Shown in pieces: positions 1-64,000 of a DNA stretch of 64,000 nt; the first letter of the stretch is position 1; each line of letters starts with the position of its first letter. This DNA is from Aestuariivivens sediminis (lineage in GTDB: Bacteria > Bacteroidota > Bacteroidia > Flavobacteriales > Flavobacteriaceae). Position numbers and translations under genes: made by a program. The notes below the pieces were generated by a model, which saw nothing but the letters and a program-made list of their open reading frames with translations, did no database searches and was not told the DNA's origin. The stretch lies in contig NZ_JAKMCP010000002.1 of assembly GCF_022662105.1 (NCBI RefSeq), positions 682,001-746,000 of the forward strand, read 5' to 3'.

Positions 1-2181
1 ATAGGATATGAAAATAAAACAGTTGAGATAATAGGGGATTTTGTAAGCGTTGCACTGAAACAAGAGCTCAGTCAACTAAAAAGTGTTACAATCCAAGGCT
101 TTTCTTCTGTGGCCAGTAAGGCTCGTAATAGGGCCCAAGCAATTCAAACACTACCAGAAACTACAGTTGCCGTTAATGCTCAGACAATAGAATCCAATGG
201 TATTGATAATATCCAATCATTTACTTCACAAATATCAAATGTGGTATTTAATGAAGCCCAACAACCAGGTGTCAATTTTCTAACAGTGCGTGGGATTTCA
301 CAAATCAGAAATGCAGAATCTCCAGTAGCTGTGGTTATAGATGGTATGACACTACCAGATGCAAGCGCGATGAATATGTCACTTTATGATATTGAATTAT
401 TGGAATTTGTAAAAGGTCCACAAGGAACCCTTTATGGAAAAAACGCTATTGCTGGTGCAGTTAATATTACGACAAAAGACCCTACCAATAAGAGTAAAAA
501 CAAAGTGACATTGTCTACAGGAAATGGAGGTCTCTTTGGTGCAGGGATTTCATCTTCTGGGGCCATCACTAAGAATAAATTCTACTACAGTGTAACTGGA
601 AGATATAGTTCCTTTGACGGGCTAATTAATAATACCTTTTTAAACGAAAAAGTTGATTTTTCGAAAGAACATAATATCAGAGCTAAATTAAAGTATAGAT
701 TCAGCCCAAGATGGTCTGCAGTTATTGTCCAAGATAATTTTAAAATCGATGCTGGTGGAAACTACTATGTAACCAAGACGGATATCTTTGACCCAAATAT
801 TCCAGTACTTGCAGATGACGATTATTCAAATGACCCTTTTGGTGACGTTCAAGGAGATTCAGAATTATCCAACTCACTAAGTAGTTTTAAAATAGAGGGA
901 ACTTTGAATAAAGCTAAAATTCAGTCTGTAACTTCTTATAATGCTACTAAAAGATATTATATAGGTGAAAATGACTACTCTCAATACGCCTTTAGCAAAG
1001 TTTCTCAACAATCTGATTCGGATACATTCAGCCAGGAAATCAGACTCACTTCAAATGCCAGTGATGAATCTAAACTCAATTATACTTTTGGAACGCTTTA
1101 CCAAAATAGTAAACGCTATTTGAATACTTCTACATTTCTAAACAGAACATTTTACGAAGGAGGATTTATCGATGCCTCAGCTGAAAACGCAAACTACAGC
1201 ACGGACCCATTAGTTGGAAACGATGATGACAACACCATCCAAACACTTGCGGCATTCGGGTTTTTAGATTTCAAATTATCTTCAAAATTCACATTATCTG
1301 CTGGAGTTCGTGTAGATTATGACAAACTAACCAATGACTCCCGTATTTCAAATACATCCCAAGAAAACGACATTACCGTTTGGCAACCGAAATTTTCGTT
1401 AGCTTATGAAGCATCAGAGAATGTTTTGGCCTATGCGAATTATGGTCGAGGCTATAGGAGTGGTGGCTTCAATTCTGATGAAACAGTAAAATTCAACAAA
1501 ACTTATGAGCCTGAATTTACTAACAACTACGAAATCGGCTTAAAAACAAGTTTTCTTAATAACAGGATTATATTTAATAACTCATTTTACTATATAGATT
1601 TTGAAAATCAGCAGCAATATACCTTTATTCCTTTAACACCTTCAATATTGGGTATATACAACTTTGAGGAATCCAAAATTTCAGGTTTTGAATCGGAAAT
1701 AAAATTCAGGGCCACGAATAATCTTGATTTCTTTGCAAGCGTAGGTTTTAACGATGGCGAGATTAAAAAAGGAAGCTACAACCGATTGACTAATGCTGCT
1801 GCCTTTGATTATGACACACATGAAGATGTAGATGTTAGCGGTAACACGTCACCATTTACTATAAAGAGTACGGTTCAATTAGGTGCAAATGCCAATTTTG
1901 AGCTCAGTGAAAATTCCAAGTTAGGGTTTCACATAAATGTTGATAATAGAGGTACCCAATATTGGGACCCGCTAGAAGAGTACAAGCAAGAACCGTATAC
2001 CCTTGTAAACGCCAGAGTAAACTTAAAACTGAATAACTTTGCTTTTACTCTTTGGGCCAATAATATTTTTGATACTGAATTCAATACCGAATTCTTTCCT
2101 ACTGCAGAATTTGGATTCAATAACTTGAGGTTTCCCAACACACCGACAACCTTTGGAATAGACCTGTCATATAGGTTTTAA
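1..2181 (+). CDS. TonB-dependent outer-membrane receptor, 5' end outside window
   Basis: The reading frame is open from base 1 and ends at TAA 2179-2181, so the 5' end lies outside the window. A GTG at 109 is only an internal codon. The first ~30 residues visible look like the end of a carboxypeptidase-regulatory-like domain (GYE...LSQLKSV). The plug domain follows, with the GPQGTLYGKNAIAGAVNI motif, and then a 22-strand-type barrel ending in an aromatic C-terminus (DLSYRF). The family imports large or scarce substrates across the outer membrane using TonB energy. It lies 96 bp upstream of pruA on the same strand, so it may be the uptake porin for the catabolic cluster that follows. The substrate cannot be read from the sequence. 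Confidence 0.93.
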   Translation: MGYENKTVEIIGDFVSVALKQELSQLKSVTIQGFSSVASKARNRAQAIQTLPETTVAVNAQTIESNGIDNIQSFTSQISNVVFNEAQQPGVNFLTVRGISQIRNAESPVAVVIDGMTLPDASAMNMSLYDIELLEFVKGPQGTLYGKNAIAGAVNITTKDPTNKSKNKVTLSTGNGGLFGAGISSSGAITKNKFYYSVTGRYSSFDGLINNTFLNEKVDFSKEHNIRAKLKYRFSPRWSAVIVQDNFKIDAGGNYYVTKTDIFDPNIPVLADDDYSNDPFGDVQGDSELSNSLSSFKIEGTLNKAKIQSVTSYNATKRYYIGENDYSQYAFSKVSQQSDSDTFSQEIRLTSNASDESKLNYTFGTLYQNSKRYLNTSTFLNRTFYEGGFIDASAENANYSTDPLVGNDDDNTIQTLAAFGFLDFKLSSKFTLSAGVRVDYDKLTNDSRISNTSQENDITVWQPKFSLAYEASENVLAYANYGRGYRSGGFNSDETVKFNKTYEPEFTNNYEIGLKTSFLNNRIIFNNSFYYIDFENQQQYTFIPLTPSILGIYNFEESKISGFESEIKFRATNNLDFFASVGFNDGEIKKGSYNRLTNAAAFDYDTHEDVDVSGNTSPFTIKSTVQLGANANFELSENSKLGFHINVDNRGTQYWDPLEEYKQEPYTLVNARVNLKLNNFAFTLWANNIFDTEFNTEFFPTAEFGFNNLRFPNTPTTFGIDLSYRF

Positions 2182-2215
2182 ATAAGCTGAAACATTTCTA
2201 TCGAATTGAGTCCTT

Positions 2216-2234
2216 CAAAATTTTAAAAATTTTG
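2216..2234 (+). terminator. AT-rich hairpin between the TonB receptor and pruA
   Basis: CAAAATTT and AAATTTTG form an 8-bp stem around a TAA loop, and CTTC/GAAG could extend it. There is no following T tract, so this may be an attenuating or RNA-stability hairpin rather than a full terminator. Confidence 0.3.
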
Positions 2235-2277
2235 CTGGAAGAGACTTCTAATCGCAATATTAAAAATTAAGACAAAA

Positions 2278-3909
2278 ATGGCTTCAGGATTTTATAATGT
2301 TCCCAATATTGAAAACGAGCCCGTAAAAGAATACCTCCCTGGTAGTCAGGAACTCAAGGACTTAATGAGTACTTATCAAAGTATGAACCTTGACTTTGTT
2401 GATATACCTATGTTAATAAATGGAGAAGAAGTTAGGACGGGTAAAACTGTCGCCATTAATCCGCCACATGACTTTAAAAGAACAGTCGGCCAGTACCACG
2501 AGGCAGAAGAAAAACATGTCATACAAGCCATTTCAAGTTGCCTAGAAGCAAAAGCTCTATGGGCTAAAACGCCTTGGGAACATCGTGCAGCCATTTTTCT
2601 TAAAGCCGCAGAATTGCTGGCTGGCCCATACCGAGCAAAAATGAATGCGACTACTATGATTGGCCAATCTAAGAATGTGCATCAAGCTGAAATTGATTCG
2701 GCATGTGAAATGATAGACTTTTTTAGGTTTAATGCTCAATTCATGGTTGAGATATATAAAAATCAACCTAAGTCTTCAAAAGGAGTATGGAATCGAATGG
2801 AATACCGTCCCTTAGAAGGGTTTACTTATGCAGTTACGCCCTTTAATTTTACTGCTATTGCTGCAAATTTACCCACTTCAATGGTGATGATGGGCAATGT
2901 TTGTGTATGGAAACCTTCAAATAGTCAAATATATTCCGCTAATGTTATTATTGAACTTTTAAAGGAAGCAGGTTTACCCGATGGGGTAATTAATGTTGTA
3001 TATGGCGACCCCGTAATGATAAGTAATACGATACTAGCAAATCCCAACTTTTCAGGATTACATTTTACGGGTTCAACAGAAGTGTTTAGAGCGTTATGGG
3101 AACAAGTAGGAAAAAATATTGGCAATTATAAATCCTATCCAAGAATTGTAGGTGAAACGGGGGGGAAAGACTTCATCTGGGCGCATCCATCTGCCGATTC
3201 GAAACAAGTAGCAACGGCAATATCTCGTGGTGCTTTTGAATATCAAGGTCAAAAGTGCTCTGCTGCATCAAGAGCCTATATTCCAAAAAGCTTATGGAGC
3301 GACATTAAGGATTATATAATTAGCGACATAAAAAGCATGAAATTAGGAAGGCCTTTTATTACAGGCCATTTTATAAATGCCGTAATTCATGAAGATTCCT
3401 TTGACAAAATTTCCCAATATATAGCGTATGCCAAGAAAGATAAAGAAGCCCAAATTATAGTTGGAGGTAAATGCGATAAAACCAAAGGCTATTTCATTGA
3501 ACCAACTGTAATCCTTACATCCAATCCTAAATATAAGACCATGCATACCGAGTTATTTGGGCCAGTAATTACAATTTACGTCTATGAAGACAAGGATTGG
3601 AAAGAGACATTAAGATTAGTAGATGAAACCTCAGAGTATGCATTAACAGGGGCTATTTTCAGCAAGGATAGATATGTTATTGATTACGTTGAAGATGCCT
3701 TGAGAAATGCGGCTGGAAATTTCTATATCAATGATAAGCCAACAGGGGCAGTAGTAGGTCAACAACCCTTTGGCGGCTCAAGAAGTTCTGGGACAAACGA
3801 CAAGGCTGGTTCCATATGGAATTTACTGAGATGGGTTTCACCAAGAACTATAAAGGAAACCTTTGTGTCACCAACAGATTACAGATATCCATTTTTAAAT
3901 AACAACTAA
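2278..3909 (+). CDS. pruA: L-glutamate gamma-semialdehyde (1-pyrroline-5-carboxylate) dehydrogenase
   Basis: This aldehyde dehydrogenase of 543 aa has the length of the P5C dehydrogenase type found in Bacteroidota and eukaryotes. It oxidises P5C / glutamate semialdehyde to glutamate with NAD+, the second step of proline catabolism. The general-base Glu lies in GETGGKD (E293). The nucleophile lies in GQKCSAASRAYIP (C327). The PFGGSRSSGTNDKAG motif near the C-terminus is also family-typical. The start at ATG 2278 follows an A-rich leader. It is the first enzyme of a cluster that ends with proline dehydrogenase at 11257, so both halves of the proline-to-glutamate path flank the hydantoinase genes. 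Such enzymes usually also exist elsewhere in the genome; this copy is probably pathway-dedicated. Confidence 0.93.
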   Translation: MASGFYNVPNIENEPVKEYLPGSQELKDLMSTYQSMNLDFVDIPMLINGEEVRTGKTVAINPPHDFKRTVGQYHEAEEKHVIQAISSCLEAKALWAKTPWEHRAAIFLKAAELLAGPYRAKMNATTMIGQSKNVHQAEIDSACEMIDFFRFNAQFMVEIYKNQPKSSKGVWNRMEYRPLEGFTYAVTPFNFTAIAANLPTSMVMMGNVCVWKPSNSQIYSANVIIELLKEAGLPDGVINVVYGDPVMISNTILANPNFSGLHFTGSTEVFRALWEQVGKNIGNYKSYPRIVGETGGKDFIWAHPSADSKQVATAISRGAFEYQGQKCSAASRAYIPKSLWSDIKDYIISDIKSMKLGRPFITGHFINAVIHEDSFDKISQYIAYAKKDKEAQIIVGGKCDKTKGYFIEPTVILTSNPKYKTMHTELFGPVITIYVYEDKDWKETLRLVDETSEYALTGAIFSKDRYVIDYVEDALRNAAGNFYINDKPTGAVVGQQPFGGSRSSGTNDKAGSIWNLLRWVSPRTIKETFVSPTDYRYPFLNNN

Positions 3910-3921
3910 AAAAAAGAAAAC

Positions 3922-4923
3922 ATGAAAACAAATTGTAATATAATAAGCTTCCATGAATGCGGAGAACTAGATGTGTTAAATGTGGAAAATGTAACCATAC
4001 AAGACCCCGTTAATGATGAAGTCTTGTTTAAAGTTGATGCCTTTGCACTTAATAGAGCCGATGTTCTACATTACCAAGGTTTTCATACCACATTACCTGA
4101 TTTTCCTTCCCGAATTGGTTCTGAAGCCACTGGTGAGGTTGTAAAGATTGGCAATAAGGTGACTGATTTCAAAGTTGGCGACAGGGTGACTTCAATACCA
4201 TTCAATACCGCAAAATATGGGGTACAAGGGGAGTATGCGGTAGTGCCACAAAACTACTTGACCAAGGTTCCAGAAAATTTAACCGTGGAGGAAGCTTGCT
4301 CAATTTGGATGCAATATTCTACAGCTTATTTTGCACTATTCCACATAGGTAACGTAACAAAAGGAGATTATGTTTTTATTCCAGCAATCTCGAGTTCTGC
4401 AGGTTATGGTTGTTTTGAATTGGCAAGAGACGCAGGAGCAACCATTATAGGTTCTACTAGAACAAGCACTAAAAAAATGGAACTTGAACAACTGGGTATT
4501 AATCATTTAATCATCACGCAAGAAGAAAATGTCGAAAAAAGATTGATGGAGCTAACCCAAGGAGCTGGGGTTAGTTTTGTGTATGACCCCGTAGCAGGTG
4601 CTTTTTGTGATGAATATTTAGAAGCATTATCAAGAGGAGCCGTTGTAATCATTTACGGGCTACTAGACCCAAACCCAACGTTATTTCCGCTTGTCCCACT
4701 AATAAGAAAAAAAGCCATAATGGATGCCTATTCCCAATTTAACCATGTAGAGGATATTGATAAATTAAACGAATGCAAGAAATACATTTTAGATAGAGTG
4801 GAAAAAGGAGTGTTAAAGCCATTGATAGGAAAAGTTTTTGATTTCAAGGATTACAAAAAAGCCTATGAATATATGCTGTCAAATCAGCAGGTAGGAAAAA
4901 TTGTAGTGAGAGTTAATAATTAA
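3922..4923 (+). CDS. MDR-superfamily zinc-type alcohol dehydrogenase / quinone oxidoreductase-like protein
   Basis: The 333-aa protein has a GroES-like N-terminal domain (SRIGSEATGEVVKIGNKV) and a Rossmann domain beginning AISSSAGYGCFELARDAGA. The family reduces or oxidises alcohols, enones or quinones with NAD(P)H. I do not see the usual catalytic or structural zinc cysteine cluster, so it resembles the zinc-free quinone-oxidoreductase branch. It starts 12 bp after pruA and ends 11 bp before hyuA, so co-transcription is very likely. Its job in the pathway, perhaps reducing an enone or oxidising a hydroxylated ring intermediate, is inference only. Confidence 0.85.
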   Translation: MKTNCNIISFHECGELDVLNVENVTIQDPVNDEVLFKVDAFALNRADVLHYQGFHTTLPDFPSRIGSEATGEVVKIGNKVTDFKVGDRVTSIPFNTAKYGVQGEYAVVPQNYLTKVPENLTVEEACSIWMQYSTAYFALFHIGNVTKGDYVFIPAISSSAGYGCFELARDAGATIIGSTRTSTKKMELEQLGINHLIITQEENVEKRLMELTQGAGVSFVYDPVAGAFCDEYLEALSRGAVVIIYGLLDPNPTLFPLVPLIRKKAIMDAYSQFNHVEDIDKLNECKKYILDRVEKGVLKPLIGKVFDFKDYKKAYEYMLSNQQVGKIVVRVNN

Positions 4924-4934
4924 TAATAAGAGTT

Positions 4935-6992
4935 ATGAGAGTCGCAACAGATATAGGGGGTACATTTACTGACTTAGTTTTTTTTGACTACGACAAAAAT
5001 AATAGAGAAGTCAAAAACGTAGAGGTATCCAAGTCAAGTACAACACCAGGTGAATTTGAAAAAGGAATTCTTAATACCATTAAAAAAATTGATTTGGACT
5101 TAAAAGATATAGAATTCTTTGCCCATGGAACGACTGTAGTAATCAATGCCATAACAGAAAGAAAAGGTTCTAAAACTGCTTTGATTACTACCAAGGGTTT
5201 TAGAGATGTATTGGAAATCGCCAGGGGCACAAGACCAGACCTTTACAATTTTAACTTCAAAAAAGAAGAGCCATTTGTTGAACGCTATCTTCGGCAAGAA
5301 GTTGAAGAAAGAATTAACTATCTCGGTGAGGTAATTACACCACTAGATGAAAAATCTGTGGATGAACATATAAGCGAATTTATAGAAGAGGGAGTAGAAG
5401 CCATAGCCATCTGTTTCTTACACGGATATAAAAACCCTATTCATGAGAAAAAATTAGCGAAATACATTCGTTTAAAATATCCAAATTTTGAAGTTATAAC
5501 ATCTCACGAGGTAACCAGGGAATGGAGAGAATATGAACGTACTAGCTCCACTGTGCTGTCTGCATATGTAAAACCTATAGCTACAAAATATTTAAACAAT
5601 TTAACTCATCATTTACAAAATCTAGGCTATAAAAACAATCTTTATATTATGCAATCCAATGGTGGAATAACTACTGTTGAAGATGTGAAGGCGAACCCGA
5701 TAACATTAATTGAATCTGGACCAGCCAGTGGCATGCTCGGAGCCGTTGTCCTAGGAAGAACCATTGCGAAAAAAAACCTATTGGTCCTAGATATTGGTGG
5801 TACCACTGCAAAATGTTCATTGATAGAAAATGGCATCCCGAAAATTGTAACCACATATAATATAGAAAAGACAAAGACCCAGGCAGGTTTCCCAATATTG
5901 ACCCCAGTAATCGATATTGTTGAAATTGGAAATGGAGGTGGAAGTATTGCTTGGCTGGATGATGGGGGTAAAATGCGGGTAGGACCAAAAAGTGCTGCAG
6001 CAAATCCTGGGCCTTCATCCTATGGTAAGGGTGGCAAAAGTTTTACTACAACCGACGCCAACGTAGTATGTAATCGAATTCACGAAGATTACTTTTTGGG
6101 AGGAGAATTAAAACCAGATTTTAACAGTCTTAAAAATGCCGCAAAACCCCTGTGTGAAGAATTAAGCATGAATCTGCAAGAAATAGCTCGTGGTGTCATT
6201 CGAGTGGCTAATGCTAATATGGTAAATGCGCTGAAAAGTGTTTCCGTTAACAAAGGATATGACCCAAGAGATTTTTCACTTGTAGTTATTGGAGGTGGCG
6301 GGCCAATGCATGGTGCGTTTTTGGCGGAAGACCTTCAAATGCCTGAGATTATCGTACCCCTGAATGCAGGTGTTTTTTCCGCATTTGGGATGCTGATGTC
6401 CGATTTAAGGAGAGACTATATTCGCACCGAAGTAATGGAATTAAACTCAAGTAACTTTTCAGTGTTGAACGAAGTATTTGCTGAAATGAAAAACGAAGCA
6501 ATAAAAGCATACGTCAGGGACGCTTATAGAAAAGAAGATATTGAATTTGAATATTATTTAGACCTTCGATACGATGGCCAAGAGCATTCAGTGAAATTAA
6601 GATTATCTCATTTAGATAACTTGAAAATGGATGAAATAGAACATCATTTTCATCAATTGCATAAGAAAAGGTATGCTTTCAGCCTTAATGATACCAAAAT
6701 TGAAATAGTCAATTATCATTTGGTAGCTGAAGTCATTGTAAACAAACCCATAATTGCTCAGGTCGAAAAGAAAGGGTATTCAATTGATGAAGCGTTGATT
6801 GACAAGGCAGAAGTAGATTTCGATGAATCAGGAATTCATAAAACTAATTTTTTTGATAGGGACAAACTAGACCCTGGCATAAATACCAATGGTCCCGCAA
6901 TCATTGTTGAACAATCTACATCAACAGTTGTGCCTCCGAATCATCAATTTAGAATTGATGATTATGCAAACATTATAATAAGCAAAATATAG
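4935..6992 (+). CDS. hyuA: hydantoinase/oxoprolinase subunit A (ATP-dependent)
   Basis: The 685-aa protein matches the usual size of HyuA-type subunits. Two acetate/sugar-kinase-like phosphate-binding loops are visible: DIGGTFTDLVFFD at residues 6-18 and LDIGGTTAKCSLIENG near residue 290. EIGNGGGSIAWLD and GGGGPMHGAFLAEDL follow. In this family the A and B subunits hydrolyse ATP to open cyclic amides (5-oxoproline, N-methylhydantoin, caprolactam) or drive carboxylation of ketones. The B subunit gene begins 5 bp downstream. The context (NCS1 permease, proline and P5C dehydrogenases) favours a cyclic amide related to glutamate or proline over a ketone. The exact substrate is unknown. Confidence 0.9.
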   Translation: MRVATDIGGTFTDLVFFDYDKNNREVKNVEVSKSSTTPGEFEKGILNTIKKIDLDLKDIEFFAHGTTVVINAITERKGSKTALITTKGFRDVLEIARGTRPDLYNFNFKKEEPFVERYLRQEVEERINYLGEVITPLDEKSVDEHISEFIEEGVEAIAICFLHGYKNPIHEKKLAKYIRLKYPNFEVITSHEVTREWREYERTSSTVLSAYVKPIATKYLNNLTHHLQNLGYKNNLYIMQSNGGITTVEDVKANPITLIESGPASGMLGAVVLGRTIAKKNLLVLDIGGTTAKCSLIENGIPKIVTTYNIEKTKTQAGFPILTPVIDIVEIGNGGGSIAWLDDGGKMRVGPKSAAANPGPSSYGKGGKSFTTTDANVVCNRIHEDYFLGGELKPDFNSLKNAAKPLCEELSMNLQEIARGVIRVANANMVNALKSVSVNKGYDPRDFSLVVIGGGGPMHGAFLAEDLQMPEIIVPLNAGVFSAFGMLMSDLRRDYIRTEVMELNSSNFSVLNEVFAEMKNEAIKAYVRDAYRKEDIEFEYYLDLRYDGQEHSVKLRLSHLDNLKMDEIEHHFHQLHKKRYAFSLNDTKIEIVNYHLVAEVIVNKPIIAQVEKKGYSIDEALIDKAEVDFDESGIHKTNFFDRDKLDPGINTNGPAIIVEQSTSTVVPPNHQFRIDDYANIIISKI

Positions 6993-6997
6993 TAGTT

Positions 6998-8668
6998 ATG
7001 AGTTTAAATAAATTTACATCAGATATCATTCAGGATTCTTTAATATCAATAGGCGAAGCAATGTTCGAGACTATACAGCGAACAAGTATGAGCCCTATTA
7101 TTTACGAAGCACTGGACTACGCTGTAGGTATTACAGACGGAGAAGGAAGATTACTGGCTCAAGGAAATGGAGTAATAACTTTTCTTGCTGCAATGAGCCT
7201 TGTAGTAGAAGAAACCTTGGAACGATTCGGAAACGATAATCAATTAGAAGAAGGAGATGTTATAATAGCGAATACTCCCTATGTAGGAGGTGGAACTCAC
7301 CTTTCCGATATTGCAATAATTACTCCCATTTTCTACCAAGGAGAACGAGTAGCTTTTACAGTCAACAAAGCGCATTGGACAGATATAGGTGGAACCAACC
7401 CAGGGTCAGTATCAACTGTCTCCACCGAAATTTATCAAGAAGGTATTCATTTCCCTTTTATCAAGATAAAAGAAAAAGGGAAACTGAATGAAGCTGTTAT
7501 CAAAATGCTTGAGGCCAACGTAAGACTTCCAAAAAGCACATTGGGTGATTTGTTCTCAGGAATTGCAGCAAATGACGTTGGCGCTGAAAGAATTATAAAA
7601 CTTATAGAGAAGTATGGTTTAGACGCATATAAACAAGCTGCCAAAGAATTTATGGAATACGGGGAACGTATCAGCCTTAAGGAGTTACAAAAGATTCCCA
7701 ATGGAGTTTATGAAAATACAGGATGGATAGAAAATGACGGATTTGGTAATGGCCCGTTTCCCTTAAAACTAAAAATAACTATCTCCAATGAGAACATGAC
7801 CTGTGATTTTACGGGGTCACACGAACAATTGAAAGGCCCGTTGAACCTATCAAGAACTGGTTTGGAAACTGCGGTCCGAGCCGCATTCAAGTCAATTACC
7901 ACCCCAACATTACCGGCCAATAATGGGTCTTTTAAACATGTCAAACTAATTTGTCCTGAGAATACAGTAGTTAGTGCTAATTCTCCAGCACCCATATCCG
8001 TTTATTATGAAATTTTCCTTGCGGCTATTGATTTGTTGTTAAAAACGCTTGGCCCGATTGTTCCTGAAAAATTACCGGCTGGTCATTTCAGGTCCGTGTG
8101 CGTAACCTATATTTCAGGAATACATCCAGTTACCAATGAATTTTATGTACAGGCAGAGCCCCTTTCTGGTGGCTGGGGAGCATGCGCATTTCATGATGGT
8201 AATCGAGGACAATTTTCCTATGCTCATGGAGAATCCTACAATATACCAGCTGAGACCAGAGAACGAAAATACGGAGTAATAGTAGAAGAATATGCTTTTC
8301 ATAATGAAGGAGGTGGATATGGAGAGTTTCAAGGAGGTAATGGACAATATTTAACTTTCAAAGTTTTGTCGGAAGAGGCTTTTTTAACAGGAGCTTTTTT
8401 AGGTTATTCCATACCAACCTGGGGATTAAATGAAGGCAAGGAGGGTAGCTACAATTATTTTACTGTTATAAGAACAGATGGCACGGAAGAACAGTATAAT
8501 ATTGTTACAAACGTAAAGCTAAATAAGGGAGACAAAGTTAAACTAGTAACTGCAACTGGAGGTGGCTATGGCAATCCCAAAAATCGTCCATTAGAAAAAG
8601 TAGAGCGCGACATAAAAAATGGGTTTATCACTAAAAAACAAGCGATAGAACATTATAATTTTTATTGA
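6998..8668 (+). CDS. hyuB: hydantoinase/oxoprolinase subunit B
   Basis: This 556-aa HyuB-family protein is the partner subunit of the ATP-dependent amidohydrolase or carboxylase. Family-typical segments include SPIIYEALDYAVGITD near the N-terminus, ANTPYVGGGTHLSDI, VNKAHWTDIGGTNPGS (with metal-binding His/Asp), SGGWGACAFHDG, and a C-terminal TGGGYGNPKNRP. It starts 5 bp after hyuA, which fits coupled translation of a stoichiometric complex. The stop overlaps a possible TTG start of the next ORF, but the ATG at 8686 is a better start for that gene. Confidence 0.9.
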   Translation: MSLNKFTSDIIQDSLISIGEAMFETIQRTSMSPIIYEALDYAVGITDGEGRLLAQGNGVITFLAAMSLVVEETLERFGNDNQLEEGDVIIANTPYVGGGTHLSDIAIITPIFYQGERVAFTVNKAHWTDIGGTNPGSVSTVSTEIYQEGIHFPFIKIKEKGKLNEAVIKMLEANVRLPKSTLGDLFSGIAANDVGAERIIKLIEKYGLDAYKQAAKEFMEYGERISLKELQKIPNGVYENTGWIENDGFGNGPFPLKLKITISNENMTCDFTGSHEQLKGPLNLSRTGLETAVRAAFKSITTPTLPANNGSFKHVKLICPENTVVSANSPAPISVYYEIFLAAIDLLLKTLGPIVPEKLPAGHFRSVCVTYISGIHPVTNEFYVQAEPLSGGWGACAFHDGNRGQFSYAHGESYNIPAETRERKYGVIVEEYAFHNEGGGYGEFQGGNGQYLTFKVLSEEAFLTGAFLGYSIPTWGLNEGKEGSYNYFTVIRTDGTEEQYNIVTNVKLNKGDKVKLVTATGGGYGNPKNRPLEKVERDIKNGFITKKQAIEHYNFY

Positions 8669-8685
8669 AACCTAAACAGAAAAAA

Positions 8686-8997
8686 ATGGAAGTAAAAGAA
8701 TTGATATTCCCAAGTGAAAAAGATTTTTATTTAAAAAAAATAATGCGGATACAAGAAAAGCATTTATCGATACAATGTGGTTCTGTAAGGTTAATGAAAG
8801 GCCAAATACTTCCTTTTAAAGCATTAGATTTTCATGAAATATCCTACTTGATTTCAGGAAAACTGGAGGTATCCACAAAAGGTGGAGGTTCTACGATAAT
8901 GAATTCAGGTGAGTTAATCTATTTAAACAAAGAGGAAGTTCGCAAAACGGAAACTCTTGAAGATAGTAAAATTCTGTATTTCCTATTTAGTGATTGA
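8686..8997 (+). CDS. small cupin-fold protein
   Basis: The 103-aa single-domain protein has a cupin pattern: a PFKALDFHEISYLISGKLEV strand pair and a second half containing NSGELIYLNKEEV. Only one clear metal-type His-Glu pair is visible. The open frame extends back to TTG 8665 inside hyuB, but ATG 8686 preceded by A6 is preferred. Small cupins in catabolic operons are often sensors, isomerases or ligand-binding partners; none of these can be chosen here. It is followed by a strong hairpin, so it may close the first transcription unit of the cluster. Confidence 0.7.
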   Translation: MEVKELIFPSEKDFYLKKIMRIQEKHLSIQCGSVRLMKGQILPFKALDFHEISYLISGKLEVSTKGGGSTIMNSGELIYLNKEEVRKTETLEDSKILYFLFSD

Positions 8998-9033
8998 AGA
9001 AAATAATATTCAAGTGTAAGTTTAATATTTAAA

Positions 9034-9076
9034 GTAGCTCGAAGATAAGCGAAAAAATTTCGCTTATCTCGACTAC
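9034..9076. terminator. long hairpin after the cupin gene
   Basis: AGATAAGCGAAA and TTTCGCTTATCT pair perfectly (12 bp) around an AAA loop. The helix extends outward with GTAG-TCG/CGA-CTAC after two single-base bulges, giving about 19 pairs. There is no long U tract on the plus side, so it may be an intrinsic terminator, a partial attenuator or an mRNA-stability element. It separates the enzyme genes from the membrane protein, transporter and PRODH genes. Confidence 0.55.
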
Positions 9077-9105
9077 AGCAATTGATTGATTTCTATTTAA
9101 TTCCA

Positions 9106-9963
9106 ATGTTAAAACCATTAATTACATTATTTGACAGACAAGTTTTGTTTTGGGAAAGCCCGAAAATAATTCATAGAATAAGCTCATTCCTTGTCCTATC
9201 GTTCATAATATGCGGTTTATGCAGCTCATTGGTTTATTACAAAATAATTTCATTAGGTATTTTTAATTCTCTTTTTAAACATCCCTTTTTTGCGATTGAA
9301 GTAGCTTTCACTATTCTTTTAATTTTAGAGTTGCTTAGTCTGATTTTTGTATTACCCAAATCAGTATCTAGGTCCTTGGGAAAGCAGTTTGAGCTTCTCT
9401 CACTAATTTTTTTAAGAGATGCTTTTAAAGAATTCAGTCACTTAGATAACTTTCATTTATGGGTCGACACTAAAAATACGGTTGTCAAAATGTTAGTTTA
9501 TTCCTTCGGAGCATTGGCAATATTTACAATAATGGGCTTCACTCAAAGATTAAACAATCGAATACGGCTATCCGAAACTTATGTAAATCAGAGACAATTT
9601 GTAAGAATAAAAAAACTATTGGCATTATTCTTATTGATTTCATTCTTTCTCATAGGAATGAGAGATTTTGTTGTTCTTATTGAAACTGGAATATACCTAC
9701 ACTCATTCGATACCTTCTATACGGTTTTAATTTTTACAGATATAATTATAGTTCTAGTTGCTTTGCGTTACACTATAAATTATTATCGAGTGTTTAGGTA
9801 CACCGCTTTCGTTCTTGCAACTATCCTAATTCGAATATCACTAACTATCGAGCATTACTATAACGTTACTCTTGGAGTTTTAACGGCCATTTTTGTCTTG
9901 ATTTTGGCATTAGTCTACAACTATTTTCAACAATGGCTTACAACTAAAGAACTAACAACTTAA
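9106..9963 (+). CDS. multi-spanning membrane protein of unknown function
   Basis: The 285-aa protein has about seven hydrophobic segments (for example ISSFLVLSFIICG, VAFTILLILELLSLIF, LLALFLLISFFLIGMRD and LTAIFVLILALVYNYF). I do not recognise the family. The open frame could begin at TTG 9082, inside the flank of the preceding hairpin, but ATG 9106 gives a cleaner start. It ends 11 bp before the NCS1 permease gene, so the two are probably translated from one message. That suggests a role in transport or in sensing the same compound. Confidence 0.7.
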   Translation: MLKPLITLFDRQVLFWESPKIIHRISSFLVLSFIICGLCSSLVYYKIISLGIFNSLFKHPFFAIEVAFTILLILELLSLIFVLPKSVSRSLGKQFELLSLIFLRDAFKEFSHLDNFHLWVDTKNTVVKMLVYSFGALAIFTIMGFTQRLNNRIRLSETYVNQRQFVRIKKLLALFLLISFFLIGMRDFVVLIETGIYLHSFDTFYTVLIFTDIIIVLVALRYTINYYRVFRYTAFVLATILIRISLTIEHYYNVTLGVLTAIFVLILALVYNYFQQWLTTKELTT

Positions 9964-9974
9964 AAATTTTAACT

Positions 9975-11273
9975 ATGGAAAATATCAATAATAAATCGCA
10001 GGAAAATATTGACTCCGCTTTGTCCCCCATTCCCGAAAATAAGCGTCAATCCTGGTTTGTGCCAGCAATTATTTTTGGAGGTCTTGAATTTTGTATTCCT
10101 GTATTATTAATAGGTGGAATCCTAATTGGCAATTTTAGCCTTCTGGAGATGGTATGGATTTTAATATTTGGTCTAGTTTTTTTTCAATGGGTTGGGAATG
10201 CAATACAGGGATATATAGGAGCCAAAACAGGTCTAACGTCATCTGCATTGGCATCACTTAGCTTTGGAAAGGAGCAATCAAGAATTATTGTTGGATTAGT
10301 TATTCTTATTTTAACCTTGGGATGGTGGGCTATTCAAACTTCTGTGGCATCAGATGCCTTTTGTGTTTTGTTATCAATAAATAAGGATGAAAACCTATTT
10401 TTATACATTTTAAGCACAACGCTTATTGGTCTGCTTTTTGCAATTCCTTCCATCTTGGGATATGCTTCTATTAAATGGGTTGATTATGTTGCAATCCCCG
10501 CAGGATTACTTCTAGTTACTGTAGCCCTTTACCTCTCCTTTACTAATCTTGGATGGCAGAAAATATCATCCTGGGACCCAAATGGGGACATGTCAATTAT
10601 TGAAGGTATAAACCTGGTCATCAGTATCAATGTTGCCCAATGGTTAATAGCTCCAGATTATACGAGGTACGCAAAACCAACTTGGAGAGATAATATTTTA
10701 ATTCCATTGGGGATTATTGTGGTTGGTTTTCCATTATTTATCGTTGGCGGTATCATGTCTATTGGAACAGGAAATTCAGATATCGTCAGGGTGATGCAAG
10801 AGCTTGGCTTTCCAGCCTGGGGCTTTATTGTGTTATGGATTGCCACTTGGACCAGTCAACTCGTAAGTAATTACACTGGAGGTTTGGTTTTGTGCAATAT
10901 GTTTAGCTTAAATGACAACAAAAGCAGAAAAATATTGACTTTTGCGTTCGCTGTTATAGGCATTATTCTCGCTTTATTAGGGATTATGAACCAATTCGTT
11001 AATTTTTTGTACTTCACGGCTCTTATAATTCCAGCAATTGCGGGTGTAATTATGAGTCATTACTTCTTCATTAACAAGACTCTAATTTCATTAAAGAAGG
11101 CATGGAACTGGTCAGCAACAATTAGCACACTAATAGGGTTATTAGTGGGATACGTAACACAATATCTGTACCCTATAGGTATACCAGCCGTCCAGTCCCT
11201 TATCATATCAGGAGCAATATACTATGTACTATTTAATTTTTTGAACAATATTATTGATGAAAAATTTATTTGA
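9975..11273 (+). CDS. NCS1-family nucleobase/hydantoin-type permease
   Basis: The 432-aa protein has about twelve membrane segments and begins, after a polar tail, with RQSWFVPAIIFGGLEFCIPVLLIGG. This is the pattern of cytosine permease-like members of the nucleobase:cation symporter-1 family, which carry cytosine, allantoin, hydantoins and thiamine-like compounds into the cytoplasm. The neighbouring hydantoinase subunits make a hydantoin-, lactam- or imide-type substrate more likely than a nucleobase. Its 3' end overlaps the PRODH start by 17 bp, which supports one operon. Confidence 0.85.
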   Translation: MENINNKSQENIDSALSPIPENKRQSWFVPAIIFGGLEFCIPVLLIGGILIGNFSLLEMVWILIFGLVFFQWVGNAIQGYIGAKTGLTSSALASLSFGKEQSRIIVGLVILILTLGWWAIQTSVASDAFCVLLSINKDENLFLYILSTTLIGLLFAIPSILGYASIKWVDYVAIPAGLLLVTVALYLSFTNLGWQKISSWDPNGDMSIIEGINLVISINVAQWLIAPDYTRYAKPTWRDNILIPLGIIVVGFPLFIVGGIMSIGTGNSDIVRVMQELGFPAWGFIVLWIATWTSQLVSNYTGGLVLCNMFSLNDNKSRKILTFAFAVIGIILALLGIMNQFVNFLYFTALIIPAIAGVIMSHYFFINKTLISLKKAWNWSATISTLIGLLVGYVTQYLYPIGIPAVQSLIISGAIYYVLFNFLNNIIDEKFI

Positions 11274-12432
11274 TAATACGGAAATAGCCTTAAAACTAAA
11301 ATCAGATTCAGAATTGGATAGAGCTCACTTTATATTTGAACTAATAAAGAAAGAGCCATTAGTTAAAATTGGAGCGGCTGTTACAAAATTTGCTTTAAAG
11401 GCGAATCTTCCCGTTGAAAAACTAATTCGTTCTACAGTATTTAATCATTTCTGTGGTGGTATTAATGAAGAAGATTGTTTAGATGTTATAAATAAAATGC
11501 ATCTTAAGAATGTCTATTCTGTATTGGATTATTCAGCAGAGGGAAAGGAAGAAGAAAAACAATTTGATTATGCCATGGAGAAAACTCTTAAATTACTAGA
11601 GTATGCAAAAAAAAATATATCCATACCATTCGTAGTGTTTAAACCAACAGGCTTAGGACGCTTTAAAGTTTATCAAAAACTAACCGAGGGAGTCTCTCTG
11701 AATGAAAATCAAGAGAGGGAATGGCAAAACATAAAAAAGCGGTTTAATAGCGTTTGTGAAAAAGCTACTGCGTATAATATCCCCATTCTTATTGATGCAG
11801 AAGAAAGCTGGATGCAAGATGCAGCAGATAATCTCATAGAAGAAAAGATGGAAGAATATAATAAGCACAAGGTTATCATTTTCAACACGCTACAAGCTTA
11901 TAGATGGGATAGATTAGATTATTTGAAAAGGCTTCACCAAAAATCCAAAACCAAAGGGTTTAAGATTGGAATAAAACTTGTGCGGGGAGCCTATATGGAA
12001 AAAGAAAGAGAAAGGGCTCATAAGAAATGCTATAGAGACCCAATATGCAGCAACAAAAAAGAAACAGATGCCCTCTACAATGATATTCTAGAATACATCT
12101 TAGAAAACTTAGCAGACATGGAATTATTTGCTGGGACACATAATGAACAGAGTTCTTATTTACTGATGGATTTAATGAAGAAAAAAAGAATTTATAATAA
12201 CGATAAAAGAATCTGGTTTGGTCAATTATATGGTATGAGCGACCATATAAGTTTCAATCTATCCAATAAGGGATATAACGTTGCAAAATATCTCCCTTAT
12301 GGTCCCGTAAAAGACGTAATGCCTTATTTAATTAGAAGGGCTGAAGAAAACACATCGGTAGCTGGTCAAACTTCAAGAGAATTATTTTTAATCAAAACGG
12401 AAAAAAGAAGAAGGGCTATGCAAAAAAATTAA
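11257..12432 (+). CDS. proline dehydrogenase (FAD-dependent PRODH)
   Basis: This stand-alone PRODH of 391 aa oxidises L-proline to P5C with FAD and passes electrons to the membrane quinone pool. Signature segments are KLVRGAYMEKERERA, ELFAGTHNEQSS, IWFGQLYGMSDHIS, and YLPYGPVKDVMPYLIRRAEEN near the C-terminus, which carry the proline and FAD contacts of the family. A TTG three bases upstream is possible, but ATG 11257 is the usual choice. It overlaps the permease gene by 17 bp. Together with pruA it turns proline into glutamate, so the pathway encoded here probably yields proline, a proline analogue or P5C. Confidence 0.93.
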   Translation: MKNLFDNTEIALKLKSDSELDRAHFIFELIKKEPLVKIGAAVTKFALKANLPVEKLIRSTVFNHFCGGINEEDCLDVINKMHLKNVYSVLDYSAEGKEEEKQFDYAMEKTLKLLEYAKKNISIPFVVFKPTGLGRFKVYQKLTEGVSLNENQEREWQNIKKRFNSVCEKATAYNIPILIDAEESWMQDAADNLIEEKMEEYNKHKVIIFNTLQAYRWDRLDYLKRLHQKSKTKGFKIGIKLVRGAYMEKERERAHKKCYRDPICSNKKETDALYNDILEYILENLADMELFAGTHNEQSSYLLMDLMKKKRIYNNDKRIWFGQLYGMSDHISFNLSNKGYNVAKYLPYGPVKDVMPYLIRRAEENTSVAGQTSRELFLIKTEKRRRAMQKN

Positions 12433-12562
12433 AATGGTGATTCATATTTCTACAGGACGATAACATTTGAAATTATTTTGAATTGATTTTTACCTTTTAA
12501 ATGAATAAAGATTGAAAAAAACCCACCACCATAGTCCAACACCATTAGTTTAAAAAATTCAA

Positions 12563-12851
12563 AATCTCTGAAAAGTCTTGCTATTACCGAGATTTCATGA
12601 AGTTATAAGGGTGGCAAATCCCGACTGCCAGTCAAGCGCTCTAGCCAACTGAGCTACATCCTCATATACTGTATTTACAGGGTTTACAAGCGTTTTGCCA
12701 TTATCCTGACTAATGACCCTTACTTGCAAAAGTATGCAAATGAATACATTTTTATGCAAAACCCCACCACCAAAACCCACCACCATATTATTTTTTTATC
12801 CTTAAATTGTAATTCATTTTGACCAACCAATAGCCAATGATAAAATTCTTT
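12563..12851 (+). repeat. DUF6090-leader repeat, copy 1
   Basis: It aligns over nearly its whole length with 36469-36768. Shared blocks are the TTGCT(A/G)TTACCG(A/G)GATT segment, the minus-strand tRNA-Ala half, ATACTGTATTTACAGGG, TACATTTTTATGCAAAACC, two tandem CCCACCACCA units, and a leader ending AATAGCCA-ATGATAAAATTC. Both copies lie directly upstream of DUF6090 genes in the same orientation. In copy 1 the homology stops after six codons of a DUF6090-like start (MIKFFR). Confidence 0.85.
12623..12663 (-). pseudogene. 5' half of a tRNA-Ala (GGC), truncated
   Basis: Read on the minus strand, the acceptor 5' strand, a D arm (AGCTCAGTTGGCTAGAGC) and an anticodon arm with loop CTGGCAG (anticodon GGC) are present. 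The sequence after the anticodon does not give a T arm or acceptor 3' strand. The break at the anticodon arm is where many tyrosine recombinases cross over, so this may be an old attachment-site remnant. Confidence 0.7.
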
Positions 12852-12896
12852 AGATTATCGAAACACAATTTTGCAAAGCAAAATCAAAGGTCTTGA
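12837..12896 (+). other. 19-codon relic or leader ORF duplicating the DUF6090 start
   Basis: ATG at 12837 is the exact equivalent of the start codon used by the DUF6090 gene of copy 2 (36754). It codes MIKFFR, diverges, and stops at TGA 12894-12896. The functional DUF6090 start lies 110 bp further on and again encodes MIKFFR. This looks like a recombination scar: the old start stayed with the repeat and a new gene was placed after it. Confidence 0.5.
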
Positions 12897-12946
12897 AGAC
12901 CTTTGGTTGAGATAGCCGCTTGCGGAAAATAAAACAAGATAATATT

Positions 12947-13702
12947 ATGATTAAGTTTTTTAGAAGAATACGCCAGCGATTACTCTCTGAAAATAAATTC
13001 AGAAAATATTTAATCTATGCTATTGGTGAAATCATTCTTGTTGTAATAGGGATTCTTATTGCGCTGCAGATAAATAATTGGAACAACTACAACATAGACA
13101 GAGTTTCTGAAAGAGATTATTTAAAAAGAATTTCAACTGACCTTAAAGCTGATACTCTAAATTTTTCAAGAACAATCAATGCATTAAAAATCAAAGAAGA
13201 ATCGCTAGGGACATTATTGGAGTTAATTAAGAGGGGGCAACTTAAAACTGTAGATTCCACTACTATTATCTGGCATATTAAAAGGGGTAATTATTTCTCC
13301 ATTGCACATCCTGGAATAGTAAATAACACATTTGAAGAACTAAAAAATACTGGAGGTATGGAACATGTCAGAAGTACCCTTTTAAGGTCTGCAATAAACA
13401 ATTATTATTTTAATGGGGAACACCGCAATGATAGAATAGAAAAGAAAAGAAAGGAGTCAGATTTTAGCTTTATAATACATCATAAAATCCCAGGTTTAAA
13501 TGAAACAGATGGTGTAGCAAGCTATAGGAACGACTTGGTTTCATATAAAGAAATTCTGGATATGATTAATAGTTATGAATTCAAAAAAATTGCTGTTTCG
13601 GAATATAATATTGCTGCATTTATTCTAAAAATTCAAGAAGGTGGTTATGCTGATTCTAAAGTGTTGTTAAATCTTGTGGAAGAAGAACTTAATGAAAAAT
13701 AA
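12947..13702 (+). CDS. DUF6090 family membrane-anchored protein
   Basis: The 251-aa protein starts MIKFFRRIRQRLLSENKF, followed by one membrane segment (IGEIILVVIGILIALQINN) and a large, mostly helical extracytoplasmic domain. This is the hallmark of DUF6090, a family with many copies in Flavobacteriaceae genomes and no known function. ATG 12947 is preferred over an upstream TTG at 12920, which would add nine residues before the canonical MIKFF start. The next gene begins inside its last codons (ATG 13692), so the two are translationally linked. It follows the tRNA-fragment repeat, as does the second DUF6090 gene in this window. Confidence 0.85.
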   Translation: MIKFFRRIRQRLLSENKFRKYLIYAIGEIILVVIGILIALQINNWNNYNIDRVSERDYLKRISTDLKADTLNFSRTINALKIKEESLGTLLELIKRGQLKTVDSTTIIWHIKRGNYFSIAHPGIVNNTFEELKNTGGMEHVRSTLLRSAINNYYFNGEHRNDRIEKKRKESDFSFIIHHKIPGLNETDGVASYRNDLVSYKEILDMINSYEFKKIAVSEYNIAAFILKIQEGGYADSKVLLNLVEEELNEK

Positions 13703-14309
13703 TATTCATAATGTGAAAAATAATAAAAGGATTTGGATTAAATCAATTGGTGTTTTTTTGATACTATTTCCTATTTCTGTTTTTCTCCATGAAACAGGAC
13801 ATTGGGCTATTTATGAACTCAGCGGTGTAGACAGTTGGATAAGCTTACAAAAAGCGAACCCTATTAATCCCGATAGAGTAACTGATGCTATCTTTTTAAA
13901 TTCGTTATTTGGAGGCCCATTGATTACAATTCTTATTGCATTAATTTCTTATTTATTGTTAAGAACGTATAATAATTCTATTTGGCTTTTAGTCTTAGGT
14001 ATCATTAATGCAGCATTCAGAATCATACCGACAACTTTTGGGATTTTTAGAGCAACGAGAACCGACATGCTAGGATTTAGTGATGAAGGAAATATAGCAT
14101 TAAGATTAACTGATAGTGTGTTCTTAAGATTAGCAACAATGTTGCTATATATAACATTCTGCATCATTCTTATTATTCGGATTTATAGAACATTTAAGTA
14201 TCCTGATAATTTTAAAAGTAGGATATTATTAATAATTACCCTTTGCCTTTTGACAGTCCTGATTAGTATGGTATATCCATTTTTAGACAACCTTATATTC
14301 GACTTATAA
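13692..14309 (+). CDS. membrane protein with HETGH (zinc metallopeptidase-like) motif
   Basis: The 205-aa protein has about five hydrophobic segments. The first holds FLHETGHWAIYELSG, an HExxH zinc-site motif at the end of a membrane helix as in M50 (site-2-protease-like) peptidases. A later NSLFGGPLITILIAL segment could supply the second half of such a site, but a clear NPxG/LDG motif is missing. Its start overlaps the DUF6090 stop by 11 bp, so the pair is made together. A role in cutting or maturing the DUF6090 partner is inference. The GC-poor composition and repeat-rich flanks suggest accessory DNA. Confidence 0.65.
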   Translation: MKNNIHNVKNNKRIWIKSIGVFLILFPISVFLHETGHWAIYELSGVDSWISLQKANPINPDRVTDAIFLNSLFGGPLITILIALISYLLLRTYNNSIWLLVLGIINAAFRIIPTTFGIFRATRTDMLGFSDEGNIALRLTDSVFLRLATMLLYITFCIILIIRIYRTFKYPDNFKSRILLIITLCLLTVLISMVYPFLDNLIFDL

Positions 14310-14615
14310 TATGGGGGAATTTTTTTAAAAAATATTGATATGAAATAAAATGGACATAATGCCAATAGATAAATTTATCAATTCTTTAAAATAAATGATG
14401 GCGACATTTATAATAAGAGGCCTATAACATGTGGTAATAAAACATTTGGGTCGAAAGTTCACAACTCCGAAATCCTAATCATTTCAGAGTCCCAGACGTT
14501 GAAACAAAGGATTTTTCCCCTTAGGCGTAACACAGTAACATTGGTAATAATGTGATGTGAAGAATCTATTCTTAGAGAGTAACTCCCTTTATGCAAAAAC
14601 CCACCACCATATTAT
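14310..14615. repeat. intergenic region with a partial AAACCCACCACCA element
   Basis: From about 14527 a partial copy of the hairpin repeat family is visible: CATT...AATG hairpin bases, ATGTGATGTGAAGAATCTATTC, then AACTCCCTTTATGCAAAAACCCACCACCATATTATTT, running into the peroxiredoxin stop. The first 200 bases contain no gene or clear signal. Confidence 0.55.
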
Positions 14616-15248
14616 TTATTTTGGCTTTGAAGTATACCTTAAATAATTCGTGACCTCTTTATAACCATTAGGAAACTGAGCTTCTAATTCATCTCCCTTT
14701 AAATCAGGCGATATTATTACCTCTTCATCCTGTTTCCAATTGGCTGGTGTTACCACTGAATGCTTTTCGGTAAGTTGTAAAGCATCAATTACCCGTATTA
14801 TTTCGTCAAAATTCCTCCCCACCGCCATAGGATAAGTAAGGATTAAACGGATACGTTTGTCTGGTCCAATAATAAAAACTGACCTTACCGTAGAGTTATC
14901 AGAAACGTGCTCATGAATCATATTGTACAATTTAGCCACTTCTTTATTCTCGTCTGCAATTATAGGGAACTCAACCTTGGTATTCATTGATAATTCAATA
15001 TCCTTAATCCATCCGAAATGAGAGTCAAGAGAATCAACACTAAGAGCAATCGCCTTTATATTTCTCTCCTGAAATTCAGATTTTAATTTAGCAACAAGAC
15101 CTAATTCCGTGGTGCATACAGGAGTGTAGTCCTCTGGGTGAGAAAACAGCAATCCCCAATTGCCGTCTAACCAACTGTAGAAGTCAATTTCGCCCAAAGT
15201 CGTTCTTGCTCTGAAATTTGGGGCTTTAGTACCCAATGCAATTTCCAT
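14616..15248 (-). CDS. 1-Cys (Prx6-type) peroxiredoxin
   Basis: The 210-aa protein belongs to the AhpC/TSA superfamily. It reduces hydrogen peroxide and organic peroxides through a peroxidatic cysteine in PEDYTPVCTTELG (C45), with the conserved Pro and Thr before it. The length, the PVCTTE motif and the long C-terminal domain (LQLTEKHSVVTPANWK...) mark the Prx6 branch, which normally lacks a resolving cysteine; I see no other cysteine in the protein. It is divergent from the LytTR regulator gene, with a 113-bp shared upstream region. Cytoplasmic oxidative-stress defence is its likely role. Confidence 0.92.
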   Translation of the reverse strand: MEIALGTKAPNFRARTTLGEIDFYSWLDGNWGLLFSHPEDYTPVCTTELGLVAKLKSEFQERNIKAIALSVDSLDSHFGWIKDIELSMNTKVEFPIIADENKEVAKLYNMIHEHVSDNSTVRSVFIIGPDKRIRLILTYPMAVGRNFDEIIRVIDALQLTEKHSVVTPANWKQDEEVIISPDLKGDELEAQFPNGYKEVTNYLRYTSKPK

Positions 15249-15361
15249 ACTTATGTCTGGTTAGAAAATTAAAATTATTAAAACTCATCTAAGGAAAAAA
15301 ATATTAATAACAGTATCTTTACATTCATTCATCTCTTGAAAAACTAAATCTCTGATAAAAA

Positions 15362-16111
15362 ATGACTGCCATAATCGTAGATGACGAAAATAGACACCAT
15401 GAGACATTGGGTAAAATGTTAAAGACCTTTTGTCCTAATATTGAGGTTTTAGGGGATGCCTATTCTGTTGCTGAGGCGGTTGAATTAATTGAAAAGCATA
15501 CTCCGCAATTGGTGTTTTTAGATATAGAAATGCCTGGGGGTAATGGTTTTTCATTGTTTGAACATTTTGATGAGCCTCCATTTGAGGTCGTCTTCACCAC
15601 AGCCCATGATTTATATGCGATTAATGCTATTAAATATGCAGCCTTGGATTATTTGATGAAACCGATAAACATTAAGGAATTACAGGAAGCCGTAAGTAGG
15701 GCTGAGAAAGTTATCAGCAAAAAGAACGGGGCTATAAGCAATCAGAAAATTGATGTTTTAAGGTCTAATCTTAAACTGGAAGATAAGCGATTTACTAAAA
15801 TCGCTCTGCCATCATCTGATGGGATTGACTTTGTTGAAGCTGATTTCATTATTCGGGCAGAAGCAGAACGCTCCTACTCAAACTTCTATTTAAGGGATGG
15901 AAAGAAAGTTTTGGTGTCTAAACCTCTAAAAGAATACGAATCATTATTGGAACAATGTAATTTCTTCAGGATACACAAGTCTCACATGATAAACTTAAAT
16001 CATATTGAAAAGTATGTAAAGGGCAAAGGAGGATATGTTATTATGAATGATGGCTCCCATGTCGATGTTTCCGTTAGGAAGAAAGAAGACTTACTAAACA
16101 GGTTAATGTAA
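15362..16111 (+). CDS. LytTR-family response regulator
   Basis: The 249-aa protein has an N-terminal receiver domain and a C-terminal LytTR DNA-binding domain. Receiver landmarks are D7/D8, the phospho-acceptor D54 in VFLDIEMPGG, T80 and K100 (LMKP). The LytTR domain spans about residues 140-245 and carries FFRIHKSHMINLNHIEKY. LytTR proteins bind two 9-bp direct repeats spaced 12 bp apart. Exactly such pairs precede four operons downstream (21226, 22342, 23241, 26209), making this the likely activator. The gene converges with the giant LytS-type kinase gene and overlaps its stop by 9 bp; they are the natural two-component pair although not co-transcribed. Confidence 0.93.
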   Translation: MTAIIVDDENRHHETLGKMLKTFCPNIEVLGDAYSVAEAVELIEKHTPQLVFLDIEMPGGNGFSLFEHFDEPPFEVVFTTAHDLYAINAIKYAALDYLMKPINIKELQEAVSRAEKVISKKNGAISNQKIDVLRSNLKLEDKRFTKIALPSSDGIDFVEADFIIRAEAERSYSNFYLRDGKKVLVSKPLKEYESLLEQCNFFRIHKSHMINLNHIEKYVKGKGGYVIMNDGSHVDVSVRKKEDLLNRLM

Positions 16112-19100
16112 ATCATTGGGAAAGGATATAAGGACCTTAGTGCCCTTGGCTTGATTTCCATCCTTTAAATCAATAATATCAAATTGGTACTCCTTGGTCT
16201 CAGAGTTTGAATTTAATAATTCCAAACGGGCTTCTAGATTACTTATTGCTACTGATTTATGATTACTTCTTTTCTGAGTTGAGGCCGCTGCCCTTCCTAC
16301 CCCATTATCTATGATTGTACAAATAATTACATCTTGTTCTTCCTTTAAACTTATATCCAGATTTCCTTTTCTGTCTTTTATTTTACTTAATCCATGAATA
16401 ATGGCATTCTCGATAAATGGCTGTAAAAGCATTGGTGGTATTAAGGTATCATGAATGTTTTCTATTTCCACATTCAATTGATAGTCAAATACCTCATTGA
16501 AACGTATCCGTTCCAGGTAGAGGTATTTTTCTAAAAATTCTATCTCATCAGCTATCGATATAAATTCAGTGGTTGAATTTTCTAAATTTTCTCGCATTAA
16601 ACCCGCAAACTCTGAAATGAAATCAACAGCCTTTTCTGTTTCACTATTAAGAATGAAAGATTGGACCGAGCCAAGCGAATTGAAAATAAAATGAGGGTTC
16701 ATTTGGGAAGAAAGCATCATCATCTTAGCCTGCAATGCATCTTTTCGTTCTTCCTTTATTTGCTGCTGATGAAACTTATCTGCTTCTTTTTTTGCAAGCT
16801 TTAATTCCTCTTCAATCTGTTTCCTGGTCTCAATTTCCTGACGGAGTACTTTTGTTCTATCTCTAATTTTATCCTCCAGAAGTTCATTCATTTTACTAAG
16901 TTCATTCCTTGAAGCTTCCAACTCCACATTCAATCCTGTGGATGTTTCAAGTAAAAAGGTATTATAAATGGATATCGCTGCCTGGGCGCCAATTATTCTC
17001 AATATCTGCAGGTCGTTACCCCTGAAAAGACCAGCAATATGGCTGTTCTCCAAATATAACACCCCTATTAATTCCTTCTGCCTAATTAGAGGCATCACTA
17101 CAGCAGATTTTACTTCCATTTTTTCAAAATATGCCTCATTAACTAACCCTTTGTCATCCAAAACAAACTCCTTTTTAGAGTTGATTACATATTGTATCAG
17201 CTCATTTGGAACAGTTTTATATCCATTTAATGGCTTTCTGTTTAAGGGTTTTTGTTGCTTTCCAAGTTGAATCTCTGCTTCAACATAGGGGATGTTGTCC
17301 TCAACTAAAATTAAAGCGGATTTATCAGCCCCCGCATTTTCCATCACCACACTTAAAAGTCTCTTTATCAAGCTTTCTTTATCAACTTCAGCCGAAATGG
17401 CCTGGGTCGCTTTAATAAGACTGGAAGTCGTTAAATCACTTGTTTCTGTATTCGAAACTTCAAAGGTTATTGATGCATCCTTAATTTTACCGAGTGCATT
17501 CCATTCCCTGTAGAATGATTGGGCATTTTGCCTAAAACTAGTGGCTAAAAGTTCAAAACCACTAGAGTAAAAAACGTCTGAAACCACATCATAAGCAATT
17601 GCCTTAGCTCCAATAAACTGTCCTAATTCTGCCCATTTTAGAGTCTCATTAAAAAGCCCTAAGGACTTTTCAAGATTACCTGAACGGATTTCCATCAGCG
17701 TTTGAATTAAACAATACTCACTTTTGAAGTTTTCAGGCATGCTGGCAGCCCAAACCTCCAAAACACTTTGATTCTTTTTAATTTTATCTATCTGCTTTTC
17801 CGAAAGCTCTTTGTCTTGGTAAATGATACAAAGAGAATCTAAAAAATAGTGTTTAGGAACATGTGGTTGCGAAGATGCATATATGATAATTTCTTCATTA
17901 AGTTTAAGAAGTTTATGAGCCTCTTCAAAATTTTTCAGGATACACAACACCCAGCTTCTAAAAATATAGTGGTGTGATACCGCGGTATAAAACTTAATAT
18001 CTAGTAAAAATTTAAGAGCCTCCATTTCCAAATTTTCATACGAGACATCATAGCCATCGGTCAGTTTTAAGATACTACCTTTTAGGAGTTTCATTAAAGA
18101 CTGCATCCCTTGGTTTTTAATATCGCCCATAAACTTTATACTGTCATCACACAAACTCAGTGTCTTGTTGAGATTGTTCCCAACCAACATTGCATCCCTG
18201 ACCTTGGCATAAAAGGAATAGCTGGCATACGGTAAATCTCCTGTCTGTAAACCACTATAAACAGACTCGTCCAAATGGACAATACTATTGCGGATAGGCT
18301 CTTTGAAATGTTGAATGAATATGGGAAATACAGATAATGTCCTACTTCTGTATTTGTCGCTTTCAACATAGTTTAATAGGTCTACACCTATTTTACCCAA
18401 GTCATATCCCTTGTCAAAATCTTTATAGTAAGCCACAAGAAGTGACCCCATAAATACCAAAGCGAAGGGGGTGGAATTTGTAAAACCATGCTTTAATGTT
18501 TGGTTGGTCATTTTAAGAGTACTCCATACAAATAGATGCAAGTCAACGAAGTATGCAGAGGCATTCATGTTAACCAAGATATCCATAATGACAAGTTCTA
18601 CCTCATCCTCCATATTATCCTTTCTGAAATCTTCCAATGTTTTTTTATTGGAGATTAAATCGATATATAGGTTGTATTGCGTTTCGATTAATCCGTCAAG
18701 TGTCTTCTCATTGTAGTCTCCCTTTACTTCAATGTTTAAAAACTCTAAGGCAGACAAACCTGACTCTATGTTCTTTTCAAACATGGCATAACTCTCATAG
18801 AAAAGCATTTTCATTACTAAAACAGATGCTTTTTCAATGTTATTGTTGGAAAAACTAATGGCTCGGTTGGAATAATCCTCCCCATTAGCCATATCATTGA
18901 GTAGGAAATGGGATTCAGCTAAACCTTTTAGAAGTTTGAATGTTGAATTTTGTGTTTTGAATTTTTCATTTAGAAAAAGCCCCAACTCATAATAACCCTT
19001 ACTTGCCTCTGGGGTTGTGGATGAATTGACATCCGAACCCAATTGAATGATGTTCTCAATAATTTGATTGGAAAGAGTCTCACCTATTAGGTCCTTTGAA

Positions 19101-21169
19101 GAAATGAAATGGGATATTATTTCTCCTTTGGTGTATTGTAAATCGCATTTGTTTTCAAACAGTTCCTTTCCAACCATAAAATGCAATTCTTCTTCAGAAT
19201 GGGCAAAGGACGGAATAATCAATTGATAAGAAGCTTGTTGAACTCTGTCATGAACGAACTTATATTCAACAGTGTTGTCTGGCAGCTCTGCCCTGATAAT
19301 ATGACCACTTGCAGCAGAAACATTCAGAAGTATAATAACCATGTCCTTCCGAAAACCACTGATTTCCGCAATTAACCTGAGGTCAAATCTCCCTCCATTG
19401 AATGCCGCTAATTTGAAAAATATTTGTGTTTCAAAAGATAGTTTGTCAAGATTGTTCGCTACCAGGTCGAGGACGTTTTTAGATACTTCTTCATTCTGAA
19501 TTTTGGTTTCATCCCATCTCCATGTATCCTTTGTGTCGTCAAACTCCAGAAAGTTGTTTTGCTGGAGTGACAGTAAGAATTGTTTGGTATAAAAAGGATT
19601 GCCCTCAGTCTTGTTAAAGATTAATTTAGCCAATCCTTTTGATTCTTCTTTATTAATGTTTAAAGCATAGGAAACTAGAGCGTTGGTGTTATTGAGATGT
19701 AAGGGTTTTATGATATATTCTTCAGTGAAATCTTGAGCTAACATTTCGTTTCTGAAAAGACCAAACGGGTGACTAGTATCAATCTCATTCCCTCTAAATG
19801 CAAATAAGTATAAAATTCCATGACTGTTTGATGTAATCAGATACTTGATTAATTCTAAAGAAGGCACATCACACCATTGCCAATCATCAATAAACAATAA
19901 TAGGTAAAAGTCAAAATCCAAAAGAACATCGCAAAACTTCTTGAATACAAAGTTGAATCTGTTTCTAGTTTCTATAGGGTTAAGAACATCTATAGGCTCT
20001 AACTCGCCGACAAGCAGTTCTATGTTGGGTAACATATCTTTTAAAACAGCAACATTTCTGCCCAACTCTTTCAAAAGCTGCTGCCTTACAAGTGGAGCAT
20101 CAAATTTTGATTTTAGTAAGACATCTTGTTCAAATAAATGAAAAGCCGTTTTTAAACCAGAATATGGTGTTTGCTTATATTGGTCGAATTTTCCGTTTAA
20201 AAAAAGGCAATTCTCATTACTCAACTCTTTAGAGAATGCTTCAATTACACTAGTTTTTCCTACTCCCGAACTTCCGTTAATCAGTAAGAGTTGTGAACCC
20301 GTCCTATCCAGGTTTTCAAACTTATTCCTAAGTGTCTGTTTTATATCTTCCCTACCAAAAAGTATACTCCCAAAATCAATCACCCCAGGATTATAATTCA
20401 CACTGAGTTCGATGTAATCGTGCTTACCTTGAATATAGTTGTATTCCATTTTCTCCAGGTCCTTAATCAATCCCGAAAAGGACGTATACCTGTCTTTAGG
20501 TTGCTTCGACAACAAAACAGAAACCAGTTGGGATAGATTATGCGACACGTTTTGGTTAATTTCATCCAAAGGGATTAAAGAACTTGTTAAATGATGGTGC
20601 ATAAGCTCAAGTTTATCAGCCCCGTTAAAAGGAAAGATGCCAGATAAGTAATAGTATAAAACGACCCCCAACGAATAAAAGTCCCTTCTTTTATCTGGTA
20701 TCATATCATTGTTATGATAACATTCTGGTGGTAAATAAAAGAAGTTTTCCAATGGGGAGGACTCTAAATCGAAACAGTCAAAGTCATTCTGTACTAATGA
20801 ATTCCCCAGTATTTTAAGTCTATCATTTTCATCCAGCCAGAATCGCTGCGGCTGCAGTAATCCAATAAATAGATTTCGCTTGTGAAGAGCTTTAATCGTT
20901 TTGCAAATTGTAATTGCGGTATTAAGTAATAAAATAACCTGTTGGTCGTCATTGGGATTGTGAATCTCAAATGGGCGTAAATTGTGGTTGTCATATATAA
21001 TCAAGTCCTCTCTTTCAATCGCAGTTTTAGCAGGACTTAAAAAAACATCCCCTTCAATCTCTCTGGTCTGTATTTTTCTATTTGAGATTACTTGCTCAAT
21101 TATCTTGATACTACCATCAATCTGTTTATTGCTGATAACCACATCGCTAAACCTAACTGTAAAAGCCAT
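16103..21169 (-). CDS. giant hybrid sensor kinase: degenerate Ser/Thr kinase - AAA ATPase - GAF - LytS-type histidine kinase
   Basis: The 1688-aa cytoplasmic protein has this order. First, a protein-kinase-like region (~60-250) keeps LPPE and an RRDFYSLGVVLYYYLSG helix but lacks the HRD and DFG aspartates (IGLLQPQRF and ILGNSLV stand in their place). Next is an AAA/STAND-type ATPase with Walker A GSSGVGKT (K305) and Walker B LLLFIDDW (~427). A TPR-like helical middle (~650-1200) follows, then a GAF domain (~1255-1400), a coiled coil, a His_kinase domain with MNPHFIFN (H1493) and an HATPase (IENAIIHG, DNGVGRAAA). LytS-type kinases phosphorylate LytTR regulators, and the convergent gene at 15362 encodes one. 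No membrane segment was seen, so the signal is probably intracellular or comes from a partner protein. Confidence 0.92.
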   Translation of the reverse strand: MAFTVRFSDVVISNKQIDGSIKIIEQVISNRKIQTREIEGDVFLSPAKTAIEREDLIIYDNHNLRPFEIHNPNDDQQVILLLNTAITICKTIKALHKRNLFIGLLQPQRFWLDENDRLKILGNSLVQNDFDCFDLESSPLENFFYLPPECYHNNDMIPDKRRDFYSLGVVLYYYLSGIFPFNGADKLELMHHHLTSSLIPLDEINQNVSHNLSQLVSVLLSKQPKDRYTSFSGLIKDLEKMEYNYIQGKHDYIELSVNYNPGVIDFGSILFGREDIKQTLRNKFENLDRTGSQLLLINGSSGVGKTSVIEAFSKELSNENCLFLNGKFDQYKQTPYSGLKTAFHLFEQDVLLKSKFDAPLVRQQLLKELGRNVAVLKDMLPNIELLVGELEPIDVLNPIETRNRFNFVFKKFCDVLLDFDFYLLLFIDDWQWCDVPSLELIKYLITSNSHGILYLFAFRGNEIDTSHPFGLFRNEMLAQDFTEEYIIKPLHLNNTNALVSYALNINKEESKGLAKLIFNKTEGNPFYTKQFLLSLQQNNFLEFDDTKDTWRWDETKIQNEEVSKNVLDLVANNLDKLSFETQIFFKLAAFNGGRFDLRLIAEISGFRKDMVIILLNVSAASGHIIRAELPDNTVEYKFVHDRVQQASYQLIIPSFAHSEEELHFMVGKELFENKCDLQYTKGEIISHFISSKDLIGETLSNQIIENIIQLGSDVNSSTTPEASKGYYELGLFLNEKFKTQNSTFKLLKGLAESHFLLNDMANGEDYSNRAISFSNNNIEKASVLVMKMLFYESYAMFEKNIESGLSALEFLNIEVKGDYNEKTLDGLIETQYNLYIDLISNKKTLEDFRKDNMEDEVELVIMDILVNMNASAYFVDLHLFVWSTLKMTNQTLKHGFTNSTPFALVFMGSLLVAYYKDFDKGYDLGKIGVDLLNYVESDKYRSRTLSVFPIFIQHFKEPIRNSIVHLDESVYSGLQTGDLPYASYSFYAKVRDAMLVGNNLNKTLSLCDDSIKFMGDIKNQGMQSLMKLLKGSILKLTDGYDVSYENLEMEALKFLLDIKFYTAVSHHYIFRSWVLCILKNFEEAHKLLKLNEEIIIYASSQPHVPKHYFLDSLCIIYQDKELSEKQIDKIKKNQSVLEVWAASMPENFKSEYCLIQTLMEIRSGNLEKSLGLFNETLKWAELGQFIGAKAIAYDVVSDVFYSSGFELLATSFRQNAQSFYREWNALGKIKDASITFEVSNTETSDLTTSSLIKATQAISAEVDKESLIKRLLSVVMENAGADKSALILVEDNIPYVEAEIQLGKQQKPLNRKPLNGYKTVPNELIQYVINSKKEFVLDDKGLVNEAYFEKMEVKSAVVMPLIRQKELIGVLYLENSHIAGLFRGNDLQILRIIGAQAAISIYNTFLLETSTGLNVELEASRNELSKMNELLEDKIRDRTKVLRQEIETRKQIEEELKLAKKEADKFHQQQIKEERKDALQAKMMMLSSQMNPHFIFNSLGSVQSFILNSETEKAVDFISEFAGLMRENLENSTTEFISIADEIEFLEKYLYLERIRFNEVFDYQLNVEIENIHDTLIPPMLLQPFIENAIIHGLSKIKDRKGNLDISLKEEQDVIICTIIDNGVGRAAASTQKRSNHKSVAISNLEARLELLNSNSETKEYQFDIIDLKDGNQAKGTKVLISFPNDLH

Positions 21170-21225
21170 AAGGGGTAATGAATTTAATCTTGTTTCAAGA
21201 TATTAATTTATGGCATAATAACTGT

Positions 21226-21296
21226 CACGTTGGGAAACAAATATGACCCGTTTGGAAATTACTACTTAAACAATATGGATTTCGCCAGTAGTTTTG
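21226..21296 (+). promoter_or_regulatory. LytTR-type promoter 1 (before 21316)
   Basis: The boxes are CACGTTGGG (21226-21234) and CCCGTTTGG (21247-21255), with their GTTs 21 bp apart. TAGTTTTG at 21289-21296 starts 39 bp after the second GTT and matches the Bacteroidota -7 consensus TAnnTTTG. It points at the small ORF and channel gene, away from the kinase. Confidence 0.8.
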
Positions 21297-21315
21297 TACA
21301 ATATTTCATTTTAAG

Positions 21316-21627
21316 ATGATAAATCAAAACATAGCTACCCTAAAGAATGAGTGTCTGCAACTTCTACAGTATTACCTGAAAAAGACAGACAGTATTATGA
21401 GAATATACAAGGACACGTCTGAAACAATGTATTTTCTTTTTGTTTTAAAGGGTACAAAAGCTTCAATTAAGAGCGAAACAAATCCAACTAAAACATTTTT
21501 GTTGACATGTATTAACACCCTAATTGAGGGGCAGAAGAATAGGTCTGGAAATTCAAAGCTCAATGCACTTAGAAATGAGATAGAGGAAGAACTTACCTTA
21601 CTGAAGCTAAGATATAATTTAGACTAA
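21316..21627 (+). CDS. hypothetical 103-aa protein of the LytTR regulon
   Basis: I do not recognise the family. The protein is soluble and mainly helical, with a lysine-rich C-terminal half (GQKNRSGNSKLNALRNEIEEELTLLKLRY). It is supported as a real gene by the promoter 20 bp upstream, a good ATG, and its position 8 bp before the channel gene. It could be a small partner of the channel. Confidence 0.6.
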   Translation: MINQNIATLKNECLQLLQYYLKKTDSIMRIYKDTSETMYFLFVLKGTKASIKSETNPTKTFLLTCINTLIEGQKNRSGNSKLNALRNEIEEELTLLKLRYNLD

Positions 21628-21635
21628 ATTCCTGA

Positions 21636-22340
21636 ATGATGTTTGGTTTCAACAAATTATACAGACAACATGTAAAACTTCGAAAGTTTCTATTTAAAGG
21701 AAAGACACAATCAAGTTGGTTTTTATTGAGCTTGGTTTTGCTCATATTACTTCCATTTCCGATTAGTTTATTTCCCAATAACAAAGTATTAATATTTGAG
21801 TTATCCATATCTCTTGTGGTCTTTTTTGGTGTCCAGCTTGTCTCTGATACGTTTAGGCATTTCTTAACTGGATTGTTTCTTGGTGGACTGGCTTTAACGT
21901 TTATCTGGATGCACTATTTGAACGGCCATATATTGCTAATCAAGATATTGAGACCCTTAGCCATTTCAGCATTTTTAATCTTTATATCGTATTACTTAAT
22001 GACTGTATTGAAACGTTCAAAAATCATTGACATTAATATGATCATGATAGCTATTTCCGGGTTCTTAATTATGGGGATTTTTGGTGGGCAATTATGCAAT
22101 CTTTTAAACTTGGCAGACCCTAATGCCTTTAATATTAATCCAGAAGATAATAGTATTTTTACTTTAACATACTACTCCTTCACAACACTCACTTCTTTAG
22201 GATTCGGTGATATCTTACCTCAATCTGCTCCCGCTCAATCCCTTTCCCTATTGATTGGGCTTTCTGGCCAATTATACATCACCATTCTAGTAGCTATTTT
22301 GGTGGGCAAATACCTCATGCATAACCAAAACAAAGTTTAA
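21636..22340 (+). CDS. potassium channel family membrane protein (Ion_trans_2)
   Basis: The 234-aa protein has about five hydrophobic segments followed by a pore loop and a last helix. The loop reads TLTYYSFTTLTSLGFGDILPQS, with the selectivity filter at about residues 183-191 (TSLGFGD for the canonical TVGYGD). The family conducts K+ or related cations across the inner membrane. A large ligand-gating RCK domain is absent. It lies directly after the 103-aa ORF in the LytTR-controlled unit, so ion flux appears to be part of the response run by the hybrid kinase. The stop is one base before the next LytTR box. Confidence 0.88.
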   Translation: MMFGFNKLYRQHVKLRKFLFKGKTQSSWFLLSLVLLILLPFPISLFPNNKVLIFELSISLVVFFGVQLVSDTFRHFLTGLFLGGLALTFIWMHYLNGHILLIKILRPLAISAFLIFISYYLMTVLKRSKIIDINMIMIAISGFLIMGIFGGQLCNLLNLADPNAFNINPEDNSIFTLTYYSFTTLTSLGFGDILPQSAPAQSLSLLIGLSGQLYITILVAILVGKYLMHNQNKV

Positions 22341-22341
22341 A

Positions 22342-22412
22342 TACGTTAGGAAAGCATTACATCACGTTAGGAAGTTTTCATGTGTAAACCCCTTGACTGT
22401 CCTATAGTTTTG
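22342..22412 (+). promoter_or_regulatory. LytTR-type promoter 2 (before 22439)
   Basis: The boxes are TACGTTAGG (22342-22350) and CACGTTAGG (22363-22371), 21 bp apart. TAGTTTTG at 22405-22412 starts 39 bp after the second GTT. The first box fits the published LytTR consensus [TA][AC][CA]GTTN[AG][TG] at every position; the second differs only at the first base. Confidence 0.85.
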
Positions 22413-22438
22413 AGGCATCAATTAATAGATTCAATATC

Positions 22439-23242
22439 ATGAAAACAACAAATCAAAAAACAATCATTTCAGTTTTAATCCTTCTTATAGGTTTAATTTC
22501 CAATGCCCAGCTTTCTGAAGAAGAGTTGGCGAAAATTGCACAAGACCCGATTGCGAATATTATTAGTGTTCCTTTTCAAAACAACATGACCTTTGGTATT
22601 GGTCCTTATGATCGAACATCAAATGTCACCAATATCCAACCCGTAATTCCTATGGCAAATGGTAAAATCATTGCCAGGGTAATCCTCCCAATTGTCAATC
22701 AGCCGAATATTTTTTCCGAATCAGGAAATTTTAAAGGGATTGGAGATGTCAACCTATCTGTGTTTTACACAAAAAAAGGTAAAGTGAGTTGGGGCTTAGG
22801 TCCAGTAATGAACATCCCCACAGCTGGCGATAATTTGGGCATTAAAGAATGGGGTGCTGGTCCATCCTTAGTCGGTGTTATTAAGCCAAGTAATTGGGTG
22901 ATTGGAATGCTGATTAATAATGTGTGGTCATTGGAAAGTCACAATTCTGCATTTACCATTCAACCCTTTGTCAATTACAATCTTCCAAAGGGATATTATC
23001 TATCAACCTCTCCAAAGGTGGTTGCTAATTGGAAAGCCGATTCGGATAATCGATGGACTATACCTATGGGCATGGGTGTTGGGAAACTTGTAAAACCAAA
23101 AGGCTTTCTTCCCTTCAATATACAAGTTGGTGCTGATTATCTTATTGAAAGTCCTGAGCTTAATGGAGGGAGTTGGATGTTGAAATTCTCCTTCACAGCA
23201 TTGATTCCCAAAGCCATATTTAAGCAGAATAAGAATCAATAA
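22439..23242 (+). CDS. outer-membrane transporter-like (neuromedin-U-type) beta-barrel protein
   Basis: The 267-aa protein has a signal peptide (MKTTNQKTIISVLILLIGLISNAQ) followed by alternating beta strands and an aromatic-rich end, as in the small outer-membrane barrel group often annotated as neuromedin U or transporter. Repeated segments such as VPFQNNMTFGIGPYDRTSNV and GPVMNIPTAGDNLG fit that group. The cargo is unknown. It has its own LytTR promoter. Its stop codon overlaps the first LytTR box of the sulfatase promoter, so regulated units are packed without spacing. Confidence 0.75.
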   Translation: MKTTNQKTIISVLILLIGLISNAQLSEEELAKIAQDPIANIISVPFQNNMTFGIGPYDRTSNVTNIQPVIPMANGKIIARVILPIVNQPNIFSESGNFKGIGDVNLSVFYTKKGKVSWGLGPVMNIPTAGDNLGIKEWGAGPSLVGVIKPSNWVIGMLINNVWSLESHNSAFTIQPFVNYNLPKGYYLSTSPKVVANWKADSDNRWTIPMGMGVGKLVKPKGFLPFNIQVGADYLIESPELNGGSWMLKFSFTALIPKAIFKQNKNQ

Positions 23243-23311
23243 CGTTGGGAAGACTAAAAACCCCCTTGGGAAATCCTTGCTAGTGTTTATGTGCATCCGT
23301 TAATAACATTG
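23241..23311 (+). promoter_or_regulatory. LytTR-type promoter 3 (before the sulfatase)
   Basis: The boxes are AACGTTGGG (23241-23249, overlapping the upstream stop codon) and a weaker CCCCTTGGG (23262-23270), again 21 bp apart. TAACATTG at 23304-23311 lies at the same 39-bp offset, with one mismatch to TAnnTTTG. Confidence 0.7.
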
Positions 23312-23353
23312 TATCAAAATTTAAAATAAATACAACCAAATAATTTAAACATC

Positions 23354-25123
23354 ATGAAAACAAATCAATTAAAATCACAAACATTTTCTTTGCTGGTATT
23401 GGTCATCCTTCTTCTGGGAGCTAAGTCATATGCTCAGCAGAAAACAGAAGACAAACCGAATTTCCTTGTTATCGTTGCAGATGATATGGGCTTTTCAGAT
23501 ATGGGGGCTTTCGGGGGAGAAATAAGTACCCCCAACTTAGACAAAATGGCCGAAGAGGGTACTCGTTATACCAATTACTATGTTGCTCCAACATGTTCCC
23601 CTACAAGGTCGATGTTAATGACGGGTATTGACAACCATTTGGTGGGGCTGGGAAATATGTATGAGTATCCAGCACCAAACCAACTCAATGAAAAAGGTTA
23701 TGAAGGGTATTTAACCAACGATGTGCCAACGGTGGCAGAAATCTTAAAGGAGAACGGTTACCATACTTATATGGCCGGAAAATGGCATTTAGGAAAGGAT
23801 AAAGAGCATATCCCAGCCGCACAGGGTTTTGAACGTTCATTCTCCATGTTATCTGGTTCTGGCAGTTATTTTTCATTCAACGGTCCAGATGAAGATGCCA
23901 CCCCTAATCATTTTGTTGAAGGAGAAACTTATTTGAATGAATTACCAAAGAATTACTATGCAACAACAACCTTTACTAACAAAATTATTTCTTATATCGA
24001 TGAGAATAAAGAGGACGGAAAACCATTCTTCGCTTATTTGGCACATCAGGCACCCCATGACCCATTAATGGCTCCTGAAAAATACTTGAGAAAATACAAA
24101 GGTTTCTTCGACAAGGGTTGGGATGTCCTAAGAGATGACCGACTTGAGAACATGGTGAAAATGGGCATTCTATCAGAAAAAACAGAGATGGGAGAGCGTT
24201 TATGGTACGTGCCTGGATTCGATAAGTTAAAGCCAGCTTCGCAAGTTGTGACCGCCAGAAAAATGGAAGTATATGCTGCGGTATTGGATTATATGGACAT
24301 GGAGATTGGGCGATTGATGGATTATCTGGAAAAAAATGACCTAAAGAAGAACACTTATATCGTATTCTTTTCGGATAACGGTCCAGATGTTAACGATAAA
24401 GCCTCAACTTACAAAAAATACCCAGCTACTGCCGCAGCGAATTGGATGGCAAAAACGTACATACACGGTTTCCAAAATTGGGGAAGAGCTGAGTCCTTTA
24501 CGGCATATGGTCCTTCTTGGGCACAAGTTTCGACTGCTCCATTTTACGGATTTAAGTACACGACTTACGATGGGGGTATAAGGTCCCCTTTAATAGTGAT
24601 TTCACCCCATCAAAAAAATAAAGGTTCAATCAACACCGAAGCCATTCTTCATGTTAAAGATATTGCACCAACATTTTTAGAGTTGGCCGGTGTTTCGCAA
24701 TCAGACCTCAACACATCAATAAAAATGCAAGGGAAATCATGGGTAGATATGCTACATCAAAGAGTCAAATCACCCAGAACCGAAAATGACTATTTAGGAA
24801 CAGAACTGTGGAATGCCAAATCCATTAGAAAGGGCGATTGGAAAATAGTAAATGTTCCTACACCAATAGGTACTGGTGAATGGCAACTATTCAATGTAAA
24901 AAATGACCCTGGTGAGCGTTTCGATTTGGCCCTGGAAAATCCAGAAAAATTGTCTGAGCTTAAAGCGGATTGGGATGAATATAAAATGGAGAACAACGTC
25001 ATCCTTCCCAATAGAACCACTTACGATGGAATGGAAGATAAATTACCTCCAAGACCACCCGTATATGCTCCAGATTTTGGAAGAGGTAGCGAACTAATAG
25101 AGAACATTAACACTAAACAATAA
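23354..25123 (+). CDS. arylsulfatase (S1 family)
   Basis: The 589-aa protein has a signal peptide ending around SYAQ. Metal ligands are in VADDMGFSDMG. The formylglycine motif is CSPTRSMLMTG, with C81 to be oxidised to formylglycine. AGKWHLGKDKEH, ahead of HQAPHDPL, and the FSDNGPD metal site follow. The whole pattern is close to periplasmic arylsulfatases of the AtsA type, which free sulfate from aryl or alkyl sulfate esters. A maturase is needed but is not in the window. The next gene (outer-membrane barrel) starts 4 bp downstream, and a LytTR promoter precedes it. This links sulfate-ester use to the hybrid-kinase system. Confidence 0.92.
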   Translation: MKTNQLKSQTFSLLVLVILLLGAKSYAQQKTEDKPNFLVIVADDMGFSDMGAFGGEISTPNLDKMAEEGTRYTNYYVAPTCSPTRSMLMTGIDNHLVGLGNMYEYPAPNQLNEKGYEGYLTNDVPTVAEILKENGYHTYMAGKWHLGKDKEHIPAAQGFERSFSMLSGSGSYFSFNGPDEDATPNHFVEGETYLNELPKNYYATTTFTNKIISYIDENKEDGKPFFAYLAHQAPHDPLMAPEKYLRKYKGFFDKGWDVLRDDRLENMVKMGILSEKTEMGERLWYVPGFDKLKPASQVVTARKMEVYAAVLDYMDMEIGRLMDYLEKNDLKKNTYIVFFSDNGPDVNDKASTYKKYPATAAANWMAKTYIHGFQNWGRAESFTAYGPSWAQVSTAPFYGFKYTTYDGGIRSPLIVISPHQKNKGSINTEAILHVKDIAPTFLELAGVSQSDLNTSIKMQGKSWVDMLHQRVKSPRTENDYLGTELWNAKSIRKGDWKIVNVPTPIGTGEWQLFNVKNDPGERFDLALENPEKLSELKADWDEYKMENNVILPNRTTYDGMEDKLPPRPPVYAPDFGRGSELIENINTKQ

Positions 25124-25127
25124 AATC

Positions 25128-26120
25128 ATGAAAAAAATAATATTAACATTCGTCTTAATGGTCATTACTTGCAATATTTATGCACAGTTGGATGGACCTA
25201 GAACCTATTGGGCATTACCTAAGAATCTGAACATTCTTAGTGCCCACGCAATCAATGGCAACGCAAATGCATCTTTGAATAATCTAACATTTGTTAACCC
25301 AAGTATCGTAGCAGAAAACAATTTATATTTATTGACCTATACCAGAAGCCAACCCATTTTTGGTCGGACCTTTTACTCCACCTTATTTTTACCAGCTGGA
25401 AATATAAATGCCACAGTAAATATAGACCCACAGGGGCCAGCTGCAACATCAGAAACGTTTTTTCAACATGGACTTGGAGACATCGTATGGTCTAATACCA
25501 TAAACATTTTTGGAGCAGAGGGATTAATGATTAAAGACTTTTTGAGACATGAAAATCGGACTCTTGTTTATTTTCAATCGGCTATTACTTTTCCGACGGG
25601 GCAATATGAGGAAGGCAACCCTATAAATATTGGCAGTAACCAATTTAAATATAAGTTTGGCTTACCTATGGTGCAACATCTTGGTAAATTCGTTGATGGT
25701 CAACGTTTATCACTAGAGGTTTTTCCTTCCTATACTCTAATTGGAGATAATAAGGATTTTCAAAACCAAAAGGTCAATCAAAAAGGAATGTTCACGATTG
25801 AATCGCATTTAACAAAGGACATAACTTCCAAAGCGTTCATGTCGTTGGATTATTCCTTTATGAGTGGTGGGGGTGCAGAATTTATTTCAAATGATACGGG
25901 TATGGTAATGAAAGAACAGGCGGCTCAAAATGTCCATTTGATTGGAGCCACTGTCAACTTTAATATCAATGACAGATTGAACCTTTTCCTAACCCATAAT
26001 CAAACATTCTCTTCTGGTAATGATAATGTGTCCTTAGACGGAACAGTAACAAAACTTACTCTAAGCTGGAGTTTTCACGATTTCCAGGAAAAGTTCAAAA
26101 GCTTTATAGAAAGTAATTAA
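25128..26120 (+). CDS. MetA-pathway-type outer-membrane barrel protein (transporter-like)
   Basis: The 330-aa protein has a signal peptide (MKKIILTFVLMVITCNIYAQ). It then starts LDGPRTYWALPKNLNILSAH and goes on as long amphipathic beta strands (SAITFPTGQYEEGN, GLPMVQHLG), resembling the phenol-degradation MetA-pathway barrel family (PF13557). These are thought to be outer-membrane channels for aromatic or hydrophobic compounds. It is encoded 4 bp after the arylsulfatase, so an aryl sulfate or its phenolic product is a plausible cargo (inference). A terminator follows at 26171. Confidence 0.75.
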   Translation: MKKIILTFVLMVITCNIYAQLDGPRTYWALPKNLNILSAHAINGNANASLNNLTFVNPSIVAENNLYLLTYTRSQPIFGRTFYSTLFLPAGNINATVNIDPQGPAATSETFFQHGLGDIVWSNTINIFGAEGLMIKDFLRHENRTLVYFQSAITFPTGQYEEGNPINIGSNQFKYKFGLPMVQHLGKFVDGQRLSLEVFPSYTLIGDNKDFQNQKVNQKGMFTIESHLTKDITSKAFMSLDYSFMSGGGAEFISNDTGMVMKEQAAQNVHLIGATVNFNINDRLNLFLTHNQTFSSGNDNVSLDGTVTKLTLSWSFHDFQEKFKSFIESN

Positions 26121-26170
26121 TAGGCAAAATTTCATGTTAGTTTAGTTTGATATTTAGTTAGTTTGGTTTG

Positions 26171-26203
26171 AATAGCAGCTTCCATTTGGAGCTGCTATTT
26201 TTT
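26171..26203 (+). terminator. rho-independent terminator after the sulfatase operon
   Basis: AATAGCAGCT pairs with AGCTGCTATT (10 bp; CC/GG can extend it into the loop) and is followed by a run of six Ts. It ends the sulfatase - barrel unit just before the fourth LytTR promoter. Confidence 0.88.
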
Positions 26204-26208
26204 ATTAA

Positions 26209-26279
26209 AACGTTAGGAAGTAAAACTGTTACGATGGGAAGATATTACGTGTAAAACCCTGATTGCTGGTATACTTTTG
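26209..26279 (+). promoter_or_regulatory. LytTR-type promoter 4 (before 26310)
   Basis: The boxes are AACGTTAGG (26209-26217, full consensus) and TACGATGGG (26230-26238, one core mismatch), 21 bp apart. TACTTTTG at 26272-26279 is a perfect TAnnTTTG at the same 39-bp offset. Confidence 0.8.
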
Positions 26280-26309
26280 AACCATATTAACAAATCAAAA
26301 TTTTAAATT

Positions 26310-26840
26310 ATGAAAGTATTAAATTTTTTATTCGCAGCACTTTTTTTAATCACTATTACAAGCTGTAGCAGTGCAAGAAGTACAACTCGACAAGGTGTAG
26401 ATTTGCAACAATACAGGTCTTTCACCTTAGTTGATAATGATGACACCTATCTGCCTCAGATAAGTAAGTTACACAAATCTCAAATTGAAGATGCCATTAC
26501 ATCTGAAATCAAGAAAATTTCGCCTGAAAATTTAGGGGTAACTGGAGCCGATGTTTTAGTAAACTACTTTGTAGTGGTCGATACAAAAACAGACGTTCAG
26601 ACCTACAATGACTATTACAGCCGTAGATGGAGAAATCTTCCCATTAATGTTGAACTTACTTATTACAAGGAAGGGACATTAATTGTAGATATGATTGATG
26701 CCAAAACAAATAAAACCATTTGGAATGGCTCAACCTCATCCGTGGTCACCAGAAATTCAATGGAGGTGGAACGCACCATCAATAAGGCCGTGGCTTCATT
26801 GTTTGAACAATTCCAAAAAGATAGAACTCCTAAAAGCTAA
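26310..26840 (+). CDS. DUF4136 lipoprotein
   Basis: The 176-aa protein has a lipoprotein signal peptide with lipobox ITSC (C19), followed by a DUF4136-like domain (DLQQYRSFTLVDND...LIVDMIDAKTNKTIWNGS). The family is widespread in Bacteroidota as periplasmic lipoproteins without a known biochemical role. It starts the fourth LytTR-controlled operon and ends 5 bp before the next barrel gene. The envelope location fits the envelope theme of the whole regulon. Confidence 0.82.
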   Translation: MKVLNFLFAALFLITITSCSSARSTTRQGVDLQQYRSFTLVDNDDTYLPQISKLHKSQIEDAITSEIKKISPENLGVTGADVLVNYFVVVDTKTDVQTYNDYYSRRWRNLPINVELTYYKEGTLIVDMIDAKTNKTIWNGSTSSVVTRNSMEVERTINKAVASLFEQFQKDRTPKS

Positions 26841-26845
26841 GAGCA

Positions 26846-27739
26846 ATGAAGACTATATTTAATATACTAGCTATCTGTTTTTTAACGATAACTAGTCTAA
26901 ACGCTCAAGAAAAAGTCGACCTGTTTGGGATTAGTTTCATACATAATCCAGGAGTAGGCTTGATGGACCCAGCCAATGAGAATTTGGAATCCATTGACTT
27001 AAAAGTAACGGAGTTGGACGCTTTTATAAAGTACCCTATTAAACTTGGAAATGATAAAACCGTATTGGTAAATGCATTGAAATGGCACTTTGTAAAAGCT
27101 CCATTTGATGATTTGCCAAATGAAAGAAGCTTTGAGGCCAATTTACATTCCATTCAATACGATTTTATGATTATGCACAGACTGTCCCAGAAATGGCAAT
27201 TACTGGCAAGTCTAAGACCCACATTAGCTTCTAATTTTAAAGATGGAATCAGTTCGGATGACTTCTTTTTCCAAGGAATGTTGGGCTTCAAATATATAAG
27301 AAATGAGTATATGAATTATGGTGGTGGAGTATCATATACCAATGGTTTTGGTGAACCAAATCTGGTTCCTGTTTTATTGTTCAACTACCAAACAGAAAAA
27401 ATTAAAACCGAAGTAAAAGCACCAATCTCCTTAATTTTTACTTACTCAGCTAATAAAGCCATATATGGATTTCAAGCTAAGCTAGATGGGGGTCAATATC
27501 ATTTAGCTAGTCAAGAAGGTGATGGAACAATCATAATTAATAATGAGACCGTAAAGTTTTCACGATATAATCTTGGGCCAACACTAGGCTGGAAAATAAA
27601 TGACTCATCACGTTTTGAGGTATCAGCTGGTATTTCATTAAAGAGAACCTTAAAAGTTATAGATATTGATGGTCTGGAATCGGACTATGATTTGAAAAAT
27701 GGATTGTTTTTTAAAACCAGCTTCATCTTCGGTAAATAA
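26846..27739 (+). CDS. outer-membrane beta-barrel protein (DUF6268-like)
   Basis: The 297-aa protein has a signal peptide (MKTIFNILAICFLTITSLNAQ) and a strand-rich body. IKYPIKLGNDKTVLVNALKW and the aromatic C-terminal strand (GLFFKTSFIFGK) are typical of small Bacteroidota barrels such as DUF6268. Its function is unknown. It lies between the DUF4136 lipoprotein (5-bp gap) and DUF983 (10-bp gap) in one unit. The family name is a pattern-based guess; barrel topology is more certain. Confidence 0.65.
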   Translation: MKTIFNILAICFLTITSLNAQEKVDLFGISFIHNPGVGLMDPANENLESIDLKVTELDAFIKYPIKLGNDKTVLVNALKWHFVKAPFDDLPNERSFEANLHSIQYDFMIMHRLSQKWQLLASLRPTLASNFKDGISSDDFFFQGMLGFKYIRNEYMNYGGGVSYTNGFGEPNLVPVLLFNYQTEKIKTEVKAPISLIFTYSANKAIYGFQAKLDGGQYHLASQEGDGTIIINNETVKFSRYNLGPTLGWKINDSSRFEVSAGISLKRTLKVIDIDGLESDYDLKNGLFFKTSFIFGK

Positions 27740-27749
27740 ACCTATTCTT

Positions 27750-28091
27750 ATGAAACTAATCAATATATTAAAAAATAAATGTCCAAACTGTTCAAAAGGA
27801 GAAGTGTTCACAAACCTATACAGTTTGGGCATACCGAAAATGAATGATTCTTGTAAAAAATGCGGTTTGAATTACACCAGAGAGCCAGGGTTTTTCTGGG
27901 GAGCAATGTACGTAAGCTATGCTTTGGCCGTAGCTGAAAGCATAGTAACATTTATTATTTCTTCCTTCTTTTTAACAGAACTTTTTGATCTTAAAAAAAT
28001 AATGGTTATTGCTATTGTCCTGTTACTATTGGCTCCCTTAAATATGAGATTTTCAAGAATTATTTGGTTATCCCTATTTAAGAATTCTTAA
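27750..28091 (+). CDS. DUF983 family protein (zinc-ribbon plus two TM helices)
   Basis: The 113-aa protein begins with two CxxC pairs (CPNCSKG and CKKCG) that form a zinc ribbon, then REPGFFWGAMYVSYAL and two membrane helices, the layout of DUF983. The open frame continues upstream into the preceding gene, but ATG 27750, ten bases after that stop, is the natural start. The role is unknown. It is the last gene of the LytTR-controlled region and is followed by a hairpin that can stop both strands. Confidence 0.85.
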   Translation: MKLINILKNKCPNCSKGEVFTNLYSLGIPKMNDSCKKCGLNYTREPGFFWGAMYVSYALAVAESIVTFIISSFFLTELFDLKKIMVIAIVLLLLAPLNMRFSRIIWLSLFKNS

Positions 28092-28156
28092 GTCAAATGT
28101 GTCGAAACGCTCTTGAGGAAATACTTCAGATGTTATTGCCATTAATAAATATAACC

Positions 28157-28192
28157 AAAGAAGCTCCAAGGAAATTCCTTGAAGACTTCTTT
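28157..28192. terminator. bidirectional hairpin between convergent genes
   Basis: AAAGAAG/CTTCTTT and CAAGG/CCTTG form a stem with a small internal loop, flanked by A-rich and T-rich sides. It lies between the DUF983 gene (plus) and the GIN lipoprotein (minus) and can serve both. Confidence 0.65.
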
Positions 28193-28214
28193 CTGTAAAG
28201 TTTTCTATTTAAGT

Positions 28215-28871
28215 CTAGTTTGCATTGACAACACTTCCAGAACCAGTAATATCAGTATTAATAGTTGGTGTACCCTTGTAATATACGTTACCGCTGCCTT
28301 CTATTTCGACATCTAGATTAGTTGAACAAGTTACCTCTACATTACCTGAGCCTTCAATTTCAACGGCACAATGATTTACTATAAAATGAAAGCCGAGTAT
28401 ATTTCCTGAACCTTGATTTCTAATAGTTAAATCATTTGAAACCCCATTAATTTCTATATTGCCTGTCCCTTCATTCTCTATTGAAAAAGTGCCATTATTA
28501 TCAATGTCATTAAGGACCACATCTCCTACCCCCAAATTTTTTAGCCCATTCAAATTGACTACCTTAATATTAGCTTGAATACTAATCCCCCTGTAATTAT
28601 ACTGTTCATCCAAATACAGATGTAATTCATTATTGTAAACTCTTGTTCTAACCTCACCAATGATATTATCATCTGAGGTTATTTCTATGGACTGTATTGG
28701 CCCTTGCGTAACCGTTAAGTCAATGACACCCTCACTCTTAATATTTGTAAAGGAATCAACGGTTCTAGTTTCTGTAGTCAAATTTCCAGAACCGAAAAGT
28801 GTGTCGTCATCAGAACACGATGTAACACATACCAATAGCATTAATATTGGTAACATCATTAAATTTTTCAT
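28215..28871 (-). CDS. GIN/DUF2807 domain lipoprotein
   Basis: The 218-aa protein has a lipoprotein signal (MKNLMMLPILMLLVCVTSCS). The body is a right-handed beta-helix-like repeat of short strands (IEINGVSNDLTIRNQGSGNI, VEIEGSGNVEV), typical of the putative auto-transporter adhesin head GIN domain (DUF2807). The open frame extends 45 codons upstream without a signal peptide, so ATG 28871 is preferred. The gene is 154 bp downstream of a TonB receptor on the same strand. GIN proteins are thought to be surface or periplasmic binding proteins; the ligand is unknown. Confidence 0.85.
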   Translation of the reverse strand: MKNLMMLPILMLLVCVTSCSDDDTLFGSGNLTTETRTVDSFTNIKSEGVIDLTVTQGPIQSIEITSDDNIIGEVRTRVYNNELHLYLDEQYNYRGISIQANIKVVNLNGLKNLGVGDVVLNDIDNNGTFSIENEGTGNIEINGVSNDLTIRNQGSGNILGFHFIVNHCAVEIEGSGNVEVTCSTNLDVEIEGSGNVYYKGTPTINTDITGSGSVVNAN

Positions 28872-29025
28872 TTTTAGTACTTTTAAGTTTAATTCTTGAT
28901 TTAATTTTAGCCATGGTATCCATTGAAAGTTTATAGGAGTCCATTCGTTTTCTGATTGATTATAATCATGACGATTGTCAATTGTTTTTGTTTCTCTTGT
29001 TTTCATTTTATAGTGGTGTTAAATA

Positions 29026-31371
29026 TTAAAATTCAATTTTATAGCTGAAGCTAGGTATCATGATGGCACTGTATTCTTGTTCTACAGCTTGTTTTGAGGT
29101 GTTAAAAATATCCTTGTCAAATTCTTCTGCTAAGCCACTATTGAAAACCTGTATTGACCAAATTGAAGCATGTTTAGGCTTGTTCTTTCGGTATGAAAGG
29201 GAAAATGATGTTATTGGTGTGTTTCGATGTCTTTTTGAAAAAGAAATCGCTCCATTGGTTTCACCATAAACCACATCTTGATTATTGATAGAACTTGGTA
29301 AGTCAATTGCCTCTACCCTATTTCCGCCCAAATAATTGAATCTTACATTGGCATTTAAGGTATTGTTCTTATGTTCCCCTACCTGCCACTCTTTACCAAT
29401 TAAGGCATTCATCACAAAGTTTTTGTTATACCTGGTATTGCGCTCAATGCCGTCATTAGCCGTATATTTTGAATCAAAAACAGATGCCGTAAAGAGATAG
29501 TACAATCCCTTCCTTAAATAGTGTTCCAGTGTAAAATCAATACCCACATTTCTACCTGTTCCTTTGCTGATTAACACCTCATTGAAAAACAGATTGTCTT
29601 CAACATTTAAGGTACTCACATAAGAATCTGGTGAAACTGGAATATTATTGAGGCTTTGATAATACGGCTCGATTGCAAGTCTTATATTTTTGAATGGGGT
29701 TGAATTGTAAGACAAAACCAAATGATTGGATTTCATCAACTTCAAGTCTTTGTTTGGCTGTTTGCCAAATTCATCCTGAATAAAATAGGTTTCCAAGGAC
29801 TCCATTCTACTATGTAATCCATAGGCTAAAGCCAAATCATTTTTATTGTTGAGTTTATAACTTATAGCTACTCTAGGTTCGAAAGTGACCTCTTTATTCA
29901 ATTGGAAATACTGTGCATGAAATCCCGTGTTTAATGTGAATTTTGGTGATATTTTAAATCGAGATTGGCTATACAACTGAAAATGTAAGGACTGACCTTT
30001 TTCATCTATAATATTTTCAAGAGTAGAGTTTGCTGTTTGTGTGTCATTAATATTCAGATTATATCCTAGGCTGTTAATATAAACACCTGTTTGATTGTAG
30101 TGCTTGTCACTGAAATACGTTCTCAAACTAGATTGCAAGGTTAGCTTATAGCTGTCTTTTCTGGCATTGGAGACTTCACTTTCGCTAAGGTTATCATCTA
30201 AATATTGTTCATTAAAGGATAGTCCTCTGCCTGAGAATGCCAATGTAGAATTGAGGAAGGATTTTGAACCTACAGCAATCTTATGGTTTAACCCCGATGC
30301 AAACAGATATTGAGACAACTGTGAACGCTCCCTATCTTCCTGAGATTCCCATTCTTCCATATCAAGAGCCTCGGTATCCACAGAGTCATATGCACCTATC
30401 CCCCAAAGTGAAAATGTTCCTGATTTTTCAGTTGGGATCTTTATTTTATAAGACAAATCCTGATACTTTAGTATCCCAGCATCATCTGGCAATAAAGAAC
30501 CGATTAAGGCCAGTGTTGCGTATCTATAATTAAATAGGTAGGTAGCGTTATTTCCTTTTTTAAATGGCCCTTCGGATGCGAAATCCAGACCTAATATTCC
30601 CGCCTGAAAAGTATGTTCTCTTTCGGTTGTATTCCCACAACGCATATTGATATCGAAAACTCCAGAGGTTGCATTACCATATTCCGCTGGAAAAGCACCT
30701 GTATAGAAATCACTATTGCTCATAACATGACTGCTCAGTGCTGTTAAAGCTCCTGTTCCCACGATATTCAAATCTGCAAAGTGATTGGGACTAGGGATTT
30801 CAACACCTTCTATACGCCATAATAATCCAGCTGGAGAATTTCCTCTTATGGAAATACCGTTACTCTTGGTAGAGGGACTTGCAACACCAGCAAAGGATGA
30901 TGCCAAACGGGCTGGGTCATCCAGACCACCTGCATAACGATTCGTTTCCTCTACCGTAAACTGACGGCTGCTTACAGATGCTAATTTATTTATTGGTTTA
31001 TCCCTTTGTCTTTTTGGAACAAGCATGACTTCTGCAAGATTCGTTACCTGCTCTTGAAGTTCAATATTGAGTACAACTTGTTTTCCAGAGCTTACCAAAA
31101 TATCATTGATAAGTAGTGTTTCATAACCCAGCATCGATACCTTGAAACTTTGTCGGCCAACGGGCACGTCTTCCATTATAAAATTGCCTTCAAAATCTAC
31201 AATGGTTCCAATTAACGGCTCAGAGTCAATGAGTACAATATTGGCTCCTATTGTCGGTTCTCCAGTGGTTAAATCCTTAACCGTTCCTTTTACTGTTTGT
31301 GTAATACTTTGTGAATATGAAAGTCCACAAATGCATACTGTACAGATTAATGTTACTATTACTTTTTTCAT
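29026..31371 (-). CDS. TonB-dependent receptor with carboxypeptidase-like N-domain
   Basis: The 781-aa protein has a signal peptide, a carboxypeptidase-regulatory-like domain (VKGTVKDLTTGEPTIGANIVL...MLGYETL, ~28-110), and a plug with ISIRGNSPAGLLWRIEGVEIPSPNHFAD. A shorter barrel than in SusC proteins follows, ending YSAIMIPSFSYKIEF. It imports an unknown ligand. Its ATG overlaps the stop of the upstream CPBP protease gene by four bases (ATGA), so the two are translationally coupled. No SusD partner is present, so a small ligand rather than a large glycan is likely. Confidence 0.9.
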   Translation of the reverse strand: MKKVIVTLICTVCICGLSYSQSITQTVKGTVKDLTTGEPTIGANIVLIDSEPLIGTIVDFEGNFIMEDVPVGRQSFKVSMLGYETLLINDILVSSGKQVVLNIELQEQVTNLAEVMLVPKRQRDKPINKLASVSSRQFTVEETNRYAGGLDDPARLASSFAGVASPSTKSNGISIRGNSPAGLLWRIEGVEIPSPNHFADLNIVGTGALTALSSHVMSNSDFYTGAFPAEYGNATSGVFDINMRCGNTTEREHTFQAGILGLDFASEGPFKKGNNATYLFNYRYATLALIGSLLPDDAGILKYQDLSYKIKIPTEKSGTFSLWGIGAYDSVDTEALDMEEWESQEDRERSQLSQYLFASGLNHKIAVGSKSFLNSTLAFSGRGLSFNEQYLDDNLSESEVSNARKDSYKLTLQSSLRTYFSDKHYNQTGVYINSLGYNLNINDTQTANSTLENIIDEKGQSLHFQLYSQSRFKISPKFTLNTGFHAQYFQLNKEVTFEPRVAISYKLNNKNDLALAYGLHSRMESLETYFIQDEFGKQPNKDLKLMKSNHLVLSYNSTPFKNIRLAIEPYYQSLNNIPVSPDSYVSTLNVEDNLFFNEVLISKGTGRNVGIDFTLEHYLRKGLYYLFTASVFDSKYTANDGIERNTRYNKNFVMNALIGKEWQVGEHKNNTLNANVRFNYLGGNRVEAIDLPSSINNQDVVYGETNGAISFSKRHRNTPITSFSLSYRKNKPKHASIWSIQVFNSGLAEEFDKDIFNTSKQAVEQEYSAIMIPSFSYKIEF

Positions 31372-32198
31372 GATTTGATAGTTTTTTGGTTGAAAAAGAA
31401 TTTTTTGTCGTTATAAATGATATAGCAAGCAAAAGCAGATAAGAGAAAGGTCTGAAACACTTTACTCATGGGGTGAGTTGCAAAAACCTCATTAAAGTAG
31501 CCCGCTGCTATGTGAAAAATTATAGGTAGAATGATATTTCGATTGGCCTTGTAGTAAATCCAATTCATTATGATTACGAAAGGAAAAAGGCTTACAAAGA
31601 AATTCAGTGAATATATCCAGCCATCCTCCATCAAATTACTATGGTAGTACTCTTTAATACTTGCCAAAGGAAAATGCCATACACCCCAAAATAAGGCAAA
31701 CAACAAGGAAGTTTTAAAAAGACTGAGCCTGGCTCTTAAACAATCCGTTCCATAAGAATGCCATGCCAATTCTTCCAAAAGTGGTGCAATAATGAGCATA
31801 AACCATACAGGAAACACCCCAGATGTAAACGAAAATGACTTAGCCAGTTGAAATTGCTCTATACTGTAGCCAAACAAAAGGGAAATGCCTTGTGCCAATA
31901 AAATGCTTATCGGCATTAACAAAAATGTGAGAACAATATAAGTGCTCCGGATTCCTTTGAAATTAAAGAATCGCAGCTTTAAATCCGAAAGCAAGGCTTT
32001 ATTATTTCTTGAAATAAATAGTGCAATTACAATAGGTGCCAAAAGACCTATAAATGCCAAAATGCTTGCAGATTGCTGTGGTAGACTATTACTTGAATCT
32101 ATATGACTGACATAACCGGCACTAAACCAAAACATCCAAGGAATGGCCACAGATAAACCGTAAAATAATGTCGCTTGATGATACATTTTGAAGTCCAT
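31368..32198 (-). CDS. CPBP-family intramembrane protease homologue with altered motif
   Basis: The 276-aa membrane protein has about eight hydrophobic segments. The CPBP/CAAX-protease motifs are EELAWHSYG (the usual EExxxR has His in place of Arg), FWGVWHFPLA (second His motif) and PIIFHIAAG (third His). The catalytic Glu pair and histidines are kept, so activity is possible. A longer frame would begin at TTG 32240; ATG 32198 is preferred. It overlaps the downstream TonB receptor gene by 4 bp, an unusual pair, suggesting that it matures or regulates the receptor or its regulator. Confidence 0.8.
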   Translation of the reverse strand: MDFKMYHQATLFYGLSVAIPWMFWFSAGYVSHIDSSNSLPQQSASILAFIGLLAPIVIALFISRNNKALLSDLKLRFFNFKGIRSTYIVLTFLLMPISILLAQGISLLFGYSIEQFQLAKSFSFTSGVFPVWFMLIIAPLLEELAWHSYGTDCLRARLSLFKTSLLFALFWGVWHFPLASIKEYYHSNLMEDGWIYSLNFFVSLFPFVIIMNWIYYKANRNIILPIIFHIAAGYFNEVFATHPMSKVFQTFLLSAFACYIIYNDKKFFFNQKTIKS

Positions 32199-32363
32199 AA
32201 CTTCTGCTTTTGAAATAATTCTTGTGCAAATATTTATCAAAAACAGAGGCGTATCGCCCTAACGTGAACGTCTGAACTTTTTTGAAGTACAGTCCTATAC
32301 GATTGGACTACTTAATAGTACATTAATTCGCTTTAAATCTTTGGAAGATGCTTTTTAGGGCTA

Positions 32364-33488
32364 CTATTTTTTTAGCTTAGAAATGTACTGAGAAGGTGTA
32401 AGGGACTTGAATTTCTTAAAAACAGTATTAAAGGTGGATTTGGAATTAAACCCTGAATCATAGGCTAGACCCAGCAAACTAAAACTAGTGTCCTCCTGAG
32501 CTTTTAGAATAAACTCTTCTACTCTATACTTATTTATAAAATCATGAAAATTAACCTGTTCATACTGGTTTATAATCTGAGACAAATGATTCGTTGAAAG
32601 CGATAGTTCCTCAGCCAGCTCACTGATAGTGAGCTTATTGTTTAGATATGGTTTCTCTCTTTCCATGAAGTCCAATAATTCTTGATGTTTATCATTGGCA
32701 ACCTCAACTTTAAGGCTGGATTTTTTATACTCACTTTCTGTTTTAACAAGCTCTCTTTCCTTAATGTTAGCACTAGTAAATAAGTCTTGCTGTCTTATGC
32801 CTGAATACCCAATAAAAACAATGAAGCCAACTAAGATAGAATAGAACAATATATCTGCATTAAAAGGAAATTGGAAACCAATAACTTCTCTTAAAACAGA
32901 TACAATAGTTCCTACTATAAAAAATAAGCCTATGCCAATAATAGTATATCGCAACCATCTTAAATTGATTCGTGACGTATCTGAAAAATTCTCTTTTACT
33001 ACTTTTTCTCTTTTTATAAGTTTTCTGTATGCCAAAATTGTATAGCTTATTCCAGAGATTATAAACCCTACTAGCATAATGGTTGCCAATGTGCCATTAT
33101 AGTCATCCATTGCCCCTTTATAAACTTGAACTTTTTCTTTTGCCGAATAGAAAAAAAAGAAATGGGACATTAGTAAATAAGACATTAAAGTAGGGGCAAA
33201 ATGTAGATAGTCAATTTTTCTTAGGCTCGATTCACTTTTGATGGAGTATAAAACATATAAGTATAAGAATGGGCCATACAAAAAAGGCAACGGAGCCGTT
33301 ACACCAATAAGGTCAGGATAGATTTCCCAATAGCCTTTGTAAAACAAGAAATAACCTGTTAAATGAATTCCAATAACAAATAACCAAACGGCTAAAAGAT
33401 TATCCGTCAGTACTTTGTTTTTCTTAGAGAACAAAAGAATTCCTAAAAAAATGGATAAAACTATTCCTATGTTTAAAACGAAACCCAA
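32364..33488 (-). CDS. membrane-anchored AraC-family transcriptional regulator
   Basis: The 374-aa protein has about seven membrane segments in residues 1-240 and a C-terminal AraC-type double helix-turn-helix (LTISELAEELSLSTNHLSQIIN; LAYDSGFNSKSTFNTVFKKF). Such integral-membrane AraC proteins sense a ligand at the membrane and bind DNA without release. A stop lies two codons upstream of TTG 33488 and no early ATG exists, so TTG is the probable start. The protease - TonB receptor operon lies 165 bp downstream and is a plausible target. Confidence 0.88.
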   Translation of the reverse strand: MGFVLNIGIVLSIFLGILLFSKKNKVLTDNLLAVWLFVIGIHLTGYFLFYKGYWEIYPDLIGVTAPLPFLYGPFLYLYVLYSIKSESSLRKIDYLHFAPTLMSYLLMSHFFFFYSAKEKVQVYKGAMDDYNGTLATIMLVGFIISGISYTILAYRKLIKREKVVKENFSDTSRINLRWLRYTIIGIGLFFIVGTIVSVLREVIGFQFPFNADILFYSILVGFIVFIGYSGIRQQDLFTSANIKERELVKTESEYKKSSLKVEVANDKHQELLDFMEREKPYLNNKLTISELAEELSLSTNHLSQIINQYEQVNFHDFINKYRVEEFILKAQEDTSFSLLGLAYDSGFNSKSTFNTVFKKFKSLTPSQYISKLKK

Positions 33489-33878
33489 TTTTTACTAGTG
33501 ATGATAATATCTTTTATGGAAGACTAAAGATAATAATACCATTAATAAAAGTCTTAGTTTAAGGTGTTGCATTTTAAAAAGATTAAGAAAAAGGATTAAA
33601 AAACCCACCACCAACACCCACCACTAAGACATTTTCTATTTGTTAAGAAAGGAAACATTATTATGATAATTGATTTATAGGACTTATCTCTAAAAATTAA
33701 TAGGTAAATACACTTTTTGTTGCATATATAATAAAATTATACTCCCTAGGGAGAATACCCATACGCTGTGCACAAACTTAAAAAAGAATTAAAAAACAAC
33801 TTAATTGGACAATTTTTAAACCTATGACTAAAGAATAAAACTTAAATTCGCCCCCAATTTAAAATCATCAGTTATTAA
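33489..33878. repeat. intergenic region with hairpin-repeat element (copy A1)
   Basis: From 33598 it carries the repeat family shared with 37525 and 42173: AAACCCACCACCA twice, then TTATTATGATAATT, TAGGACTTATCT and AAAATTAA. The 5' hairpin arm is not recognisable. An ACGCTGTGCACAAACTTAA palindromic site at about 33763 is echoed at 36395 after the next gene. No other gene was seen. Confidence 0.6.
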
Positions 33879-36380
33879 ATGAATAAAATGCCTAATGTTA
33901 GATTTATACGTATCCCAACAAAATGTATCCTTTACATAATTATTTTATTCAGTTCTAATATTGGTTCAGCGCAACTTACAGGTAAGATAGTAGATGAAAC
34001 CAACACATCATTAGAATATGCTACAGCAGCCATTTATAACCAAGAAACAAATGCGTTAGTAACAGGAGCAATTACGGATATTAATGGTGTCTTTACTTTT
34101 GAAAATATAAAAAAAGGAAGTTATTATATTGAAGCTTCGTTTATTGGCTACGAAGTTAAATCCATTAAGAACATTACAGTTGCTGGTACAAATAAATCAT
34201 TAGACTTGGGCACTATACAATTGCTATTGGGCAGCACATTAAATGAAGTTGTAATCCAAGGAGAACGTTCTTCAGTTATAAATAAAATAGACCGCCAAAT
34301 TTTTGATGCCGATAAATTTAAAAGTGCTCAAGGTGGTTCTGGTGTAGATGTCATTCGAAATTTACCTTCGGTCAGTATCGATGGACAAGGGGAAATTAAT
34401 GTAAGAGGAAGTTCAGGTTTTGTTGTATTACTTAATGGCAAACCAGTACAGGGTAATGCCGGTACATTAATGGCACAATTACCTGCAAATGCGATAGCGC
34501 GTGTAGAGGTAATTACAGCACCATCCGCAAAATATGACCCAGAGGGAAAAGCAGGTATTTTGAATATCATTACAAAAAAAGGTGCTATCGATGGCGCTTT
34601 TGGGCAAATAAACCTCAAAGGCGGTTTTCCCTCTATGGAAACTTATGGTAATGATAAAGTCCACCAGCGTTATGGTATAGATGGAACTTATAATGTCAGA
34701 AATGATCAATGGAATGTATCGTTAAGCGCCAATTACCAACGTAATGATTTAGGTGGTAGACGAGAAGGAGATGTCTTTACCATAATAGATGAGGTAAAGA
34801 CACAGTTTCCATCAACTGGCGAACGCAGTTTTGATGAAATTAACTATAGTGGTCGTTTTAATGTCGACTTTACACCAGATTCTACCCATGTATTTTCGCT
34901 AGGTCTTTTTGCAGGTGAACGTAGTAAAGACAGATTGGCGGACATTGTATATTTTGACAATCACGCTGTTTCAGTTGCTGACAGCAATAACAGACTTTAC
35001 ACGTTTCAATATTTTAACCATAATTTAAGAGAACGTAAAAGTGATTTTGCCTTGGGTAGTTTTGATTACACACATACGTTCAGTAATAATTCAAAGCTAT
35101 CCACGTCTTTCTTATACGAATACACGCTTTTAGGAGGTCCAACAGTAAATCAAAATCTAGGCTTTCCTGATAACTCTGTACTTTACCAAGATGAATACAA
35201 TACAAATGACAATCCTTTACACGGCATTCGTTTACAGATAGATTATACTTTCAAACCATTTAAATCAGGCGTATTAGACGCTGGTTATCAATACAGGGAT
35301 TTAAACCATACTGGCGATTTTGTTTATGAAAGAAGAACTGATTTCAATGATGATTTTGAGTTAGTTCCAGAGTTTTCAAGTGAAGTTAATTTAAAAAGAA
35401 GTATTCACGCCTTTTACAGTCAATTTTCAGGAAAAAGCGGCAAATGGGAACATACTGCCGGTGCACGAATTGAGATAATGGATAGAACGTTGGAACTGAA
35501 AGATAAGGCAAACACAATAGATGAAACATTTAAATATGATTTCACAAAACTGTACCCATCAGCATCCGTACAATATAGCATTAATGAAAAAACCAATATA
35601 AAAGCAGCTTATAGTAAACGTGTAGAAAGAACATCCACTTTTCAAATGAACCCATTTCCAGAACGTGAACATTCTGAAACTTTAGAACAAGGAGACCCGG
35701 AACTTAAACCCGAGTTTATTGATTTAGTTGAATTGAGTATAAATAAAAAGATTAAAGGTGGGAATTCTATTTTTGTGACTGGTTATTATAGAAATGTAAA
35801 AAATGTCGTAAACAGAGTAAATACAGTATATAACGATACTATTTTAAATAGAATCTATTCAAACGTAGGAGATGCCAAAGCAATTGGACTAGAATTGGGA
35901 GCGCAATTAAAGCCTACTGAAAATTGGAGTAATTTTATAGGAACCAATATTTATAACTATAAAATTGACGGAGAATTTGACAATAGACCGGTCAATTCCA
36001 AAGCAACTGTCTATTCTATAAATTTAAATTCAACATACAGTTTTTGGGAAAACGCATCATTACAATTTACGTTTAACTACCTCTCTGAAAGAATAACAGC
36101 ACAAGGAGAAGATTCCAGGTTTTATTCACCAAACTTAACTTTTCAAAAATCATTTTTGGATAATAGATTAACAGCTACCTTACAATGGCAAAATATAGAT
36201 ATGGGAATGTTAAATACAAATGAACAGCGCATTACCACATTTAGAACAAATGAATTTTTTACAACAACCAACTATATTTATGAAGTAGATATGGTCTTAC
36301 TCAATCTTTCATATACATTTAAAAATGGAAAGAATAAATCTAAATTTATAGACAGTGAATTTGGAGAAAGAGAGTTTTAA
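33879..36380 (+). CDS. outer-membrane beta-barrel family protein (TonB-receptor-like)
   Basis: The 833-aa protein has a signal peptide, a carboxypeptidase-regulatory-like domain (LTGKIVDETNTSLEYATAAI...SFIGYEVK), and a plug segment (VIRNLPSVSIDGQGEINVRG, then ILNIITKKG). The long barrel has the LERGD-type segment EQGDPELKPEFIDLVELS typical of the Outer_membrane_beta_barrel_3 group of TonB-dependent receptors. A classic TonB box is not obvious. It is flanked on both sides by CTGTGCACAA sequences and repeats, as if moved as one unit. The cargo is unknown. Confidence 0.88.
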   Translation: MNKMPNVRFIRIPTKCILYIIILFSSNIGSAQLTGKIVDETNTSLEYATAAIYNQETNALVTGAITDINGVFTFENIKKGSYYIEASFIGYEVKSIKNITVAGTNKSLDLGTIQLLLGSTLNEVVIQGERSSVINKIDRQIFDADKFKSAQGGSGVDVIRNLPSVSIDGQGEINVRGSSGFVVLLNGKPVQGNAGTLMAQLPANAIARVEVITAPSAKYDPEGKAGILNIITKKGAIDGAFGQINLKGGFPSMETYGNDKVHQRYGIDGTYNVRNDQWNVSLSANYQRNDLGGRREGDVFTIIDEVKTQFPSTGERSFDEINYSGRFNVDFTPDSTHVFSLGLFAGERSKDRLADIVYFDNHAVSVADSNNRLYTFQYFNHNLRERKSDFALGSFDYTHTFSNNSKLSTSFLYEYTLLGGPTVNQNLGFPDNSVLYQDEYNTNDNPLHGIRLQIDYTFKPFKSGVLDAGYQYRDLNHTGDFVYERRTDFNDDFELVPEFSSEVNLKRSIHAFYSQFSGKSGKWEHTAGARIEIMDRTLELKDKANTIDETFKYDFTKLYPSASVQYSINEKTNIKAAYSKRVERTSTFQMNPFPEREHSETLEQGDPELKPEFIDLVELSINKKIKGGNSIFVTGYYRNVKNVVNRVNTVYNDTILNRIYSNVGDAKAIGLELGAQLKPTENWSNFIGTNIYNYKIDGEFDNRPVNSKATVYSINLNSTYSFWENASLQFTFNYLSERITAQGEDSRFYSPNLTFQKSFLDNRLTATLQWQNIDMGMLNTNEQRITTFRTNEFFTTTNYIYEVDMVLLNLSYTFKNGKNKSKFIDSEFGEREF

Positions 36381-36753
36381 AATAAAGGGGGAACCTGTGC
36401 ACAACAAAGAATTAAGTAAAAAACCCCACTACCATACGCTACCACCACCAATGTGATTTAATTTTTACAATCTTTGGAAAGCCTTGCTGTTACCGGGATT
36501 CTGTGAACTGAGAAGGGCGGCCAGTCCCGACTGCCAGTCACGCGCTCTAGCCAACTGAGCTACATCCCCATATACTGTATTTACAGGGCTTACAAGCGTT
36601 TAAAGGCCATTTGCAATGACCTTGCAAAAGGGTAATTACTTGCAAATCTTTGCAAATGCATACATTTTTATGCAAAACCCCACCACCAAAACCCACCACC
36701 ATATTATTTTTTTTATCCTTAAATTGTAATTCATTTTGACCAACCAATAGCCA
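36381..36753. other. intergenic region before the broken DUF6090 gene
   Basis: It contains a CCTGTGCACAACAAAG site (~36395), an AAACCCCACTACCATA motif (~36421), and repeat copy 2 with its tRNA half. A minus-strand ORF across it is an artefact of the repeat. No other gene was seen. Confidence 0.65.
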
Positions 36754-36768
36754 ATGATAAAATTCTTT
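36469..36768 (+). repeat. DUF6090-leader repeat, copy 2
   Basis: This is the second copy of the element at 12563-12851, in the same orientation and 23.9 kb away. It contains the minus-strand tRNA-Ala half and tandem CCCACCACCA units, and runs up to and into the first codons of the DUF6090 gene. Recombination between the two copies would delete or loop out the whole LytTR/sulfatase segment between them. Confidence 0.85.
36529..36569 (-). pseudogene. 5' half of a tRNA-Ala (GGC), second copy
   Basis: On the minus strand GGGGATG, the D arm and the CTGGCAG anticodon loop are intact. The anticodon stem closes imperfectly (CGTGA against TCGGG), and no T arm or acceptor 3' strand follows. It is truncated at the same position as the copy at 12623-12663. 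Confidence 0.7.
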
Positions 36769-37506
36769 CGAAAAATTAGACAACGACTGCTCTCTGAAAA
36801 CAAGTTTAGCAAATATTCGGTTTACGCAGTTGGAGAAATTATTCTCGTAGTTATTGGGATTTTAATCGCACTTCAAATTAATAATGCTAACGAGCAACGA
36901 AAAGAAAATGAATTTGAACTAAAAATCTTAAAAGAGATTCGTAGCAATCTTCAAACAGACCTAGAAGAAATTTTAGAGGACATAGGCTTAATGGAGGATA
37001 TCAACAATGCTTGTTCAGTGGTCAAGAATTATATACTCACTCAAGATGAACCAAATGATACCTTATCTTATTATTCAGCTCATTTACGTGTTACACCTCA
37101 TTTCAGTCCAATAGTTGGTGGATATGATTTACTTAAATCTGGAGATGTTGGAATAATTAAAAATGATAGTTTATGAAAAGAAATTTCATACTTATATGAT
37201 ATGCTTTATCCTTATTATAAAACCTATGAGGAGGAACGTTCAAGATTCCACATTCTTCATAGTGAACATAAGCTATTAGAATACTTTTCAATGAATTTCG
37301 ATAAGAAACAAAATATAAGCTACTACGGGCTTTTTTTTGAAATAAGTCAGGAGGACTTTACAAAACTCAAGACCGATTCAATGTTCCTTAAGCTTTTATC
37401 TGCAATTTCGTTTGAAAACAGTGCAACTCTGGACAGAGCAAAAAGAATTGAACAAAGTATTCAAACACTTATTGAAAATATTAATTCGGAATTAAAATCG
37501 GAATAA
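36754..37506 (+). pseudogene. DUF6090 gene interrupted by one in-frame TGA
   Basis: The frame codes MIKFFRKIRQRLLSENKFSKYSVYAVGEIILVVIGILIALQ and a helical domain, then hits TGA at 37174-37176 (NDSL-stop-KEISYLYD). It continues in the same frame to 37506, for 250 codons in total. CGA-to-TGA would restore an Arg at a place where the family commonly has a charged residue. Everything else is intact, so this is a recent nonsense mutation, a sequencing error or, less likely, a read-through. Length and start match the intact copy at 12947. The leader is the tRNA-fragment repeat. Confidence 0.85.
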
Positions 37507-37524
37507 CAAAGGTACAATCAAGCT

Positions 37525-37705
37525 CTCCACATCTAATGCAGTAACAATAGTGCAATGTGGAGAATCCCTTCTTAGCAGCAACCCCTTTTATCATAAAAAC
37601 CCACCGCCAGACCCCATCACCAAATGATTTTTTATTTGGTGTGATAATTAAAATTATTATGATAATTAATATGTAGGACTTATCTTTAAAAATTAACAGA
37701 TAAAC
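37525..37705 (+). repeat. hairpin-repeat element (copy A2)
   Basis: CTCCACAT/ATGTGGAG (37525-37532 and 37555-37562) enclose TGCA/TGCA. AAACCCACCGCCA, CACCAAAT-GATTTTTT-ATTTGGTG and TATCT...AGATA follow. The same order occurs at 42173-42339, and its second half at 33598. An extra ACACCA/TGGTGT hairpin follows at about 37706-37720. It may be a MITE-like or REP-like element, or the folding part of a cassette site. Confidence 0.75.
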
Positions 37706-37781
37706 TACACCATTTGGTGTATATATATATTAAACATAAACACAATATGTTTATCCAGTCGTTGTGTACAATTTTGAATCA

Positions 37782-38771
37782 ATGAAATCTATTCTTTTTA
37801 AGAAATACGGAACAAGTAAGAGTCTCAGATTGGAAGATATAGACAAGCCTAAATGTAGAAACAATGAGATTCGGATCAAAATATATGTGGCATCTGTAAA
37901 TGATTGGGACTGGGGGTTATTAAGAGGAAAACCATTTATTAACCGAATGATTTTTGGATTATTTAGACCCAAAGTAAAAACCTTAGGACTAGACATTTCG
38001 GGGACAGTCGACTCAATTGGAAAAGATGTATCTCGATTTAAAATTGGGGATGAGGTTTTTGGTGACATTTCCAATTACAAGTGGGGTGGATTTGCTGAAT
38101 ATGTTTGCGTAAAAGAGGATATTCTTAAGCATAAGCCTAACAACATGACATTTGAAGAAGCGGCTGCAATTCCTCAGGCGGGGGTATTAGCAATTCAAGG
38201 GTTCATGGATAAAATAAAACTTAACCAAAATCACCATATATTAATAAATGGTGCCGGTGGAGGCTGTGGGTCATTTGCCATACAAATAGCGAAAAATTTA
38301 GGGGCTAAAATAACTGCGGTTGATAAATCTAGTAAGTTCGATACGATGATTTCTTTAGGTGCAAATCAAGTAATTGACTATACCAAAACTGATTTTACCA
38401 AAAATACTGGAGCTTATGACTTTATATTAGATTTTGCTGGATATCACAACCTGAAAGATTATAAACGTTCGTTGAGAAAGAAAGGTATTTATCTTATGGT
38501 TGGCGGCTCAACTAAATTGATAATGGAGTGTCTTTTTCTTGGCTCAATTCTATCTCTATTTAGTTCGAAAAAATTTAAAATATTACCTCACAAGCCAAAT
38601 AAGTACTTGAATGAACTGATTAAGTTAAAAGGAGAAGGGAAATTAAATATTTTGATTGATCGTTCTTTTCCTCTAGAAAAAGTGCCACAGGCCCTAGAAT
38701 ATTTTGGAAGTGGTGAGGCCAAGGGAAAAATTATCATATCCGTAGTAGAAGCTGTACACAACAAAACCTAA
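37782..38771 (+). CDS. MDR-family NAD(P)-dependent oxidoreductase
   Basis: The 329-aa protein has a GroES-like N-domain (TLGLDISGTVDSIGKDVSRFKIGDEVFGD) and a Rossmann motif LINGAGGGCGSFAIQIAKNLGAKITAV. It belongs to the quinone-oxidoreductase / zinc-free alcohol dehydrogenase group. The frame can extend to GTG 37764, but that codon is part of a GTTGTGTACAA site, so ATG 37782 is preferred. It is the first of several solitary plus-strand genes divided by repeats. Its last codons overlap an attC-like hairpin (38756-38808), as is common for cassette genes. The substrate is unknown. Confidence 0.87.
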   Translation: MKSILFKKYGTSKSLRLEDIDKPKCRNNEIRIKIYVASVNDWDWGLLRGKPFINRMIFGLFRPKVKTLGLDISGTVDSIGKDVSRFKIGDEVFGDISNYKWGGFAEYVCVKEDILKHKPNNMTFEEAAAIPQAGVLAIQGFMDKIKLNQNHHILINGAGGGCGSFAIQIAKNLGAKITAVDKSSKFDTMISLGANQVIDYTKTDFTKNTGAYDFILDFAGYHNLKDYKRSLRKKGIYLMVGGSTKLIMECLFLGSILSLFSSKKFKILPHKPNKYLNELIKLKGEGKLNILIDRSFPLEKVPQALEYFGSGEAKGKIIISVVEAVHNKT

Positions 38772-38808
38772 AACTGCAATAAAATGCAGTTTAGCCAGAA
38801 CGTTAGCG
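38756..38808 (+). repeat. attC-like imperfect palindrome at the 3' end of the oxidoreductase gene
   Basis: The order is ACACAAC, spacer, CTAAAACTGCA, ATAAAA, TGCAGTTTAG, spacer, GTTAGCG. The inner arms pair over 10 bp with one extra A, and the outer bases AAC/GTT pair. This is the R-L-L-R layout of integron attC sites, but the outer boxes do not fit RYYYAAC/GTTRRRY fully. The next gene starts 29 bp later. Confidence 0.4.
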
Positions 38809-38836
38809 AGAATCAAAAAAACATAAATAAAGAAAT

Positions 38837-39490
38837 ATGAATGAAATAGAAAAATCATCAAGACGGTCATTTATAGGAAAAACTTTAGCATTAACATCGA
38901 CTTTGGCTTTAACTAGTCTAGCGTTTAAGGCATCGGACCGGGACAATACGATTGAAGAAGGGTTATTTATGATTGGACCAAGAAAAGGATACACCCCTTT
39001 AATTGGAACATTAGTTTCCATGTTAGAAAACATGACCAGCCAGGTAAAGCAAACCATTCGGGATTTAACTGTCGAAGAACTTGACTACCAGTTTGACGAG
39101 AATGCGAATACAATTGGTGCCCTAATCTTACACATTACTTCTAGTGAAAAATTTCATCAAATCGGAACACTGGAAAATCGTCCTTTGAATGAAGAAGAAC
39201 TTAAATTCTGGTATCCTGCAAGAAACCTGAGCGACCCATCCAGCAAAACCATTAAGGGAAATGAGATTGAATATTATCTAAAGATAATGGATGCGGTAAG
39301 GAAAGATTCTTTAGCTGGTCTCAAAGAAAAAGATGATACATGGTTGCTTTCACTTGACGAATTCGTCGCGACATCAGAAGTGCCTATAAACAAATTTTGG
39401 CGTTGGTTTCACGCTTGCGAACACATGTCTAATCATAACGGCCAAATTAAGTTCTTAAAATCTAGACTTCCTTTAAATAAAAAAGACTAA
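38837..39490 (+). CDS. DinB-superfamily protein with Tat-like signal
   Basis: The 217-aa protein begins with a twin-arginine-like leader (SSRRSFIGKTLALTSTLALTS). A DinB four-helix-bundle domain follows, with the metal-type histidines in LILHITSSEKFH and FHACEHMSNHNGQIKFLK. DinB-like proteins are metal-dependent enzymes, including thiol transferases and hydrolases; the specific reaction is not evident. A Tat signal suggests that the folded metalloprotein is exported. It starts 29 bp after a GTTAGCG site and ends one base before AACGTTATAAG, which is consistent with a cassette-like unit. Confidence 0.82.
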   Translation: MNEIEKSSRRSFIGKTLALTSTLALTSLAFKASDRDNTIEEGLFMIGPRKGYTPLIGTLVSMLENMTSQVKQTIRDLTVEELDYQFDENANTIGALILHITSSEKFHQIGTLENRPLNEEELKFWYPARNLSDPSSKTIKGNEIEYYLKIMDAVRKDSLAGLKEKDDTWLLSLDEFVATSEVPINKFWRWFHACEHMSNHNGQIKFLKSRLPLNKKD

Positions 39491-39808
39491 CGTTATAAGT
39501 TTAATAAAAAAGTTCACTTCAAAAATAATAGTAAATCAATGAGCATAACAATTTTTTACTTTCGTCATGATATTCTATACAAAAACAAATAATTAATAAA
39601 TCATCACACCACATCATCACAATTAGTATGATGTTTAGAAAAATTTCTTAGTCCCATTATAATTTTATGTATTTTAGAGATATAAATATAATGGAGATAA
39701 CCACAATTGCGTTTATTCATTAGTTGTGGTACATTTAATATTGAATTCTAGTAGGCTCTGTATTCTACAATCTCTAGGTCTTTGAAATTTATTATTAGTT
39801 CAATAATC
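39491..39808. other. intergenic region with two hairpins
   Basis: ACATCAT/ATGATGT pairs at 39611-39634, followed by a degenerate match to the AGAAT-TATTC-TAG part of the repeat family. ACCACAA/TTGTGGT pairs at 39700-39730. No gene was seen. Confidence 0.5.
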
Positions 39809-39991
39809 ATGTCAAATATGTACAAAAGCAAAATTTTAGCAATAGCAGCAATCTTGTTAATAGTACTGGGAATATTTATGATTTACTTAGGTGGTTTTTA
39901 TGCTCCGAAAATAATGCTTCCTCCAATTATTACTGGGATAGGATTCTTTTTGATTGCCTGGGCTCTAAATGCACTAAAAGATAAGTCATAA
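39809..39991 (+). CDS. small two-helix membrane protein
   Basis: The 60-aa protein has two hydrophobic helices (ILAIAAILLIVLGIFMIYLGG and LPPIITGIGFFLIAWALNAL) and short polar ends. The frame could start at TTG 39782 but ATG 39809 is better. Function and family are unknown. It stands alone between repeat-rich spacers. Confidence 0.6.
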   Translation: MSNMYKSKILAIAAILLIVLGIFMIYLGGFYAPKIMLPPIITGIGFFLIAWALNALKDKS

Positions 39992-40426
39992 TGCAATCAA
40001 ATTGCGCAAAATATGGTTCAAGAGAACCTGATTTTGATTTCCAATAAAAAATGACGTACCACAACATATTATATCACATCTGTGATAGTGTGGTGTGGAG
40101 AATCTATTCCAAGAAGTAACTCCTTATTATAAAAATCCCAACACCATATTATTTTTTAAAACCGATAATATTACTGAAATAAATACCATCAAAGTCTTTT
40201 ATAAATTCTTCTTCTTTCTCCTTCGTAAACTTTTACATCTGTATTAGTGATTATAGGCAGAAGTTTAAAATATTACAGCCTAGTATTAGGTGAAAATTTC
40301 CAATTCAGGATAGCGAAATAAAATTTATTTATCTTTAAAGGAATATACATAATGGATATGTATCCAATTTGTTTATTCCTACGTTAGCAGCAATTTTCAA
40401 GACCCAATATTAATAACTTTTAAACA
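39992..40426. repeat. intergenic region with repeat copy A4 and a GTTAGCA site
   Basis: ACCACA/TGTGGT enclose a perfect TATCACA-TC-TGTGATA hairpin (40058-40093). AGAATCTATTC, AAGTAACTCC and CCCAACACCATATTATTTTTT follow, as in the other copies. A nested palindrome AGGAATA...TATTCCT (40339-40380) ends at ACGTTAGCAGC, 44 bp before the next start codon. No gene was seen. Confidence 0.6.
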
Positions 40427-41992
40427 ATGGAAAAACGGAACTTGAAAATCGATAGAAGGAAAAATAAAATAACAGGCGAGTTACAATTAATAATACTATT
40501 TGCTTCCTTAAAATTAATTTTACATTTATTGGTAATCTCAAATTTTGAGTTGCATCGCGACGATTATTTGTATTATGCACAGAGTGAACATCTTGCATGG
40601 GGTTACTTTTCAGCGCCACCAACTGTTGCTATTATATGTAAGCTTGCGACTTTAATTTTTGGAAATACTGTTTTTGCAATTCGTTTTTTCCCAGCATTAA
40701 TAGGGGCATTTTGTATTGTAATTATCGGTCTGGCAATTAAAGAATTGGGGGGTAAAAAAATTGCAATATCACTCGGAAGCCTTTCATATTTACTTTCCCC
40801 ATCCTTTTTACACACTAATTATCTTTTGCAACCAGTTTGTGTTGAGCACTTCTACTGGCTACTTTCAACATATCTAATTTTATTATTGATAAAACGAAAC
40901 AATCCTAAAATATTGATTTGGATAGGAATTGTTTTTGGTTTTGGATTTATAAATAAGTATTCTATGGTGTTTTTTGTAGTGGCCTTTGCCATCTCATTAC
41001 TAATCTCTCAATACAGAAAGTTATATCTATCAAAATATTTTTTATTTGCCATAGTAGCTGGTTTAATTATTATTTTCCCAAACCTTCTTTGGCAATATCT
41101 ACATAACTGGCCGGTGCTTATGCACATGTCCGAATTGCACGATACACAACTGGTAAATGTCAAGCTTTCTGATTATTTGTTTGACCAATTGTTAATGAAT
41201 GCTCATACAATCTTTTTGTGGATTACCGGATTGTTGGTTTTGTTATTTTATAAAAAAGAAAATCAGTACCGGATATTTGGACTTATTTGCATTTTTATTG
41301 TTGCCTTAATAGCATTGGGGAAAGGAAAATCTTATTATACACTGGGTTTGTATCCGATACTTTTCATTTTTGGAGCTTATTTTACTGAAAAATATATAAA
41401 GAAATATTTGATTTATGTTTCCAGTTTCCTTGTATTGTTTATGTTTCTAGGTCTGTATATTTCATTTTCTTTCGATGGTATTCCTTTAATGACATTTGAA
41501 AAAGCACTTAAAGAAAAAGCCTACAGATGGGAAGACGGCGATTATCATGATTTACCGCAAGATATGTCAGATATGACGGGTTGGAAAGACATCGGGAAAA
41601 CCGTAAATGATATTTTCTTGGAATTAGGTACAGAAAACAAAAATAACTGTAATATTTTTTGTTATCATTATGGACAGGCGGGAGCAGTAATGTTTTACGG
41701 AAAAAAGAATAATATCCCTCAACCGATTTCATTTAATGGCAGTTTTGTATTTTGGTCGGTCGACAGCCTTTCAAAAGATTATCTGATATGGGTTCATTCT
41801 GATTTGCATAATGACTTTAATCCGGATAGCATATTGCCTAAACGTTTTAAAAAAGTTACTTTAAAAGCAACTATTGATAATAGATATTTCAGAGAAAATG
41901 GAACTAAGATTTATCTTTGTGAATACCCAACACCAGAATACAAAATTTATTATGCTAAACTCATTAAGCAATATAAGAATAAATATCGCTAA
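40427..41992 (+). CDS. GT39/ArnT-like membrane glycosyltransferase
   Basis: The 521-aa protein has an acidic first loop (FELHRDDYLYYAQSEHLAWGY) that holds the DD pair thought to bind the polyprenyl-phosphate sugar donor. About ten to twelve membrane helices follow, then a C-terminal soluble part (from ~360). This is the layout of the dolichyl/undecaprenyl-phosphate mannosyltransferase and ArnT superfamily. It transfers a sugar from a lipid carrier to protein, lipid A or another acceptor on the outer face of the inner membrane. The acceptor is unknown. It is a lone gene between repeats in the cassette-like region. Confidence 0.87.
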   Translation: MEKRNLKIDRRKNKITGELQLIILFASLKLILHLLVISNFELHRDDYLYYAQSEHLAWGYFSAPPTVAIICKLATLIFGNTVFAIRFFPALIGAFCIVIIGLAIKELGGKKIAISLGSLSYLLSPSFLHTNYLLQPVCVEHFYWLLSTYLILLLIKRNNPKILIWIGIVFGFGFINKYSMVFFVVAFAISLLISQYRKLYLSKYFLFAIVAGLIIIFPNLLWQYLHNWPVLMHMSELHDTQLVNVKLSDYLFDQLLMNAHTIFLWITGLLVLLFYKKENQYRIFGLICIFIVALIALGKGKSYYTLGLYPILFIFGAYFTEKYIKKYLIYVSSFLVLFMFLGLYISFSFDGIPLMTFEKALKEKAYRWEDGDYHDLPQDMSDMTGWKDIGKTVNDIFLELGTENKNNCNIFCYHYGQAGAVMFYGKKNNIPQPISFNGSFVFWSVDSLSKDYLIWVHSDLHNDFNPDSILPKRFKKVTLKATIDNRYFRENGTKIYLCEYPTPEYKIYYAKLIKQYKNKYR

Positions 41993-42536
41993 CACAGGTC
42001 TAGCTGTATGTTGTTTGACTTTCTACCTGACAAATCCTTCAGATACTTCAATACAACAGTCACGCTAAAAGCACTATAGCCAATTTAAAAAGATATTATG
42101 TGAACATAAACAAACTGGGCTTATCTGAAAATCTTCGATATCCTTATTTTTAATTTTACACATTATATTAAGCCACATCAGTTATAGTGTGATGTGGAGA
42201 ATTTATTCCTAGCAACCCCTTTTATCAAAAAAACCCACCACCAGACCCCATCACCAAATGATTTTTTATTTGGTGTAATAATTAAATTTATTATGATAAT
42301 TAGTATGTAGGACTTATCTTTAAAAATTAACAGATAAACACATGAGTGTGTTTATCCGTTTGTCGGCAAACAAACTTAAGAGACAGCTGAACTAAAATTA
42401 AGATGAATGGAATAAATATATCCAAAGCATGCATTTTACAATTCAACCAGCCTTAACTATAGTTAACCTCAACAGCTTTCTAGGTAGATAGCGAAAATTT
42501 ATGTTACGCTCATTATAAAATTAAAAAAATAGAAAG
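41993..42536. repeat. intergenic region with hairpin-repeat element copy A3 (42173-42339)
   Basis: CCACATCA pairs with TGATGTGG (42173-42197). AGAATTTATTCCTAGCAACCC, AAACCCACCACCA, CACCAAAT/ATTTGGTG and TTATCT...AGATAA follow. This is the best match to copy A2 over about 165 bp. A GTTTGTCGGCAAAC palindrome (~42358) and a GTTACGC site (~42504) precede the next gene. No gene was seen in these 544 bp. Confidence 0.75.
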
Positions 42537-43199
42537 ATGAATAAAGTAACTCTTAAACAAACAGTAATTCCATTAGTCACCCTGGCCATTATTTGTTTCA
42601 TGTACTTTGGGCCAATCACCAGAACACCTTTTGAAAATATAATTATCTCTATCATCATAATTATAGCTAACTCTATAGAATACAAAGGAAAACCCTTTTC
42701 AGCGCTTGGGTTTCAACGTGCAAAATTCAATGTAAAAAATCTCCTTATACTTGCTCCGTTAGCAGCCATAGGACTCTTTGCTTTTTATGTCATTATAATA
42801 GTTCCTGGAATTGAGATGCTAACAGGAGTACCCATTGATTATTCAAGCATGAGACAACTGGAAGGAAATCTTCAAGTTACCATCGTCTGGTTATTAGTAG
42901 TGTGGGCTACAGCGGGATTTGGAGAAGAAATTATTTTTCGAGGTTATTTTATGCGACAGTTTTTTAAATTCTTTGGAGATAGCAAAATCAGTCTTGCCAT
43001 CAATATTCTCATATTTTGTAGCTTTTTCGGATATATGCACATGCAGCAAGGCATTACAGGACAACTTGTTGCAGCATCTATGGGAGCAATCTTATCCATA
43101 ATATTCTACATACGCAAATACGATTTGTGGTTTATGATTATACTTCATGGCTTTTTTAATACCCTGGGTATACTCAGCTTTTACTTTGGATTGGCCTAA
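42537..43199 (+). CDS. CPBP-family intramembrane metalloprotease
   Basis: The 220-aa membrane protein has about six or seven helices. All family motifs are seen: GFGEEIIFRGYF (EExxxR), FFGYMHMQQG (second His motif) and ILHGFFNTLG (HxxxN). Members are type-II CAAX-like proteases or protect against bacteriocins; the local role is unknown. Unlike the CPBP gene at 31368, the catalytic EExxxR Arg is intact. It is the last gene of the repeat-separated array. Confidence 0.87.
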   Translation: MNKVTLKQTVIPLVTLAIICFMYFGPITRTPFENIIISIIIIIANSIEYKGKPFSALGFQRAKFNVKNLLILAPLAAIGLFAFYVIIIVPGIEMLTGVPIDYSSMRQLEGNLQVTIVWLLVVWATAGFGEEIIFRGYFMRQFFKFFGDSKISLAINILIFCSFFGYMHMQQGITGQLVAASMGAILSIIFYIRKYDLWFMIILHGFFNTLGILSFYFGLA

Positions 43200-43350
43200 C
43201 CTTGGTGATTAGTTTATCAAAATAAATACCTCCCCTATGTTTACATTGGCAATTGTTGAGATAAATTCCATATATTAAGGACTATAATGGGATGTGCTTA
43301 ATTTTTATGCATTCGGCATGCCTCTGTAATCAAAACAGAAAAGACATAAA

Positions 43351-43881
43351 TTGAAATTCTTAATTGTTATATTGGTCCTATTTACGTCTATGAGGTCACA
43401 GCTACTATTCGATTTTAATTCGAATTCAGATATAAAAAACTGGGTGATTGTCGATGATGTGGTTATGGGTGGAACATCGTCAGGTTCCTTCGGAATAAGT
43501 CCTGATGGTCACGGCGTTTTCACTGGGACCATCTCCCTGGATAACAATGGAGGCTTTTCTTTAGTGAGGTACACTTTTGAAAGAACTTTAATTTTGGATT
43601 TCACGAAAATCGTACTCCATATAAAAGGTGATGGAAAGCCATATCAGTTTAGAATAAAATCCAATTCGGGAGATTATTATGCCTATATAACCCCTTTTTC
43701 AACTTCCGGAAATTGGCAGGAAATAGAAATTCCTCTTAGGGACATGTACCCCTCTTTTAGGGGAAGACGACTGGATAAACCGAATTTTTCAGAGGCCTAT
43801 ATTGAAGAATTGGCCTTTTTAATCGGGAACAAAAAAGAAGAACATTTTAAGCTCTTGATCGATAAAATAGAATTGCGCTAA
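43351..43881 (+). CDS. CIA30-domain protein
   Basis: The 176-aa protein has a signal-like N-terminus (MKFLIVILVLFTSMRS). A CIA30-type beta sandwich follows (NWVIVDDVVMGGTSSGSF...YQFRIKSNSGDYYAYITPF...NFSEAYIEELAFLIGNKKEEHFKLLIDKIEL). It is named for complex I assembly in mitochondria; in bacteria it is of unclear role. The start is TTG 43351; an ATG at 43390 would remove most of the leader. The composition shifts toward higher GC from here, marking the end of the AT-rich island. Confidence 0.82.
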   Translation: MKFLIVILVLFTSMRSQLLFDFNSNSDIKNWVIVDDVVMGGTSSGSFGISPDGHGVFTGTISLDNNGGFSLVRYTFERTLILDFTKIVLHIKGDGKPYQFRIKSNSGDYYAYITPFSTSGNWQEIEIPLRDMYPSFRGRRLDKPNFSEAYIEELAFLIGNKKEEHFKLLIDKIELR

Positions 43882-44097
43882 TGGCTTTGAAATAGATCAT
43901 GTTTTGTAACAAGGTAGCTTTTAACAATTACTGATTTTAGCGCGACCCCTGTGACCAAGGCGATGACAAGTATATTATTGGTCTTTGAAAAATCCCGGCG
44001 CATCAATACAAAATTTGACATACCCCATGTTTTGGAGAGTCTGAAATTGGTGTTGAAAATCAAGGAAAAATAACTATTAATCATTAAATTCATCTGT

Positions 44098-44508
44098 ATG
44101 AAAAATATCAAAAGTTTAGCGGGACTTACCGTATTCATCGTATTACCCTTAGTTTTAATGGCGTGGTGGCCTTCTGAAACCATTTCAGATCATCATTCGG
44201 AGGAACAGACCATTGTGCTTTTAAACTTTAAAGCCCAACCCGAAAAAGGGGATCTTGCCGTTTCAGAATTAACCCAATTGCTGGAGGAGGTGAGAAAGGA
44301 GCCTCATTTCGGATCCATAACACTACATGTTGACCCAAACGACAGTACAAACATTCTGCTTTATGAAGCATGGGACGATATCTCCTATTACAATACGGAA
44401 CATATGAATACGCCTCACCTTAAAGCCTTTATGGTCAATTCCAAAAACTTCCTGACGGGACCTCCGGATATTACCTATTGGAGCGTCAAACAGGTATTCA
44501 AAAAATAA
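44098..44508 (+). CDS. antibiotic biosynthesis monooxygenase (ABM)-fold protein
   Basis: The 136-aa protein has a hydrophobic N-terminal leader (LAGLTVFIVLPLVLMAW) and then an ABM ferredoxin-like fold domain (TIVLLNFKAQPEKGDLAVSELTQLLEEVRKEPHFGSITLHVDP...LYEAWDDISYYNTEHMNTPHLKAF). The family includes quinol monooxygenases and dimeric sensor-like proteins. The leader suggests export or membrane anchoring. Upstream, 43882-44097 holds no clear gene. Confidence 0.8.
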   Translation: MKNIKSLAGLTVFIVLPLVLMAWWPSETISDHHSEEQTIVLLNFKAQPEKGDLAVSELTQLLEEVRKEPHFGSITLHVDPNDSTNILLYEAWDDISYYNTEHMNTPHLKAFMVNSKNFLTGPPDITYWSVKQVFKK

Positions 44509-44641
44509 AGCTGCTTGTAGCCCTAGCTTAATAGATCCCGAAAGGTTCAACCACAACGGGTCCGGGCATGTATGAGATCGCATTATAAAGAAAAGCAACA
44601 AACGGATTGTTTTAAACCCCTAAAGTCATGAACTTTGTAGT

Positions 44642-45472
44642 ATGGAAACATGTAATACCCATTATCGCGTTGTTGAGCAGGTCATCAAATTTTTAGATAA
44701 AAATCGGATACACCAGCCTTCCCTGGAGGACATCAGTAACCATGTCTGCCTCAGTAAATTTCACCTACAACGGGTGTTCCAGGATTGGGCGGGAGTGACC
44801 CCCAAGCAGTTCTTACAATACCTTACTGTTGAACATTCAAAATCACTGTTGCTACAAGGTAAAAGTACGCTCGAAACATCCTATGAGGTCGGGCTCTCAG
44901 GAAATGGCCGGTTACATGACCTGTTTGTAAAGTGTGAAGCGGTATCGCCGGGAGCATTTAAAAACAAGGGAGAAGATATTCGCATACAATGGCAGGTCAT
45001 TCAAACCGTGTTTGGAGATACCTTAATTGCGGAAACCCCAAAAGGGATCTGCAAAGTTAGTTTCCTGAATCCCGATGCCAATCCCATGGATGACTTAATG
45101 AATGATTTTCCAAAAGCCCATTTTAAAAAGGCATTGGGTAAGAATGGCACTTTGCTTAAATCCTATTTTGACACCTGGCAAGTGCCTCATGACAGAATTA
45201 ATCTCCACTTTAAAGGAACGCCATTCCAAATTCAAGTCTGGAAAGCCTTGTTACAGATTCCGGTTGGTGCCTTAGTGGCCTATCAGGACATTGGATATAA
45301 AATAGGTAACCCCAAAGCCGTGAGAGCCATTGGTACAGCCATTGGTAAAAATCCCATTGCATACTTGATTCCCTGCCATAGGGTAATTCAAAACAATGGA
45401 TTTTCAGGGCATTATCGTTGGCAAGATGAACGAAAGAAAATTATCAATGCTTTCGAGTCTGCCCACTTTTAA
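44642..45472 (+). CDS. Ada-like AraC regulator / methylated-DNA-protein cysteine methyltransferase
   Basis: The 276-aa protein has an AraC-type HTH at the N-terminus (LEDISNHVCLSKFHLQRVFQDWAGVTPKQFLQYL) and a C-terminal O6-methylguanine-DNA methyltransferase domain. The acceptor is in the motif IPCHRVIQNNGFSGHYRW. It lacks the N-terminal zinc/methylphosphotriester domain of E. coli Ada. It removes O6-alkyl groups from guanine by suicidal transfer to Cys and may regulate alkylation-response genes. It stands alone between unrelated genes. Confidence 0.92.
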   Translation: METCNTHYRVVEQVIKFLDKNRIHQPSLEDISNHVCLSKFHLQRVFQDWAGVTPKQFLQYLTVEHSKSLLLQGKSTLETSYEVGLSGNGRLHDLFVKCEAVSPGAFKNKGEDIRIQWQVIQTVFGDTLIAETPKGICKVSFLNPDANPMDDLMNDFPKAHFKKALGKNGTLLKSYFDTWQVPHDRINLHFKGTPFQIQVWKALLQIPVGALVAYQDIGYKIGNPKAVRAIGTAIGKNPIAYLIPCHRVIQNNGFSGHYRWQDERKKIINAFESAHF

Positions 45473-45604
45473 ACTTTAGCCAAACCCGGATGGTATGCCC
45501 ATAATTCGATTCTTTTAAGAAATCGGTTTGGAGACATGAAACAGGAAACGGCAAATACATGGCGCGAACCCTAGAGCAATGGCTAACGATAGAACGATAA
45601 GAAA

Positions 45605-46093
45605 ATGAAATACGATTTTATCATAACAGGCATCAAATCCCATGAGATAGAGGATCTCCTCAACCTCAACGACCAAGAACTTAAGGCCAGAGGCTTCTGT
45701 AAACTAATTGCAGATGAAAATCCGGGTTACCCTTGCAGAATCAGTTTAGAAGACGCCCATGTGGGTGAGGAACTATTGGCTTTCCATTACGAACACCATA
45801 AGGTAAACTCCCCTTACCGGTCTTCAGGGCCTGTATTTGTTAGATATCATGCTGGGGAGGCCCACTTAAAAAAGAATGAGATCCCAAATATGCTGCGGCA
45901 TAGGCACCTGTCTTTACGAACTTATAATGACGACGGCATGATGATCGATGCCCGTACACTGGACGGAAAAGACCTTGAATCTCACATTCAAAACCTGTTC
46001 AGCAACAAAAAAGCCAAATATATTCAAGTGCACAATGCTAAACCCGGTTGTTATAATTGCCAAATTGATAGATTGGAAAAGGAGATTCAGTAA
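45605..46093 (+). CDS. DUF1203 family protein
   Basis: The 162-aa soluble protein carries the family pattern PCRISLEDAHVGEELLAFHYEHHKVNSPYRSSGPVFVR and ends with an HNAKPGCYNCQIDR segment. No biochemical role is known. It lies between an Ada-like gene and a TonB receptor, with 268 bp of featureless DNA after it. Confidence 0.85.
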   Translation: MKYDFIITGIKSHEIEDLLNLNDQELKARGFCKLIADENPGYPCRISLEDAHVGEELLAFHYEHHKVNSPYRSSGPVFVRYHAGEAHLKKNEIPNMLRHRHLSLRTYNDDGMMIDARTLDGKDLESHIQNLFSNKKAKYIQVHNAKPGCYNCQIDRLEKEIQ

Positions 46094-46361
46094 CCATCCA
46101 AATTCTGCAAAGGCAACCCCCACTTATAACCTGCACCAAAGTAATGGTGCCATTTTATTCCAAAAACATGTATCTTTTTAGTATCTTCGACGTTTTAGTT
46201 TAAAGTCAGGATGGTTCTGTAATCTTAAAAGATAAAAGTTGTCTCGTTTTCTCGAATTTTTATCATTTTGATGTTTAAAAATCAACTTAAATACAGGTTT
46301 TTTATTTTAAACCTCATGAGACTGCTCCAATATAAAGAAGTCCAGTACCCCAAAAACGTAT

Positions 46362-48737
46362 ATGACCCTATTCATGCAACATGCCCTATTCCTTTTATGT
46401 GTAGTAGTGATCTCCGCTTTGGGCATGGCACAGGGTCAAGCCATTGCTATTGTTGGCACTCTGGTTGAAGAAAATACCGTACAGCCCATTCCCTATGCTA
46501 CCGTTGCCATTTACGATTCCAATACGAAGGAAATCATAACAGGAGACACCACCGATGATACGGGTCAATTTAAAATAAGGCTATCGCGGACCGACTTTTA
46601 TCTGGAAATTAGTTTTATGGGATATAAAACAAAAACCATCTCCACGTTTACCGTTTCCAATGGAACCATAGACTTGGGGACTATACAACTCTCACCAGAC
46701 AGTCAAGCCCTAAATGAAGTTGTGGTAACCGGTGAAGTTTCCAGAACGGTATTCAAACTGGATAAACGTGTTTTTAATGTCGGTACAGATATAAGCAGTA
46801 CCGGCGTAAGTGCTCTTGAAGTACTCAACAATGTGCCTTCGGTAAATGTAAATATCGAAGGTGAGGTGACCCTGCGCGGTAGTGGTGGTGTGCAAATTCT
46901 AATTAATGGGAAACCTTCGGTACTGGCCGATCAATCCGGCAATGCTCTGGGCACCATTACCGCAGATATGATAGATAGTATTGAGGTGATTACCAACCCG
47001 TCAGCCAAGTATGAAGCTTCGGGTACAGCGGGTATTTTGAATATTATCTTGAAAAAAGAAGAAAAGGCAGGATGGAATGGTTCTATTTCTGCCAACACCG
47101 GAACACCGGATAATCACAGCATAGGTGGCAGTATAAACCGCAGGACAGAACACTTTAACTTATTTACACAGTTTGGTGCAGGATACCGTTCATTACCCGA
47201 GGATACTAAAGCCATTAACCGTAACTTAACCAATGGCGAGTCCATTTTAAGCTATGGTGAGGAGTTTAGAAACGAAACCTTTTTCAATATCACCCTGGGT
47301 ACAGACTATCACCTGAACAAATATAATGTGCTTACCCTTTCAGGAAATTTTGCCTATGAGATTGAAGACCAACCCTCCGAAACCAATTTCAGTTTCTTTA
47401 ATGGGAATGATCTGGTTTCGCGATGGGTAAGACGTGAAACCACAGATGCCAACAATCCCAAGTGGCAATATGAATTTAACTGGGCAAAGACCTTTCAAAA
47501 CAATGAAGAACACACCTTTCAATGGAGTGCCTTGGGAAGTTTTTTTGGAAAAGACCAATCCTCATTGTTTAACGATACCACCCTGGAAGGCGACAATGTA
47601 GATCGTAACCAGCGTACCGCCACCGTATTTCAACAGGCCGATTACACCTTTAAGGCCGATTACGTCAATCCGCTTACGGAAGAATACACCATCGAAACAG
47701 GAGCGCAATATGTTATTAATGATGTTGGTAACGATTTTGAAGTTCAGGATATCATAGATGGCAACTTCATTACCGATGACAACCTGACCAACAATTTTGA
47801 ATGGACCCAAAAGGTATTGGGCCTATATGTAACCGGGGCTTACGAGAACGATACCTGGGGCTTAAAAGTGGGGCTGCGCATGGAAAGTACAGATCTGAGC
47901 ACCTTACTCACCAATACCAACGAAGCTAACTCCCAAAATTTTACCAATCTATTCCCTACCTTGCACACCTCCTATAAACTGAATGACAATTTTTCCCTTC
48001 AAGCAGGCTATTCAAGGCGAATTTTTAGACCGCGATTGTGGGATTTAAATCCTTTCTTTAACATTAGGAATAATTTTAATGTTAGAGTGGGTAACCCGGA
48101 TCTGCAACCCGAATTTACGGATTCCTATGAATTAACCAGTATTTATAAAATTGGTAAGGCATCGATGAGTTCCAGTCTTTACCATCGCTATACAACTGAG
48201 GTTGTTGAACGCGTCTCCACTTTTGAAAATAATGTAACATTAACCTCCCCTGAAAATATTGGTACCAATGCTTCTGTGGGTTTTGAGACTAATGGAAAAT
48301 ACAGTCCCTCAAAATGGCTGACCCTTACCGGTGATTTTAATTTCAACTATTTTGACCGCAAGGGTACTTTTGAAGATCAAATATTCGATTTTACCGGTAA
48401 CCGATGGTCTGCCCGATTGGGTTCAAAAATTGGATTGCCTGCTGCTATTGATTTGGAATTCATCGGAAACTACAGCTCCGATTTTAAAACCGTACAAGGG
48501 GAACAACGAGGTTTTGCTTCTTTGGACTTGGGAATGCGAAAAAAAATATTAAACGGAAAAATAGTCCTCAATCTCGGAGTTAGGGATGTCTTTGCCTCAA
48601 GACAAGAAGAACGTTTTGTAAACCAACCCACTTTTGAAACTTACGATTTTGAACTGCGTGGGCGCTTTGTTACATTTGGTATAAGTTACGGTTTTGGCAA
48701 GGGAGAAGCGATGACCTATTCGGGAAGAAGACGATAA
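46362..48737 (+). CDS. outer-membrane beta-barrel family protein (TonB-receptor-like)
   Basis: The 791-aa protein has a signal peptide, a carboxypeptidase-like N-domain (IVGTLVEENTVQPIPYATVAIYD...SFMGYKTKT), a plug (LEVLNNVPSVNVNIEGEVTLRGSG...ILNIILKKE) and a barrel with VGNPDLQPEFTDSYELTSIYK. It is paralogous in layout to the protein at 33879 but belongs to a more GC-rich neighbourhood. It probably imports an unidentified ligand. ATG 46362 gives the full leader. Confidence 0.9.
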   Translation: MTLFMQHALFLLCVVVISALGMAQGQAIAIVGTLVEENTVQPIPYATVAIYDSNTKEIITGDTTDDTGQFKIRLSRTDFYLEISFMGYKTKTISTFTVSNGTIDLGTIQLSPDSQALNEVVVTGEVSRTVFKLDKRVFNVGTDISSTGVSALEVLNNVPSVNVNIEGEVTLRGSGGVQILINGKPSVLADQSGNALGTITADMIDSIEVITNPSAKYEASGTAGILNIILKKEEKAGWNGSISANTGTPDNHSIGGSINRRTEHFNLFTQFGAGYRSLPEDTKAINRNLTNGESILSYGEEFRNETFFNITLGTDYHLNKYNVLTLSGNFAYEIEDQPSETNFSFFNGNDLVSRWVRRETTDANNPKWQYEFNWAKTFQNNEEHTFQWSALGSFFGKDQSSLFNDTTLEGDNVDRNQRTATVFQQADYTFKADYVNPLTEEYTIETGAQYVINDVGNDFEVQDIIDGNFITDDNLTNNFEWTQKVLGLYVTGAYENDTWGLKVGLRMESTDLSTLLTNTNEANSQNFTNLFPTLHTSYKLNDNFSLQAGYSRRIFRPRLWDLNPFFNIRNNFNVRVGNPDLQPEFTDSYELTSIYKIGKASMSSSLYHRYTTEVVERVSTFENNVTLTSPENIGTNASVGFETNGKYSPSKWLTLTGDFNFNYFDRKGTFEDQIFDFTGNRWSARLGSKIGLPAAIDLEFIGNYSSDFKTVQGEQRGFASLDLGMRKKILNGKIVLNLGVRDVFASRQEERFVNQPTFETYDFELRGRFVTFGISYGFGKGEAMTYSGRRR

Positions 48738-49028
48738 CAGGTATCTTAGCTTCAATTAAAGCGGGTGGCAAACGGTAGTTAACTCTTATATTTCCACCTC
48801 AGCGTACTTTTCTTTTTAGTACCTTAGTCACTTTGGCACACCAATTCAAAATCCCTTGTTCCCAAATGAAGGACGGGGACTAGGTTCGGAGTCCCAATGG
48901 TAGGAAACTGCTTATCCAGCTGAAACCCAAGAAAAATTGATCGGGATGGTCGAAGCGGCATTTTGAAATTTTAAAATAATAGATACAGGCATTGATTAGG
49001 TTTTTCCCACTGCACTAAATCCATAACT

Positions 49029-49382
49029 ATGGCAAAACTATTTTTACTTAAACCCGATTTCTCTGATAAAAACATGGATGACAAGGCCAGATATTACTGC
49101 CCCTATTGTGCCATGATCCTTGGTGTTTTAAATTATTACCCCAGGCTGAAAGACGAGCTGGACATTAGCTTTATTGATTTTGAAAGACCGCGAAAACAAA
49201 TCGTTGACTTGATCGGTGAAGACAATCAGGGATGTCCAAACCTTATCCTGAATAAGGAGGATGTGGCTGAATTGGGTGATATAAGCTATCTTAAGCCCTA
49301 TGGGGCCTATTACTTTGTTAATTCAGCGCCCCTTATCGCAAGATATTTTTCCGAAAAATATCATATTGGTAAGGCACATTAA
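49029..49382 (+). CDS. DUF3088 family protein (thioredoxin-fold-like)
   Basis: The 117-aa protein begins AKLFLLKPDFSDKNMDDKARYYCPYCAMILGVL, with a CPYC motif at about residues 24-27 as in thioredoxin-like folds, and later GCPNLILNKED. It matches DUF3088. It is possibly a redox protein, but no activity is known for the family. It lies 33 bp upstream of a sulfatase on the same strand, so the two may be co-transcribed. Confidence 0.8.
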   Translation: MAKLFLLKPDFSDKNMDDKARYYCPYCAMILGVLNYYPRLKDELDISFIDFERPRKQIVDLIGEDNQGCPNLILNKEDVAELGDISYLKPYGAYYFVNSAPLIARYFSEKYHIGKAH

Positions 49383-49415
49383 ACTACTCATACACTCTAT
49401 AAATTACAGTCAACG

Positions 49416-50759
49416 ATGCTAAAAGTTTTCAGTTTCATATTAGCCACTATTACACTAGGCTATCCGACCTTAGGGCAAACAACAAATAAATCAACACGTC
49501 CAAATATCCTGTGTATTTTGGTAGACGACTTGGGTAATGGCGATCTGTCCGTACAGGGGGCGGCCGATATGCAAACCCCGGCAATAGATAACCTCGCGCA
49601 ACACGGTCTTACCTTTACAAACTTTTATGCCAACAGTACGGTTTGTTCTCCAAGCCGTGCAGCACTGTTAACCGGACAATATCCCGATATGGTGGGCGTG
49701 CCCGGCGTTATCAGACAAATTCCGGAGGATAATTGGGGAAATCTTATGGACCAATCCTTATGCATCGCTGAAGTTTTAAGAGAAAATGGGTACGATACGG
49801 CCATGATAGGAAAATGGCATTTGGGACTTCAGGCCCCGGACCTCCCTAATAAAAAGGGATTTCAACTATTTAAAGGCTTCCTTGGGGATATGATGGATGA
49901 TTATTGGACCCATCTAAGAGGCGGGATCAATTGGATGCGACATAATGAAACCGAAATCAATCCTGAAGGCCATGCTACAGATATTTTCACCGACTGGACC
50001 ATTGAATTTCTTAACAATCATCACAAAGCGGACCAACCTTTTTTTCTATACCTTGCCTATAATGCGCCCCATTTTCCCATTCAACCCCCAAAAGAATGGT
50101 TGGATCAAGTCATGGAACGGCAGCCCAATAGTTCTGAAAAAAGAGCAAAAAATGTGGCTCTAATTGAACATCTCGACTATAACATTGGCCGAATAATGAA
50201 GGTTTTAAAGGAAACCGGGCTGGACCAAAATACCCTGATCGTCTTTACTTCAGACAATGGTGGTGCACTCAGGTACGCCCAAAGCAACGGAAGGTTAAGA
50301 GGAGGGAAACAGGACATGTACGAGGGAGGTATTCGCGTGCCCACATTCTTTTATTGGAAAAATAAAATCCTCCCAAACAGTACAACGCCAAATTTGGCCA
50401 TGCTAATGGATCTATTTCCCACATTCTGTGAAGTTGCAGAAATCGACGTGCCTCAGTCCATTGACGGTATTAGCCTATTGCCCTCACTATTGGGTAAACC
50501 ACAATCCACCAATACGCGTTATCTCTTTTGGGTAAGACGGGAAGGCTGGCATTATGGAGGACAGGCCTATTATGCCGCACGTTATGGGGATTTAAAGATT
50601 TTACAAAACACCCCCTTCGAACCTGTACAAGCTTTCGATTTAAAAAATGACCCCTATGAAAAACAGCCATTAAATCCATCGGATATGGAACAATACCAGG
50701 ATCTTCGTTTTCAACTCCAGAACCACATAAGAAAAGCCGGGGCCATTCCATGGCAGTAA
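49416..50759 (+). CDS. sulfatase (S1 family, exported)
   Basis: The 447-aa protein has a signal peptide (to about GQ21). Metal ligands are in ILVDDLGNGDLS, the formylglycine motif is in STVCSPSRAALLTG (C77), then GKWHLGLQ, APHFP, and FTSDNGGALRYAQ. S1 sulfatases remove sulfate esters from carbohydrates or small molecules and need a formylglycine-generating maturase, not present here. No SusCD pair or glycoside hydrolase is next to it, so the substrate remains open. It is distinct from the LytTR-linked arylsulfatase at 23354. Confidence 0.9.
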   Translation: MLKVFSFILATITLGYPTLGQTTNKSTRPNILCILVDDLGNGDLSVQGAADMQTPAIDNLAQHGLTFTNFYANSTVCSPSRAALLTGQYPDMVGVPGVIRQIPEDNWGNLMDQSLCIAEVLRENGYDTAMIGKWHLGLQAPDLPNKKGFQLFKGFLGDMMDDYWTHLRGGINWMRHNETEINPEGHATDIFTDWTIEFLNNHHKADQPFFLYLAYNAPHFPIQPPKEWLDQVMERQPNSSEKRAKNVALIEHLDYNIGRIMKVLKETGLDQNTLIVFTSDNGGALRYAQSNGRLRGGKQDMYEGGIRVPTFFYWKNKILPNSTTPNLAMLMDLFPTFCEVAEIDVPQSIDGISLLPSLLGKPQSTNTRYLFWVRREGWHYGGQAYYAARYGDLKILQNTPFEPVQAFDLKNDPYEKQPLNPSDMEQYQDLRFQLQNHIRKAGAIPWQ

Positions 50760-50775
50760 AGGACCTAATGTTAAA

Positions 50776-51570
50776 CTACTTCAATTCACTTAATACCAAT
50801 ACCGGGATAGCGCTGTGAAAATCTTTTTTTAATATGGTATTCTTTTCCCATTTTTTGGCGAAAAACCCTCGTTTTCTCCTAACCACACAAAGCATATCTG
50901 GATTATGGGCTTCGTAATGACGCAATACGCCTTGAAAAGTGGTGGCGTTTTCAGTTTCTGTAATGTGACCTACTATGGACCTTAATTCATCGTTCACCAT
51001 AAAATCCCCATCGTTGTAATACGGTGTTTTCACCAGCAATAAATCTACAACCGCTTTAAATCGTTCTTTTATATCCTTTAAAGGCTTAAGAACATGGTCT
51101 TTTTTAATAATGGCCGACTTAAGCGCCATTAAAATATGGCTTGGTTCAGAAAAGGTATAGCCCTCCGGAACGATCAAGGCCGGGACATGCATTTGTTTGA
51201 TGATTTTTCCAGAAGTTTCGCCTAAAAACACCTTATCGCTTATAGAATTCGTTCTGGGCTCGATTAAAACTAAATCCACATCGGCAGCTTTGCAGGCCAA
51301 TTCCAGAGTATCAATTAATTTTCCCTTTAAGGTTCTAATCACAACCTCAACACTTTTGGTATCAATTTGGGATACCAAATCATTTAAAAATGCCAAACTT
51401 TCACGCTCAATAATAGGGTCCACCTTTATCATGGTCCCTGCCTTGGTATACACGTTATACACTTGTACGACATAGAGCCTGGCTCCAAATGCCTCGGCAA
51501 AATCCACAGCATATTGTAAATGGCTCAATGCATTTTTCGAAGAACCAACAGGGACTAAAATGTTTTTCAT
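50776..51570 (-). CDS. universal stress protein, tandem UspA-like domains
   Basis: The 264-aa protein begins MKNILVPVGSSKNALSHLQYAVDFAEAFGARLYVVQV. An ATP-binding-type loop (VFLGETSGKIIKQMHVPALIVPEG) closes domain 1 near residue 140, and a second, shorter Usp-like half follows. The frame is open to 51603, but ATG 51570 starts at the canonical Usp sequence. Usp proteins help in starvation and low-oxygen stress. The upstream region (51606-51648) has two perfect inverted repeats shared with the divergent GNAT gene. Confidence 0.88.
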   Translation of the reverse strand: MKNILVPVGSSKNALSHLQYAVDFAEAFGARLYVVQVYNVYTKAGTMIKVDPIIERESLAFLNDLVSQIDTKSVEVVIRTLKGKLIDTLELACKAADVDLVLIEPRTNSISDKVFLGETSGKIIKQMHVPALIVPEGYTFSEPSHILMALKSAIIKKDHVLKPLKDIKERFKAVVDLLLVKTPYYNDGDFMVNDELRSIVGHITETENATTFQGVLRHYEAHNPDMLCVVRRKRGFFAKKWEKNTILKKDFHSAIPVLVLSELK

Positions 51571-51605
51571 GATATCTAAATTAAAAAGCCTATTTTGGCT
51601 CAATG

Positions 51606-51648
51606 CATGTACAAAAGTACATGAATTTTTTCATTTGAAAATTCAAAT
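51606..51648. promoter_or_regulatory. two inverted repeats in the USP / GNAT divergent promoter
   Basis: CATGTAC-AAAA-GTACATG (51606-51623) and ATTTGAA-AA-TTCAAAT (51633-51648) are both perfect dyads. The second resembles CRP/FNR-type operators in shape (TTGA-N-TCAA), which fits a stress-protein gene. The binding protein is unknown. Confidence 0.5.
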
Positions 51649-51662
51649 AAATAGAAATAAAA

Positions 51663-52163
51663 ATGATTCGAAAAGGGACTTATGGTGATATCGACACGGT
51701 TGTTTCAATTACTAAAGCCTGTGCTAAACATATGATTGCCCAAAACATCCTTCAGTGGAATGATTCTTATCCCAGCAAACAGGCCTTCCTCAAGGATGTG
51801 GAACGTCATGAATTATTTGTGTTGGAAGCAGGAAATGATCTGGTCGGCTGCATTACTATTTCTACACTAATGGATGACATCTACAAACCGGTTTCCTGGT
51901 TAACAGCCAATACCCATTCCATTTATATTCACCGGTTAGCCATCCACCCCAGGCACCAAGGTAAGGGCTATGCTCAGCAACTTATGGAATATGCAGAACA
52001 TTATGCCATAAAAAATAACTATGCCTCCATAAGATTAGACACGTTTTCAAAGAATCCAAGAAATATAAAATTTTACGAACTTCGCGGCTATCAAAGATTA
52101 GAGGCCATTTACTTTCCTAAGCAAAGTAAATTCCCCTTCTATTGTTACGAATTGATCTTGTGA
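51663..52163 (+). CDS. GNAT-family N-acetyltransferase
   Basis: The 166-aa protein has the acetyl-CoA-binding motif RLAIHPRHQGKGYAQQLMEYAEHYA (V/I-x-P-x-x-Q/R-G-x-G/A). The family acetylates small molecules or N-termini. The stop overlaps the GTG start of the MATE gene (GTGA), so the pair is translationally coupled, suggesting a joint resistance or detoxification role (inference). Confidence 0.9.
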   Translation: MIRKGTYGDIDTVVSITKACAKHMIAQNILQWNDSYPSKQAFLKDVERHELFVLEAGNDLVGCITISTLMDDIYKPVSWLTANTHSIYIHRLAIHPRHQGKGYAQQLMEYAEHYAIKNNYASIRLDTFSKNPRNIKFYELRGYQRLEAIYFPKQSKFPFYCYELIL

Positions 52164-53494
52164 ACACGACCATAAGCTTTAAACATATCAATAAACTGGC
52201 TATTCCTGCCCTAATTTCCGGCGTATCGGAGCCCATTTTATCATTAACCGATGCCGCCATAATAGGTAATGTTGACCTTGATGCGACAGAATCACTTGCA
52301 GCCGTTGGGTTAGTTACCACATTTATTTCCATGTTAATATGGGTGTTAGGACAAACGCGTAGTGCCATATCCTCAATTGTCTCGCAATATGTGGGAGCCA
52401 ACAAACTGGGACAGATTAAAAATCTGCCTGCTCAGGCCATTTTGATCATCACCTCACTAAGCGTGATCATCATTTTCACCACCTACCCTTTTGCAAAGAC
52501 CATTTTTAAACTCTATAATGCTTCAGACCTCATTTTGGACTATTCGGTGGTGTATTACAGAATAAGGGTACTTGGATTTCCGTTTACCTTGTTCACGATT
52601 GCTGTCTTTGGTGCATTCCGTGGTTTACAGAATACGTTTTACCCGATGCTTATAGCGCTTATTGGGACCATGACCAATATTGTATTGGATGTGATTTTAG
52701 TGTATGGCATAGAAGGATTTATCCCCGCCATGCACATTCAAGGGGCGGCTTACGCCAGTGTTGCCGCCCAAATTGTAATGGTTGTTTTTTCAACCTACTA
52801 CTTACTAAAAAAAACATCCATTCCGCTGATACCGCGCTTTCCTTTGAATAAGGAAATCAATCGATTCATTCTAATGATCCTGAACCTTTTTATAAGGACC
52901 ATAGCCCTGAATGTTACCCTGTATTATGCCAGCGCTTTCGCCACAAGTTATGGTGCCGAATATATCGCCGCGTATACCATAGCCATAAACCTCTGGTTTT
53001 TGGGGGCTTTTATCGTTGATGGTTATGCCAGTGCCGGCAACATTTTGTCCGGTAAACTACTAGGGGCTAAGGCATATAAAGAACTGATACACCTAAGCAA
53101 TACACTTATAAAGTATGGTATTTTCATTGGTACCGGTTTAGGGCTTATTGGAGCCTTGTTTTATTATCCCATTGGAAGGATATTTACCAAAGAACCAGCC
53201 GTATTAGCAGCATTTTATAATGTGTTTTGGATCGTATTACTCATGCAGCCGTTCTGTACCCTGGCCTTTATTTTTGATGGCATTTTTAAAGGTCTTGGCA
53301 AAATGAAGTATTTGCGCAATGTGCTATTGTTCTCCACCTTTGTGGTCTTCGTTCCTGTATTATTTTATTTGGACAGTTTAGACTTTAAATTATATGGTAT
53401 TTTTATGGGTATGACCCTCTGGATAATTGCCAGGGGTATTCCTTTAATTATAAAATTCAGAAAAACCTTTATACCTCTTATCCATAATGGTTAA
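52160..53494 (+). CDS. MATE-family efflux transporter
   Basis: The 444-aa protein has twelve membrane segments and MATE signatures such as LAIPALISGVSEPILSLTDAAIIG near the N-terminus and the repeat-related half starting near ILMILNLFIRTIALN. It exports cationic drugs or metabolites using H+ or Na+. The start chosen is GTG 52160, which overlaps the GNAT stop by 4 bp; a longer TTG frame from 52142 is less likely. Two microprotein genes follow on the same strand. Confidence 0.92.
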   Translation: MNTTISFKHINKLAIPALISGVSEPILSLTDAAIIGNVDLDATESLAAVGLVTTFISMLIWVLGQTRSAISSIVSQYVGANKLGQIKNLPAQAILIITSLSVIIIFTTYPFAKTIFKLYNASDLILDYSVVYYRIRVLGFPFTLFTIAVFGAFRGLQNTFYPMLIALIGTMTNIVLDVILVYGIEGFIPAMHIQGAAYASVAAQIVMVVFSTYYLLKKTSIPLIPRFPLNKEINRFILMILNLFIRTIALNVTLYYASAFATSYGAEYIAAYTIAINLWFLGAFIVDGYASAGNILSGKLLGAKAYKELIHLSNTLIKYGIFIGTGLGLIGALFYYPIGRIFTKEPAVLAAFYNVFWIVLLMQPFCTLAFIFDGIFKGLGKMKYLRNVLLFSTFVVFVPVLFYLDSLDFKLYGIFMGMTLWIIARGIPLIIKFRKTFIPLIHNG

Positions 53495-53523
53495 CTTTGT
53501 TGCCTAAATTAGGAATTCCAACA

Positions 53524-53694
53524 ATGCTATTAGCCGTATTACAACAGGTCAATATCGAAGAAAAAATTAAAAACGCCCCGGATAAAGGTTATGAAATAGG
53601 CGTCTTTATTGGTTCTATGATACCGTTTGTAGTATTGGTTGTACTGGCTTATCTTTTGTACAGATACAACAAAAAAAGAATTAATAAGGAATAA
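53524..53694 (+). CDS. single-helix membrane microprotein
   Basis: The 56-aa protein has a polar N-terminal half (MLLAVLQQVNIEEKIKNAPD), one membrane helix (IGSMIPFVVLVVLAYLLYR) and a basic tail. The frame extends to TTG 53497, but ATG 53524 is the first good start. It follows the MATE gene by 29 bp and precedes another microprotein by 5 bp. Function unknown. Confidence 0.6.
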   Translation: MLLAVLQQVNIEEKIKNAPDKGYEIGVFIGSMIPFVVLVVLAYLLYRYNKKRINKE

Positions 53695-53699
53695 AAATT

Positions 53700-53798
53700 A
53701 TGGATATAATGTCTTTTTTTAGCGGAAATGGTCTCTTTCTTTTACTGGCGCTGGTTTTAATTATCGTTTATGTTGTCAATCGAAGAAAACGCAAGTGA
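53700..53798 (+). CDS. 32-aa single-helix membrane microprotein
   Basis: It codes MDIMSFFSGNG, a membrane helix (LFLLLALVLIIVYVV) and a basic tail NRRKRK. The stop lies directly beside the last base of the convergent oxygenase gene. The helix-plus-basic-tail pattern repeats that of the preceding microprotein, which supports both being real. Function unknown. Confidence 0.5.
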   Translation: MDIMSFFSGNGLFLLLALVLIIVYVVNRRKRK

Positions 53799-54428
53799 TT
53801 ATCTCGTTTTCAGCCACCCTGTAATACTAAGACGTTCAACCTGAACCGGTTTGACTTCGTGTTCAATAACCTGACTCTCAAAAATAACAACTTTTCCGGG
53901 AGTAGGGTAAATGATTTTGTCCGCTTCCTTTAAATACAATACCAGTTCACCGCCGTACTCCGGTTGCCAACCATCTTCGTTTAAATAACACACCAAGGAC
54001 AGTTTACGTCTGTCGTCATTTTGAAAGGTGTCGAGATGCTTCCTGTAAAAGGTCCCTTTGGGGTAAATGGCGTAATGAAATTCCTTTTGTAAAATCCCTA
54101 AAAAGCAAGTTTTGTTTAAATAACCTATAAAATCATTTACTTTATTAAAAAACAACTTTTCGTTTGTATGGGCATTGGTTTCATCCATCCAAAAAATTAA
54201 ATCCCCGCGAATGGACTTTACAACATTTTCATTTAACCTATTCCCAATGGCTGCCTTTTTAAACTTATCATCCTCATAGGTTTTTAAAAGGGCATCCCGC
54301 AACAAAACCACTTCTTCGTCATTAAAAAAATGATCGACAATACTGTATTTCCGCAGCGCTAAATCCGAAATAATGGATTCATATAACGGATTCTCCTCAA
54401 AGTCAATAGACTCAAATAATAAACTCAT
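53799..54428 (-). CDS. 2-oxoglutarate/Fe(II)-dependent oxygenase
   Basis: The 209-aa protein has the double-stranded beta-helix signature. The iron ligands are H and D in YRKHLDTFQNDDRRKLSLVCYLNEDGWQPEYGGELVLY and the distal H in SQVIEHEVKPVQVERLSITGWLKTR, with Arg for 2-oxoglutarate. It is similar to prolyl-4-hydroxylase-like oxygenases. The substrate is unknown. It is convergent with the two microprotein genes. Confidence 0.88.
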   Translation of the reverse strand: MSLLFESIDFEENPLYESIISDLALRKYSIVDHFFNDEEVVLLRDALLKTYEDDKFKKAAIGNRLNENVVKSIRGDLIFWMDETNAHTNEKLFFNKVNDFIGYLNKTCFLGILQKEFHYAIYPKGTFYRKHLDTFQNDDRRKLSLVCYLNEDGWQPEYGGELVLYLKEADKIIYPTPGKVVIFESQVIEHEVKPVQVERLSITGWLKTR

Positions 54429-54503
54429 ATCATTATCCCAAAGATCCTTTATGGGAAAAGTGCGCTAATGTAGTATAAAAATGTATTCGTTAAACAAAAT
54501 GAA

Positions 54504-54511
54504 TATATTTG
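54504..54511 (+). promoter_or_regulatory. TAnnTTTG -7 box before the QueD-like gene
   Basis: TATATTTG matches the Bacteroidota -7 consensus exactly, 19 bp before ATG 54531. A clear TTG -33 element is not obvious. Confidence 0.55.
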
Positions 54512-54530
54512 TGTATTAATTTTTCAAATC

Positions 54531-54983
54531 ATGAGTGCTATACGCATTACTAAGCAATTTTCTTTTGAAACCGGTCATGCTCTTTATGGTTACGACGGCA
54601 AGTGTAAAAATGTTCACGGTCACAGTTATAAACTTGCGGTGACGGTTATTGGTAAACCCATTACCGATAATACCCATGTAAAATATGGTATGGTCATCGA
54701 TTTTGGAGATTTAAAAAAAATCGTAAAAGAGGAGGTCGTTAATGTTTTTGATCATGCAACCGTATTTAACAAAAACACCCCTCATATCGAATTGGCTAAA
54801 GAGCTGGAGCAGCGGGGCCATAATATTTTATTGGTAGATTATCAGCCCACAAGTGAAATGATGGTATTGGACTTTGCTAAAAAAATTAAAAAACGCCTGC
54901 CCGCCTACGTTAAGCTACACTCCCTGAAACTTCAGGAAACAGAAAGCTCTTATGCAGAGTGGTTTGATTATGACAATATTTAA
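54531..54983 (+). CDS. 6-pyruvoyl-tetrahydropterin synthase / QueD-family protein
   Basis: The 150-aa protein has zinc histidines in FETGHALYGYDGKCKNVHGHSYKLAVTV, a catalytic-type motif MVIDFGDLKKIVKEEVVNVFDHATV, and a C-terminal LHSLKLQETESSYAEW with the substrate Glu. The family makes 6-carboxytetrahydropterin for queuosine or pterins. Which branch applies cannot be decided without the rest of the queuosine genes. Confidence 0.9.
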   Translation: MSAIRITKQFSFETGHALYGYDGKCKNVHGHSYKLAVTVIGKPITDNTHVKYGMVIDFGDLKKIVKEEVVNVFDHATVFNKNTPHIELAKELEQRGHNILLVDYQPTSEMMVLDFAKKIKKRLPAYVKLHSLKLQETESSYAEWFDYDNI

Positions 54984-55260
54984 GGCCATTACGACTCGCC
55001 TTGTTCATAGTCATGAAATCAAAGCCCTCTAATCGATTTTAGGACCTCTTTTTACAATGAGGTCATACCTAGGTCATACAGGTGTATTGTTTAAGGAAAA
55101 ACAGATGTTCACGCATCCGTTAGCAATACCTGTGAATTCTTCAGTAAGACAGCAAGGGCCGTTGGCCATCCGCGTTTTATTACATCCGGTAAAATTGAGC
55201 CTACGACTATTTAGGTTTTTCTAATGTCGTACTTATAACTTCTTTGGTTATATTTACGAC

Positions 55261-56019
55261 ATGCAAATTCCAGCAGGAAAAAAAATATACTTTGCCTCAG
55301 ACAATCATTTGGGAGCGCCATCCAGAGCGGCTTCATTACCTCGTGAGAAAAAATTTGTATCGTGGTTAGATGAGGTTAAAAAAGATGCTGCCGTTATTTT
55401 TTTGCTTGGTGACCTGTTTGATTTTTGGATGGAATACCGTACTGTAGTCCCCAAAGGATTTACCAGAACATTGGGTAAATTGGCTGAAATAAGTGATTCG
55501 GGTATTCCCATACATTTCTTTGTAGGCAATCACGACCTTTGGATGAATGGGTATTTTGAGGAAGAATTAAACATCCCCGTATACCACAAGCCCAAAGAAT
55601 TCACCTTTAATGGTAAAACGTTTTACATTGGTCATGGAGATGGTCTCGGACCCGGAGATACAGGCTATAAACGTATGAAAAAAATATTTACTAATCCGTT
55701 TTGCAAATGGTTGTTTCGTTGGTTACATCCAGATATAGGCGTGCGTCTTGCCCAATATCTTTCTGTTAAAAACAAACTCATTTCGGGGGACGATGATATG
55801 AAATTCCTGGGTGAAGACAAGGAATGGCTCGTAAACTATTGTAAACGTAAATTGGAGGACAAACACCGTGATTATTTTGTGTTTGGTCATAGACATTTAC
55901 CACTTACCATTCCACTGAATAATCATGCCCTTTACATTAATCTGGGTGATTGGATTAGCTATTTCACCTATGGGGTTTTTGATGGCACGCAATTTGAATT
56001 GAAAGAATTCGGAAATTAA
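55261..56019 (+). CDS. lpxH: UDP-2,3-diacylglucosamine diphosphatase (LpxH-type)
   Basis: The 252-aa calcineurin-like phosphoesterase has metal motifs ASDNHLG, LLGDLFDFWMEY, FVGNHDLWM, YIGHGDGLGPGD and VFGHRHLPL. In lipid A synthesis LpxH cleaves UDP-2,3-diacylglucosamine to lipid X at the inner membrane. Bacteroidota proteins of this type start DNHLG rather than DLHL, as seen here. It is cytoplasmic or peripheral, and followed 20 bp later by an esterase gene. Confidence 0.85.
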   Translation: MQIPAGKKIYFASDNHLGAPSRAASLPREKKFVSWLDEVKKDAAVIFLLGDLFDFWMEYRTVVPKGFTRTLGKLAEISDSGIPIHFFVGNHDLWMNGYFEEELNIPVYHKPKEFTFNGKTFYIGHGDGLGPGDTGYKRMKKIFTNPFCKWLFRWLHPDIGVRLAQYLSVKNKLISGDDDMKFLGEDKEWLVNYCKRKLEDKHRDYFVFGHRHLPLTIPLNNHALYINLGDWISYFTYGVFDGTQFELKEFGN

Positions 56020-56039
56020 GATGTTATAAACGTATTCTG

Positions 56040-56981
56040 ATGGTTTCCTTTCGAAAACACATATGCTTCATTACAGGGCTTATTATAGGATGCACCTCTG
56101 TTATGGCCCAGATTGAAGAAACGCTGGTTCATGACAACTACACCCGACATTGGATAACCTACTTACCGAAGCACTATAATAAAGATCGCCAATATCCTTT
56201 GGTTATAAGCTTGCATGGTGGTGGAGGCCAGGCGAGTCAGCTTATGAAAAATACCCGTCATAGATTTAATAAATTGGCCGATGAAGAGGGGTTTATTGTC
56301 GTTTATCCCAATGGCCTGAAAAAGTCATGGAATGATAATAACAAACGTGATACTCATGGATTTGCCAGAAAAGAAAACATTGATGACGTGGGATTTATTG
56401 AGAAGATGATCGCCCATTTGGAAGCCTCATACCCGATACATCCCAAGGCGATATTCGCCTGTGGCATTTCCAATGGTGGGTTGATGTCGCAAACTTTGGC
56501 CATGGCCCTACCTCATAAAATCAGGGCCATTGGAATGGTCGCTTCCAACTTTGGGAGGGATCAAATAGAAACGTCAAAGGAGATGACCCCTTTTTCTGTC
56601 CTGTTTATTCATGGTACTGCCGATCCTATATTCCCATATGCTGAAGGTGACATTCAAGTTTTTAATACAACAAGAGGTCATGTTTTGGGTATTGAAAAAA
56701 GTTTGGCGTATATTAATGCACGCAATGGGAATGATGTAAACCCTGTAAAAACACCTATTGCCAATACGGTCTTAAAGGACAACTGCACATCGGAACACTT
56801 GAAATACCTTAATCCTGAACATCCCAATTTAAAAGTGGAGCTCATTAAGATTCATAATGGAGGCCATACTTGGCCCGGTGCTAAAACAAAACGTGTTCTC
56901 TCTAAAATAGTGGGACCTACAACGCAGGATTTTAATGCCTGTGATAAACTTTGGGCGTTTTTTAAAAGTACCTTAGACTAA
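56040..56981 (+). CDS. secreted alpha/beta hydrolase (PHB-depolymerase / LpqC-type esterase)
   Basis: The 313-aa protein has a signal peptide (MVSFRKHICFITGLIIGCTSVMAQ), oxyanion-hole HGGGG, nucleophile elbow CGISNGGLM (S in G-x-S-x-G), acid in HGTADPIFPY and His in HNGGHTWPG. It resembles polyhydroxybutyrate depolymerases and feruloyl esterases (LpqC family). It hydrolyses an ester outside the inner membrane. It overlaps the convergent MFS gene by 4 bp. Confidence 0.88.
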   Translation: MVSFRKHICFITGLIIGCTSVMAQIEETLVHDNYTRHWITYLPKHYNKDRQYPLVISLHGGGGQASQLMKNTRHRFNKLADEEGFIVVYPNGLKKSWNDNNKRDTHGFARKENIDDVGFIEKMIAHLEASYPIHPKAIFACGISNGGLMSQTLAMALPHKIRAIGMVASNFGRDQIETSKEMTPFSVLFIHGTADPIFPYAEGDIQVFNTTRGHVLGIEKSLAYINARNGNDVNPVKTPIANTVLKDNCTSEHLKYLNPEHPNLKVELIKIHNGGHTWPGAKTKRVLSKIVGPTTQDFNACDKLWAFFKSTLD

Positions 56982-58243
56982 ACTTTTTCGTGCTCTTCCA
57001 AATCCTTTGTTAAATCTAAATTCCTGAGTACGGGATTCTTTATACCAATAGTAACGACGGTAATTAAGGTCATTACGCCACCAAAGACCACCGCAGTTAC
57101 CGGCCCCAGGAGTTTGGCAGCCAATCCGCTTTCAAAGGCCCCCAGCTCATTTGAAGAACCTACAAACATCGAATTTACTGACGAGACGCGTCCACGCATG
57201 TCGTCGGGCGTTTTTATTTGTAAAATGGTTTGTCGGATAACCATGGAAATACCATCGGCTGCCCCACTTAAAAACAGGGCGAATACACTTATCCAAAACA
57301 TGGATGATAGCCCAAACCCAATAATACTAAGTCCAAAAATAAATATGGATACCAATAATTTTATCCCCGTATTCTTGCTAATAGGAAGATAGGTCGTTAA
57401 GAACATGGTTAAAATACTCCCTAAAGATATAGAAGCGTTTAAAATACCAAAGCCTTTAGAACCTACTTGTAATATATCTTGTGCAAACACCGAAAGAAGC
57501 GCCACAGTTCCGCCGAATAAAACGGCAATCATGTCTAAGGAAAGTGCTCCAAGGATGGCCTTGTCACTAAATACAAACTTAACGCCCGCCTTTAAACTCT
57601 CTTTTACCGATTCTTCCGTTTTTGTATTTAAAATGGGTTTTTGTTTAATTCTAAAGGTGAGTATAAAAGCCATGCAAACCAACAGAAAGACGATTCCCAA
57701 AGTTCTGTCAACTCCCATCCAGTGAATGGAAAACCCGCCGAACAAGGCGCCTAAAACCGCTGCTGTTTTCCATGTGCTTGTACTCCAGGTAGCGGCATTG
57801 GGATATATTTTCTTAGGGACAATCAAGGCGACCAAGGAAAATATGGTTGGCCCGAAAAAGGATCGCAAGAATCCCCCAAAAAAGACCAGGGCATAGATTC
57901 CCCAAAGAATACGTGTTGTAGACCAATGCCCAACCGTTTTATCCCAGGTAAGCAGGAACAAGCCGAGGCTAATTAAGGAAAAAGCGGCAATACATAAGGC
58001 CAAAAGATTGCGTTTTTCTTTTCGGTCTACAATATGTCCTGCAAATAAGGCCATGGTAAAGGCCGGAATAATTTCCATTAAGCCGATTAAACCAAGACTT
58101 AATGGATCTTTGGTCAAACTATACACTTCCCATTCGATAACAATAAATTGCATAGACCAACCAAAGACCAATAGTAAACGCATTAATAAAAAAATATTGA
58201 ATTCTTTTATTCTTAAGGCAGCGTACGGATCGTTCTTAGCCAT
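56978..58243 (-). CDS. MFS transporter (exporter type)
   Basis: The 421-aa protein has twelve membrane helices and an MFS loop GHIVDRKEKRNLLALC between helices 2 and 3. The pattern resembles the enterobactin-exporter-like MFS group (MFS_3/EntS). It probably exports a metabolite. Its start lies inside the end of recJ (8-bp overlap), so the two are in one unit. Confidence 0.85.
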   Translation of the reverse strand: MAKNDPYAALRIKEFNIFLLMRLLLVFGWSMQFIVIEWEVYSLTKDPLSLGLIGLMEIIPAFTMALFAGHIVDRKEKRNLLALCIAAFSLISLGLFLLTWDKTVGHWSTTRILWGIYALVFFGGFLRSFFGPTIFSLVALIVPKKIYPNAATWSTSTWKTAAVLGALFGGFSIHWMGVDRTLGIVFLLVCMAFILTFRIKQKPILNTKTEESVKESLKAGVKFVFSDKAILGALSLDMIAVLFGGTVALLSVFAQDILQVGSKGFGILNASISLGSILTMFLTTYLPISKNTGIKLLVSIFIFGLSIIGFGLSSMFWISVFALFLSGAADGISMVIRQTILQIKTPDDMRGRVSSVNSMFVGSSNELGAFESGLAAKLLGPVTAVVFGGVMTLITVVTIGIKNPVLRNLDLTKDLEEHEKV

Positions 58244-59945
58244 TGTTTTGGGCTTTAATATCTCTTAACTTAAGTTGTAAACTAATATGGCCCTGCCATT
58301 CGTTCTCATCAATAGAATAGACCGTACTAAAGGGTTGTCCGGTGGAAACCATTTCTAATTTATCCCCCATGCCAAAACCTATGGCAACAAACTTATGGTT
58401 ATCGGTGTTAGCCCCGGTAACCGTGAGTCGTAAATGTGTTTTGTCATCGCCAACACAACGACCATATCCTGTATCTATCAGATCGTCTGTCATAAAAATC
58501 GGGGTCATATTGCCCGGTCCAAAAGGGGCAAACTGTTTGATAATACGCCAAAGTTTCGCGTCTATTTCTTTCAACTGAATTTTGGCGTCAATTTTAATCT
58601 CGGGCATGAGTAAATGTTTATTTATGGTTCGGGACACCACATCTTCGAAGGTCTGTTTGAAGGCTTCATAATTTTCTTCTCTCAATGTTAAACCTGCAGC
58701 ATACTTATGTCCTCCAAATTGCTCAATATAATCCGAACAGGCCTCCAGCGCATTATACACATCAAAACCGGAAACTGAACGTGCGGATGCCGCCAGTTTA
58801 TCCCCGCTTTTGGTGAAAACCAAGGTAGGCCTATAATAGGTTTCCGTTAATCTGGAAGCCACAATGCCAATAACCCCTTTATGCCACGATTCATTATAAA
58901 CCACAGTCGTATAGCGACTCTGCTCCTTAAGCACTTCAATCTGAGTCAAAGCTTCTTCAGTAATTTGCTTATCGGTATCACGTCTATCCAAATTAAATCT
59001 TTCTATTTCGGCAGCATATTGTGCCGCTAAATCATAGTTGGTTTCCGTTAATAAGGCCACAGCATGATCGCCGTGTTTCATTCTTCCAGCCGCATTTATA
59101 CGTGGGGCAATGATAAAAACGACATCCGTAATGGTCAATTCACTTTTCTTAATTTGAGCAATAAGTGCTTGAATACCGACCCGTGGAAGGCTATTAATAA
59201 CCTGAAGCCCAAAATAGGCCATGATTCGGTTCTCACCGGTAATGGGTACCATATCGGCCCCTATGGCAATGGCCACCAAATCAAGGTATGGTATTAAATC
59301 TTCCATCGATTTACCTTCTTTTTCAGCCAAAGCCTGAACCAATTTAAATCCTACGCCACAACCACAGAGCTCTTTATAGGGATACTTGCAATCTTTCTGT
59401 TTGGGATCTAATACGGCAATGGCTTCAGGGATGTGTTCTCCCGGTCTGTGATGATCGCAAATAATAAAATCAATCCCTCTTTCTTTGGCATATTTTATTT
59501 TATCGACAGCTTTAATACCACAGTCTAAAGCAATAACAAGGGAGAAATCATTATCGCAGGCAAAATCAATCCCTTCAAAGGAAATACCATACCCCTCCTT
59601 GTAGCGATCCGGAATGTAGGTTGCTACCGATGCTGTTCTGGTCCTCAAATAAGAACTCATTAAGGCTACGGCGGTGGTCCCATCAACATCATAATCGCCA
59701 TAAACGAGGATATTCTCCTTAAGGGCCAAAGCACTTTTAATTCGTTCTACCGCCAGGGTCATGTCCTTCATTAAGTAAGGGTCATGCAGATCATCCAAAC
59801 TCGGACGGAAAAATTGTTTGGCTTCCTCGTAGCTTTCAATACCCCTTTGTATGAGCAACGATGCCACCAGTGTATTCACTTGAAGGGCTTCTTTTAAGGC
59901 TTCAACTTTATGGGCTTCGGGTTTCGGTTTAAGGGTCCAACGCAT
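58236..59945 (-). CDS. recJ: single-stranded-DNA-specific 5'-3' exonuclease RecJ
   Basis: The 569-aa protein has DHH-family motifs VYGDYDVDGTTAVALM, ALDCGIK, ICDHHRPGE and a DHHA1 part with FGGHKYAAGLTL. Mn2+-dependent RecJ degrades single-stranded DNA in recombination and mismatch repair. Length is normal for the family. It is transcribed ahead of the MFS gene. Confidence 0.95.
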   Translation of the reverse strand: MRWTLKPKPEAHKVEALKEALQVNTLVASLLIQRGIESYEEAKQFFRPSLDDLHDPYLMKDMTLAVERIKSALALKENILVYGDYDVDGTTAVALMSSYLRTRTASVATYIPDRYKEGYGISFEGIDFACDNDFSLVIALDCGIKAVDKIKYAKERGIDFIICDHHRPGEHIPEAIAVLDPKQKDCKYPYKELCGCGVGFKLVQALAEKEGKSMEDLIPYLDLVAIAIGADMVPITGENRIMAYFGLQVINSLPRVGIQALIAQIKKSELTITDVVFIIAPRINAAGRMKHGDHAVALLTETNYDLAAQYAAEIERFNLDRRDTDKQITEEALTQIEVLKEQSRYTTVVYNESWHKGVIGIVASRLTETYYRPTLVFTKSGDKLAASARSVSGFDVYNALEACSDYIEQFGGHKYAAGLTLREENYEAFKQTFEDVVSRTINKHLLMPEIKIDAKIQLKEIDAKLWRIIKQFAPFGPGNMTPIFMTDDLIDTGYGRCVGDDKTHLRLTVTGANTDNHKFVAIGFGMGDKLEMVSTGQPFSTVYSIDENEWQGHISLQLKLRDIKAQNNG

Positions 59946-59977
59946 ATTAGGTCCTATTCGGGAAAGGGTTAAGGGTC

Positions 59978-60400
59978 TTACTTTTTATGGAAATGCGTAC
60001 CAATGGTAATTTCGGCAAACTGACGGAACATTTCCATAACTCCGCAGTATTTTTCAACCGATAAATCAACCGCTCTTTGCAGTTTTTTCTCATTTAAATG
60101 GTCTCCAAAAAAATGAAAATCTACGGCTACCTTGTCGTAATATTTAGGATGTTCTTCGGTTAAGTTCGCTTCGATTTCAATTTTAAAATCGTCCACATCC
60201 AATTTCATTTTTTTTATTAAAGCCGCGACATCCAACCCTGAACATCCTGCTAATCCGGATAACATCAATGCTTTAGGGCGATAGCCATCCCCCTTACCAC
60301 CACTTTCGGGTGCGGCATCAATAAACAGATTATGTCCTGAGGGATTGGTGCTTTCAAATTTCATGTTTCCCATCCAGGTTGTGGTTATATGATTTGCCAT
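59978..60400 (-). CDS. OsmC/Ohr-family protein
   Basis: The 140-aa protein has SGLAGCSGLDVAALIKKMKLDVDDFKIEIEA (the OsmC redox Cys in LxGCxGLD) but only one of the two cysteines in the Ohr pattern before a second at VEKYCGVMEMF. The family detoxifies organic hydroperoxides by thiol chemistry. It lies between recJ and rsmI on the same strand. Confidence 0.88.
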   Translation of the reverse strand: MANHITTTWMGNMKFESTNPSGHNLFIDAAPESGGKGDGYRPKALMLSGLAGCSGLDVAALIKKMKLDVDDFKIEIEANLTEEHPKYYDKVAVDFHFFGDHLNEKKLQRAVDLSVEKYCGVMEMFRQFAEITIGTHFHKK

Positions 60401-60611
60401 ATGTAAAATTTATGTTGTTATTTAAATGAACCTCAAAAATACTATTAAAAAATAAATTGAATAACCCATTTCATGAAAGCAGGAACAATATCGGAAACAA
60501 TGCTCTAACTTGTAATGGCAATCTGCGTATCCGGATTTTCCAATGATTGTGGCAAGACCAAATATGTCATTGGTTGTTCTGAAGTACTGATGCCATGGGT
60601 TTCCGTTTTCA

Positions 60612-61289
60612 TCAGTATGATGTCTTCCCCGATACACATATAATGATTTCCCCTTTAGGCGGCTTATTCGTGTAGTATTCCAGGACCTCCTTACTTGTCC
60701 CTCGAATGGTTTCTTCATAGAGTTTTGTCAACTCTCGTGACACCGCTATAGGTCTATCCTCCCCAAAGTATTCACAAAAATGGGTTAAGGTTTTAAGAAG
60801 CTTATGTGGTGACTCGTAAAAAATCATGGTTCGCGTCTCCTCGGCCAGGAGGGATAATCGCGTTTGCCTCCCTTTTTTAACCGGAAGAAATCCTTCGAAT
60901 ACAAATTTATCGTTCGGCAGCCCTGAATTTACCAAAGCCGGCACAAAAGCTGTGGCACCAGGCAGGCATTCTACTTCAATATCGTTTTCGATACAAGCTC
61001 TGGTTAGTAAAAACCCCGGATCTGAAATGGCAGGGGTACCGGCATCACTTATTAACGCTATATTCAGTCCCGATTTTAATTTTTGTACAATGGCATGGAC
61101 CGTTTTATGCTCATTATGCATGTGATGTGATTGCATTGGCGTTACAATCTCAAAATGTTTTAAGAGTTTTCCTGATGTTCGGGTATCTTCGGCCAAAATT
61201 AAATCAACCTGATTTAAAACCTCAATGGCCCTAAAGGTCATGTCCTTTAAATTACCTATAGGTGTTGGTACGAGGTAGAGTTTGCTCAA
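60612..61289 (-). CDS. rsmI: 16S rRNA (cytidine-1402-2'-O)-methyltransferase RsmI
   Basis: The 225-aa protein starts LYLVPTPIGNLKDMTFRAIEVL and has EDTRTSGKLLKHF, LISDAGTPAISDPG, LPGATAFVPALVNSGLPNDKFVFEGFLP and a C-terminal PPKGEIIICVSG, the SAM-binding pattern of RsmI. It methylates the 2'-OH of C1402 in 16S rRNA. The region after the stop (60420-60611) contains no convincing gene. Confidence 0.94.
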   Translation of the reverse strand: MSKLYLVPTPIGNLKDMTFRAIEVLNQVDLILAEDTRTSGKLLKHFEIVTPMQSHHMHNEHKTVHAIVQKLKSGLNIALISDAGTPAISDPGFLLTRACIENDIEVECLPGATAFVPALVNSGLPNDKFVFEGFLPVKKGRQTRLSLLAEETRTMIFYESPHKLLKTLTHFCEYFGEDRPIAVSRELTKLYEETIRGTSKEVLEYYTNKPPKGEIIICVSGKTSY

Positions 61290-61293
61290 TCCA

Positions 61294-62559
61294 TTAGAGT
61301 TTTAGTTTCACTTTCAAGGTATCCAATAGGGATACAATACCAATAATTATAAACGAAAATAACAAGGATTTCAATAACCCCAGATAGCCGTTTGAGACCC
61401 TTTCAAGTAATTCAACGGTGCCCGTCCATACCATAATTGGATAAATGAGATACGGCATAACATAACAGGTTAATGTATTCGTCCCTGCAATTTTTATGGG
61501 CTTCGCCCATGACTTCAACTTTAACTTATCAACTACAAGGTATAAAATTAAAAAGCTAAACACACTTATGCCTATGCAAACCGAAGTCCATGAGGGCGTT
61601 GCTCTAATTTTAGAAAATCCACCCCAATACTCTCGCATCGCAAAGCCGTAAAGGAGAGACAGCGTGCCTAAAACGGCCAATGCTGCAATAAAAAAGTGTT
61701 CTTTATTTTGCTTTTGATATCTCAGAAGAAGACTCCCCACCAGCATCCCAGCAGCAACCGAAGCGTGCATGGAAGCACTTACCACGAGTTTAAGAGCAGG
61801 CATTGAGGTTAACGCGGTAAATTCCTGAATATTTAATAATTGGAACACAATAAAAGTGAGGATGAGGTAAATCACGTTTTTCCCAAAATAGAGGTAAATC
61901 AGGGTATTAAACAAATAGGCCCAACCAATTATTCCCAGTATGCCCCACCAATGGGTTTTCATCCATTCCATTTGATTTGCAGAACCTCCTCGATAGACCA
62001 CCGCCAAAAAAATAAACAAAGTCACCCCAAGGATTTGCAAAGCCACAATTTGTTTTGTTCCAATCTGTTGAAAGGGCTTGTAATACAACCAAACCAAAAA
62101 GATAGCAATAACCATAATTATTTCCCATAGGTGTTTATTTATGATTAAGGCCTGCGCATTTATATATTCGAAATTAACCATAAAAACTCCCATGATAACC
62201 AGGGCGAGTGTCCTTTTAAAGACATGCTTTACAATGGTAGAATGACTTTCTTGCTTTTGTCTTCTCGAGGTTATGGCATATGGAATGGAAAGGCCTACAA
62301 TAAAAAGAAATGCCGGGAATATAATATCCGAAAATCCAATGCCATCGACTTGAGCCGCTTTATGTTTCAACCATTCCGGAACATTGGTCAAGGTCCAGAA
62401 GTCGTTTACAAATATCATTAAAAACATGGTTAAAGCCCTAAAAACATCTATAGAGACCACTCTTTTAGAGCTAAAACTTCCGTTATTTATGGTATTCCCT
62501 TTATTCAAATTTCCTTTCAACAATTTCCATAAATCGGGTTTCGAACTCCTCAAGGTCAT
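61294..62559 (-). CDS. heparan-alpha-glucosaminide acetyltransferase-like membrane protein (DUF5009)
   Basis: The 421-aa protein has about ten membrane helices, beginning VVSIDVFRALTMFLMIFVNDFW and GFSDIIFPAFLFIVGLSIPYAI. This is the HGSNAT/DUF5009 pattern, with a conserved Asp in SIDVFRA. The family acetylates sugars across membranes. ATG 62559 lies inside the upstream gene; a TTG at 62508, right at that gene's stop, is an alternative start. Confidence 0.85.
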   Translation of the reverse strand: MTLRSSKPDLWKLLKGNLNKGNTINNGSFSSKRVVSIDVFRALTMFLMIFVNDFWTLTNVPEWLKHKAAQVDGIGFSDIIFPAFLFIVGLSIPYAITSRRQKQESHSTIVKHVFKRTLALVIMGVFMVNFEYINAQALIINKHLWEIIMVIAIFLVWLYYKPFQQIGTKQIVALQILGVTLFIFLAVVYRGGSANQMEWMKTHWWGILGIIGWAYLFNTLIYLYFGKNVIYLILTFIVFQLLNIQEFTALTSMPALKLVVSASMHASVAAGMLVGSLLLRYQKQNKEHFFIAALAVLGTLSLLYGFAMREYWGGFSKIRATPSWTSVCIGISVFSFLILYLVVDKLKLKSWAKPIKIAGTNTLTCYVMPYLIYPIMVWTGTVELLERVSNGYLGLLKSLLFSFIIIGIVSLLDTLKVKLKL

Positions 62560-63244
62560 TCCAATTATTATAATCAGGTTTAACCATTTCTTCTATAAAT
62601 TTCTTGGCTTCGGTATAGGAGGCTATGGTGTTTAATTGAGAAATGACCCGGTCATAATCTTCATTCCTGCCATCGAATAACTGCTTAATAAAAGCTATTT
62701 TATCGTTAAGGCCAATATCTAACCGGCCTTTTTTTATTTTATCATTCAGTGATTTCTTTTCATTGGACAAGCCGTTGTCGGATTTAGAAACGGGCTCAAA
62801 GATTGGGGTGTTTTCAAATCCCGCAGTAATGTCATCTAAGTTATTTTGATGTCCTTTTTTCTCAGGAATGGCGTCTTCAAAAACGATATCGATATCTTCC
62901 ACATCATCAGGCATGTGGGAAACCATATCCTTGATTTTATTCATAACCGGTTCCATGATATCATCGTCTTTTACCTCGTCCAGATTAATATATATTTTGT
63001 CCTCAACTTCAATAGTATCACTTATTTTGTTATTAAAGGCTGTATCCAACATATCAAAAAAAGAGGAGTCACTTCCAATGGTCGGGATGTCCTCCTCAAA
63101 ATTTTCATGAGCAAACTTTAAAACCGTTAGGGTTTCATATAAAGCAGAGACTTCGGTATGCATTTTTACGACATCTTCCTTTCCCTTTAATTTTAAAATT
63201 CTATTTGCTATACTTATCAACTCAGACTCAAGCTTCTTCTTCAT
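62501..63244 (-). CDS. conserved hypothetical protein (acidic, helical)
   Basis: The 247-aa protein begins MKKKLESELISIANRILKLKGKEDVVKMHTEVSALYETLTVLKF. A long, very acidic linker (about 60-170) follows, then a helical C-terminal domain (GRLDIGLNDKIAFIKQLFDGRNEDYDRVISQLN). I recognise the pattern as a protein common next to tdk in Flavobacteriia but know no function. It is divergent from tdk. Confidence 0.75.
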   Translation of the reverse strand: MKKKLESELISIANRILKLKGKEDVVKMHTEVSALYETLTVLKFAHENFEEDIPTIGSDSSFFDMLDTAFNNKISDTIEVEDKIYINLDEVKDDDIMEPVMNKIKDMVSHMPDDVEDIDIVFEDAIPEKKGHQNNLDDITAGFENTPIFEPVSKSDNGLSNEKKSLNDKIKKGRLDIGLNDKIAFIKQLFDGRNEDYDRVISQLNTIASYTEAKKFIEEMVKPDYNNWNDLEEFETRFMEIVERKFE

Positions 63245-63322
63245 TATTTTTTATTTTAAAATTAATGCCATATTGGCTTTTGATTTTTAATAAATTTACG
63301 CCACCTTTATACAAACGAATAA

Positions 63323-63330
63323 TAGCTTTG
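63323..63330 (+). promoter_or_regulatory. TAnnTTTG -7 box before tdk
   Basis: TAGCTTTG is a perfect match to the Bacteroidota -7 consensus, 21 bp before ATG 63352, in the divergent region shared with the hypothetical gene at 62501. Confidence 0.55.
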
Positions 63331-63351
63331 TTTTAGTGTTAAATTTACAAA

Positions 63352-63999
63352 ATGTTTCTTGAAAATACGGTAAATCATAAAGAACAATTTGGTTGGATTG
63401 AGGTCATTTGCGGCTCCATGTTTTCCGGGAAAACCGAAGAGCTCATTCGTAGACTCAAACGGGCTCAAATTGCAAGGCAAAAGGTGGAAATTTTTAAACC
63501 GGCCCTGGATATTCGTTATGATGAAGATATGGTGGTGTCGCACGATGCGAACGAAATTCGTTCCACACCTGTTCCTGCCGCTGCTAATATTCCCATTTTA
63601 GCGGATGGCTGTGATGTGGTTGGTATAGATGAGGCCCAGTTTTTTGATGATGAGATCGTACGAATATGTAACGATTTGGCCAATAAAGGTGTTCGTGTTA
63701 TTGTAGCCGGATTGGATATGGATTTTAAAGGCAATCCTTTCGGCCCCATGCCTTACCTTATGGCTACAGCCGAATATGTGACCAAAGTTCACGCGGTCTG
63801 CACCCGAACGGGTAATTTAGCACAATACAGTTACCGAAAAGCAAAAAGTGATAGCCTGGTGTTCCTGGGTGAAGTGGAAGAATACGAGCCCTTAAGCAGA
63901 GCAGCCTATTATAAAGTGACCATGCGTGACAAAATACGTAATATGAAGGTGAACGATGCCGAGGAAATTATCCCTAAAACGAAGGAACCTGATGCCTAA
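63352..63999 (+). CDS. tdk: thymidine kinase (type II)
   Basis: The 215-aa protein has the P-loop [33 protein letters not shown] (Walker B plus catalytic Glu), [15 protein letters not shown] and a [12 protein letters not shown] zinc/lid region. It phosphorylates thymidine with ATP to dTMP in the salvage path. Length and motifs are complete; the stop is TAA 63997-63999. Confidence 0.96.
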
Positions 64000-64000
64000 A

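Follow-up and report, generated by a model that had tools for sequence, protein, structure and literature searches.

Binding sites of LytTR-type regulators have the nine-letter consensus [TA][AC][CA]GTTN[AG][TG]. Cyanobacteria encode proteins that combine a Ser/Thr kinase, an ATPase, a GAF domain and a histidine kinase, which we take to be the HstK type. The accessible portions of the published work describe direct repeats for AgrA (PMC4227749), LytTR promoters in which most repeats are separated by 12 bp and strongly favor a position 10 bp upstream of the -35 element, and Bacteroides promoters similar to those of the LRS, written TGTA/TGTG-19 bp-TATCTTTG (both PMC6193735). The same portions report pairs of LytS kinases and LytTR regulators in gamma-proteobacteria (PMC5552118) and give the flavobacterial sigma-A box as TAnnTTTG at -12 to -5 (PMC9723704). 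We analyzed a 64,000-nucleotide stretch of the Aestuariivivens sediminis genome, referred to here as the window, in which four operons beside a LytTR regulator and a giant sensor carry promoters with this spacing layout. As far as the accessible descriptions of AgrA and of the repeats in PMC6193735 go, the layout is equal; unlike the published promoters, the window operator is extended by GGAA and is combined with a TAnnTTTG -7 box. Direct repeats precede the promoter in LRS as well, including the LRS-like operons of Bacteroides in the part of PMC6193735 available. Unlike LRS, however, the window regulator is not paired with an inhibitory membrane protein but adjoins a sensor kinase, forming a two-component system, and the autoregulation that marks an LRS is not seen. 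A box search with a model built from other genomes (R2, below) finds no box ahead of the regulator gene or the sensor gene in the window, and thus feedback is not evident. A literature search that excluded most subscription journals returned no description of a flavobacterial LytTR regulon or of a sulfatase linked to LytTR. The window gene set with its sensor does not appear in the accessible parts of the LytTR promoter literature examined, nor does the gene set appear as one regulon among the titles and abstract openings of the wider LytTR literature. The locus would be a new regulon of an already known type, the LytTR type, and a sensor with a pseudokinase is unusual.

Upstream of each of the four operons lies a ACGTTNGGAA box pair with a 21-bp period and a TAnnTTTG at constant distance. 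Counting each box from the A of ACGTT, with the second box starting 21 bp after the first, the pairs begin at 21227 and 21248 (P1, 21227..21296), 22343 and 22364 (P2, 22343..22412), 23242 and 23263 (P3, 23242..23311), and 26210 and 26231 (P4, 26210..26279), all on the + strand. The corresponding -7 boxes occupy 21289-21296, 22405-22412, 23304-23311 and 26272-26279, so that TAnnTTTG starts 62 bp after the first A, or 39 bp after the second GTT, at all four promoters. These positions, the period and the +39 offset had been listed by a first-pass annotation of the DNA and were borne out at every operon. The promoters that it describes as identical are alike in sequence without being identical. 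The first boxes match ACGTTRGGAAR at 11/11 letters in all four, but the second boxes match at 9, 11, 9 and 10 of 11 (P1 to P4), so "identical" is too strong, and the -7 box of P3 reads TAACATTG.

Could such box pairs arise by chance? Searched with a tolerance of up to 3 mismatches, the window contains 4 matches to CGTTNGGAAN{12}CGTTNGGAA against 0.45 expected, and none of 100 shuffled window sequences reached 4. Across the whole A. sediminis genome (3,932,727 bases in 13 contigs), the same tolerance gives 38 matches vs 39 for a reversed control pattern, which is the noise level; the signal therefore owes its strength to the strict matches and how they cluster, to the constant -7 offset and to the conservation. 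When only one mismatch is allowed, the genome holds 4 matches, which are the four window sites, all inside 5.1 kb and each directly upstream of genes, and the reversed control has none. In 199 genomes of the family, a count that leaves out the A. sediminis genome and one tandem repeat (G097), the one-mismatch pattern gives 17 matches vs 19 for the control, again noise. The first-pass annotation had also called for a genome-wide two-box scan. Model R2, built only from 18 non-window sites of five other genomes, returned exactly the four window sites from the whole genome (P1, E 1.8e-8; P2, 1.9e-11; P3, 1.3e-7; P4, 7.6e-12), with the next match at 0.47 and no further site in the 64-kb window. The strict matches, the shuffles and the recovery by R2 lead us to reject a chance origin.

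The sites used for this model come from relatives of the sensor. A search with the sensor sequence found five relatives at 40-54% identity, all from MAGs: Croceivirga (L087), Winogradskyella (L088), Flavobacteriaceae (L089), Bacteroidia (L090) and Lewinella (L091); two remote relatives, L092 and L093, were left out. Paired boxes with TAnnTTTG precede orthologous genes in 5/5 of these genomes, and thus the locus passes the check fixed beforehand, namely that the boxes should recur in relatives ahead of the orthologous operons. Together with the R2 recovery of the four sites, this conservation supports the earlier proposal that the four units form one regulon, a reading that comparative genomics makes well supported. 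The resulting alignment contains 22 sites from six genomes and is gapless over 83 bp. A recognizable member of the gene set follows 20 of the 22 sites. The third L087 site is followed by a contig end, and the second L088 site precedes a remnant of the gene for a 267-aa protein of the set. In that remnant (L088 513-848, - strand) the promoter is retained and the gene has lost its middle, either by true deletion or through a fault in MAG assembly. Least secure is the assignment of the fourth L090 site, which precedes a DUF4136 match (28% over 98 residues, E 5e-7). The 267-aa and sulfatase genes of L089, separated by about 20 bp, have one site in common.

Scanning by DNA pattern alone also located sites on other contigs. 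Two in the Lewinella genome precede the orthologues of the 267-aa gene (L107) and the sulfatase gene (L101), and one in the Croceivirga genome precedes that of the DUF6268 gene (L120). Model R1, a sequence-only model built from all 22 sites, was run on nine genomes; it recovered the 22 at E ≤1.2e-9, added L166 as a single further site (E 4.1e-5), and gave nothing else below 0.0496. L166 was held out of R2, which scores it at E 2.1e-8 on its 5.5-kb contig. It is flanked by the Lewinella regulator orthologue and by a divergent operon; the 137-aa second gene of that operon is orthologous to a box-preceded gene in L090. A Lewinella pair (L121, score 21, offset 62) stays outside the alignment, with no R1 match there at E ≤1, and loci scoring 20-21 whose -7 match falls at a different offset, L065, L066, L070, L071, L073, L074, L076, L079 and L105 among them, were not counted.

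The crowding of all four window sites within 5.1 kb might suggest recent duplications of one promoter segment that carry no regulatory meaning. But the spacers between the boxes vary while the boxes and their spacing are conserved, and genomes whose sensors are only 40-54% identical have these sites ahead of the corresponding genes, some of them on other contigs. This origin is highly improbable, and we reject it given the diverged spacers in the gapless 22-site alignment.

The conserved layout consists of a 9-mer, 12 bp, a second 9-mer, 10 bp, a weak TG-containing -33 region, 19 bp and TAnnTTTG. All 22 sites contain a pair of 9-bp direct repeats separated by 12 bp, the first matching the LytTR consensus at 7-9 of 9 letters and the second at 6-9 of 9. 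At box positions the 22 sites carry a mean of 1.47 bits of information, vs 1.77 at the fixed -7 positions and 0.38 elsewhere. TAnnTTTG matches at least 5/6 letters at the same offset in 22/22 sites, most of the relatives' sites having been chosen by a score that included the -7 box with 8 offsets allowed. The -33 element fits in position and is weak in sequence (T in 13/22 at column 46; G in 18/22 at column 47). This geometry bears on the direction of control. CoxC, a LytTR protein, represses by covering the -35 box, according to the accessible part of its description (PMC11347149), and the window regulator could likewise repress, or the boxes could serve a repressor. Here, however, the boxes end upstream of -33 at the 10-bp distance seen in positively controlled LytTR promoters, as far as PMC6193735 was available, and we consider repression unlikely. 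Activation is the reading that we carry forward.

What would be activated? Operon limits in the window are predicted from gene spacing, and all target genes lie on the + strand. The P1 operon begins with a 103-aa protein (21316..21627) that has no Pfam or NCBIfam family; it is predicted to form four helices, and a search with its fold returned nothing at E ≤0.001. Next is a K+-channel-like protein (21636..22340; Ion_trans_2, Pfam 5.2e-9) with weak similarity to SthK. P2 precedes the 267-aa protein (22439..23242), which has a signal-like N-terminus and no Pfam family and may be an outer-membrane barrel. P3 precedes an arylsulfatase (23354..25123; Pfam Sulfatase 8.5e-68) with a C-S-P-T-R segment, followed by a Phenol_MetA_deg-type outer-membrane protein (25128..26120; Pfam 1.6e-11). 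The closest solved chain to the arylsulfatase is 1hdh_A, an arylsulfatase (E 1.5e-133, residues 33-550), presumably of the AtsA type. The two have the C-x-P-x-R segment in common; unlike 1hdh, the window enzyme is encoded within a LytTR-type regulon and adjoins an outer-membrane protein gene. P4 precedes a DUF4136 lipoprotein-like protein (26310..26840; Pfam 4.3e-27), which spacing places in one operon with a DUF6268 protein (26846..27739; Pfam 3.5e-19) and, as the probable end, a DUF983 protein (27699..28091; Pfam 2.4e-6) whose true start is probably downstream of 27739. The order DUF4136-DUF6268-DUF983 recurs in L089 and L180 with a sulfatase-modifying-factor gene interposed, which fits a formylglycine sulfatase. 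A DUF3300-like protein with YPYW-like repeats is found beside DUF4136 at L180 571-1836 and L091 5264-6514, and is missing from the window operon.

The first-pass annotation placed a LytTR regulator and a LytS-type kinase next to the four operons, and Pfam agrees on both. The regulator (15362..16111, + strand), the proposed activator, consists of a receiver (Response_reg 6.6e-20) and a LytTR domain (5.8e-14). Four orthologues that we compared are 69-81% identical, and the receiver D54 and the FFRxHKS segment of the LytTR domain are invariant in 5/5 regulators. A gene for a 1-Cys-type peroxiredoxin (window 14616-15248) is divergent from the regulator gene; it is kept as a neighbor in L087 and L088 and has no box. 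The sensor (1,688 aa; 16103..21169, - strand) is encoded convergently with the regulator, the two genes overlapping by 9 bp at their ends. In one chain, Pfam finds a partial Pkinase domain, an AAA_16 ATPase, GAF and a LytS-type His_kinase (PF06580, 7.4e-22), with a long middle region after the ATPase. The NPHFIFNSL segment is kept in the four sensors with a LytS-type domain (window, L087, L088, L089), and the L091 sensor is cut ahead of its His_kinase domain.

"Giant hybrid kinase," as the protein had been called, overlooks that its Ser/Thr kinase domain lacks the catalytic residues. The HxD...N catalytic loop and the DF[GSD] (DFG-type) residues are found in 0/6 box-bearing genomes vs 12/12 other family members, the reference being two cyanobacterial and ten same-phylum members, with L170 dropped because another reading frame had been picked. 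Since these residues are missing in 6/6, we call the domain, at the sensor N-terminus (residues 1-268), a pseudokinase, as predicted from its residues. Its predicted structure matches kinase folds (best E 7.5e-8, TM about 0.48), matches that are only supportive because confidence in the model is low (mean pLDDT 63). The sensor has the same layout as the HstK-type proteins and is 26-28% identical to Calothrix and Nostoc proteins over 81-85% of its length. It differs from them in that its kinase domain, like those of the other box-bearing genomes (6/6), has no HxD, N or DFG-type residues, and in its LytS-type output domain, which L087, L088 and L089 also have. The arrangement in L090 (1617-9552) is split: the end of the giant protein reads as a different, HisKA-like kinase part with a receiver, and after it come a REC-guanylate cyclase protein and, adjoining that, a REC-His_kinase protein of its own that carries the LytS-type domain. 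By comparison, the window sensor looks like a fused form of this relay.

Which protein reads the boxes? The operator may be real and yet be used by another LytTR protein, the neighboring pair being incidental or cross-talking. The genome does encode other LytTR candidates (a profile of the regulator gave 30 at a first look, of which 6 were scored and 1 reached E ≤1e-60), so another could bind the boxes. A scan across the class with stricter filters (385 genomes) found a set of sites only in A. sediminis and one weak match each in three of the 384 others. At L237/L241, a box pair lies ahead of a kinase operon whose last gene is another LytTR regulator; at L241 (7232-13953), from another genome of the class, a perfect ACGTTGGGAA pair precedes a multi-kinase operon ending in this gene. 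The operator type is therefore common to at least one other LytTR system and is not private to the window regulator. At L238 and L239, none of 15 query proteins has a match in the surrounding 14-15 kb.

Against a different reader, the boxes travel with the regulator-sensor pair. A regulator orthologue is present in 5/6 box-bearing genomes; in the sixth, L089, the contig stops within the sensor gene, and the count covers that contig only. Three of three congeners have neither a sensor at E ≤1e-100 nor a site better than E 0.0496 (R1). Moreover, R1 gave no site at E ≤1 in 11-20 kb stretches around 11 other sensor relatives, one per genome. We thus regard another reader as improbable and infer that the regulator starting at 15362, rather than another LytTR protein, binds the boxes.

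How widely is the system distributed? Among 395 genomes of the phylum, a regulator at orthologue level occurs only in A. sediminis (515 bits; next best 267). A sensor-like protein at E ≤1e-200 is encoded by 12/395, A. sediminis included. The 11 sensor relatives checked above represent 11 of 12 further places in 11 phylum genomes (all but G391:C46), and with no R1 site at any of them, the box is rejected as a general mark of the sensor family. The 267-aa family is present in 13/395 genomes, again including A. sediminis. R1 found no site at E ≤1 in 15 loci. Thirteen of these take in every one of the 13 other places where the family occurs (some only 3 kb), and 2 surround the best-matching regulator paralogues; the box is rejected as a mark of this family, too. 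In 6/8 surroundings examined that lack the regulon (L225, L227, L229-L232), 267-aa homologues lie <16 kb from sulfatase matches.

Altogether, the locus very probably encodes a local two-component regulon that runs from the sensor through the LytTR regulator to the four operons. On receiving its signal, the giant sensor would phosphorylate the regulator encoded beside it. At each operon, a regulator dimer on one face of the DNA would bind both direct repeats (roughly -75 to -67 and -54 to -46) and would help the housekeeping sigma factor at the TAnnTTTG promoter, so coordinating the K+ channel with the envelope proteins, the arylsulfatase and the lipoproteins. The purpose may be the scavenging of sulfate esters at the envelope, which is a guess. 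It is quite possible, if somewhat doubtful, that the pseudokinase serves as the sensor input, its N-terminal Ser/Thr kinase fold acting as a ligand- or nucleotide-sensing module that controls the STAND-like ATPase and, via GAF, the LytS-type kinase, and that the sensor and the regulator travel from lineage to lineage within the phylum together with their promoter-tagged targets, as a single regulon whose members retain the operator even when scattered.

What does the locus mean for this organism and its relatives? The analysis predicts a complete and very small regulon, with four operons, a precise operator and no other strong site in the genome. It would tie DUF4136, DUF6268, the 103-aa protein and, in relatives, the DUF3300-like protein to one circuit with an arylsulfatase. 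Finally, it may offer a natural test case for the role of a pseudokinase in a two-component sensor.
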